Position numbers and translations under genes: made by a program
In this document: positions 1-40,214 of the stretch, one piece after another
How positions within the stretch are numbered: position 1 is the stretch's first letter
Layout: the number at the start of each line of letters is the position of its first letter
DNA from: a candidate division WOR-1 bacterium RIFCSPLOWO2_02_FULL_46_20
Lineage (GTDB): Bacteria > Margulisbacteria > WOR-1 > O2-12-FULL-45-9
DNA length: 40,214 nt
Assembly: GCA_001771365.1 (NCBI GenBank)
Contig: METP01000007.1
Coordinates: 1 to 40,214, forward strand
Direction of reading: 5' to 3'
The notes under the pieces: generated by a model
The model's database searches: none
Seen by the model: the letters and a program-made list of their open reading frames with translations, nothing else
What the model was told of the DNA's origin: nothing

Positions 1-305
1 CCTCCCTATATCATGCCAGGCTTTATCCTTTATTCATCCGCGCTGTCGTCCCAACAACAATTGAGAATACATACTAACCGACCCGTTCTTATTTGCCTTC
101 TTTCGCACAAACATATAAATATTTTAGCCTGGGACACTCAAATCGCAACATTTTACTAGGAAAATTAGCTCATTTTGAGGCAAGTGCGGAAGTCAGGAGC
201 GCATTCTAGCTGCGAAATAATTCAAGGAATTTGTAAAGTGAAATTTTCATGAAAGAGCCCCGAGGAATACTTGTCAGGAAATTTTAGAAAAGAAGGAGAT
301 AAGAA

Positions 306-470
306 ATGTCAGGATTTAGGATCGGATTTTTTTTGCCATGGTTGAGCAGACGAGGCGGCGCTGCAAGCGCGGCAGGGAAGCCGGCGGCAAAAACCGCGGC
401 GCTTCCGGAAAATTTTGCCAGGGCACCGGAAAAGCTTAGGGGTTTTGATTTCGAGCCGATTGGTGTCTAA
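306..470 (+). CDS. Small hypothetical protein (54 aa, MSGFRIGFFLPWLSRRGGAASAAGKPAAKTAALPENFARAPEKLRGFDFEPIGV)
   Basis: ATG ORF preceded by a strong Shine-Dalgarno (aagaaggagataaga); not in the supplied ORF track. Confidence 0.5.
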   Translation: MSGFRIGFFLPWLSRRGGAASAAGKPAAKTAALPENFARAPEKLRGFDFEPIGV

Positions 471-497
471 ATCCAAGGGCAAAGGTTACCATTTATC

Positions 498-632
498 GTG
501 AAAAAATTTGAGTTGCCGGGCCGCGAGAAAAATGTGTTTGATGCCGAGCAAGGAACAAAGCTGGCAGTTTTGCAGGAGTATTTAGCTGCTGTACAGGAGA
601 GTCTAAAAGCTGTCAAACCAATTTTAAGATAA
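498..632 (+). CDS. Small hypothetical protein (GTG start, 44 aa, MKKFELPGREKNVFDAEQGTKLAVLQEYLAAVQESLKAVKPILR)
   Basis: Open frame continuing in the same frame after the stop of 306..470; helical composition; weak start evidence. Confidence 0.35.
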   Translation: MKKFELPGREKNVFDAEQGTKLAVLQEYLAAVQESLKAVKPILR

Positions 633-680
633 TGTGAAATTTCCTGGTAAAGGATACGATAAAGAAGCGGAGACAAACAG

Positions 681-887
681 ATGTTAAGAGAATTTAGATG
701 TAAATTTTGCCACAGACTCCTGGCCAAAGTAGGCGAGGGTAGTAAAGTAGAAATCAAATGCCCCAAGTGTAAGACCTTGAGTCTGTACAACGAAGAAACC
801 ATTGTTGTCTACGAGGTTCCGGAAAACAACGTCACCAAAAAAATCATTGAGCGTGGCATCGTTAAGTACGATTTTTTGAAAAACTAA
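681..887 (+). CDS. Com-like zinc-finger protein (Mu-like prophage Com family)
   Basis: Motif RCKFCHRLLAK...VEIKCPKCKTL, a CxxC...CPxC knuckle typical of Com-like proteins. Confidence 0.65.
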   Translation: MLREFRCKFCHRLLAKVGEGSKVEIKCPKCKTLSLYNEETIVVYEVPENNVTKKIIERGIVKYDFLKN

Positions 888-1168
888 CGCAAAAGCGCCA
901 AAGACGCTGAAGCGCCAAATAAAGAAGCGATCTGGACAATGCCGATTGAGGTGAGAGCCGCGGTGGCGGTAGGGTTGTATGCGCAATTTTCATTCTTGTT
1001 TGAGCAGCTAGGTGTAATTGGTACGGTAGATTTAGTGCAGCAGCACACCACGCTTCATGACTTTCATTTGCCTTTTCCAGAAGAAGCTCCCGCCACAATT
1101 GTAGCGGTTGGAAAAGACGGAGGCACAGAAGGCTTGAGCGACCAGGATTTAAGGAGGGGGGAGCAAAA

Positions 1169-2794
1169 ATGGTTGAGGGCATTGCAAGAGGTTCCTTGCT
1201 TAGGCCGGAGGCAAGAATACCGCAAAGTATGTTAACTTCAAGGACAAGGTATTCAAAGGCAACCAGGATGCTGGGAAAAGACGCGGTTGCCCACTGGAAT
1301 GTGAAAAATCAAAGATTACTAGATACCTTTGGGGTAAGAATAGTTGGGGTCGAAGAAATGGAATTAAAACCAGCGGTAAGAACGCAGGGTAATCTGGAGC
1401 TTCTTTTGAGCGAAAGGGCGTCGCTGTCAATGGCGCTTTCAGCGCTGGCGGTGGCACTCAAAGGCAGAGGGGATTTATTGGAAGTTCCAAAAGATGAAAG
1501 GAGTGGGCTGAAAACTCAATATAAAGAGGCGGCCGATCTTCGGGCCGCGGCCACCGAAATGGAGGCGCTGCAGAGCATTGTTGATGAGAATGCGAATATC
1601 GCGTTTCTGGTGAGGGTTGGCGAAGGCGGGGGGGATGCCGGGAGAAGGAAACCAGGCGAAGCCCTGAATGCTTCTTTGTTTCCCGGTCAGCTTATTGTTA
1701 ATCGCCAATATGTTGGACTTTCGGTTGATGATCTGGAACGAAGAGGAGTCAAAGTCTATCGTATTGCTACCGATCCAATTGACGGCACCGGAAAGACCAC
1801 CCTCTCCGAGCCGAGCGCTTTAACCTCAATACTGATAGTTGACGGAGAAATAAAAACCGTGCCCGATATTTATATGGAAAAGCTGACCTTGGACGAAAGA
1901 GCTGCAAGAGTGGGTCTAAACACAGATGAAACACTGGAAAAAGTTGTGCAAGGCCTGTCCGACAGTCACCAGGTTTTGCCCGGCGAGATCAACGGGTTTG
2001 CATTAAAGAGGGATCGGCACCCAATCGAACTGTTGCTGACGCTGGGGATCAATATGGTGTTGGACTCCGACGGAGATCTTCTCCCCTTGGTAGGGCCTGG
2101 TGCGCAGCCCGGAGTTTATGAGAATGGTCTTCCATTGCATGCCGGAATCGGTGACACGGGCGGCGCGGCTGAATATCTTATTGCCGCGGCTGCCAACCAC
2201 TGGCTGGGCGGCGAATCGCACGGGAGATTTGTGAGCGCTAAAGGGATGAAGAAAGGGTGGGAAGGGAGATACGACTATACCGATGAAGATCGTCAAATAA
2301 TTGAAGGAGCCGGCTTCGAACTGAACAGAAATTACCCGATCTCCGAACTGATTGATTTAAAAGACGGGTCGGCTGTTTTTGGTGGTATAACCAGTAATTA
2401 TCATTTTCCTCAACTCTCCGGCGTCTACGTGGGAGATAACTATGCTCAAGTTGATGTCATAAAAGTTGGCGCTTCCGGCAGATTTACAAAGAGGCGTTTT
2501 ACTTTCTTGTTCAGTCAACCGCATGCGCAAATGATAGAAAATTTTAGTCCGGTAACGGAAGTGCTTATGCACTGTGATGTCCGTGATATTCGCGGCGAGA
2601 TAAAGACCGTTCTGGGAAATTCTTCCAGGGCAGAGAGGTTGCACAGGGAGATAGCGCTTTCGCTGTACCAGGTTTTTAACATCCGCAACGGAAAGTTTGA
2701 GGTTGATGAGGCAAAGATGCAGGCATTAGGTGACGAGAGAACGACGGCAATTGTTCATGACCTGACGGAATTAAAGCCGGATTGGTTTGTGTAG
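1169..2794 (+). CDS. GlpX-like (class II fructose-1,6-bisphosphatase family) protein
   Basis: 541 aa; motifs VGEGGGDAG, ATDPIDGTGKTTLSEPSAL, VPDIYMEKL, DSDGDLLPL, GIGDTGGAAEYLIAAA, GGESHGRF match GlpX architecture; SD aaggaggggggagc upstream. Confidence 0.72.
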   Translation: MVEGIARGSLLRPEARIPQSMLTSRTRYSKATRMLGKDAVAHWNVKNQRLLDTFGVRIVGVEEMELKPAVRTQGNLELLLSERASLSMALSALAVALKGRGDLLEVPKDERSGLKTQYKEAADLRAAATEMEALQSIVDENANIAFLVRVGEGGGDAGRRKPGEALNASLFPGQLIVNRQYVGLSVDDLERRGVKVYRIATDPIDGTGKTTLSEPSALTSILIVDGEIKTVPDIYMEKLTLDERAARVGLNTDETLEKVVQGLSDSHQVLPGEINGFALKRDRHPIELLLTLGINMVLDSDGDLLPLVGPGAQPGVYENGLPLHAGIGDTGGAAEYLIAAAANHWLGGESHGRFVSAKGMKKGWEGRYDYTDEDRQIIEGAGFELNRNYPISELIDLKDGSAVFGGITSNYHFPQLSGVYVGDNYAQVDVIKVGASGRFTKRRFTFLFSQPHAQMIENFSPVTEVLMHCDVRDIRGEIKTVLGNSSRAERLHREIALSLYQVFNIRNGKFEVDEAKMQALGDERTTAIVHDLTELKPDWFV

Positions 2795-2814
2795 TCATCA
2801 CTATAATTCAAACT

Positions 2815-2846
2815 AAAAAAGGCCCTGGTTGTCCGGGGCCTTTTCT
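2815..2846 (+). terminator. Rho-independent terminator (possibly bidirectional) after the glpX-like gene
   Basis: aaaaaaGGCCCtggttgtccgGGGCCttttc. Confidence 0.75.
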
Positions 2847-2931
2847 TGTTTAAATATACAGCATGAATTTACCGATTAGTCCCAATTGTCCGTTTCCGAG
2901 AGGCGTACCTAGAGCGTTTTGGTTAGGTCTT

Positions 2932-3222
2932 TTAGACCTTGGCTTCGAGAGTGGCGATTCTTGTTTCGTGGTCTTCGAGCTTTTCTCCGTGCCGGCGGGA
3001 TTCCAGCCGGCCCATTCTCTGTTCCGTAACAATATCATCGAGCCGTTTCATTATTTTGTCCTGGCTGGTCAGGATATCATCTTTTATTTCTGATTTTAAA
3101 TCAGCCAGATCATCTTTAGTCGAGAATCTTTTCAGATCATCTTTAGTTGCGAATCTTTTCAGATCATCTTTGGTCGCGAATATTTCAGATAATTTTTCTA
3201 TATCTTTGTTTGTTATGGCCAT
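2932..3222 (-). CDS. Coiled-coil protein with tandem ATKDDLKRF repeats
   Basis: 96 aa MAITNKDIEKLSEIFATKDDLKRFATKDDLKRFSTKDDLADLKSEIK..., heptad-like. Confidence 0.7.
   Translation of the reverse strand: MAITNKDIEKLSEIFATKDDLKRFATKDDLKRFSTKDDLADLKSEIKDDILTSQDKIMKRLDDIVTEQRMGRLESRRHGEKLEDHETRIATLEAKV
3108..3187. repeat. Three tandem ~27-bp units encoding ATKDDLKRF
   Basis: gatcatctttagtcgagaatcttttca / gatcatctttagttgcgaatcttttca / gatcatctttggtcgcgaatatttca. Confidence 0.85.
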
Positions 3223-3242
3223 GCTGCAATGATTCTAGCAAA

Positions 3243-4571
3243 CTAATTAATACCGTGCAAGCTTTGCTTGAGCACGCTCAAGGCTGCTTCATGCAGACCT
3301 TCGGGATAAGTCGGATGCGCTTGAAAACTGGCGGCTAATTGCTCGATGCTTAAGCCCTGCTTGGCCGCCAGGGCCACGGCGCCGACCAGGCTGGTGGCTT
3401 CGGCGCCCAGAATGTGAACCCCTAAAAGCTTGCCCTGGGCGTCAGCAATGACCTTAATAAAACCCTCAATCTCCCCCATGGCTTGAGCAATGCCTAATGC
3501 TGCATAAGGGAATTTGCCGACTTTTACTTCGCCAAACTTTTCCCGGGCTTCTTTTTCTGTTAATCCGACACTGCCGATCTCAGGATGAGTATAGATGCCA
3601 AAAGGGATGTTGTCATAAGTAAAAGTTTTGTTGCTTCCCATGGCGTTTTCTGCCGCGATCACGCCTTGCTCATATGCCACATGCGCCAGCATCTTGCGGC
3701 TGACCAAATCGCCCGCCGCATAGACTCCAGACACGCTGGTTTCCATTTTTTCATTCACCCAGACGCTTCTTTTATCCATTTTCAGGTTCAGAGCCTCCAG
3801 GCCAGCAAGGTTGGGGGTGCGGCCAACGCAAATTAAGGTTTTGCCGCAGGATTGGGCCGAATCAAAACAGATGTTGGTGATAATATTTATTTTTTTGCGT
3901 TTAAGAAGACGCTTAACCAGCGCGACGACTTCTTCATCAACGCCAGGGAGTATCTCCGGTAAGACTTCGTAAATTGTAATCTCTGTTCCTAAAGCAGAAA
4001 ATATCTGTGCAAAGTGTAAGCCAATAACTCCGCCGCCCACAATGTCCAATTTTTCAGGCGCTTCGGTACAATTTAGCGCAGTCTCACTGCTAAAGAATTT
4101 TTTGCCGTCCAGAGTAACGCCGGGAATAGCAGCGGGGGAAGAGCCGGTGGCAATAATCAACTTACAACTTACAATTGACAACTTACGACCTTCTGGCCTG
4201 GTAACTTCAACTTTCCCGGCTTCCAAAACTTTGGCTGTTCCGTAGATGACCTCAACCCTGTTCTTCTCCAACAAAAATCCAACACCTTTAACAATCTTGG
4301 CAATGATCTTGTCTTTTCTTTCAATAACTTTTTTAAGGTCAAGAGCCGGCTGGCCGGCGGCAATCCCAAAATTTTCTGCTTTTTGTATTTGCTCATAAAG
4401 GTTGGTGCAGGCAATGATGGCCTTGGTGGGAATACAGCCGCGGGTAAGGCAAGTACCGCCGACTTTATCTTTTTCAATTAAGGCAACTTTGGCGCCAAGC
4501 TGGGCCGCCCGGATGGCCGCCGCATACCCCCCAGGCCCGCCGCCGATTACAATAAGATCATATTTTTGCAT
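3243..4571 (-). CDS. lpdA: Dihydrolipoamide dehydrogenase
   Basis: GGGPGGYAAAIRAAQLGAKVALIEKDKVGGTCLTRGCIPTKA redox-disulfide motif; C-terminal HAHPTYPEG-like FQAHPTYPEGLHEA. Confidence 0.93.
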   Translation of the reverse strand: MQKYDLIVIGGGPGGYAAAIRAAQLGAKVALIEKDKVGGTCLTRGCIPTKAIIACTNLYEQIQKAENFGIAAGQPALDLKKVIERKDKIIAKIVKGVGFLLEKNRVEVIYGTAKVLEAGKVEVTRPEGRKLSIVSCKLIIATGSSPAAIPGVTLDGKKFFSSETALNCTEAPEKLDIVGGGVIGLHFAQIFSALGTEITIYEVLPEILPGVDEEVVALVKRLLKRKKINIITNICFDSAQSCGKTLICVGRTPNLAGLEALNLKMDKRSVWVNEKMETSVSGVYAAGDLVSRKMLAHVAYEQGVIAAENAMGSNKTFTYDNIPFGIYTHPEIGSVGLTEKEAREKFGEVKVGKFPYAALGIAQAMGEIEGFIKVIADAQGKLLGVHILGAEATSLVGAVALAAKQGLSIEQLAASFQAHPTYPEGLHEAALSVLKQSLHGIN

Positions 4572-4572
4572 T

Positions 4573-4932
4573 TTATCCCCAGAAGATTAATTTGATCGCG
4601 ATGACCAGCATAAAGAATCCAAAAATGCGGCGCAATTGTAAATCCGGCATAAGATTGGCAAAGTAGGCGCCGATTAATCCGCCAAAAAAGAAACCCAGAC
4701 AGAGCAGGACAGCCCAGCCAATGTTAACATTGCCATTTTTCCAATAGTGCCAGGCAGCGAGCAAGCCGATTGGCGGGATCATCATGGCTAAGGCGGTTCC
4801 CTGTGACAGGTGTTGGCTCAGGCCGTAAAAATAAATTAAGGCCGGAACAACCAGGGTAGCTCCGCCGATGCCTAAAAGGCCGCTAAGGATGCCGGCGGCG
4901 AGACCAATAATGAATAGGCCGAATGTCGGCAT
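4573..4932 (-). CDS. TauE/SafE family membrane protein (half-length, 119 aa)
   Basis: GLAAGILSGLLGIGGATLVVPALIYFYGLSQHLSQGTALAMM repeat of the TauE/SafE family. Confidence 0.82.
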   Translation of the reverse strand: MPTFGLFIIGLAAGILSGLLGIGGATLVVPALIYFYGLSQHLSQGTALAMMIPPIGLLAAWHYWKNGNVNIGWAVLLCLGFFFGGLIGAYFANLMPDLQLRRIFGFFMLVIAIKLIFWG

Positions 4933-5360
4933 TATTGCAAAGCCTCTCGCACCAGCTGGCTAACGAGCTTTCCGTCAACACCGGCATGCTTGCCTGATAT
5001 TTCTTTCATAACCTTGCCCATCTCTTTGATTGAGGCAGCCCCGGTTTCCTTAATGGTTTGTGCAACGATTTTCTTAACCTCATCGGCAGAAAGTTCGGGA
5101 GGGAGAAATTCGGCAACAATCTTTAACTCTTGTTCATGCCTGGCAACTTCCGCGGTCCGCTCAACTTTTTTAAATTCCTCAATAGATTCCTTGAGCTCTT
5201 TCGAATATTTTATAATAATTTTAGTGATTTCCGCCTCCGGCAGCTCTCCCCGGGCGTTTACGTACAGAATTTTGCTCTTTAACATGCGCAGCGTTGATAA
5301 GCGCAGCTCGTTTTTCTCTTTCATAGCCTTTTTGAGCTCTTCATTTATTTTATTAAACAT
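4932..5360 (-). CDS. GatB/YqeY domain protein
   Basis: LRLSTLRMLKS...EFLPPELSADEVKKIV...KEMGKVMKEISGKHAGVDGKLVSQLVREAL. Confidence 0.9.
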   Translation of the reverse strand: MFNKINEELKKAMKEKNELRLSTLRMLKSKILYVNARGELPEAEITKIIIKYSKELKESIEEFKKVERTAEVARHEQELKIVAEFLPPELSADEVKKIVAQTIKETGAASIKEMGKVMKEISGKHAGVDGKLVSQLVREALQ

Positions 5361-5450
5361 AGCCGGCCTCCTTGTATGACCTGATAGCCTATTATAGTCA
5401 AAATTATATGCTTAAGTCAAAATCTTTGTGGTAAAATACAGATAGTTGTT

Positions 5451-6374
5451 ATGGCTGGCTTGAAGGATAAAAGAATCTGCGTGTTGATGGGTGGCCGCTC
5501 GGGTGAGCGCGAGGTATCGCTGCGCTCAGGCAAAAAAGTTTTTGACTCACTCAAAAAGCAAGGCTTCAATGTGATTTCTTCTGACCTGGATGATGACTTG
5601 ATCGGCAAACTCAAAGCGGAAAGAGTAGACGTGGTCTATATCGCCTTGCATGGCCGTTTTGGCGAAGATGGGATAGTGCAGGGGATGCTGGAATTGGCCG
5701 GTTTTCCCTACACCGGATCAAAGGTGTTGGCTTCGGCTCTGGCCATGAATAAATTAGCGGCCAAGCGAGTTTTTAATTCTGTCGATATTCCTACGCCGCA
5801 TTACATGGAAGTTGATTTTCGAGGTAATCTTGAGAAAGAAATAGCCAGAATTATTAAAGTTTTCCGTTTTCCTCTGGTGCTTAAGCCGGTTTCAGAAGGG
5901 TCGAGCCTGGGGGTTAGTTTAATCAAAAAAGCCGATCAATTGGAAAATATCTTAGCCGAAACTATTGCCAGGCATGGTGAGGTTTTTATTGAAGAGTTCA
6001 TCAGGGGTTGTGAGGTAACCGTTGGGATCCTGGGCAATCAAGCTTTGCCTATTCTTGAGCTGGTGCCAAAAAATGAATTCTACGATTATCAGGCCAAGTA
6101 TACCGAGGGGCTAACCGAATTTATCTTGCCGGCCAGACTCGAGCCGGCAGTTTATCAAAAAACGCAAGCAGTGGCTCTGGCTGCACATCGGGCCCTGGGT
6201 TGTTGCGGCGTCTCCCGCGTAGATATTAAAGTTGGCCTGGATAATACCCCCTGTGTTCTGGATGTAAATACGATTCCCGGGATGACCGATCGCTCTGATC
6301 TGCCAGCCGCGGCAGCGCACGCGGGTATTTCTTTTGGCGAATTAGTTTTAAAAATACTTGAGAGCGCGTATTAG
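5451..6374 (+). CDS. ddl: D-alanine--D-alanine ligase
   Basis: VLMGGRSGEREVSLRSG, ALHGRFGEDGIVQGMLELAGFPYTGS, PVSEGSSLGV, DVNTIPGMTDRSDLP. Confidence 0.95.
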   Translation: MAGLKDKRICVLMGGRSGEREVSLRSGKKVFDSLKKQGFNVISSDLDDDLIGKLKAERVDVVYIALHGRFGEDGIVQGMLELAGFPYTGSKVLASALAMNKLAAKRVFNSVDIPTPHYMEVDFRGNLEKEIARIIKVFRFPLVLKPVSEGSSLGVSLIKKADQLENILAETIARHGEVFIEEFIRGCEVTVGILGNQALPILELVPKNEFYDYQAKYTEGLTEFILPARLEPAVYQKTQAVALAAHRALGCCGVSRVDIKVGLDNTPCVLDVNTIPGMTDRSDLPAAAAHAGISFGELVLKILESAY

Positions 6375-7109
6375 ATGGTAAGAAAACGAAAATTCCTCCC
6401 CCTGGTTATTCTAATTATTGTGGTCGCGGCCGCCATGGCCGCAATCTATCTTTCAACTTTGCCGATTTGGGAAATAAGGGATGTGGTGGTTAATGGCGCG
6501 CGGCAACTTTCAGCCGATGAAATTAGAGCCCTGGCCGGTATCCCCCGTTCCGGAAATTTGTTTTGGACCAGTTTTTCCAGGGCCCGGTCGAACTTAAGTA
6601 AAATTACTGCGATAAAAAATGTCCATTTTTACCGCATTCCTCCCGGGACGGTTTTGATTAGCCTCACCGAGCGTCAGCCCCTGGCGGCTATTGTTTTTTC
6701 TGAAAGATCAGTGGTGATTGATAAAGAAGGTTTTATTATTAACAGGAATGAAAATCTAACCTTAAATATCCCTAACATGGTTGATTTGCCTGTTATTTCC
6801 GGCATTAATGCCAAGAGGGTTTTGCGAGCCGATAGGGTTAGCGAAGAAATTTTGTTGATCGTTTCTAATATTATTTTAAAACTAAAGCCTTTTTTGGAAA
6901 CTCGCAAGATGCAAATCAATTTAGGCGAATTGGAGAATGTAAGTTTCTTGCTGGACGATCTATTATTGGTCAGGATGGGGAATGCCAGGGAGGTCAAGCG
7001 CAAAATGGAGGTCTTTGAAGCGCTCCTGCCGGTAATCGCGGATAAGTGGACGCTGGTTAATTATGTGGACGTGAGTTATCCCGACAATCCGGTTATTAGC
7101 TACAAGTAG
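6375..7109 (+). CDS. ftsQ: FtsQ/DivIB-like POTRA-domain cell-division protein
   Basis: Single TM, then POTRA-like IWEIRDVVVNGARQLSADEIRALAGIPRSGNLFW; position between ddl and ftsZ. Confidence 0.85.
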   Translation: MVRKRKFLPLVILIIVVAAAMAAIYLSTLPIWEIRDVVVNGARQLSADEIRALAGIPRSGNLFWTSFSRARSNLSKITAIKNVHFYRIPPGTVLISLTERQPLAAIVFSERSVVIDKEGFIINRNENLTLNIPNMVDLPVISGINAKRVLRADRVSEEILLIVSNIILKLKPFLETRKMQINLGELENVSFLLDDLLLVRMGNAREVKRKMEVFEALLPVIADKWTLVNYVDVSYPDNPVISYK

Positions 7110-7116
7110 CGGTTAT

Positions 7117-7144
7117 TTGCATTTGGTATTAGCTATGCTACAAT
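7117..7144 (+). promoter_or_regulatory. Putative sigma70-type promoter upstream of ftsZ
   Basis: TTGCAT - 16 nt - TACAAT. Confidence 0.5.
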
Positions 7145-7168
7145 ATAAGTCACGGGGGGCGTGTTCAC

Positions 7169-8224
7169 ATGAACGAAAACGATATTAGAAATTTTGCTAC
7201 AATCAAGGTTTTCGGCATAGGTGGCGGCGGCACAAACGCGGTAAACCGCATGATTGGCGCCGGCGTCAAAGGGGTGGAATTTTGGGGTGTAAATACCGAC
7301 CTGCAGGCTTTATCTGTTTCTCTGGCCGATCATAAATTGCAGTTGGGCGAAAAATTAACCAAGGGTTTAGGCACGGGGGCTAATCCGGAGGTCGGGCAAA
7401 AGGCAGCCGAAGAGTCACGAGAAGATATCAAGCTGGCCCTGGAAGGTTCGGATATGATCTTTTTAACGGCCGGCATGGGTGGAGGCACGGGGACCGGGGC
7501 CTCTCCGATTATTGCTGAAATTGCCAAAGAGCTTGGTTGCCTGACTGTGGCTGTTGTTACCAAGCCATTTCGTTTTGAGGGCCCGGTTAGGATTTCTCAA
7601 GCTGAGACCGGTGTAGCTTTACTTAAAGAAAAAGTCGACGCCCTAATTGTTATTCCCAACGACAAGTTGCTGCATGTGGTAGAAAGAAAAACCTCGATTA
7701 TTGAAGCTTTTAAAATTGCCGACGATGTGCTGAGGCAGGGGGTCAAAGGGATCTCTGATCTAATCACTGTCCCGGGCTTGATCAATCTCGACTTCGCTGA
7801 TGTCAGGACTATTATGTATGAAGCCGGCTCGGCCATGATGGGGATTGGGACAGGATCGGGCGAAAACCGGGCGGTCGAAGCGGCCGAATCGGCGATTTCT
7901 TCTCCTCTTCTGGAAGAGACAATTACCGGAGCCAAAGGTGTTATCTTTAATGTCACCGGCGGGTCTGATCTGACCCTTTATGAAGTCAATGAAGCGGCTG
8001 AAGTTATTTACAATGCCGTTGATCCGGATGCCAATATTATTTTTGGCGCGGTGATCGACGAAAAATTGCAAGGCGATATAGTGGTCACGGTCATTGCTAC
8101 CGGGTTTAGACCATCTCCAAAAAAAGAGATAGAAAATTTGCCCTTCTTGCGTCCGCGTACCGCGCGCGCCCCATCATCTTTAAACAATAAGGAAAACATC
8201 GAACTGCCGTCGTTTATGAAGTAG
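7169..8224 (+). CDS. ftsZ: Cell division protein FtsZ
   Basis: [33 protein letters not shown] tubulin signature, C-terminal tail peptide NIELPSFMK. Confidence 0.98.
8162..8223. repeat. 62-bp direct repeat, copy A (3' end of ftsZ)
   Basis: 60/62 identical to 12003..12064; mismatches at 8172 (C/T) and 8212 (G/A). Confidence 0.97.
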
Positions 8225-8371
8225 GTGTAATCATTTTCTGATCTTCCTCCTCTTTTCTATATAATTGGCTGCAAATAGACTGAAATTATTTTGATTTTGC
8301 TGGGATAAAGAGGTAGACTATATCGAGTTGCCCTAGAATCTTATTGATAACCCAAAGGGGGGTGACCTCAA

Positions 8372-8497
8372 GTGAATAATACTTCTTCAGGGACAGAAAA
8401 CAATTCTCTAATTATTAAACACAAAAAGGGCTTTATTATGAGAATAAATTCTCTGATAGGCCGGAGTCAGCATGAAATCAACAGATATTATAGATAA
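8372..8497 (+). CDS. Small ORF (GTG start, 41 aa), possible leader coupled to the methyltransferase gene
   Basis: SD-like aaaggggggtgacctcaa before GTG; overlaps the next start (8472) by 26 nt in another frame. Confidence 0.4.
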   Translation: MNNTSSGTENNSLIIKHKKGFIMRINSLIGRSQHEINRYYR

Positions 8498-9509
8498 AAA
8501 CTTTAGGGAGGTTACATATGACCTAAAAGAATTATATTGCCGCCTCAGCGACGAGATATTATCGCATGAAAATGAAAAGCGTGGTGGTCCCGGGGAATAT
8601 AATGCTGTTGTCTATTCAAAGGCAAAAGAGAACTTCTCCTCCTTAAAACATCTTTATAATAAAACATGGGAATTGCTTGTCGGCCAGGGACTTGAGGATC
8701 AAATCAACCCTCTTCATCAGCTTTATCGGTCGTTTTTCCAGAAAGAGATTCATGCTTTTTTTCTTGTTAGCCCTTTTTGCCGGCGGGTTTTTCAAAAGCC
8801 ACTGGGATATGCCGGCGATTTTCGAATGTTGAAGTATATCTACGATGATCAGCTTGAAGGGGAAAATCTTTTTGCCAAGCTTATTCATTATTTCTCGATA
8901 AATCTTGAAATAGCCCAAGCGGTGAAAAATAGAAAAAATTACATTCTTTCAAAGATTGCAGGACAGAGAAAAGACGCGGACTTTTCTTTCATGAGCGTTG
9001 CTTCCGGCCCCGCAGTCGAAGTAGTCGAGTTAATGAAGGATAACAGCTCTATGAACGGCAGCATCCATTTATTGGACAGCGAGATCCAAGCGCTCAAGTC
9101 TGTCAAAGGGCAGATTAACAATGAAGTCTTAAAGAAGAAAAAAATCAGCTTGATCTGTCATCACAATTCTATTTATGATATTATTAAAAATCGTATGGAC
9201 GTCAAGAAGCAGAATTTAATTTATACTACCGGCTTATTTGATTATTTGTCGGATAGGATAGCTTCCAGGTTGATTGACGATCTTTTTTCTCTGCTTAAAA
9301 CTAATGGGGTATTGATCATAGGGAACTTAAAACATACGGGAAAGGTTTTGCGTGCTTACATGGAACTACTTGGAGAATGGTTCCTGAATTATCGGAATGA
9401 GGAGCAGTTGTTGGGCTTGGCCCACAATGTTGCTGATAAGGCCAAGATTTCGATTGAGAGGGATTCTACGGGCATTCAGCTTTTTCTGCTGATAGAAAAG
9501 ATGGGATGA
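8472..9509 (+). CDS. SAM-dependent methyltransferase resembling PhcB / EF 3-hydroxypalmitic acid methyl ester biosynthesis family
   Basis: KPLGYAGDFRMLKYIYDDQLEGENLFAKLIHYF motif; FMSVASGPAVEVVELM (SAM motif I-like); late motif LLKTNGVLIIGNLKH. Confidence 0.68.
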   Translation: MKSTDIIDKNFREVTYDLKELYCRLSDEILSHENEKRGGPGEYNAVVYSKAKENFSSLKHLYNKTWELLVGQGLEDQINPLHQLYRSFFQKEIHAFFLVSPFCRRVFQKPLGYAGDFRMLKYIYDDQLEGENLFAKLIHYFSINLEIAQAVKNRKNYILSKIAGQRKDADFSFMSVASGPAVEVVELMKDNSSMNGSIHLLDSEIQALKSVKGQINNEVLKKKKISLICHHNSIYDIIKNRMDVKKQNLIYTTGLFDYLSDRIASRLIDDLFSLLKTNGVLIIGNLKHTGKVLRAYMELLGEWFLNYRNEEQLLGLAHNVADKAKISIERDSTGIQLFLLIEKMG

Positions 9510-11380
9510 ATTATTTCGCTTTCACCGGTTTGCTCAACGGATTGACCAGTCTTTCTCTTGGCGTATATTCTCTGGCGAGGGGCTACAGAAGCCAGTTGAA
9601 CAGGTCGTACTCTTTATTCGCTTTCAGCGTTTTCTGGTGGAGTTGCGGCTATTTCTTTTGGCAGCTTTCTGCAACTTCAGAAGGCGCGCTGTTCTGGTCG
9701 AGATTCTTCATGTCGGGAGCCATCTTTATCCCGGCGACTTATTTTAATTTCTCGCTCAGGTTGACTAATAAATATCATGAAAAACGATGGCAAAGTCTGC
9801 TATCTTATCTCATCTGTTTTGTTTTTCTTGTCTTGAATTTTACCCCGCTGATCGTGGCGGGTGTATCAAAGAAGCTGTTTTTCGACTTCTGGCCTTTGCC
9901 GGGATTATTTTACATGCCGTTTCTGGCGATGTTCTTTTACTACGTTATTTATTCGCTGTTCATCATGTATTCGGTTTTCAATCAAGCAAGCGGGCACCTC
10001 AAAACGCAGATTATGTATGTTTTTCTTGGCACAATGATTGGCTTTGTCGGCGGTTCGACCAATTATTTACTTTGGTATGACATCCCGATCCCTCCTATCG
10101 CCAACATACTGGTTGTGGCCTATCCTTTATTTCTTGCTTACGCCATCACCAAGCATGAATTCATGGACATTCGGGTTGAGATCAGCCGTTCCGCCGCCTA
10201 TGGTTTTGTCGGCCTTTTGATCATTGCTTCTTTTATCGTATTGAGCCTAGTGCCGCTGCCGGCCGCTTTGGTTGTATTTGCCAACGCTCTGCTGGCGCTT
10301 ATCTGGGCGTTTGCCGCGCACCGTCTGCGCGACATTATCCAAACTCCGCTGGAAGAAAAATGGATCACCGGCTGGTATAACTCCGATAGATTGATTAATC
10401 AGATTGCCACAAAATTAATCCCGGTTATAGAGAAAAAAGACGTTTACAGAATTGTTGCAGATGAGCTCAAATCGGCTATTAAGATCAAAAACATTGAAGT
10501 TATTACTGGAAGGCCGCAGGTTGATTATCATGGCTTAACCCAAACAAAGAATGGCTTGGTAATGCCGTTTTCTTCTTCTGACGGGGTAGAGGGGGCTCTG
10601 ATCCTGGGACAAAAAACATCTGAAGATCCGTATACTGAACGGGATATGACTATATTCAAAACAATAATGATCCAGTGTATGGCGATTCTCGATCGTATTC
10701 GCCCGTACGAACAAATTAAAAAAGAGCTGGATCGCTCGCAGCGTTTAGCTTCTCTGGGCACCATAACCGCTGGGGTGGCTCATGAAATCAGGAATCCATT
10801 AGGGATCATTCATTCAAAAACACAGAGACTCCTGGATAAACCAAGAGATTTGGAATACTTAAGACAATTTCAAAACGATGTCCTGGAAAACTCAAGACGC
10901 ATCACAAAAATTATCAGGGGAATGCAAAGTTTGTCAAAGGTGAAGGAGAAAAAAGAGGTCAAGGTGAACTTGAACGATTTAATAGAAGCGACTTTGGCAT
11001 TGATCCCTATAAGTCGTATAAGTTTGAAAAAAGGACTTGCCCCTGTTTCCGATATTATGGCCGATCCTGATGAGCTGAAACAGGTATTTATTAATCTGAT
11101 CAGTAACGCTATCGAAGCTATGCCCGAAAGCGGGGAGTTAACCATTTCCACCAGCCAGGAAGGCACGAATGTTACGGTCCAATTTTCCGATACCGGCCAC
11201 GGGATAGCGCCGGAAAATATCCATCGGATTTTTGACCCATTTTTCAGCACCCGCCACGAAGGGGCAGGCTTAGGCCTTTCGATCGCCCATCGTATTGTCG
11301 TAGAGAACAACGGGAGTATAGATGTAAAAAGTAAAGTGGGAGAGGGGACCACCTTTATTCTAAAATTTCCTGCGCTTTAA
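9506..11380 (+). CDS. Membrane sensor histidine kinase with multi-TM (7TM-like) N-terminus
   Basis: About 7-8 hydrophobic segments, then HisKA GTITAGVAHEIRNPLGIIHSK and HATPase NLISNAIEAMP, GAGLGLSIAHRIV. Confidence 0.92.
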   Translation: MNYFAFTGLLNGLTSLSLGVYSLARGYRSQLNRSYSLFAFSVFWWSCGYFFWQLSATSEGALFWSRFFMSGAIFIPATYFNFSLRLTNKYHEKRWQSLLSYLICFVFLVLNFTPLIVAGVSKKLFFDFWPLPGLFYMPFLAMFFYYVIYSLFIMYSVFNQASGHLKTQIMYVFLGTMIGFVGGSTNYLLWYDIPIPPIANILVVAYPLFLAYAITKHEFMDIRVEISRSAAYGFVGLLIIASFIVLSLVPLPAALVVFANALLALIWAFAAHRLRDIIQTPLEEKWITGWYNSDRLINQIATKLIPVIEKKDVYRIVADELKSAIKIKNIEVITGRPQVDYHGLTQTKNGLVMPFSSSDGVEGALILGQKTSEDPYTERDMTIFKTIMIQCMAILDRIRPYEQIKKELDRSQRLASLGTITAGVAHEIRNPLGIIHSKTQRLLDKPRDLEYLRQFQNDVLENSRRITKIIRGMQSLSKVKEKKEVKVNLNDLIEATLALIPISRISLKKGLAPVSDIMADPDELKQVFINLISNAIEAMPESGELTISTSQEGTNVTVQFSDTGHGIAPENIHRIFDPFFSTRHEGAGLGLSIAHRIVVENNGSIDVKSKVGEGTTFILKFPAL

Positions 11381-11859
11381 CCTTGATCCTTTTTAAAGCC
11401 TGTTTCTCTTTTTTCGATATGCTTCTCAAAGGTTTCTAGAACTAATTTCCCCTCTTCTTTTAGACCCTGGCAGAATCGGTCTATCGTACCTATCAAATTG
11501 TCGCGCTCATAGGGTTTGGTAATGTAGTTAATCACAAAGCCATTGGTGGCTTTTTCCCATTTCTCTTCATCTTCCCAGGCAGTCAGCATAATAATTCCGA
11601 TATCCGGACCGTACTCTTTTCTAACCTTTTCCAGAAATTGCAAACCGTCCATCCCCGGCATTTTTATGTCCAGCACGATCACGCGAACGCGATTGCCGCC
11701 CAGTCCGAACATAATCTTATTGTTCTTAAGATATTCTAAGGCTTCCATGGCGGAATAGGCGGTTGCCGTAGCATATCTTTCGGTTTCAGAAATTACCGTC
11801 GTGATTTCGTCGGCATAATTTCGCTCGTCGTCAACTATCAAAATTAGAGGTTTTTCCAT
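11377..11859 (-). CDS. Response regulator (CheY-like receiver plus short C-terminal helix)
   Basis: LIVDDERNYADE, VIVLDIKMPGMDG, MLTAWED, ITKPYE; convergent 4-nt overlap with the HK. Confidence 0.92.
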   Translation of the reverse strand: MEKPLILIVDDERNYADEITTVISETERYATATAYSAMEALEYLKNNKIMFGLGGNRVRVIVLDIKMPGMDGLQFLEKVRKEYGPDIGIIMLTAWEDEEKWEKATNGFVINYITKPYERDNLIGTIDRFCQGLKEEGKLVLETFEKHIEKRETGFKKDQG

Positions 11860-11931
11860 TTTAACTTACCCCCCTGCTTTCATTTTCAATGATTTTACCA
11901 CGAACCCGTTATTAAATCAAAACTTCGAATC

Positions 11932-11986
11932 AAATCATCTAAAATCTAACCATAATCGGCTTCGTTAAATCATATAAAACCTAACC
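11932..11986. repeat. Pair of 20-bp direct repeats upstream of the minus-strand RR gene
   Basis: AAATCATCTAAAATCTAACC (11932-11951) and AAATCATATAAAACCTAACC (11967-11986), 18/20 identical, 35-bp period. Confidence 0.7.
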
Positions 11987-11993
11987 CAAATAT

Positions 11994-12065
11994 ATGGGAA
12001 AAGCGCGCGCCCTATCATCTTTAAACAATAAGGAAAACATCGAACTGCCGTCATTTATGAAGTAA
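11994..12065 (+). other. Micro-ORF encoding an FtsZ C-terminal tail copy: [23 protein letters not shown]
   Basis: ATG to TAA, in frame with the duplicated ftsZ 3' end; no clear SD. Confidence 0.5.
12003..12064. repeat. 62-bp direct repeat, copy B (duplicated ftsZ 3' end)
   Basis: 60/62 identical to 8162..8223, offset 3841 bp. Confidence 0.97.
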
Positions 12066-12084
12066 AGCTTTTCTCAAAACGTTC

Positions 12085-12113
12085 TTGACAGATAATTGGG
12101 GTTAAGTTATAAT
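12085..12113 (+). promoter_or_regulatory. Consensus sigma70-type promoter of fur
   Basis: TTGACA (12085-12090) - 17 nt - TATAAT (12108-12113). Confidence 0.9.
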
Positions 12114-12119
12114 TACCTA

Positions 12120-12136
12120 TTGATAATGATTATCAA
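12120..12136. promoter_or_regulatory. Fur box over the fur transcription start region
   Basis: TTGATAAT-G-ATTATCAA, perfect 8-1-8 palindrome, 7 nt after the -10. Confidence 0.85.
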
Positions 12137-12166
12137 TATCATAAGTGTCATAAGGCCAGGTAAGAA

Positions 12167-12604
12167 ATGAGAAACTTAACAAGAGCAACCGAGCATTTTA
12201 AGCAAGCGCTAAAAGAGAGAAAGCTAAGGTTCACCAGGCAGAGAGAGGCCGTTGTTAATATGTTCCTGGCCAGGGAAGGGCATGTGTGCGTAGATGAATT
12301 GTACTACACGCTGCGTAAGAGGTACCCGCACATTGGTTACGCCACCGTCTGCCGTACTATTAAACTTTTGCAGCAGGTGAATCTGGCTGCGGAAGTCAAT
12401 TTCTTTGGCGGGAGAAGACGCTTCGAGCCTGCTTTTGAACGTCCCCATCATGATCATTTTATCTGTGAAAAATGCGGCCGGATAACGGAATTCGTTGACC
12501 CGGAGATCGAAAAAAAACAGGATTTGATCTGCAGGAAATATGGTTTTAAAGGAAAAAGACACTTGATGCAGATTTTTGGCGTTTGCAGGAAGTGTAACAA
12601 ATAA
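12167..12604 (+). CDS. fur: Fur family transcriptional regulator
   Basis: RFTRQREAVVNMFL, HVCVDELYYTLRKRYPHIGYATVCRTIKLL, HHDHFICEKCGRITEF, CRKC. Confidence 0.93.
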   Translation: MRNLTRATEHFKQALKERKLRFTRQREAVVNMFLAREGHVCVDELYYTLRKRYPHIGYATVCRTIKLLQQVNLAAEVNFFGGRRRFEPAFERPHHDHFICEKCGRITEFVDPEIEKKQDLICRKYGFKGKRHLMQIFGVCRKCNK

Positions 12605-12632
12605 CAGAAAGGAGGTTTTTTTCTGCATCGTT

Positions 12633-12651
12633 AATGATAATGACTATCATT
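12633..12651. promoter_or_regulatory. Fur box upstream of the feoB operon
   Basis: AATGATA-ATGAC-TATCATT, near-consensus Fur palindrome. Confidence 0.82.
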
Positions 12652-12697
12652 ACCACTAAAGTCCGCGACAGATTATGTTTAAGGAGGATCGGGGAAG

Positions 12698-12813
12698 ATG
12701 AAAAACATATTCTGATTGGTTTTGTCAATTATTGCTTTATTGGTGGTTTTGGCTTAACTGAGGCCAGCGACGATGTTTCGATTAAAATTATTATCGAGCG
12801 TGAATTTGTGTAA
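12698..12813 (+). pseudogene. Remnant of a short exported protein (MKNIF*LVLSIIALLVVLA / GLTEASDDVSIKIIIEREFV*)
   Basis: SD aaggaggatcggggaag, signal-peptide-like start with in-frame TGA, then a frame change gives an open tail. Confidence 0.4.
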
Positions 12814-12854
12814 CCATTATTTAGCCGGATGATGTTATAAAGGTGGGGGAATAT

Positions 12855-14828
12855 ATGCATGAGCTAGAGGGCAAAGTAAATCTCGATTTTTCAGGTATGC
12901 CAAAAATCGTTTTGGCAGGTAATCCTAACGTAGGCAAAAGTGTTGTCTTTGCCCACTTGACAGGACAGTATGTCACGGTGTCTAATTACCCCGGGACAAC
13001 AGTAGAAATTAGTCGTGGCATTGGTAAATTAAAAGGTCAGCGGATTGAGATAGTTGATGCGCCCGGGATGAATTCTTTGACCCCTTCGTCCGAAGATGAG
13101 AAAGTCGCCAGGGATCTCCTGCTCAAGGAAGAGCCTGCCTCAATCATCCAAATTGCCGACGCCAAAAATTTACGACGCACACTGCTCTTAACGCTACAGT
13201 TAATTGAGACCGGCCTGCCTCTGCTCTTGGACTTGAACATGATGGATGAGCTAAAGCAGCGGCGCATGTCGGTTGATCGGCACAAGCTTTCAGAAATATT
13301 GCAAATTCCAATTGTCTTTACCGTGGCCACGGAAGGGGTGGGTATCTCGGAGCTCAAGAAAATAGCCCTGGAGGGGAAAAGATCGAGCCTTAAAATTAAC
13401 TACGGAGAAAAGATTGAGCACGCTGTGGCTGATATAGGAAAGCTGCTGCCAGGTTTTTTTGTTTCCGGCAGAGCGATTAGCTTAATGTTCCTCTCTTATG
13501 ACCTATCAATTGAGCTATGGCTGGTGGAAAGATTTGGGCAGGAAGTTTTAACCAAAGCACAGGCAATCCGTCAGGAGCTTCAGGCTAACTTTGCCCGCAA
13601 ATTAAATCAGATCATCGGTGAAATCAGGCAGAGAGAGGTTGTTCGTCTGGTTAAGCGGGTTTTAACGACTAAGCCGGTCGCTATGCTCTTTATGCAGAGA
13701 TTAGGTAATATTACCATGCGTCCTTTAACGGGGATTCCGATACTTCTGTTCATACTATACCTGATGTATAAGTTCGTCGGTGAATTAGCGGCTCAGCTGG
13801 GGGTAAATTATCTGGAGGAGGTTGTTTTTGGAACCTATCTTAACCCCTGGGCCAGCGGTGTGGTTGCCTGGCTGATACCCATCAAGTTTATTCAAGAGTT
13901 TCTGGTTGGAGATTATGGGATTATTACCATGGCTTTGACCTACGCTTTTGCCATTGTCTTGCCTATTATAACTGCCTTTTTTATCTTTTTTAGCCTGCTG
14001 GAGGATTCCGGCTATTTGCCCAGGCTAGCCATCCTTTTGAACCGTGCCTTTAGAATCATTGGTCTGTCGGGTAAGGCGGTTATTCCTCTGGTCCTGGGGT
14101 TGGGTTGCGACACGATGGCGACCATGACAACGCGGACATTAGAAACCAAGCGGGAGCGGATTATCGCTACTTTGCTGTTAGCCCTGGCCATCCCTTGCTC
14201 TGCCCAACTGGGCGTGATTTTGGGGATGATCGGAGGTTTATCAACCAAAGCGACAACTATCTGGGCCGGAGTGGTTATCGGCGTTTTATTATTAGTAGGT
14301 TTTATAGCGGCTAAAATTCTTCCGGGGGAATCATCCGATTTTATTTTGGAGATTCCGCCTTTGCGTGTGCCAAAGATTTCCAATATTCTGGTTAAAACGT
14401 TGGCGCGTTTGGAATGGTATCTGCGTGAAGCTGTGCCGCTGTTTATTCTGGGGACGATGATTCTATTTTTTCTGGACAAGTTCCAGCTTCTGGTAATACT
14501 GGAAAATCTGGCCAGTCCTATTGTGGTGAATTTTCTCGGGTTGCCGGCCAAGGCCACCCAGGCATTCTTAATCGGGTTTTTGCGCCGTGATTATGGCGCG
14601 GCCGGTCTTTTTGCTTTGGCCAGGCAGGGGTTAATGAGCCCCGTTCAGATAGTGGTAAGCCTGGTTACGATTACCTTATTTGTTCCTTGTATTGCCCAGG
14701 TTTTAGTAATGATCAAAGAGCGAGGGGCCAGGGTAACCTTTTGGATCGTGGCGTTTGTTTTCCCATTTGCTTTTTTGGTGGGTGGGATTTTGAATCTTAT
14801 CCTCCGGGTAATGAGGGTCAGTTTATGA
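12855..14828 (+). CDS. feoB: Ferrous iron transport protein B
   Basis: GNPNVGKSVVFAHLTGQYVTVSNYPGTTVE, DAPGMNSL, Gate/FeoB_C TM regions, GLGCDTMATMTTRTLETKRERI; ATG at 12855 preferred over GTG at 12843. Confidence 0.96.
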   Translation: MHELEGKVNLDFSGMPKIVLAGNPNVGKSVVFAHLTGQYVTVSNYPGTTVEISRGIGKLKGQRIEIVDAPGMNSLTPSSEDEKVARDLLLKEEPASIIQIADAKNLRRTLLLTLQLIETGLPLLLDLNMMDELKQRRMSVDRHKLSEILQIPIVFTVATEGVGISELKKIALEGKRSSLKINYGEKIEHAVADIGKLLPGFFVSGRAISLMFLSYDLSIELWLVERFGQEVLTKAQAIRQELQANFARKLNQIIGEIRQREVVRLVKRVLTTKPVAMLFMQRLGNITMRPLTGIPILLFILYLMYKFVGELAAQLGVNYLEEVVFGTYLNPWASGVVAWLIPIKFIQEFLVGDYGIITMALTYAFAIVLPIITAFFIFFSLLEDSGYLPRLAILLNRAFRIIGLSGKAVIPLVLGLGCDTMATMTTRTLETKRERIIATLLLALAIPCSAQLGVILGMIGGLSTKATTIWAGVVIGVLLLVGFIAAKILPGESSDFILEIPPLRVPKISNILVKTLARLEWYLREAVPLFILGTMILFFLDKFQLLVILENLASPIVVNFLGLPAKATQAFLIGFLRRDYGAAGLFALARQGLMSPVQIVVSLVTITLFVPCIAQVLVMIKERGARVTFWIVAFVFPFAFLVGGILNLILRVMRVSL

Positions 14829-15019
14829 AGTGCCCTTTATGCGGCAAAGAGTTTAATAAGAGCGAGGCTCTGTGCAGCAGCTGTCCCTTTCATGACGGGT
14901 GCGACCTGACCAGGTGTCCCAATTGCGGTTATGAGTTTGTCAGTGAGTCAAAGGTTGTCAATTTTTTTAAGAAGTTGCTTGTAAAAAGGAGGAAAAATCA
15001 ATGCCCAGCAGAGAAATAG
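14825..15019 (+). CDS. Small Cys-rich zinc-ribbon protein associated with FeoB
   Basis: MKCPLCGKEFNKSEALCSSCPFHDGCDLTRCPNCGYEFVSES...; ATGA overlap with feoB stop. Confidence 0.75.
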   Translation: MKCPLCGKEFNKSEALCSSCPFHDGCDLTRCPNCGYEFVSESKVVNFFKKLLVKRRKNQCPAEK

Positions 15020-15648
15020 ATGAAATACTGGAGATAATTTGGATGAAAAAAGAGCAAGGGAAAAATGACTTGTGTGTTGTTGAAGCGGAGATTAAGGCAG
15101 AAAAACTGCAGAATCTTTTAAGTGATATGGAGGGGGATGGCTTGGTCGATGTAGCCAGGGATGGGGTGAAGTTCACCGCCAAAGGAGAAAGGTTGGCGGC
15201 GGCCTTAATTCGCCGTCATCGCTTAGCTGAGCGGTTATTGGTAGATGTCTTGGATACTCGGGAAGATAATATTGAAGAGCCCGCTTGTCAGTTTGAACAT
15301 CTGGTTTCAGAAGAGGTGACCGAGGCTATCTGTACTCTTTTGGGTCACCCAAAAGTTTGTCCGCATGGTTTGCCGATTCCAGAAGGGAAGTGTTGCGAAA
15401 CGGTACGTAAAGAGATAAAAAGCTTAATAGTTTCTTTAGACAAGGTTGAGGTGGGAGAGTGGGTGAGGGTTTCATATATTATGGCCCGTCACCATCCGCG
15501 ATTGCACAAACTGATGTCTTTTGGTGTTGCCCCGGGAGTTAAAGTTAAATTGCATCAAAAGTCCCCCACCTACGTTATTCAAGTAGAAGAGACGCAGATA
15601 GCCTTAGAAAAAGAGATAGTTAGCGATATTTTTGTGCGCAGAAAATAA
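15001..15648 (+). CDS. DtxR/MntR-family metalloregulator with C-terminal FeoA/SH3-like domain
   Basis: Winged helix, CQFEHLVSEEVTEAICTLLGHPKVCPHGLPIP, then FeoA-like HPRLHKLMSFGVAPGVKVKLHQKSP. Confidence 0.88.
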   Translation: MPSREIDEILEIIWMKKEQGKNDLCVVEAEIKAEKLQNLLSDMEGDGLVDVARDGVKFTAKGERLAAALIRRHRLAERLLVDVLDTREDNIEEPACQFEHLVSEEVTEAICTLLGHPKVCPHGLPIPEGKCCETVRKEIKSLIVSLDKVEVGEWVRVSYIMARHHPRLHKLMSFGVAPGVKVKLHQKSPTYVIQVEETQIALEKEIVSDIFVRRK

Positions 15649-15650
15649 AA

Positions 15651-16031
15651 TCATTTGGAGTTTATGAGCTCTTTGATCTTTGCCAGCAGCTCTTCAGCTT
15701 TAAAAGGCTTGGTAATGTAAGCGTCGGCACCCACTTCTTTGCCCCGCTCAATATCGGTTTTTTGGACTTTAGCACTCAAAATGATAATGAGAATGCTTTT
15801 GTGCTTCTCGTCAAATTTGAGCATGCGGCAAAGGTTAAAACCATCCAACTTTGGCAGCATAACGTCCAGGATGATCAAGTCCGGGTTTTCCGTGCGGGCT
15901 TTACTTAAACCCTCCATGCCATCATGGGCCAATATGATGTCGAAGTTGTTGGCTTCTAATCTCAAACGGATAGCCTCGGCCATGTCTTGGTCGTCTTCAA
16001 TTAAAAGAATGCGTGTTTTTTTATTGTCCAT
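15651..16031 (-). CDS. Response regulator (single receiver domain)
   Basis: RILLIEDDQDMAEAIRLRLEANN, LIILDVMLPKLDGF, ILSAKVQKTD, ITKPFKAEELL. Confidence 0.93.
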   Translation of the reverse strand: MDNKKTRILLIEDDQDMAEAIRLRLEANNFDIILAHDGMEGLSKARTENPDLIILDVMLPKLDGFNLCRMLKFDEKHKSILIIILSAKVQKTDIERGKEVGADAYITKPFKAEELLAKIKELINSK

Positions 16032-17382
16032 TGGATTTTATTTTTGGGAGGCTAAAGGTAAATGTGCTTCCCCTGTCGATTTCGCTTTCAAACGAGATTA
16101 TACCGTTATGCATTTCAACGATGCCCTTGCAGATAGACAGGCCAAGCCCCGCTCCCCTGGAGAGCGTTTCGTGTCCGGTCCCGATATGGACAAAGCGCTC
16201 AAACACTTTTGGAAAATCTTCCCTGGCAATGCCTTCTCCGTTATCTTTGATATAAGTCCGGATTTCTTTTTTCGCCTCTTCTATGCCGACAATTATTTTC
16301 CCGTCCTGGCCGGTGTGTTTGATCGCGTTGTCTATTAAATTGACAAAAACACGCAGGATTTGCTCCGGGTCAATCCAGAGCATTGCTTCTTTCGGGAAAG
16401 TTGTTTCAAGCGTAACGCTTTTATGCTCAGCTTTTGGTTTTAATAATTCAACGGCTTTCCGGCCAAGTTGCGTTATGTCTGTGGTTTGGCAGCGCAGATC
16501 CAGGGAATGAGACTCAATTTTCGCAATATCAAGCAGGTTGTCTAAGATCTTGGCCAGGCGATCAATATTGGCGCGAGAGGTTTCCAGGAGCTTTTTTTGT
16601 TTTGGGCCAATTGTGCCAACTATGCCGTCTTCTATTAATGATAAATTTTCTCTCACAACTGAAAGGGGTGTTCTTAATTCGTGAGAAGCAGTCGAGACAA
16701 ACTCATCTTTCATCCGGTCAATGGCTTTTATTCTGGTTAAGGCGGCCAGGAATTTTCTGTTTTTTATGAAAAGTTCTTCGTGTTGTTCGTTGAGCAGTTT
16801 AGAAAAATAGTAAATGGTTGTGGCAAACAGGAAAAACGCCACACTGGTAAAAATAGCTTTGTTATAGATGGAAATAAGCAGTTGGTCCGGAGTCAGGCTA
16901 AAGCTGGTTCCATAGATAGGCAGGATGCCGAGATAGGCAGAAAGAAGCAGCCCCAAATAAAAAACAGCTGAGAAAAAAGCAATTAAAAATACGGCAAAAG
17001 AATAGTAAGAAAACATGCCAAAGCCCGAAACAATGATCATGACTAAATATAAAAACCAGTAGGGGCTTTCTACCCAGCCGGTGATATAGATCAAAAAGGT
17101 TATCGCGGCAATATCAAAAAACTGAAAAACCCCCGCCGCGGCGACTGCTTGCCAGAGCTTATATTCTTTCTTTAGTGCATATATGAGGTTGGCCGCTATG
17201 TTGTAAAGGCCAACGGAGATAATTAGCTCCAGGCTAAGGGGGGCATAGGCATTGCCGGTGTGCGAAAAGTAGATTAGAAATAAACCCAAGAAGACAAACG
17301 CGTAACGAAAGCCAATAGCCCAGGAAATTTTATTTTTTAAGTCTTCGATCTGTAAATAAACTTCGCGTTTCTGGTAAGTCAT
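16021..17382 (-). CDS. Membrane sensor histidine kinase
   Basis: About 6 TM segments, DEFVSTASHELRTPLSVVRENLSLIEDG, NLIDNAIKHTGQDG, GAGLGLSICKGIVEMH. Confidence 0.93.
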   Translation of the reverse strand: MTYQKREVYLQIEDLKNKISWAIGFRYAFVFLGLFLIYFSHTGNAYAPLSLELIISVGLYNIAANLIYALKKEYKLWQAVAAAGVFQFFDIAAITFLIYITGWVESPYWFLYLVMIIVSGFGMFSYYSFAVFLIAFFSAVFYLGLLLSAYLGILPIYGTSFSLTPDQLLISIYNKAIFTSVAFFLFATTIYYFSKLLNEQHEELFIKNRKFLAALTRIKAIDRMKDEFVSTASHELRTPLSVVRENLSLIEDGIVGTIGPKQKKLLETSRANIDRLAKILDNLLDIAKIESHSLDLRCQTTDITQLGRKAVELLKPKAEHKSVTLETTFPKEAMLWIDPEQILRVFVNLIDNAIKHTGQDGKIIVGIEEAKKEIRTYIKDNGEGIAREDFPKVFERFVHIGTGHETLSRGAGLGLSICKGIVEMHNGIISFESEIDRGSTFTFSLPKIKSNGQ

Positions 17383-17431
17383 TGCTCAAGATTATACCTG
17401 CTCAGGCAGTTTTGGGCAAGCCCCAAAGTGA

Positions 17432-17460
17432 TTGCTAAAAAAATACCCCTTTGGTAGAAT
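17432..17460 (+). promoter_or_regulatory. Putative promoter of pilus cluster I
   Basis: TTGCTA - 17 nt - TAGAAT upstream of pilB1. Confidence 0.5.
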
Positions 17461-17480
17461 AGGCCGGGGTGTAGAGATCT

Positions 17481-18983
17481 ATGGCAGAAAAAAAAGGTTC
17501 CCGCGAAGTCCCGGAAATTGATTTATCCAATTATGCCATAGATGCCAAAGTGATTGGCATAATTCCGGCGACCATTGCTCATAAGTACAAATTGTTTCCC
17601 CTCTTTAAGGTTGGTGATACGATTACCATTGCCATGGCTGACCCCAAAAATATTGTGGCCTTGGACGAAGTGCGGGCGACTTGCGGTATGGACGTATCCA
17701 TTGTTAAAGCCAGCTTGCCGGATATTCAAGACGCGATTACCGAACACTACGGGATTTCCGGCGTTGTGGATAATGTGGTAAGGGGATATCAGGCGCCCGC
17801 GGGAACCAGGGACAAGATGGCTATGCCGGTTGATGCGCCGATTATGAAGCTGGTCGACGAGATTGTTTCTCAGGCGATCAGAGAACGCGCCTCAGATGTT
17901 CACATCGAACCGGAAGCCAAAGATGTGCGGGTGCGTTATCGCGTTGATGGTTTGTTGCACCAGGAGCTTACTTTGCCGCAGCACATGCTGGCGCCGGTAG
18001 TTTCCAGAATAAAAGTTTTGTCCGGGCTCAATATTGCCGAATCCCGGGTGCCTCAGGATGGACGTTTTGAGATGAAACATGAGAATAGAAAGGTTGATCT
18101 TCGCGTTTCCACTTTTCCCTCGGCTTATGGCGAAAAAGTTGTTTTGCGTATTTTGGATAAAGCGGCCATGGTTTACAAGCTGGGGGAAATTGGTTTTTCC
18201 CAAGAGAATCTTGAGAAGTTTAAAAAAATTATCCGCAAACCCCATGGCATAGTTTTAGTAACCGGGCCGACGGGTTCGGGAAAAACCACTACGCTCTATT
18301 CCGCTTTGGCCGAAGTTGACAGCCAAGCATTAAATATTGTGACAATCGAAGATCCTATTGAGTTTGAGTTGCCGGGAATTACCCAATCTCAAGTTAATGT
18401 AAAAGCCGGTTTAACCTTTGCGTCCGCCTTGCGTTCTATTTTGCGTCAAGATCCCGATGTTATTCTTATCGGAGAAATTAGGGATATAGAAACTGCCACC
18501 ATCGCGATTCAATCTTCGCTAACCGGACATTTGGTCTTTTCAACCTTGCATACCAATGATGCGCCGGGAGCCTTGACCCGTCTGATGGATATGGGGGTAG
18601 AGCCATTCCTGATTTCTTCGTCGGTTGAGGCGGTTTTAGCCCAGCGCCTGGTGCGTACGGTGTGTAAAAAATGCGCAGAAAAGTTACCGGCGCCGGAAAG
18701 CATGAAAAAGCAGTACCCTGATATCAAGTTTATTCACAAAGGCAAGGGGTGCAAGGCTTGCAAGAATATTGGTTATCGCGGACGTTTGGGAATTTTTGAA
18801 CTTTTGCTTCTTGATGAAAGACTGCGGGAGATGATTAACGCCAGAGAAGCGAGCGATAAGATAAGAAAATACGCGACCGAGCAGGGGATGAGATCTCTAT
18901 ATTTGGACGGGTTGGATAAAGTTAAGGCTGGCCTAACAAGCTTGGATGAGGTTTTAAGGGTGACCGAACTTGATCAGGTTTAA
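17481..18983 (+). CDS. pilB: Type IV pilus assembly ATPase PilB / GspE family (cluster I)
   Basis: MshEN-like N-term, GPTGSGKTTTLYSAL, ASP/His boxes, tetracysteine CKKC...CKAC. Confidence 0.95.
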   Translation: MAEKKGSREVPEIDLSNYAIDAKVIGIIPATIAHKYKLFPLFKVGDTITIAMADPKNIVALDEVRATCGMDVSIVKASLPDIQDAITEHYGISGVVDNVVRGYQAPAGTRDKMAMPVDAPIMKLVDEIVSQAIRERASDVHIEPEAKDVRVRYRVDGLLHQELTLPQHMLAPVVSRIKVLSGLNIAESRVPQDGRFEMKHENRKVDLRVSTFPSAYGEKVVLRILDKAAMVYKLGEIGFSQENLEKFKKIIRKPHGIVLVTGPTGSGKTTTLYSALAEVDSQALNIVTIEDPIEFELPGITQSQVNVKAGLTFASALRSILRQDPDVILIGEIRDIETATIAIQSSLTGHLVFSTLHTNDAPGALTRLMDMGVEPFLISSSVEAVLAQRLVRTVCKKCAEKLPAPESMKKQYPDIKFIHKGKGCKACKNIGYRGRLGIFELLLLDERLREMINAREASDKIRKYATEQGMRSLYLDGLDKVKAGLTSLDEVLRVTELDQV

Positions 18984-20202
18984 ATATAAAGCGATCAACG
19001 AAAAGGGCGATTTATTTCAAGATGAGATCGAAGCCGGCTCGTCGGAGGAAGTGGCGAGCCATTTAGGAGCCAAAGGCTACACCCCGGTCAATATTGCCGA
19101 GAAGCTGCCTCTGCCGGACTTTTCCCAGTTGTTGGACCCATCACAAATGATGCTAAAAATGCGCCATGTAAAAAGCCGGGAGATAATACTTTTTTTTAGG
19201 CAGCTCTCCGCCCTTTTTTCTGCCGGAGTTCCGCTCTTTGATTCCCTGCAGGCCCTGGAGGAACAGTTTGCCAAAGAGCGGATGTACCAGACAATTGTTA
19301 AGCTTAAGGACGATGTGGCTGCCGGCACATCTTTTTCCGGAGCATTATCGAAACACTCGGCGGTTTTTTCCGACTTGATTATTGCTATGATAGAAGCAGG
19401 GGAGCGGGCAGGGGTAATGGAAGATGTTTTAATTAAGATTACCGCTTTTTTGGAAAAAGAAGACCAGCTGAAACAAAAAGTCCGTGCGGCCCTGCGTTAT
19501 CCTATCATGGTTATCACAGCTTTAACTATCGCTTTTACTTTTGCCATAATTTTTATTATTCCCAAATTCACTTCTATTTTTGGTTCTTTTAAGACCCAAC
19601 TCCCTTTGCCAACCAGAATATTGTTGGGGATTAATTATGCCTTTACTAATTTCTGGTGGCTGTTATTGATTGCTGGAATTGGGGGTTATGCTTTATTTAA
19701 AACGTATAGTGCTACTCCTCTGGGCCGGCGGCAAGTGGATCTTGTTTTGCTTAAATTGCCGGTGGTCGGATTGTTGATCACCAAGGTTTCCCTGGCCAGG
19801 TTTTTTAGCATGCTTTCGGCCATGATCAGCAGCGGGGTTTCGGTGGTTAGTGGACTGGAGATAACTGCCAGAACGGCTGATAATGCCATTGTGGCCCAGA
19901 CCATTGGTAAGATCAGGGAGCAGGTGATTGCCGGTATGACGTTATCCGACAGCATGAAAGGGCACCATCTTTTTCCTTCGACTTCGGTGCGCATGGTGGC
20001 GATTGGCGAAAAATCCGGTACCTTGGAGGGTATGCTTAAGAAGACTGCCGATTATTTTAATGAAGAGAGCGATAATACCGTGGCTGGTTTGATGAGCTTA
20101 GTCGAGCCGTTCTTGATCTTTTTCTTAGGCATGTTTGTCCTGCTCCTGGCTATGGGGATATTTCTCCCCATGTGGAGTATGATGCAGCTTTACAGCCAAT
20201 AA
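18970..20202 (+). CDS. pilC: Inner membrane platform protein PilC / GspF family (cluster I)
   Basis: TTG start; FFRQLSALFSAGVPLFDSLQALEEQ, duplicated T2SSF domains. Confidence 0.94.
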   Translation: MIRFKYKAINEKGDLFQDEIEAGSSEEVASHLGAKGYTPVNIAEKLPLPDFSQLLDPSQMMLKMRHVKSREIILFFRQLSALFSAGVPLFDSLQALEEQFAKERMYQTIVKLKDDVAAGTSFSGALSKHSAVFSDLIIAMIEAGERAGVMEDVLIKITAFLEKEDQLKQKVRAALRYPIMVITALTIAFTFAIIFIIPKFTSIFGSFKTQLPLPTRILLGINYAFTNFWWLLLIAGIGGYALFKTYSATPLGRRQVDLVLLKLPVVGLLITKVSLARFFSMLSAMISSGVSVVSGLEITARTADNAIVAQTIGKIREQVIAGMTLSDSMKGHHLFPSTSVRMVAIGEKSGTLEGMLKKTADYFNEESDNTVAGLMSLVEPFLIFFLGMFVLLLAMGIFLPMWSMMQLYSQ

Positions 20203-20212
20203 TATATTTTGC

Positions 20213-20240
20213 TTGACAGATATCATTAAAGGTTTATAAT
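20213..20240 (+). promoter_or_regulatory. Promoter for the first pilin gene of cluster I
   Basis: TTGACA (20213-20218) - 16 nt - TATAAT (20235-20240). Confidence 0.8.
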
Positions 20241-20263
20241 CTAGTCAAGAAGGAGGTGAGTAT

Positions 20264-20647
20264 ATGAAAAAACGGGGTTTTACATTAATTGAGTTGATTA
20301 TGGTTATTGTTATCTTGGGTATTATTGCCGCGGTGTCACTCCCAAGGTATATCGATTTAACCAGTACGGCGAAGCAAAATGCAACCAAAGCGGCCTTGGG
20401 TTCATTAAGAGCGGTGGTTGCGGCTAAGTATGCGGAAGCCGCTTTGGCCGGCGCGGCTGCTTATCCCGCGATTACTGGCGCGTTGTTTGTGGGAGGAGAG
20501 ATTCCCAGAGATGCCTATAATGATGATAACACTGTAACGGCAAACGCTGAGGATCCCATTGCCACTTTTGTTGATGATGGCGGGTGGGTATACAATTCAA
20601 CAACCGGAGAGATCCGCGCTGACGTAGCAGGCGGACATGCCTGGTAG
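20264..20647 (+). CDS. Type IV pilin / major pseudopilin
   Basis: MKKRGFTLIELIMVIVILGIIAAVSLPRY prepilin signal; SD aaggaggtgag. Confidence 0.93.
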   Translation: MKKRGFTLIELIMVIVILGIIAAVSLPRYIDLTSTAKQNATKAALGSLRAVVAAKYAEAALAGAAAYPAITGALFVGGEIPRDAYNDDNTVTANAEDPIATFVDDGGWVYNSTTGEIRADVAGGHAW

Positions 20648-20670
20648 TAGTTAATTAATTGTTACTTTCC

Positions 20671-20706
20671 GAAAAACCCGACAAATAATACTTGTCGGGT
20701 TTTTCT
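20671..20706 (+). terminator. Rho-independent terminator after pilin I
   Basis: aaaaaCCCGACAA aataatac TTGTCGGGttttt. Confidence 0.88.
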
Positions 20707-20727
20707 TTTGGTGTTACAATTTGTGCG

Positions 20728-21255
20728 ATGAGACATTTCACCGGACACACCCTGATAGAGCTGGTTATGGTGACAGCCCTGCTGGGGATTATTGCTTTTG
20801 TGGCTTTTATCAGTATTACTTCTTATAAAACCCATCATCTTTACGCGGCAGCCGAAAGATTGGCCAATGATCTGCGTTATGCCAAGAATTTGGCGCTGAC
20901 CTCCGCCAGGTGGCATGGGGTTTCGTTTTCCGGCAGCACCTACACCCTTTATGAAACTGACGGAGCAACAGATACAAATATTAAAAATCCGGCCAAACCG
21001 GCGGAAGATTATGTAGTAAATTTGTTAGCTGATTATGATGATGTTTCAATCTCAGCATTGGTTAATCTTAGCGGAAGTAAGATTGAGTTTAGCCCTTCTG
21101 GTGTGCCGTATAATGATAAAAATGGCTCTGCCCTGGCGGCCGCGGGAAGTGTTCTTTTGGCCGGGGTTGGGGCTGGTGGTGGTTGCGCCTGCGGGAATGT
21201 TGCTTTGCTCAGTGTTAATATAGCAGCCCAAACCGGGAGAATTTATATCCAATGA
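20728..21255 (+). CDS. GspH/FimT-like minor pseudopilin
   Basis: MRHFTGHTLIELVMVTALLGIIAFVAF; start refined to ATG 20728. Confidence 0.85.
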   Translation: MRHFTGHTLIELVMVTALLGIIAFVAFISITSYKTHHLYAAAERLANDLRYAKNLALTSARWHGVSFSGSTYTLYETDGATDTNIKNPAKPAEDYVVNLLADYDDVSISALVNLSGSKIEFSPSGVPYNDKNGSALAAAGSVLLAGVGAGGGCACGNVALLSVNIAAQTGRIYIQ

Positions 21256-21650
21256 AGAGAAAGGGATTCACCTTTGTTGAGCTGATAATGACCGTTATTC
21301 TTGGGGCGATAACGGTTTATTCTCTTCTCCTTATCTTTGTCTCGGCAACCACAGAAAGTGTTGATTCCGAGGCTTTATGCGTTGCTTTATATTTAGCTAA
21401 CGGGAAGTTGGAAAGTATCACCAGCAGGAGTTTTGATACCATAACTTCCGAAGCTCAAACATCTTTTACTGGATCATTCAACACTTATAGCAGTGAAGTT
21501 GAGGTGGCCTATGTTTCGGCCGAGGCGCTTGATGTCCCGGTTGTCGGTACCAGCGAAAGCTATAAACGCGTTAAGGTTCGGGTGACTCAAGTCTTTTTGC
21601 CTGTCTCAATCGAAGTGACAACTTTAGTCACCGGGATGTCCAATGACTAA
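21252..21650 (+). CDS. Minor pilin (PilV/GspI-like)
   Basis: MKRKGFTFVELIMTVILGAITVYSLLL prepilin signal; overlaps preceding stop. Confidence 0.8.
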   Translation: MKRKGFTFVELIMTVILGAITVYSLLLIFVSATTESVDSEALCVALYLANGKLESITSRSFDTITSEAQTSFTGSFNTYSSEVEVAYVSAEALDVPVVGTSESYKRVKVRVTQVFLPVSIEVTTLVTGMSND

Positions 21651-22128
21651 AAAAGCGCATACATTAATTGAGTTGGTAGTTGCTATCGCTATTGCCGGGA
21701 TTATTGCCAGTATTTTCTCATTGGTAATAAACGCGGGGATGGACAGCTGGTTTTTTATTAAGGGGCAAAAAAGCCTCTTGATGGAGACGCGTGCGGCGAT
21801 GAAGCGCATGGTTCGAGATATCAGAAGGACAAAAGATAACACAGACAGCGTCATTCTTAATTTCACCTCTACCCGGTACAGGTTTATTGATGTTGATGAT
21901 AACACTATCGATTATCAGCGGGACGGCAATGATCTTGAGGTAAACGGGAATGTGCTTTTGCCTGATCTGGCTGTGGTTGGCGGGTTGGAATTTGTCTATC
22001 TGGATGCTAGCGGGGCAATCGCCGGCTTTGCCGAAGATATTCGAGTGGTGCAAATTACGCTGATTGTTGAGGAAGGTACCAGTCGAATTAAGCTGCGTTC
22101 CGCGGCCAGTCTAAGGAATAGACAATGA
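21643..22128 (+). CDS. Minor pilin (PilW/GspJ-like)
   Basis: MTKKAHTLIELVVAIAIAGIIASIFSLVINAGMDSW. Confidence 0.82.
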   Translation: MTKKAHTLIELVVAIAIAGIIASIFSLVINAGMDSWFFIKGQKSLLMETRAAMKRMVRDIRRTKDNTDSVILNFTSTRYRFIDVDDNTIDYQRDGNDLEVNGNVLLPDLAVVGGLEFVYLDASGAIAGFAEDIRVVQITLIVEEGTSRIKLRSAASLRNRQ

Positions 22129-23411
22129 AAAACAGAAATGGTTTTGGTTTATTAACGATAGTTTTTATTATTCTGGTGTTTTCTGTTTTAGCGATCGGGT
22201 TGGTTTCTTTTATGGTATCAGAAACCAATGTTACCGTTAAAGAGTATCATTATACCAAGGCTTTTCATGTTGCCCAGGCAGGGCAGAATTTTGCGGCTCA
22301 ACATTTGGCTGCTTATCCTGATTGGATTGTAGATATGGGTTTGCCTCTGGCCAGGAGTTTTGCCGGCGGGACATTTGCCATTTCTTCCACCCAGGAATCG
22401 GGTGATCAGATTACGATTGTGTCTGTAGGCCTGGTTACTAGAGAAGGCAAAACTTACTCCAGTACTATTAGCGCGGCATATTCGATAAGCGCGGGTTCCG
22501 GCTTGACGCATAACTTTGATTATGCTCTTTACTCCGGCCCGGCCGGCGGAGGAGCGACTCTCAGGATCCAGGGCAGCGCGCAGATATTTGGTGATTTTTA
22601 TTATAACGGACCAATACGTTTGGGCGGATCTGCCAGCCAGCAGGGTGGGACAATCTATAGCACCAGTTTAGTCCTTGATGGAACGGCTACTTATGACTCT
22701 TGGGAAGCGGCTACTCCTGTTGATATGCCCATTTGGGATAATACTTCTTATGAGGCAATCTTAGCGACGTCAACTCAAAGCGCTTCCTCGACATTGGCCC
22801 TTGGTTGGGGTAATGTTTTGAATTTGGCTGGCGGGGTGCATATCTATCGCGATATTACTATTGGCTGGGGAGCCACAGTTAATGGCCCGGGGACCCTGGT
22901 GGCTACCGGGAATCCTTCTGGAAATGGTGATATAAATTTAAATTATGGCGCGGGGATTGGCGCGGGCGTTCGGTTTGTGGCTGAGCGAGATTTCACATAT
23001 AGTGGGGGATCCAATCTTACTATTCCGATTGAAGTTTATGTAAAACGCAACCTTATTGTAACTAATAATTTAACCGTCCCCTCTGGAAGTATTCTTTATT
23101 CCAAAGGGACAGGAGCTCGGGCAATTGAAACCGGGGGCACCATTAATGCGTCTATGCTGGTACCTTACGGCGGGCTCTACATGAATTACGGAACACTCAG
23201 GGGGTTAATTTACTCAAGCAGTCTTAGGACCGCTAATAGTGGGGAGATAAGAGGCGCCATGGTTTGTTATTCACCCTCAACCATTCAGGGCTCTTTACAA
23301 ATATATTATGACGCGGCTTATTTGCCGGATTCTATCGTGGGATTGGGAGGGACAGGGAGTGTGGAGGGAGAAGCCGGGATAGCTGTTGGGAATTGGCAAG
23401 AGGTTTATTAA
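22125..23411 (+). CDS. PilX/GspK-like protein with long repetitive beta-rich C-terminal region
   Basis: N-term TM FGLLTIVFIILVFSVLAIGLVSFMVSE; Gly/Ser/Thr-rich repeating short beta segments. Confidence 0.7.
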   Translation: MKNRNGFGLLTIVFIILVFSVLAIGLVSFMVSETNVTVKEYHYTKAFHVAQAGQNFAAQHLAAYPDWIVDMGLPLARSFAGGTFAISSTQESGDQITIVSVGLVTREGKTYSSTISAAYSISAGSGLTHNFDYALYSGPAGGGATLRIQGSAQIFGDFYYNGPIRLGGSASQQGGTIYSTSLVLDGTATYDSWEAATPVDMPIWDNTSYEAILATSTQSASSTLALGWGNVLNLAGGVHIYRDITIGWGATVNGPGTLVATGNPSGNGDINLNYGAGIGAGVRFVAERDFTYSGGSNLTIPIEVYVKRNLIVTNNLTVPSGSILYSKGTGARAIETGGTINASMLVPYGGLYMNYGTLRGLIYSSSLRTANSGEIRGAMVCYSPSTIQGSLQIYYDAAYLPDSIVGLGGTGSVEGEAGIAVGNWQEVY

Positions 23412-23468
23412 TTAATTTTGTTGCAACTCCTTTTTTTGTGGTGTAAACTTTGCTGGTAAGGAGCTAAC

Positions 23469-25076
23469 GTGGTTAACAGAAGATTGGGCATACACTTTGC
23501 CCCGGGCGCGCTTAAGCTGGTAGAAGTAGAAGAGCAGGCCAAAAAACTTAAGCTGGTCAACTATTCAATAGATTTTTTACCCCCGGGGAATGAGCCAGCC
23601 GCCCGGGTTAAAGCTTTGGTTGAGTCACTCAAAAAGAATAAAATACATACTAAAGAAGCCAATATTGTGATCCAGGGTTCGGATATTGTTTATAAGCTGG
23701 TCGAGCTGCCCGATATGTCTGAAAAAGAGATTACCTCCGCGCTAAAGTATAAGATCAAAAATACGCTCCCCCTCTCTTTTAATGAAGTAGTGATTGACCA
23801 TTATCGGCTGGAGAAGGGGCGGCCTGAGGGAAAAAATTCGTACTTTGTGGCGGCTGTGCCCAAAGAAAATATCCTCAGTTTTGTTGGAAGTGTTAAAGCG
23901 TCCGGCTTAATCCTTAAGGATATTATTGTGCCGTCAGTCGCTTTTAAAAATGCCTTGGGTGAGGTTGGGCCGGAACCAACGGCCTTAATTTATCTTGGAA
24001 AATATTCCAGCGTAATTGTTTTAATCGAGGGGGGGCAGGTTGTTTTTGCCCGCGAGGCCAAGATCGGCGGAGAAGATATTACCAATGCCATGGTGGGGCA
24101 GGTGCAGACAGAGCAGGGTAGATTGGAAATTGATTATAAACGGGCCGAGGAGATCAAAAGCCAATATGGGATTCCGATTAATCATGAACAGTATTCGGCC
24201 GAGGTGGGGTTGCCGGCAGCTGAGGTTATGGCGATGATGCGGCCGGCCCTGGAAAAACTGAGCGCCGAGATATTAGGCACCTTTGAGTATTACCGCGGCG
24301 AGATAGGCGAAGAGATTGAGTTCAAAAAGGTTTATTTTTCCGGTGGTGTGTCCAAGACTAAAAATATCCTGACCTATTTTAAAGAACAATTGGGGTTAGA
24401 GGTTGCTGCGCTGTCGCCCAAGATAGAAGCGACGTCCCAGGACTTTGCCGATAAGGCCCCTTTTTTGAGTTTGGCTTTGGGGGCGGTTTTTTTCGGCAAA
24501 GACCACCTGAGCTTAATGCCAAAAGAGGATCAATTGTTTAATCTGCCCAACTTATTGCCGGCCAATTTTCTGCCTTTGGCTGTTAGAACAATAAAGCAAA
24601 GCATAAAACTTTTTTTTGTTGGCGGTATTATCGTACTGGCCTTAGCCATTGTTTATAGCTGGTTTTATATGCAGCGCAGCGAGCTTGGCAAACAGCAGCA
24701 GGTTCTGCAAAAAGAATATAAGTCGCGCATGACGGAAATTGGTCAGAGAGACGAACTGCAAAAGATTATTAATTTGATAAAGTATGGGCAGAGAGATCGC
24801 TTTACTTTGGTAATAAATGAACTTGATAAAGTTACTCCCGAGGAAGTCTACTTTAGCAAGTTAAACTATAAAAATGACAGCAATGAGTTGATTATCAAAG
24901 GGATCGTTTTAAAAAAATATGGCAAGACAAGCATGGCCAATTTTATGAAGGATTTAAGCCTCAATAAATTATTTTCCGCGATTACCCTGGTTTTTATGCA
25001 GGAGTCGGATGCCTATACTTTGCCTACTTATGACTTTGAGCTGAAGTGTCAGTTGGCTGGAGGGGGCAAAAAGTGA
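23469..25076 (+). CDS. PilM-PilN fusion protein (cluster I)
   Basis: PilM/FtsA-like actin fold N-term (LGIHFAPGALKLVEVE, FFAREAKIGGEDIT-like), then TM and PilN-like coiled coil/domain. Confidence 0.87.
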   Translation: MVNRRLGIHFAPGALKLVEVEEQAKKLKLVNYSIDFLPPGNEPAARVKALVESLKKNKIHTKEANIVIQGSDIVYKLVELPDMSEKEITSALKYKIKNTLPLSFNEVVIDHYRLEKGRPEGKNSYFVAAVPKENILSFVGSVKASGLILKDIIVPSVAFKNALGEVGPEPTALIYLGKYSSVIVLIEGGQVVFAREAKIGGEDITNAMVGQVQTEQGRLEIDYKRAEEIKSQYGIPINHEQYSAEVGLPAAEVMAMMRPALEKLSAEILGTFEYYRGEIGEEIEFKKVYFSGGVSKTKNILTYFKEQLGLEVAALSPKIEATSQDFADKAPFLSLALGAVFFGKDHLSLMPKEDQLFNLPNLLPANFLPLAVRTIKQSIKLFFVGGIIVLALAIVYSWFYMQRSELGKQQQVLQKEYKSRMTEIGQRDELQKIINLIKYGQRDRFTLVINELDKVTPEEVYFSKLNYKNDSNELIIKGIVLKKYGKTSMANFMKDLSLNKLFSAITLVFMQESDAYTLPTYDFELKCQLAGGGKK

Positions 25077-25561
25077 AGAAGTTGAAGCTGTCTGACCGGG
25101 AAAAAAACTTATTGATCGCCACAACTGTTTTCGTGGTCTTCTTTATTTACTGGCAGGTGTATCTTAATCCATTAATCAAGGCAACTGACGGTATGAGGTC
25201 AGAGATCAGCACTTTGCGCACCAAATTGGAGTATAATCCCTACGCTCAGGCGGAGTCCCCCTTGAGTAAGAGCCGGGAGATAAAAATATATCCCAAGGAA
25301 GAACAGCTCGGCCGCATCATGACTTTTATCGACGATAAGTTTAAGTGGTTTGGGATAAAGATGATTTCTCTGCGCCAGGGCGAAGTCGAAAAAAAACAGC
25401 TGACTATTGATTTAAAATTTAAGGCCACTTCCGATCAGTTTTCCGGCTTTTTAAATTCTTTGCATGAGCTAAAAACGGTTTTGCTTATTGCCAGCGCGGA
25501 CGTAGACCAGGAAAACACAAAAATAATCGCCGAAATAAACTTTATAAGTCCTTATCAGTAA
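25073..25561 (+). CDS. PilO-like protein (cluster I)
   Basis: GTG start overlapping previous stop; single TM then coiled coil and ferredoxin-like C-term; position after PilMN. Confidence 0.8.
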   Translation: MKKLKLSDREKNLLIATTVFVVFFIYWQVYLNPLIKATDGMRSEISTLRTKLEYNPYAQAESPLSKSREIKIYPKEEQLGRIMTFIDDKFKWFGIKMISLRQGEVEKKQLTIDLKFKATSDQFSGFLNSLHELKTVLLIASADVDQENTKIIAEINFISPYQ

Positions 25562-25580
25562 AATAAAGGGGGTAAATAAA

Positions 25581-26678
25581 ATGTTGAAGAAACTATTAAG
25601 CGGGGTTTTGTTGTTTTTGGTTGTGTTGATGATCCCGGTGGAGGGACGAGAGCTTTTTTTGCAAACCAAAGAACAATCTGTGGCTAATGAGACTAGAGAT
25701 GTCTCCGCTTCGTATCCGCTGCAGTCGTTTAAGTTAAAATATATCAAAGCTTCCGATTTTGCCGAGATGATCGTAGATCTCTTGGGCAAAGGAGAGGGGG
25801 TGGCGCTCAATAAGACACTTAACGCTGTCATGGTGCGTGCTTCTCATGACAGTATCAAACGTTTGACGGCGCAGGTGGAAAAACTGGATGTGCCGCCGCT
25901 GCAGGTTCAGGTTGAAGCCAGGGTTATCGAACTAAAGGCCAATGATGGTGATACGACCAATCCCTCGGCCCTGGGGGCGAGCTGGACTATTAGAAATAGC
26001 AGCGGGTCAAATGATTACCTGCAACTATTAACTACAGATACTGTGAGCGCGGCCGCCACTTCTATGGGATTATTCGCTCAGCTTATGACCGGCAATGTTG
26101 AGGCCTATCTCACAGCCTTGCAAAAAACAGTTGGCTACAATTTGGTGGCTTCTCCCTGGATCACGGCGATTAACCATGAAGAGGCGGAGATCCTCATCGG
26201 GTCAAAGTATGGCTATATGACAACCTTGACCACCACTACCGGCACAATGCAAAATATTGAGTTTTTGGAAGTAGGCACAAAATTGAAGTTTACTCCCCAT
26301 ATTAATGAAGATGGTTATATTATCATGGAGATATATCCGTCGGTTAGCGAGGGTTCGGTGACAAATTCCCTGCCGCAGGAGAATACGACAGAAACAAAGA
26401 ATAAGGTCCTGGTTAAGGATGGTCAGTCTGTTGTTATTGGCGGTTTGTCCAAAAAATATGACCAACAGACCGAAATTGCCGTACCTATTCTTTCTAACAT
26501 CCCGTTATTGGGGAATTTGTTTAAAAGAACAGAGATCGTTTCAGAAAAAAGGGAACTTATGGTTGTGGTCACTCCTCACATAGTTACTCCAGCCTTTCTC
26601 GAAGTCATGGCCGGTCGGGCCAAAGAATTGGAGAAGAGCCGCCAGGAGTGGAGTGAAAACGTAAAGTTGTTGCGCTAA
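25581..26678 (+). CDS. Short secretin (PilQ/GspD family)
   Basis: Signal peptide, one N-domain, secretin core VEARVIEL...LLGNLFKRTEIVSEKRELMVVVTPHIV. Confidence 0.9.
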   Translation: MLKKLLSGVLLFLVVLMIPVEGRELFLQTKEQSVANETRDVSASYPLQSFKLKYIKASDFAEMIVDLLGKGEGVALNKTLNAVMVRASHDSIKRLTAQVEKLDVPPLQVQVEARVIELKANDGDTTNPSALGASWTIRNSSGSNDYLQLLTTDTVSAAATSMGLFAQLMTGNVEAYLTALQKTVGYNLVASPWITAINHEEAEILIGSKYGYMTTLTTTTGTMQNIEFLEVGTKLKFTPHINEDGYIIMEIYPSVSEGSVTNSLPQENTTETKNKVLVKDGQSVVIGGLSKKYDQQTEIAVPILSNIPLLGNLFKRTEIVSEKRELMVVVTPHIVTPAFLEVMAGRAKELEKSRQEWSENVKLLR

Positions 26679-26682
26679 TCAA

Positions 26683-27735
26683 ATGGCAGCAGAAATAAAA
26701 GAATTATTAAAAGAGATGGTCGAGGCTAAGGCCTCGGATCTAATCCTGGAAGCCAATGCTCCGATGGCCTTGAGGATCGGCGGGCAGCTAAGGTTTATGA
26801 AACAGGTTTATAACGCCGCTGAGATCGGGGTACTGCTAACCTCAATTCTCAATCCTACCCAAAAGATACGCCTGGAGAATGAGAAACAGCTTGATTGCTC
26901 GTACGAGCTGGTTTCGGGGGAGCGTTTTAGGGTTAACCTGCATTTTCAGAAGGGAAGTTTGGCCGCGGCGATAAGAGCGGTACCAAAGGTTGTCCCCAGT
27001 CGGCAGGAACTGCGCTTGCCCGAAGTAATCGAAGAATTAGTCAAACTGCAGAATGGTTTAATTATTGTGACAGGTCCGACAGGCTCGGGTAAAACCACTA
27101 CCCAGGCTTGCATGGTTGATATGATCAATCAACAAAGGGCGGCGCATATTCTGACAATTGAAGATCCGATTGAGTATATTATTGAAAATAAGAAGAGCCT
27201 GATTGAACAAAGAGAAGTAGGAACCGACGCGATAGATTTTCCCGGCGCTCTGCGCGCGGCGCTGCGCGAAAACCCTAATGTGATTCTTATTGGAGAGATG
27301 CGTGATTTAGAAACTATTTCTACCGCGATTACCGCGGCCGAAACAGGGCATTTGGTGATTTCTACTTTACATACCAGTGGGGTGGTTAACGCTGTTGATC
27401 GTATTATTGATGTTTTTCCGGCTCATCAGCAGAATCAAGTGCGCAGCCAGCTGTCTTTGACGCTAAGGGCGATCCTGGCTCAGGAGCTTATCCCTAGAAA
27501 AGACAAAAAAGGGGTAATCGCTGCGGTGGAAGTGCTGATCGGTGTTCCTGCCATCAGAAACGTAATTCGTAAAGCGCAGACTCATGAGATCCCTACGTTA
27601 ATTGAGGTTGGCAAAAAATATGGGATGCAGACGATGTCTGAGGCCATGCTCCAGCTTCTCCGCAAAGGGCTAATCGAATTAGACGAGGCGTTGTCCCGGG
27701 TCCCCGACCCCGACGCCTTTAGAAAGAGAATATGA
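26683..27735 (+). CDS. pilT: Twitching motility retraction ATPase PilT
   Basis: ASDLILEANAPMALRIGGQL, GPTGSGKTTTQACMVDMINQ, GEMRDLETISTAITAAETGHLVISTLHT. Confidence 0.95.
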   Translation: MAAEIKELLKEMVEAKASDLILEANAPMALRIGGQLRFMKQVYNAAEIGVLLTSILNPTQKIRLENEKQLDCSYELVSGERFRVNLHFQKGSLAAAIRAVPKVVPSRQELRLPEVIEELVKLQNGLIIVTGPTGSGKTTTQACMVDMINQQRAAHILTIEDPIEYIIENKKSLIEQREVGTDAIDFPGALRAALRENPNVILIGEMRDLETISTAITAAETGHLVISTLHTSGVVNAVDRIIDVFPAHQQNQVRSQLSLTLRAILAQELIPRKDKKGVIAAVEVLIGVPAIRNVIRKAQTHEIPTLIEVGKKYGMQTMSEAMLQLLRKGLIELDEALSRVPDPDAFRKRI

Positions 27736-28094
27736 CGAAAAAGAAAATTTTACTTATTGATGACGAAAAAGACATCATTGATATGGTAAAAATACGTTTG
27801 GGCGTTAGCGGATCATATGAAGTTACCACAACGTATTCCGGGCAAGCGGGGGTCGATCAGGCAAATAGCCAGGACTTTGATCTGGTGATAACCGATTACA
27901 ATATGCCGGACCTGAACGGAGAAGAAGTTATAGACGCAATCAAAAAAGTAAAGCCCGATTTGCCGCTCTTCTTATTCTCTATTTATTACGATGACGATGA
28001 AACAATCAGTCCGGCCATCCGCGCTAAAGTTGATGGACTGGTGCGCAAACCCATTGATTACGCGCAATTAAATGAGATGATAAATAACCTATAA
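27732..28094 (+). CDS. Response regulator (receiver only)
   Basis: ILLIDDEKDIIDMVKIRL, LVITDYNMPDLNG, RKPIDY. Confidence 0.92.
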   Translation: MTKKKILLIDDEKDIIDMVKIRLGVSGSYEVTTTYSGQAGVDQANSQDFDLVITDYNMPDLNGEEVIDAIKKVKPDLPLFLFSIYYDDDETISPAIRAKVDGLVRKPIDYAQLNEMINNL

Positions 28095-28112
28095 AGCCAG
28101 GGGGAGATTAAA

Positions 28113-28514
28113 ATGCCGGAGCAGACGATAAAAATTTTACTGGTTGAAGACGAACCCGATTATAATAATATGGCCGAGTATATGTTAAAGAAAATGGCTG
28201 AGGCAATTAAATTGACTTACGCGCTTGACCTTGCTTCCGCCATTGTCCAGGTTAAACAGGGTGGGTTTGATATTATTTTGCTCGATCTCAACCTGCCGGA
28301 TTCAAAAGGTCTTGATACGGTGCGTGGTATGGTTAAGGGAGCCTCCGGCATCCCCATTGTTGTGCTGACCGCGACGAATGACGATAAAGTCGGCGTGGCG
28401 GCAGTTAAGGCCGGAGCCCAGGATTATTTGGTTAAAGGCGACTATGATTCCAGGTTGTTGCACCAGACTATCCGCCATGCAATGGCCCGCACCTCTCCAC
28501 ACCGTAATGAGTGA
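28113..28514 (+). CDS. Response regulator (receiver only)
   Basis: ILLVEDEPDYNNMAEYML, IILLDLNLPDSKGLDTV, LTATNDD, YLVKGDYD. Confidence 0.92.
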   Translation: MPEQTIKILLVEDEPDYNNMAEYMLKKMAEAIKLTYALDLASAIVQVKQGGFDIILLDLNLPDSKGLDTVRGMVKGASGIPIVVLTATNDDKVGVAAVKAGAQDYLVKGDYDSRLLHQTIRHAMARTSPHRNE

Positions 28515-30129
28515 TAAGCAGCCGGCATTCCGGCCAAAACTTAACCAGTCTTGGTTTACAATCTTAATTATTACTTTGTTGATCTTTGCCGTCGAATTTT
28601 TGATTATGTTGCCGCTAAGAAATCTTTCGCCTTTTACAGATGATTTCTTTGACGCACTCTTAAATGCCGCACTTTTAATCATTTTTATTTTGCCTTTTTT
28701 ATATCAATTTCTGTTTCGCCCTCTTGTTTCACAGTTCAAAGAGCTGCAAGCTGTCCGGCAGTTTGATGAGGCCTTGCTGCGGGCGATCCCTTTTCCTATT
28801 GACATTGTTGATGCAACGGGGGGCATCCTTTATCTTAACGATAAGATGAAAGAGCTGGTGGGGGACAATGTCCTGGGCAGCAAGTGCTGGGACAATTATA
28901 GAGATAACAAAGAACAATGTCCGCACTGCCCCTTGTTCACAGGAATAAAGACAGGGGAAACAGTGGACATTGAAATAGGCGATTATTTTGGAGGCAAGAC
29001 CATGAGAATTTTCCACACGGGGATGGTCTTTCAAGGAAAAAATGCTGTGCTGGAAATTTTTATGGACATTACGGAGCGTAACAAAGCTGCGAAGCTTATT
29101 GATGAGCTGGCCAAGTTCCCCGCAGAAAATCCTCTGCCGGTTATGCGGGTTTCCACAGAAGGCATTCTTCTATATGCCAATCGGGCCTGCAAATCCATTA
29201 TGGCTGGCTGGTGTAGCGAGGGAAACCCTGTACCGAATGTTTTAAAAGAAAAAATTTACAGCGCGCTTAAGACCAAACAGCCTCTTGAGTCGGAGTATCA
29301 AACTAATGGGCGGGTGTTTCTCTATTACATTGTTCCGCTAGTCGAGCAGGGCTATGTTAACTTATACGGCTCTGATATTACGGAACGCAAAAAGATCGAC
29401 CTCCTGAAAACAGAGTTTGTTTCTACCGTGTCCCATGAATTGCGCACCCCCCTGGCTCTTATTAAGGAAGGTGTTTCCATAGTGCTTGATGGACTTTACG
29501 GGAAAATAAATAAGGACCAAAAGAAGCTCCTGTCAATCGCCAAAAGCAATGTTGACCGCCTGGCGCGCATCATCAACGAGCTCCTGGATATTTCCAAGAT
29601 TGAGGCGCATCGCGTCGAACTTAACAGAAGCCAGGTTGATATCTGCGCGGTTGCGGCCAGGATCATTGAGCAGATGCGGGGGCAGGCTGAAGAAAGCGAC
29701 ATTAACCTGACCCTTAAGGCTTTTCCCCAGGCCGTTGAGCTGTCTGCTGATTCTGACAGGCTTGAAGAAGTTTTTATAAATTTATTTTCAAATGCTATCA
29801 AGTTTACCCCGAAAAATGGTACAATCTCTGTGGAAATTGTAGATAAGGACAGTCTGGTCGAGGTCAGCGTGGCTGATACCGGCCGGGGGATCAGCGAAGC
29901 TGATTTGCCGAGGGTCTTTTCCAAATTTGAGCAGTTTGGCCGTACCCCGGGGCCGGGGATAAAAGGGACAGGATTAGGGCTATCAATTGTTAAAGGGTTA
30001 ATTGAGCTACATGGCGGAAATATCCGGGTCGAATCGCAGCCTGGCAAGGGAACAAAATTTATTTTTACTTTGCCCAAGGCAGAGGGGGCCAAAGATGGAC
30101 AAGACAGAAAAAAAACAGCAGGCAGTTAG
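28507..30129 (+). CDS. PAS-containing membrane histidine kinase
   Basis: ATG 28507 overlapping preceding stop; two TM, PAS-like regions, TEFVSTVSHELRTPLALIKEGVSIVLDG, GTGLGLSIVKGLIELHGG. Confidence 0.92.
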   Translation: MSDKQPAFRPKLNQSWFTILIITLLIFAVEFLIMLPLRNLSPFTDDFFDALLNAALLIIFILPFLYQFLFRPLVSQFKELQAVRQFDEALLRAIPFPIDIVDATGGILYLNDKMKELVGDNVLGSKCWDNYRDNKEQCPHCPLFTGIKTGETVDIEIGDYFGGKTMRIFHTGMVFQGKNAVLEIFMDITERNKAAKLIDELAKFPAENPLPVMRVSTEGILLYANRACKSIMAGWCSEGNPVPNVLKEKIYSALKTKQPLESEYQTNGRVFLYYIVPLVEQGYVNLYGSDITERKKIDLLKTEFVSTVSHELRTPLALIKEGVSIVLDGLYGKINKDQKKLLSIAKSNVDRLARIINELLDISKIEAHRVELNRSQVDICAVAARIIEQMRGQAEESDINLTLKAFPQAVELSADSDRLEEVFINLFSNAIKFTPKNGTISVEIVDKDSLVEVSVADTGRGISEADLPRVFSKFEQFGRTPGPGIKGTGLGLSIVKGLIELHGGNIRVESQPGKGTKFIFTLPKAEGAKDGQDRKKTAGS

Positions 30130-31300
30130 GGACCACGAATTAAACGGCCTGGCTTCCGAGTTTATCTCGACAGTGTCGCATGAGCTGCGCACACCCTTAA
30201 CCATTATCAAAGAAGGCCTGTCCCAGGTTTCGGAAGAACTGCTGGGCCCGGTGACCGAAAAACAACAGCGCGCCCTGCGCTTGTCATTAAAATCCATTGA
30301 TCGGCTGACCCGCCTGGTTAATGAACTGCTGGATGTTTCCCGCCTGGAGAGGGGCAAACTAAAATTAAAGAAAGAAAATTTTGATATTTTAAGCTTAACC
30401 GAAGACGTTTTTAAGGGTTTTGAAGCTGTGGCCAAAAAGGAAAACAAGATATTCTCTTATGAGGTAACGACAGACAGAAAAGAACTGCTTATTTTTGGCG
30501 ACGCGGATAAATTCACCGAGGTTTTGATCAACCTGATCCAGAACGCCCTGAAATTCACCGGGCCGGGCGACGCGATTAAAGTTGGCGTTACCGATAATGC
30601 CAGGAGTGTTAGGCTTGTTGTTTACGATGACGGCAAAGGCATACCAGCAGAAGAGCTGCCGTTAATTTTTAATAAATTCCATCAGATAAAAGGCGGCGAA
30701 GCAGACAAAAGATCTGGCCTGGGGCTGGGGTTGTCAATTGCCGCGCAGATCGTTAAGCTGCACGGCGGCAATATTTCCGTCGAAAGCAAAGTGGGCAAGG
30801 GTTCCGAGTTTATTATTGAGCTGCCCCTGGCGATTCCGTGTTTGAGCCAGCTGGTTAAGGTATGCAAAAGGGAACGCCTGAGCCAGGACGAGATCCAGGG
30901 GTTAACTGATTACGGCGTGGTCAGGGTCTTGATTGAAGCGATCGTCTTCCCGGGTTTTGATGTTGACGAAAAAGAACAGGTGCTCCAGTCCATCCAGAGC
31001 ATGAATTTACTGGCCGGCACCCTGCCCAGCGCCTGGTCCCACATAGAAGATTTTACCCGCATTGATGTCAAGGATAAAAAAGGCCGGAGCTTAAAGGCCG
31101 TTAATTATAAAGAGGCTTTTTACATGGCTTATGTGGAAAAAAACATGGGTGATTTTAAGTATCAAGGCAAGGCAATTTACAAGTTTGGCAGCACCGAGCA
31201 AAAACGCCGCGCCTTAATGGCATTTGTCAAAGGGCTCTCCGGCAAGCAGCTCGACGCCATGATTGACCTGATTCAAAAAAGGAGGATACAATATGTCTAA
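30095..31300 (+). CDS. Soluble histidine kinase with ~150-aa uncharacterised C-terminal extension
   Basis: ATG 30095 (MDKTEKKQQAVRDHELNGLASEFISTVSHELRTPLTIIKEG); HATPase GLGLGLSIAAQIVKLHGG; no sensor region. Confidence 0.9.
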   Translation: MDKTEKKQQAVRDHELNGLASEFISTVSHELRTPLTIIKEGLSQVSEELLGPVTEKQQRALRLSLKSIDRLTRLVNELLDVSRLERGKLKLKKENFDILSLTEDVFKGFEAVAKKENKIFSYEVTTDRKELLIFGDADKFTEVLINLIQNALKFTGPGDAIKVGVTDNARSVRLVVYDDGKGIPAEELPLIFNKFHQIKGGEADKRSGLGLGLSIAAQIVKLHGGNISVESKVGKGSEFIIELPLAIPCLSQLVKVCKRERLSQDEIQGLTDYGVVRVLIEAIVFPGFDVDEKEQVLQSIQSMNLLAGTLPSAWSHIEDFTRIDVKDKKGRSLKAVNYKEAFYMAYVEKNMGDFKYQGKAIYKFGSTEQKRRALMAFVKGLSGKQLDAMIDLIQKRRIQYV

Positions 31301-31655
31301 AATTTTAATTATCGACGATGAAAAAGACCTGGTGGAGATGATGACTATGCGCTTGACAGCCATGGGTTATGACATAGTCGGCGCCGGCAACGGCGAAGAG
31401 GGCATAAGCCTGGCCAGGCAGGCAGCGCCTGATTTGATCCTCCTGGATATCATGATGCCGGGCATTGACGGCTATGAGACCTTAAAAAGGCTTAAACAAG
31501 AGGCCAAGACCAAGGCTATCCCGGTGGTCATGTTAACGGCAGTTGGCAAGCCTGATGCCGTCAGCCGCTCACTGGAGGGCGGGGCCAGTGACTATATCTC
31601 CAAACCATTTGAGCCCAAGACCCTGCTGGAAAAAATTAGAAAGGCATTAAAATAA
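31293..31655 (+). CDS. Response regulator (receiver only)
   Basis: ILIIDDEKDLVEMMTMRLTAMGYD, LILLDIMMPGIDGYE, MLTAVGK, ISKPFEPKTLL. Confidence 0.94.
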   Translation: MSKILIIDDEKDLVEMMTMRLTAMGYDIVGAGNGEEGISLARQAAPDLILLDIMMPGIDGYETLKRLKQEAKTKAIPVVMLTAVGKPDAVSRSLEGGASDYISKPFEPKTLLEKIRKALK

Positions 31656-31658
31656 AAC

Positions 31659-33089
31659 ATGGCAGAAGATCTCCTGGGCCAAAAACTGGATCCGCAGATT
31701 GTTCATATGCTGCCCGAAGACGTGGTGCGTCGCTACAAAGTGTTGCCTATTAAATCGCAGGGAAATGTTCTTGAGGTAGCCATGGTCAGTCCGGATGATC
31801 TGGAAGCCCTGGACGAAATGAGGCTTCTGACCGGTGCTGACATTAAACCGGTTTTGGTTTCAGAAAATCAGCTTATGGCTATCATTGATAAGCATTTTCG
31901 CGTTGAAGAAAGTACCAAGCAAGCTTTGATTGATATGCGTATGGAAGGTTTGAAAGCGGCGCGAGATCAGAAGACAGTAATTATTGAAAACAAGGATCAA
32001 GTTTCTGACCAGCCGGTTGTCAAATTAATGAATTCGATTATCAATGGAGCCATTGCCGCACGCGCCTCAGATATCCACCTGGAACCGCAAGACCCTGAAA
32101 TGCGGGTGCGTTATCGTATTGATGGCGTGCTGCACGATGTTATGAATATTCCCAAGCATGTGGAAGCCTCCCTGGTTTCTCGCGCCAAGATTATTTCCAA
32201 CATGGATATTACAGAGAAGCGCCATCCTCAAGACGGCCACGTTAGTGTGGCTTTTCAGGGAAAACCCTATGATTTGCGTGTTTCTTCCATGCCAGATATT
32301 TCCGGCGAAAAAATGGTTCTAAGAATTTTAGACAAAAACCAAATGCTCCTGGGTTTGGAGGAATTGGGCTTGGTGGGTGATGACGATAGGCTGATCAAAG
32401 AGCTTGTGGCCAAGCCGTACGGCATGATCTTTGTTACCGGGCCAACCGGCAGTGGCAAAACCACTACCCTGTACTCAATTTTGAATTATGTCAATAACGA
32501 ACAGGTTAATATTATTACGGTTGAGGACCCGGTTGAATTTAGGTTAAGCGGCATTAACCAGACTCAGATAAATCCGCAGGCCGATATTACTTTCGCTTCG
32601 GAATTAAGGGCTATCTTGCGGCAGGATCCTAATATCATAATGGTGGGAGAGGTTAGGGACAAAGAAACAGCCGAGATTGCGATCCAAGCCGCGTTGACCG
32701 GCCATCTGGTATTTAGCACATTACACACCAATGATGCGCCGTCGGCAGTGGCGCGCTTGGTTGATATGGGGATTGAGCCCTTTCTCATTACTTCTACTGT
32801 TATTGGCGTGGTGGCCCAGCGATTGGCTCGAAAGATTTGTAATGAATGTCATGGCCAAGGCTGCAACTTTTGCTATAAGACCGGGTTGAAGGGCCGCACC
32901 GGTATTTTTGAAATTATGAAAGTAACGGATGAGATAAAAAAAATAATTCAGGACAGGGCTTCGGCCTCTGCCATAAAAGAACTAGCAATCAAACAGGGGA
33001 TGAAGACTTTGCAAAAGAGCGGCGCGGAAAAAGTGAAGCAAGGTATTTCAACCGAAGAGGAGATTAGCCGAGTTGTCTATTCAGAGTGA
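31659..33089 (+). CDS. PilB / GspE-family ATPase (cluster II)
   Basis: GPTGSGKTTTLYSILNYVN, AILRQDPNIIMVGEVRDKETAEIAIQAALTGHLVFSTLHTNDAPSAVARLVDMG, tetracysteine CNEC...CNFC. Confidence 0.95.
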   Translation: MAEDLLGQKLDPQIVHMLPEDVVRRYKVLPIKSQGNVLEVAMVSPDDLEALDEMRLLTGADIKPVLVSENQLMAIIDKHFRVEESTKQALIDMRMEGLKAARDQKTVIIENKDQVSDQPVVKLMNSIINGAIAARASDIHLEPQDPEMRVRYRIDGVLHDVMNIPKHVEASLVSRAKIISNMDITEKRHPQDGHVSVAFQGKPYDLRVSSMPDISGEKMVLRILDKNQMLLGLEELGLVGDDDRLIKELVAKPYGMIFVTGPTGSGKTTTLYSILNYVNNEQVNIITVEDPVEFRLSGINQTQINPQADITFASELRAILRQDPNIIMVGEVRDKETAEIAIQAALTGHLVFSTLHTNDAPSAVARLVDMGIEPFLITSTVIGVVAQRLARKICNECHGQGCNFCYKTGLKGRTGIFEIMKVTDEIKKIIQDRASASAIKELAIKQGMKTLQKSGAEKVKQGISTEEEISRVVYSE

Positions 33090-34113
33090 TGAATTAGTCA
33101 GTTTTACCCAGCAATTTGCAAATTTGATTAATGCCGGGATTCCTCTATCCAATGCTTTATTGGCTTTGCAGGAGCAGGAAGAAAACAGAGAACTGCGTGA
33201 AATTATCAGCCAGGTCAGTCAATCTGTGCAAGGCGGTTCGCTCCTTTCGGAAGCTTTGTTAAAACATCCTCGGGTTTTTTCTAGATTCTTTACCAGTATG
33301 GTTTACGCCGGTGAGCAGGGGGCAGGCCTGCCTAAAGTCTTGACCAATATTGCCGACCATCTTGAGAAAGAATCAGCCTTAAAGGCCAAAGTCAGGGGGG
33401 TTTTTACTTATCCTTTGGTAATTGGTTTTCTGGTCCTTTTAATTGTCGGTTTTTTAATAGTGGTAGTAGCGCCGGTGTTTGCCGGTGTTTACCGTCAATT
33501 GCGCGTTGCCCTGCCCTGGCCAACCCAATTGTTATTAACTATCAGTTTTGGTATCCGCCATTATTGGTGGGTTTTAGCCCTATTGAGTTCGGGAATTTTT
33601 TATGGCTGCCGCCGTATGTCCAGCCTGGCCGCAGGGCGGGAATTCCTTGATGAAACACTCCTTAAACTGCCGTTTATCGGAAAATTTTTACACAAGGTTG
33701 TGGTGGCCAATTTTGTGCGCGGCCTGGGTGATATGTTGTCTTGTGGTGTGCCGATTATTGATGCCCTGGATATTGTAGCCAGGGTGGTTGGCAACCGCAA
33801 TATTTCTAAAGAGATCAAGCAGATGAAATCCTCCATCCAGGCCGGAGGCCGCTTAACAGAAACTCTTGGCCGCAGCAATGTTTTTCCTCCAATTGTTGTG
33901 CAGATGGCTTATGCGGGTGAGGAGAGCGGCAGTCTGGGGGAGATGTTTGGCAAATGCGCCAATACTTTGGAGCAGGACGTGGCAGCCAGCGCCCGGCGCC
34001 TGATTGTTATTTTAGAGCCGTCTCTCACGCTGATCCTGGCCGGCATTGTCGGCTTTATCGCAGTGGCTATTTACTTACCCATGTTTGATTTGGTAAGATT
34101 AGTGAGTCAATAA
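33073..34113 (+). CDS. PilC / GspF-family platform protein (cluster II, short N-terminus)
   Basis: TTG start inside pilB2 end; FTQQFANLINAGIPLSNALLALQEQ; two T2SSF domains. Confidence 0.92.
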   Translation: MSIQSDELVSFTQQFANLINAGIPLSNALLALQEQEENRELREIISQVSQSVQGGSLLSEALLKHPRVFSRFFTSMVYAGEQGAGLPKVLTNIADHLEKESALKAKVRGVFTYPLVIGFLVLLIVGFLIVVVAPVFAGVYRQLRVALPWPTQLLLTISFGIRHYWWVLALLSSGIFYGCRRMSSLAAGREFLDETLLKLPFIGKFLHKVVVANFVRGLGDMLSCGVPIIDALDIVARVVGNRNISKEIKQMKSSIQAGGRLTETLGRSNVFPPIVVQMAYAGEESGSLGEMFGKCANTLEQDVAASARRLIVILEPSLTLILAGIVGFIAVAIYLPMFDLVRLVSQ

Positions 34114-34126
34114 AGGGAGGTGACAC

Positions 34127-34435
34127 ATGAAGAAAAAAGGTTTTACATTAATTGAAATTATGATTGTTGTGGCGATTATTGGTATTTTAGCGGCCATAGC
34201 ATTGCCTAGATACGTGCAGACAAGTAACGATGCCAAGATCAAAGCTGATAATGCTAATATTGCTAATATTAATGCGCAATGGGAGACTAAATACGTCTCT
34301 ACCGGGGCCTACGGAACCCTGGCCGCGCTGACTGGTTCTACGACTTATTTTCCAGATGGCGCTCCAACTTGTCCATTTGGCACGGCTTATGCGGATGCTG
34401 GTGGCGATAGCCGCGTAGATGCGCACGCTCATTAA
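34127..34435 (+). CDS. Type IV pilin-like protein (cluster II)
   Basis: MKKKGFTLIEIMIVVAIIGILAAIALPRYV; SD aaagggaggtgacac; 102 aa. Confidence 0.93.
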   Translation: MKKKGFTLIEIMIVVAIIGILAAIALPRYVQTSNDAKIKADNANIANINAQWETKYVSTGAYGTLAALTGSTTYFPDGAPTCPFGTAYADAGGDSRVDAHAH

Positions 34436-34869
34436 TGAAAAGAGGCGTAACCTTAATAGAAGTAATGGTCGTTTTGGCCATTATCGGGATACTCACCGCA
34501 ATTTCTCTGCCGCGTTTTAGCGGCATTATCGAGCGTCGATTAGAAAGCGAAGCACGCCGGATCCAGTCGGACCTCAGGTTGGCTCGTCATTTGGCCATCA
34601 CCAATGGCCAGAATTATATTTTGGAAATTTCTCCGCTGACCAATGTGTACAAGCTCTATGCCGGCAGTGTCGCTCCCGCCAACCAGGTGGGAGAGACTCG
34701 CTTGATTAAGTCTCAAATTACCGCTTCCAGCGACAATGATTTTGTTTTCGAGCCACTGGGGAATGCCGCTGCCTCTTCAGGCAAATTGTTGACTTTAACC
34801 ACCGGAGCCAGACAGTATAAAATTTACGTGACAGTTGCAACGGGGAGGGTGAGCATTGAAGGGCAATAA
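34435..34869 (+). CDS. GspH/FimT-like pseudopilin (cluster II)
   Basis: MKRGVTLIEVMVVLAIIGILTAISLPRFSGIIERRLESEARRIQSDLRLARHLAI. Confidence 0.85.
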   Translation: MKRGVTLIEVMVVLAIIGILTAISLPRFSGIIERRLESEARRIQSDLRLARHLAITNGQNYILEISPLTNVYKLYAGSVAPANQVGETRLIKSQITASSDNDFVFEPLGNAAASSGKLLTLTTGARQYKIYVTVATGRVSIEGQ

Positions 34870-35245
34870 GAGAGGCTTTACTCTGCTTGAGGTCATGGTG
34901 GCGATTGCGTTGATCGGGTTGGTTCTAACCGCGATTATGCAAATTGTTCCGGGCATGCTAAAAGTGAGCGCAAAAGTTGAAAGAATAACCAAAGCGACTT
35001 TTCTGGCCGAGAAGAAGATGGAAGATATCCGCAGTTTAATATGTAGTGACTATAGTGTAAATCGCACCCAGGCGGCCACCGCTTTCCCCGGCCCCGATGC
35101 TTTGTATAGATTTACTGTCGCGGATAATGCGGTGGTTCTGATAAAAAATATAAATGTAACAGTGTGGAATGATCTTGATGGTGATAGTGCTGTTGATGCG
35201 GACGAATATGCGGTCTCCCTGGATAGCAAAGCGGCGAACAGGTAA
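34856..35245 (+). CDS. Minor pilin PilV/GspI-like (cluster II)
   Basis: TTG start; KRGFTLLEVMVAIALIGLVLTAIMQ. Confidence 0.82.
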   Translation: MKGNKRGFTLLEVMVAIALIGLVLTAIMQIVPGMLKVSAKVERITKATFLAEKKMEDIRSLICSDYSVNRTQAATAFPGPDALYRFTVADNAVVLIKNINVTVWNDLDGDSAVDADEYAVSLDSKAANR

Positions 35246-35250
35246 TAGCA

Positions 35251-36306
35251 ATGAAGCAAAAAAGGGGTGTAACCCTAACCGAATTAATGATCGTCGTGGC
35301 CCTGATTGGCATTCTGTTCGCGGCTGTCCAGCCGTATTTCTACACCTTGAGAAAGGTCTGGCATCAAGCTGACGGCAGATCTGACATCCTGCAAAATGGC
35401 CGGATCGGTTTGGCTGTGATGGTTAGAGAAATAAGACAAGCTACCGGCCTTACCAGTGTGACTGCTTCCACCGAAGCGGCCGGCCAGATAGTTTTTATAG
35501 ATAAAGATGATAATCAAGTGGGATTTAAAAAATATAGCGATGGTGCCAATAATATGCTGGGCTATGTCCAGGGTGGAGTTACCTATCCTTTGGCCGGGCC
35601 TGTTGAAAGTTTAAAATTTACCTGCTATGAAGCTGATGGTGTAACTGTAACGTCTAATGTTTCTGATGTCAGAACAATTGATATCGAGCTGGTAGCGGCA
35701 GATCCCAGAGGTGAAATTAGTGCTCAAACTTTATCTTCAAAAACTTTTATCAGAATAACTCAAGTTGCTTTCTCTGTTCGGGTAGTTAATGAGGTGATGT
35801 ATAATCCTCTTGGAAGCCTGATGCCGGGCCAACAGGAAGACAGTTATTATGAATATGTGGAGTTTTATAACGGTACGCCCAATTCTATTGATTTTGCCGG
35901 TTGGCAGCTAACGGATGGTGGAACTTTTGATAATATTATCGGCGATCCGGTTCATGGTTCCGGAACTACGATTGTGCCTCCGGGCGGTTATGCTTTAATC
36001 ACTGACATGGATACCAGAGTATATGATCCGGGTTCTCCCTATACGGTGCCGGCCGGAGCGATTAGACTTCGAGTTGATGATAATGACCTGGTTAATGGCT
36101 TACATGATGATCAGGATATTGTGGGGATTTGGGACGGTGATGGTCTTATTGTAGATACTCTTAGTTATACGGACGATATGGGGGCTGGCGGTTCTGATGC
36201 TTTGGGAGATAGTTTGGAGAGGATAAGCGCTTCCGGGTCGACGAGTGATCCAAACAATTGGGAGGATAGTGTTTTAAATGGGACACCCGGCGCAGCTAAC
36301 AACTAA
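35251..36306 (+). CDS. Prepilin-like protein fused to a lamin-tail-like (LTD) domain
   Basis: MKQKRGVTLTELMIVVALIGILFA at N-term; C-term VNEVMYNPLG...YEYVEFYNGTPNSIDFAGWQLTDG...VPPGGYALI...SLERISASGSTSDPNNWEDSVLNGTPGAANN. Confidence 0.82.
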   Translation: MKQKRGVTLTELMIVVALIGILFAAVQPYFYTLRKVWHQADGRSDILQNGRIGLAVMVREIRQATGLTSVTASTEAAGQIVFIDKDDNQVGFKKYSDGANNMLGYVQGGVTYPLAGPVESLKFTCYEADGVTVTSNVSDVRTIDIELVAADPRGEISAQTLSSKTFIRITQVAFSVRVVNEVMYNPLGSLMPGQQEDSYYEYVEFYNGTPNSIDFAGWQLTDGGTFDNIIGDPVHGSGTTIVPPGGYALITDMDTRVYDPGSPYTVPAGAIRLRVDDNDLVNGLHDDQDIVGIWDGDGLIVDTLSYTDDMGAGGSDALGDSLERISASGSTSDPNNWEDSVLNGTPGAANN

Positions 36307-36688
36307 AAAGCGAGGGGCGGTTCTTTTGATGGCAGTTTTTATTATTGCTATCGGAGCAGTTTTAATAATTGGCTTTTTGGAACTTAGCCTGGCTGATTTA
36401 GAAATAGTGCGCAATCATCACTATTCAACCCGTGCTCTTTATATCGCCGATGCAGGTATAGAAGACGCGCTTTATGAGCTGGGTCAAAGCAGTAGCTGGA
36501 ATGCTGGTTTTACCAACAAGGCCTTTGCCGGGGAGACATATACGGTTGTTGTTTACAACCATCATCCAAATTCGACAACCGTCGAATCTACTGCGACCGT
36601 GGACGGTACGTACCAGAAAAGCCTTCGGGTTGGAACGACCATCCAGGGCTCTAATCCACCGACTATAGATTTTTGGAAGGAATTATAA
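36278..36688 (+). CDS. PilX-like minor pilin component (cluster II)
   Basis: VLLMAVFIIAIGAVLIIGFLELSLADLEIVRNHHYSTRALYIADAGIEDALYEL. Confidence 0.75.
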   Translation: MGHPAQLTTKKRGAVLLMAVFIIAIGAVLIIGFLELSLADLEIVRNHHYSTRALYIADAGIEDALYELGQSSSWNAGFTNKAFAGETYTVVVYNHHPNSTTVESTATVDGTYQKSLRVGTTIQGSNPPTIDFWKEL

Positions 36689-36706
36689 TAGACTATTGCA
36701 GGCAAT

Positions 36707-38107
36707 ATGAAAATTAAAGATTATCTAAAAAAGAAAACAAGCGTGGCCGGATTGGATATTAATGAAGCCGAGATCCGGGTCGCCTTTGCCGATATAACCG
36801 TCGCTATAGCTACTCCCGAATATGCCATTAAGGATGGCCGGATTATTGCTCCCGAAAAGATTGCCAGAGCATTAAAACAACTCTGGTCTGCCAACAAAAT
36901 AAAAACTAAAAATGTTTCTCTGGCGGTCCATGGGCAGGACCTGTTGCTGCATATTGTGACCATTCCTTACGCCAGGCCCGACGAAATTTGTCAAGTTTTA
37001 GAAACCAAAGTGAATCAGTATGTTGCTTTTGCCGGTGTAAAAACAGCTATTGCTTGGGACAAGGTTGGTGAGGTGTTTGAGGCGGGGGAGAAGAGATCTA
37101 AATTCCTATTAGCAGTGGCCAGACGGGACCTGGTCGACTCTTATATTAATGCCGTGGAACTGGCGGGGCTGCTTATCCATTGTGTAGTTTTATCTCCTCT
37201 GGCCAGTTGGCAGGCCCTTAAAGAGGGAAGTCTAAAGAGTAAGGGTAAAGAGAAGATGATTTTTATAAATGTGGACGAACAGCAAACCTTTGTCCTGGTT
37301 TTGGAAGGAAATTCTGTTTTGCTTACTCATAATCTCGCTTTGGGCGCGCAGGTGCTGGCTGCCTCTCCGGAAAAACTGGCCGTATTGGCCGAGGATCTGC
37401 AAAAAATATTGCACAGGGAGCAGCCAATTGCCGGAGTTGTTATCCACGCCGACAATTCATTAGTGAATGATCTGGTTAGACCTTTGGGCGAAGGTCTCGG
37501 TCAGGAGATAAAGGTTGAATATAACAAAACAGCCGCTGGTTTGGCGCAAAGCGTAGATCCCAAAATCAACCTGTTGCCTCTCGAAGTCAAGAAGCTTGAA
37601 GAGCTGCGCGAACACATCTTTTATTTTCTCTTCGCTTTAACCGGGGTCGCGGCATTGATGATTGTCAGCTTTTTTCTGCTCTATTTTTGGAGTTTTACTC
37701 TGAATAATCGCATAGAGGCGGCCAAAGCTGAATTGAGTAAGCCATCCATTAAATTTACTCGGCTGAAAGAGGTTGAGGAACAGAGCGAGTTGGTTGCAAG
37801 ATTAATCGTTGGCCGCCGGCGGATGGTTGAAAAGTACGGTAACTTTTATTGGGATAATGTTTTTAATGAGTTGACCGAGCTGGTGCCGGAAAGTATTTTC
37901 CTGTCAAAAATAGATGTCAAAGACGGGGATGTTATTATTGTCGATGGTCTAACGGCAAAATCCGACAATGCCTTTGATTTTATTCAGAAGTTAAAGACGG
38001 CAAAAAATCTTAAAAAGATCAGCCTGCAGTATGTGCGTGATTCGGATGAATTCGAAAACGCGGTTAACTTTAGTATTTATGCCGAGAAGGGTGCCAGGGA
38101 TGAATAA
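36707..38107 (+). CDS. PilM-PilN fusion protein (cluster II)
   Basis: SVAGLDINEAEIRVAFADI actin-fold start, TM FYFLFALTGVAALMIVSFFLLYFWSF, PilN-like C-term. Confidence 0.85.
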   Translation: MKIKDYLKKKTSVAGLDINEAEIRVAFADITVAIATPEYAIKDGRIIAPEKIARALKQLWSANKIKTKNVSLAVHGQDLLLHIVTIPYARPDEICQVLETKVNQYVAFAGVKTAIAWDKVGEVFEAGEKRSKFLLAVARRDLVDSYINAVELAGLLIHCVVLSPLASWQALKEGSLKSKGKEKMIFINVDEQQTFVLVLEGNSVLLTHNLALGAQVLAASPEKLAVLAEDLQKILHREQPIAGVVIHADNSLVNDLVRPLGEGLGQEIKVEYNKTAAGLAQSVDPKINLLPLEVKKLEELREHIFYFLFALTGVAALMIVSFFLLYFWSFTLNNRIEAAKAELSKPSIKFTRLKEVEEQSELVARLIVGRRRMVEKYGNFYWDNVFNELTELVPESIFLSKIDVKDGDVIIVDGLTAKSDNAFDFIQKLKTAKNLKKISLQYVRDSDEFENAVNFSIYAEKGARDE

Positions 38108-38897
38108 AGAAGACCTTGTAAAGATGATTATGGATAGTTCAATTAAGCGGAGGCTCTATGTTGTTATCCTTGTCTTGCTGCTGGTGGCCTTTGTTCTTTT
38201 TCGTATAATGCTGGCACCCTATTTGGCCAATGTAAATTCCTTAAGGGGTGAGCTTAAGGCGCAGGAAAATCTTTATAAAACAAAGTTGGCCAGGTCTGAA
38301 AACCTGGATAAATTACAAAAACAACATATTGTAGACGAGCAGACTTTGCGGGATCTGGCTAAACGATTTTTTGCGCAGGGTGAGGCGGAGATTTTTATGA
38401 AACAACTGCCTGGAATAGTGGCTGGTTTTGGCAATAAAGTGGTAGCCTTAAATCCCGGAGTGCAGACCGAACAATTAAGCCGCAGCGCCAAGCTGAAAAA
38501 ACATGTGTTAAGCGAAAATCTGCCATCCGAAAACGAGCTGATCGATTTTTTGAATATAAATCAGGTAAAAATTGATCTGGAAAACGAGGAAGAAACATTA
38601 TCCCTTTTGCAGCAGGCGATGAGTATGTTGCCCGAAAATAAGCGGGAGCAATTTAGGGTTCTCTGGCAACAGGCACAGAGTAGTGACTACTACGCCGGAA
38701 TACAGTTAAAGAAGATGGATCTGCAAGCAACTGTTCAGGGGCAATTTAAGGGCATATTGTCTTTGCTCGATTGGTTTGATCAATCAGATAAAATTATTGA
38801 CTTGAGCCAGATCAGTATTTTGGCAATGCGTAATCAAGGCTCACGGTTGGAATTTAAGTTCAATTTAAGTATTTATGTTATTGAGGAAGGGAGCTAA
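38100..38897 (+). CDS. PilO-like protein (cluster II, extended)
   Basis: ATG 38100 overlapping preceding stop; single TM, coiled coil, position after PilMN. Confidence 0.72.
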   Translation: MNKEDLVKMIMDSSIKRRLYVVILVLLLVAFVLFRIMLAPYLANVNSLRGELKAQENLYKTKLARSENLDKLQKQHIVDEQTLRDLAKRFFAQGEAEIFMKQLPGIVAGFGNKVVALNPGVQTEQLSRSAKLKKHVLSENLPSENELIDFLNINQVKIDLENEEETLSLLQQAMSMLPENKREQFRVLWQQAQSSDYYAGIQLKKMDLQATVQGQFKGILSLLDWFDQSDKIIDLSQISILAMRNQGSRLEFKFNLSIYVIEEGS

Positions 38898-38900
38898 GCC

Positions 38901-39365
38901 CTGGCAGAACGAGTAACCAAAAGCGCGTTGGAGAAGATGAAACAAAAGCTGAAAGAGCTTACTGAAAAGCGGCCCAGGATTTCCAAGACGATCGGGGAAG
39001 CCAGGGATCATGGTGATCTAAAAGAGAATTCCGCTTATCACTCGGCTAAAGACGAGCAGGGGCTCAACGAAATGCGGATCCGTGATCTTGAGGCCAGAAT
39101 AGTTAATGCAGTGTTGGTTAACGAAAATGATATTCCAAAAGACGGGAAAGTCCGGCTGGGGTCAACTGTGCGAATCAAGGCGCTTGATACCGGGGACGAC
39201 TCTGAATACACCATAGTCTCGGAAGCCGATGCCGATGTTTTAGAAGGACGGATCTCTACAGAATCGCCAATCGGCGCAGCGGTGATAAATTGTAAAAAAG
39301 GCCAAGTGGTGGAGGCCGAGTTGCCGCGGGGAGAGGTTAAGTTTAAAATTTTGGAAGTTAAGTAA
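38901..39365 (+). CDS. greA: Transcription elongation factor GreA (start uncertain: CTG 38901 or TTG 38928)
   Basis: GEARDHGDLKENSAYHSAKDEQGLNEMRIRDLEARI; GSTVRIKALDTGDDSEYTIVSEADAD; SPIGAAVINCKKGQVVEAELP. Confidence 0.9.
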   Translation: MAERVTKSALEKMKQKLKELTEKRPRISKTIGEARDHGDLKENSAYHSAKDEQGLNEMRIRDLEARIVNAVLVNENDIPKDGKVRLGSTVRIKALDTGDDSEYTIVSEADADVLEGRISTESPIGAAVINCKKGQVVEAELPRGEVKFKILEVK

Positions 39366-39391
39366 GAAGCTCAAGTAATCAGTTTGGGCGC

Positions 39392-39419
39392 TTGCAATTT
39401 GACATAGATCTGTTATAAT
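39392..39419 (+). promoter_or_regulatory. Putative promoter of the RNA-binding protein gene
   Basis: TTGCAA - 16 nt - TATAAT. Confidence 0.55.
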
Positions 39420-39567
39420 ATAAAAGTTGAGAGTCTGCATACGAGCAGGCACGGTCGAAATTAATGGTTTAGATAATAGTTGACTGCATCTAAGATCATG
39501 TTGATGCCCCTTGAGGCCTCTACATTCCGTTAATCGCAGCAAAATTATATTAAAGGAGTAAAATCAT

Positions 39568-39858
39568 ATGAAAAGCATATTTGTAGGTAATTTACCTTGG
39601 TCTGCCACTAATGAAGAGCTGGAACAGAAATTTTCTGAGTTCGGCCCGGTTAAGTCAGCCAGGATAGTTAACGATAAATTCTCTGGCAAGTCCAGAGGAT
39701 TCGGATTTGTTGATATGGAAGACGCTGACGCCGCAAAAGCCATTGCAGCCATGAGTGGTCAAAAATGGGGCGATCGCGAACTGACAGTCAATGAAGCCAA
39801 GCCAAAGTCTAACGACGGTGGCGGACGAGGCGAGCGAAGAAGTTTCGATCGTTTCTAA
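39568..39858 (+). CDS. RRM-domain RNA-binding protein
   Basis: KSIFVGNLPWSATNEELEQKFSEFG (RNP2) and SRGFGFVDM (RNP1); Gly/Arg-rich C-term. Confidence 0.95.
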   Translation: MKSIFVGNLPWSATNEELEQKFSEFGPVKSARIVNDKFSGKSRGFGFVDMEDADAAKAIAAMSGQKWGDRELTVNEAKPKSNDGGGRGERRSFDRF

Positions 39859-39878
39859 CTTCCCGCTAGTCAAACAAT

Positions 39879-39916
39879 AAGCATAGGCGCTTGATAACCT
39901 CAAGCGCCTTGCTTTT
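39879..39916 (+). terminator. Rho-independent terminator after the RRM gene
   Basis: AAGCataGGCGCTTGA taacc TCAAGCGCCttGCTTtt. Confidence 0.85.
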
Positions 39917-39948
39917 GTCCCGAGTCGAACCGTCGAGGGACTTTTTTT
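39917..39948 (+). terminator. Second hairpin with T-run
   Basis: GTCCC gagtcgaaccgtcga GGGAC ttttttt. Confidence 0.7.
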
Positions 39949-39964
39949 CTGCTATAATATGGAC

Positions 39965-40214
39965 GTGAGTGCGCCAAGAAAAGCTCGGCGTATACAGTTG
40001 GTTATCCGCAAAGGCGGAAAATCCGACCTAAACGCAAGTGAAGGTATTGAGCCCTGAAACAATATATAGACATAGAGGCTGACCCACTTCGGGACTGTCT
40101 ACATGATAACAGGGAAGGGAGAAAGCGTGCCGAACACAGATGCGGAAATAGACACAGCATTTAAACTATGTTAGATGTGGAAGCCCTTCGATCAGGGAAG
40201 AGGTATTAGACCCC
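39965..40214 (+). ncRNA. Structured RNA, probably the 5' part (domain I) of a group II intron, truncated by the window end
   Basis: GTGCGCC start (GUGYG-like) at 39969, paired GTTGGttatCCGC aaag GCGGaaaatCCGAC, aacgcaagtgaagg and ggctgacc motifs, no long ORF. Confidence 0.5.

Follow-up and report, generated by a model that had tools for sequence, protein, structure and literature searches.

A methyltransferase, 7TM histidine kinase and response regulator gene set as a candidate lipid-signal module in a WOR-1 bacterium

Introduction

Lipid-based quorum sensing in which the synthase is encoded beside its receptor kinase has been described in a handful of proteobacteria. In candidate division WOR-1 bacterium RIFCSPLOWO2_02_FULL_46_20, a methyltransferase gene is followed by the genes of a sensor histidine kinase and a response regulator in the window (the whole stretch of 40,214 nucleotides that was analysed), which raises the question of whether the three genes form a lipid-signalling system of their own. 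A sequence-only reading of the locus had proposed a PhcB/PhcS/PhcR-like module and a self-contained set of signal synthase, sensor and regulator. The lipid-signal module is kept here as the best reading and was strengthened by a wider survey, but not as a Phc system.

Results

Architecture of the three-gene module

The module was found to contain three adjacent genes, whose coordinates and reading frames were checked (Table 1), in a host assembly of 1.37 Mb in 70 contigs (86% complete). The methyltransferase and kinase genes were found to overlap by the nucleotides ATGA (9506-9509), followed by the presence of a regulator gene on the minus strand whose stop overlaps that of the kinase gene by 4 bp. 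Coupling of the methyltransferase to a 7TM-like kinase and a convergent regulator behind it, both claimed by the sequence-only reading, were thus borne out. The kinase was found to contain HisKA_7TM (PF16927; 2.7e-14, 54 bits), HisKA (7.8e-9, 35.9 bits) and HATPase_c (3.1e-27, 95.7 bits), all exceeding the curated cut-offs, by which it qualifies as a HisKA_7TM histidine kinase; a weak GAF match was also present. The regulator contained a receiver domain only (Response_reg, 2.3e-22). PF16927 was matched by four further proteins of the same genome. No element was found in the Rfam search of the window, and no exporter, LysR or AHL-type parts were seen adjoining the module genes.

Table 1. Positions of the module and its borders in the window
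Feature	Positions	Strand	Basis or remark
ftsZ	7169-8224	+	upstream neighbour of module
62-bp direct repeat, copy 1 (final codons and stop of ftsZ)	8162..8223	+	97% identical to copy 2
PhcB-family class I SAM-dependent methyltransferase (predicted), 345 aa; KPLGYAGD at residues 109-116	8472..9509	+	ORF, homology, family alignment, fold
Sensor histidine kinase, 624 aa, ATGA-coupled to methyltransferase	9506..11380	+	ORF and Pfam
HisKA_7TM sensor region of kinase	9539..10171	+	Pfam; sensor comparison
HisKA (phospho-His 426) and HATPase_c core of kinase	10757..11374	+	Pfam; alignment
Receiver-only response regulator, 160 aa, tail to tail with kinase	11377..11859	-	ORF and Pfam
62-bp direct repeat, copy 2 (orphan ftsZ tail, far insertion edge)	12003..12064	+	repeat search
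fur	12167		directly past repeat copy 2

Family and fold of the methyltransferase

Homologues of the window methyltransferase, METHYLTRANSFERASE, were found in 11 of the 143 relatives searched, its own genome counted. No family name was obtained from the Pfam, NCBIfam, PHROGs or single-sequence PDB searches. In an alignment of 17 divergent homologues, P110, G112, D116, R154, G179, D257, Y258 and R308 were found to be invariant. The family core contained K-P-x-G-Y-x-G-D, R154, a glycine-rich SAM motif, D202 and a G-L-F-D-Y-L block, with some positions nearly invariant, and because this core was conserved across the 17 members the KPLGYAGD motif is taken as the family signature. The class I SAM features were present in the SVASGPAVEV region and at D202. 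The AlphaFold model, made from a shallow alignment, had a pLDDT of 62.5 (60-90 in the Rossmann part) and gave 934 matches in the PDB at E<=0.001, headed by methyltransferases. By the Rossmann fold of the model and the SAM-site residues, the enzyme is assigned to the class I SAM-dependent methyltransferases.

The family profile was found to have its best PDB sequence match in CheR (9.5e-7) and matched juvenile hormone acid O-methyltransferase (JHAMT) as well, both of which are carboxyl methyltransferases; from the CheR similarity, methylation of a protein fits equally well. The scan of genome contigs gave one match, in a 'Candidatus Saganbacteria' MAG. In 72,556 plasmid records homologues were found only from Paraburkholderia, together with more distant ones, and the best E-value (8e-33) belonged to a 468-aa protein of Paraburkholderia graminis.

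Comparison with the Phc system

PhcB is a 468-aa protein with an N-terminal extension, PhcR carries a kinase domain and PhcA is a LysR-type output regulator. The products of PhcB are 3-hydroxy fatty acid methyl esters (PMC10653808, PMC8578825). Arg22 of PhcB was mutated in GMI1000-derived symbionts, and homologues in Paraburkholderia were stated in the same work (PMC6989110). The P. graminis locus was found to contain the 468-aa methyltransferase followed by a 445-aa histidine kinase, a 134-aa response regulator and a 344-aa response regulator, and as this is the order phcB-phcS-phcR-phcQ, the locus is read as a phcBSRQ-like operon. The equation is supported by a phospho-His at 233, against 230 in Ralstonia PhcS (PMC11960443), by an Arg that is also at position 22, and by a phcB-to-phcS start distance of 1408 bp, against 1417 bp calculated from the mutation coordinates in PMC6989110.

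The window methyltransferase was 30% identical over 277 aa (pairwise E 1e-40) to the P. graminis PhcB-like protein, the reference being a Paraburkholderia homologue and not Ralstonia RSc2735; the PhcB-type kinship that the sequence-only reading had seen in a motif segment was upheld. As in the Phc system, the gene of the homologous methyltransferase directly precedes that of a membrane histidine kinase, and receiver-only regulators without a DNA-binding domain are present. The window methyltransferase, however, is 345 aa long and lacks the N-terminal extension of PhcB, its start lying about 110 residues further on. The window kinase carries a HisKA_7TM sensor and a GAF-like linker in place of the PhcS-type sensor; it aligned with the P. 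graminis PhcS-like kinase in the kinase core alone (29%), its phospho-His 426 stands after the 7TM and GAF-like region, and no sequence similarity was found between the two sensor domains. One convergent regulator was present in the window, whereas PhcR and PhcQ are co-transcribed; its receiver showed 30-32% similarity to the P. graminis regulators. No match to LysR_substrate (PhcA-like) was found in the 86%-complete genome (controls positive in 10 of 14). Membership of the Phc system was rejected on the sensor domain, the N-terminal extension, the regulator set and the LysR regulator. From the claim of a PhcB/PhcS/PhcR-like module there remains a homologous methyltransferase whose gene, in many lineages and in a phcBSRQ-like operon among them, keeps company with those of a sensor kinase and a regulator.

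Genomic linkage of the methyltransferase family

A histidine kinase gene was found to adjoin the methyltransferase gene in 13 of the 14 loci from whole genomes, by which chance co-location of the two is ruled out; the sole exception (G118) contained a Fic-like gene on one side and the contig end on the other. The ATGA overlap was also present in G001, G045a and G027b, and a convergent regulator in G001, G029, G050b and G027b. The co-occurrence of methyltransferase, kinase and regulator, which the sequence-only reading had offered as a check, was thereby found in several genomes. In Pseudanabaena, the methyltransferase gene and a convergent kinase and regulator were found on a conjugative plasmid next to a Tn3-family transposase.

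Several members count against the lipid-signal reading. In G118 and in a phage contig the family was seen without any kinase, the partner kinase was of a different type in G050a (soluble, cNMP-binding) and in G094 (PAS hybrid), and the Rhizobium and Roseateles members were found opposite EAL/GGDEF genes. The Deinococcus gene speaks for the lipid-signal reading, as it clusters with a fatty acid desaturase and an FeeM-type N-acyl amino acid synthase; another methyltransferase gene is found there too. In Enterobacter, the family member makes up the C-terminal portion of a type I polyketide synthase. From neighbours of these kinds (kinase and regulator, EAL/GGDEF, desaturase and FeeM, polyketide synthase), signalling and acyl-chain contexts are therefore assigned to the family as a whole.

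Kinases of the same type with other acyl enzymes

Two close paralogues of the module regulator (63% and 55% identical) were found in the same genome. Behind one of them, on contig 49, come the genes of three proteins: a thioester-reductase-like one of 404 aa (NAD_binding_4, 3.8e-28), a hotdog thioesterase of 145 aa and a HisKA_7TM kinase of 680 aa. Because of this locus PF16927 loci were read more widely, and the neighbours of 56 further ones across the phylum were surveyed. A recurring layout was found, in which an enzyme is followed by a 7TM kinase and a regulator of about 160 aa that faces it. The upstream gene was counted as the immediate co-directional gene before a kinase of the module type. 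Upstream genes were found to contain thioester reductases (n=6 immediate neighbours, one fused to an aminotransferase), a LuxD-type thioesterase/acyltransferase fused to a methyltransferase (n=3; G006, G018 and G023), long-chain acyl-ACP-reductase-like proteins (n=3; PDB 6jzu, 2.5e-5), hotdog thioesterases (n=2), an alpha-oxoamine synthase (n=1; G015, locus L104) matching serine palmitoyltransferase (1e-94) and CAI-1 synthase (3.5e-36), KAS II (n=1) and KAS III (n=1). The other upstream genes were a class V aminotransferase, HAD, DUF362, radical SAM or without a name, and the non-lipid ones count against the lipid-signal reading.

As a control, 50 genes on the far (downstream) side of the same kinases were read. 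They contained RecO, sigma-54 regulators, tRNA synthetases and others, and no such acyl families were present among their 25 commonest families. By homology the acyl families were counted in 18 of 37 upstream against 5 of 279, a count that is partly circular because the upstream set had itself supplied the family names. More weight is therefore placed on the Pfam control and on two new loci, G010 and G012, which came from an independent search of the class that used the LuxD-methyltransferase protein alone as query. In both, separate genes encode the LuxD and methyltransferase parts, with a 7TM kinase and a convergent 156-aa regulator behind them. The receptor and regulator are kept while the acyl enzymes change, which points to a new family of exchangeable lipid signalling systems. 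No description of exchangeable acyl-signal synthases before one receptor family in the phylum was found in a narrow search of the open-access literature.

Sensor similarity

In the sensor tree the labels of the upstream enzymes were found to be clustered, with 14 changes against a shuffled mean of 22.8 (0 of 200 shuffles as low), and the window kinase grouped apart from most other methyltransferase-linked kinases. Its sensor (residues 1-230) was 60-67% identical to three kinases behind LuxD-methyltransferase fusions, followed by next best matches of 43-44% (fork 94/95). Over the next 170 residues, identity was 67% with the kinase that follows the alpha-oxoamine synthase, against 25-32% with the LuxD group. 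Since the sensor and the middle region match different lineages, the kinase is read as a mosaic in which the sensor was exchanged.

The fusion is predicted to release a fatty acid through its first domain, which matched 1THT, the LuxD myristoyl-ACP thioesterase, at 2.3e-21, and then to methylate the carboxyl of that acid through its second domain, which matched juvenile hormone acid O-methyltransferase at 4.1e-7. No relationship was detectable between the methyltransferase of the fusion and that of the window, and no LuxD domain was found in the window. As the methyltransferases are unrelated and the sensors similar, a fatty-acid methyl ester appears to be reached by two separate enzyme routes before one and the same sensor type, which is the strongest indirect evidence for the proposed ligand. 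We know of no ligand for the HisKA_7TM sensor, and in the open-access literature mentions of HisKA_7TM were found to concern archaeal or eukaryotic kinases.

Origin by insertion

The module was found between ftsZ and fur/feoB, bracketed by a 62-bp direct repeat (97%) of which only two full copies are present in the genome. In G002, feoB was found directly after ftsZ, and in G009 two other genes, fur and feoB come after ftsZ. The G+C content was 41.7% in the module and 39.3% in the methyltransferase gene, against 45.9% in the rest of the window. The closest methyltransferase was found in G027, of a different family of the class (44%, against 32% for G001 of the same family), and most genomes of the same family were without the module. 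Simple vertical inheritance was rejected because of this patchy presence, the closer relative in another family and the repeat scar. The module was likely acquired horizontally, through a recombination event downstream of ftsZ in which 62 bp of the tail of that gene were duplicated; no integrase was present with it. A phage origin had been considered because of L081, and no phage genes were found to flank the module of the window.

Discussion

A self-contained, horizontally acquired lipid-signal module, in which an acyl methyl ester made by the methyltransferase is sensed by the adjacent kinase and relayed to the regulator, is the reading that we favour, with a probability of roughly 0.58. Methyltransferase and receptor would be made together through translational coupling, and the enzyme would transfer a methyl group from SAM to the carboxyl of a fatty-acyl substrate, either a free acid or carrier-bound. 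The product would be a membrane-permeant methyl ester, detected in or from the membrane by the 7TM sensor of the adjoining kinase with a change of autophosphorylation at His426. The phosphate would pass to the tail-to-tail receiver-only regulator, which may act by protein contact or phosphorelay, as is thought for PhcR/PhcQ and LqsR. The ester may also be secreted as an extracellular signal and serve in quorum sensing. The module would be one of a phylum-wide set in which one type of kinase and regulator is fed by exchangeable acyl-handling synthases.

The diverse acyl enzymes beside one kinase type would also be expected if these enzymes adjusted the lipid pool and the 7TM kinase read that pool in the same cell, i.e. 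if membrane or fatty-acid status were self-sensed with no communication between cells. The small MAG genome and the lack of exporter, LysR or AHL-type parts seen adjoining the genes agree with this, but a single small biosynthetic gene in tight coupling with one receptor is closer to the dedicated pairs CqsA/CqsS, LqsA/LqsS and PhcB/PhcS than to bulk lipid homeostasis, and the synthases differ from genome to genome, which makes self-sensing unlikely, even if it is the most serious competitor. Somewhat less probable again is an adaptation enzyme of the CheR kind, which would tune the sensitivity of the linked kinase, or of some other membrane protein, by methylating it, with no diffusible lipid signal. 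The best PDB match of the profile and the constancy of the methyltransferase while the kinase sensors vary, one of them being soluble, speak for such an enzyme; the product of the characterised relative PhcB, however, is a small lipid ester, the same receptor type stands behind unrelated acyl enzymes (reductases, thioesterases, ketoacyl synthases and an alpha-oxoamine synthase) which cannot be protein methylases, and the sensor tracks the thioesterase-methyltransferase fusion.

A true PhcBSR system with a diverged sensor, making 3-OH-PAME/MAME and acting through a PhcA-like regulator, would account for the homology of the methyltransferase, the order of methyltransferase and kinase genes and the receiver-only regulator as in PhcQ. 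It is considered highly improbable, as the sensor domains are without sequence similarity, the N-terminal extension is absent, no LysR_substrate protein was found in the genome and the nearest sensors belong to the LuxD-methyltransferase modules of its own class.

For the lipid-signal module, the sequence evidence points to the proteobacterial design in small-genome uncultured relatives of Cyanobacteria, where the receptor and regulator pair stays and the signal-making enzyme is swapped. Tentatively, and at somewhat less than even odds, the Saganbacteria/Margulisbacteria may hold an undescribed phylum-wide family of lipid autoinducer systems, with one 7TM-kinase/receiver pair, interchangeable fatty-acyl synthases and sensors that recombine with the synthase, to which Phc and Lqs/Cqs would be the proteobacterial counterparts. 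Fatty acid methyl esters and other acyl derivatives become a candidate ligand class for the orphan HisKA_7TM sensor, and the two non-homologous methyl-ester routes before similar sensors make this prediction directly testable.

The logic of a synthase, a multi-TM histidine kinase and a regulator is shared with LqsA-LqsS-LqsR of Legionella and CqsA-CqsS of Vibrio; lqsS and lqsR are convergent (PMC3376566), and an alpha-oxoamine synthase related to CqsA is the enzyme of the sibling module in G015. The window synthase, in contrast, is a methyltransferase and not a PLP-dependent autoinducer synthase, and the likeness seen is one of design. The thioesterase domain of the sibling modules matches LuxD of the Vibrio lux operons (1THT), but in those modules it is encoded with a methyltransferase, as one protein or next to it, and with a sensor kinase instead of luciferase.

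Repeat and related gene sets around the module

The methyltransferase, 7TM kinase and response regulator genes of the module were found to be enclosed by a duplication of the ftsZ 3′ end, present as a 62-bp direct repeat (8162-8223 and 12003-12064) with 60/62 positions matching. A third, partial copy of 37 bp was found in the same genome (G000:C66:6362-6398). Related kinase and regulator genes of this genome are listed in the table along with other features of the window. The regulator of the third pair (L089) was found to share 63% identity with the module regulator, and the synthase side of this pair is truncated by the contig end.

Features of the window and related sets in the same genome
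Feature	Location	Coordinates	Description
Sibling module	L088, G000 contig 49	3871-8288	Regulator, thioester reductase, hotdog thioesterase, 7TM kinase
Third kinase/regulator pair	L089, G000 contig 31	1-1019	Close relative of module kinase (end only) and convergent, overlapping regulator
Palindromic repeat, Fur-box-like	Window	12118-12141	Upstream of fur
Palindromic repeat, Fur-box-like	Window	12632-12655	Upstream of feoB
Additional kinase and receiver genes	Window	15651-17382, 27732-31655	Resemble module kinase core and regulator

Related genes at other loci

In the closest relative of the window methyltransferase (G027, locus L020, 609-3404), the kinase gene was found to be split by a frameshift, with no HATPase domain detected in the frameshifted kinase, and the regulator was divergent rather than convergent.

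A kinase at L091 (2785-6072) was found to contain two HisKA_7TM sensor domains in tandem together with GAF and PAS domains. This tandem kinase is apparently kept across the class, with ORFs of about 1,090 aa in many relatives.

An IMG/VR phage contig (L081, 2455-3357) was found to contain a PhcB-family methyltransferase gene flanked by terminase-like and portal-like genes, without a kinase. On a Deinococcus plasmid (L083, 1392-4750), consecutive genes for a fatty acid desaturase, a FeeM N-acyl amino acid synthase, a methyltransferase and a PhcB-family methyltransferase were found, and this row is a candidate pathway to acyl amino acid esters. At four Rhizobium/Roseateles loci (L082, L084, L086 and L087), genes for EAL or GGDEF-EAL proteins were found divergent from the PhcB-family methyltransferase gene, a pairing that points to a possible cyclic-di-GMP link for these methyltransferases.
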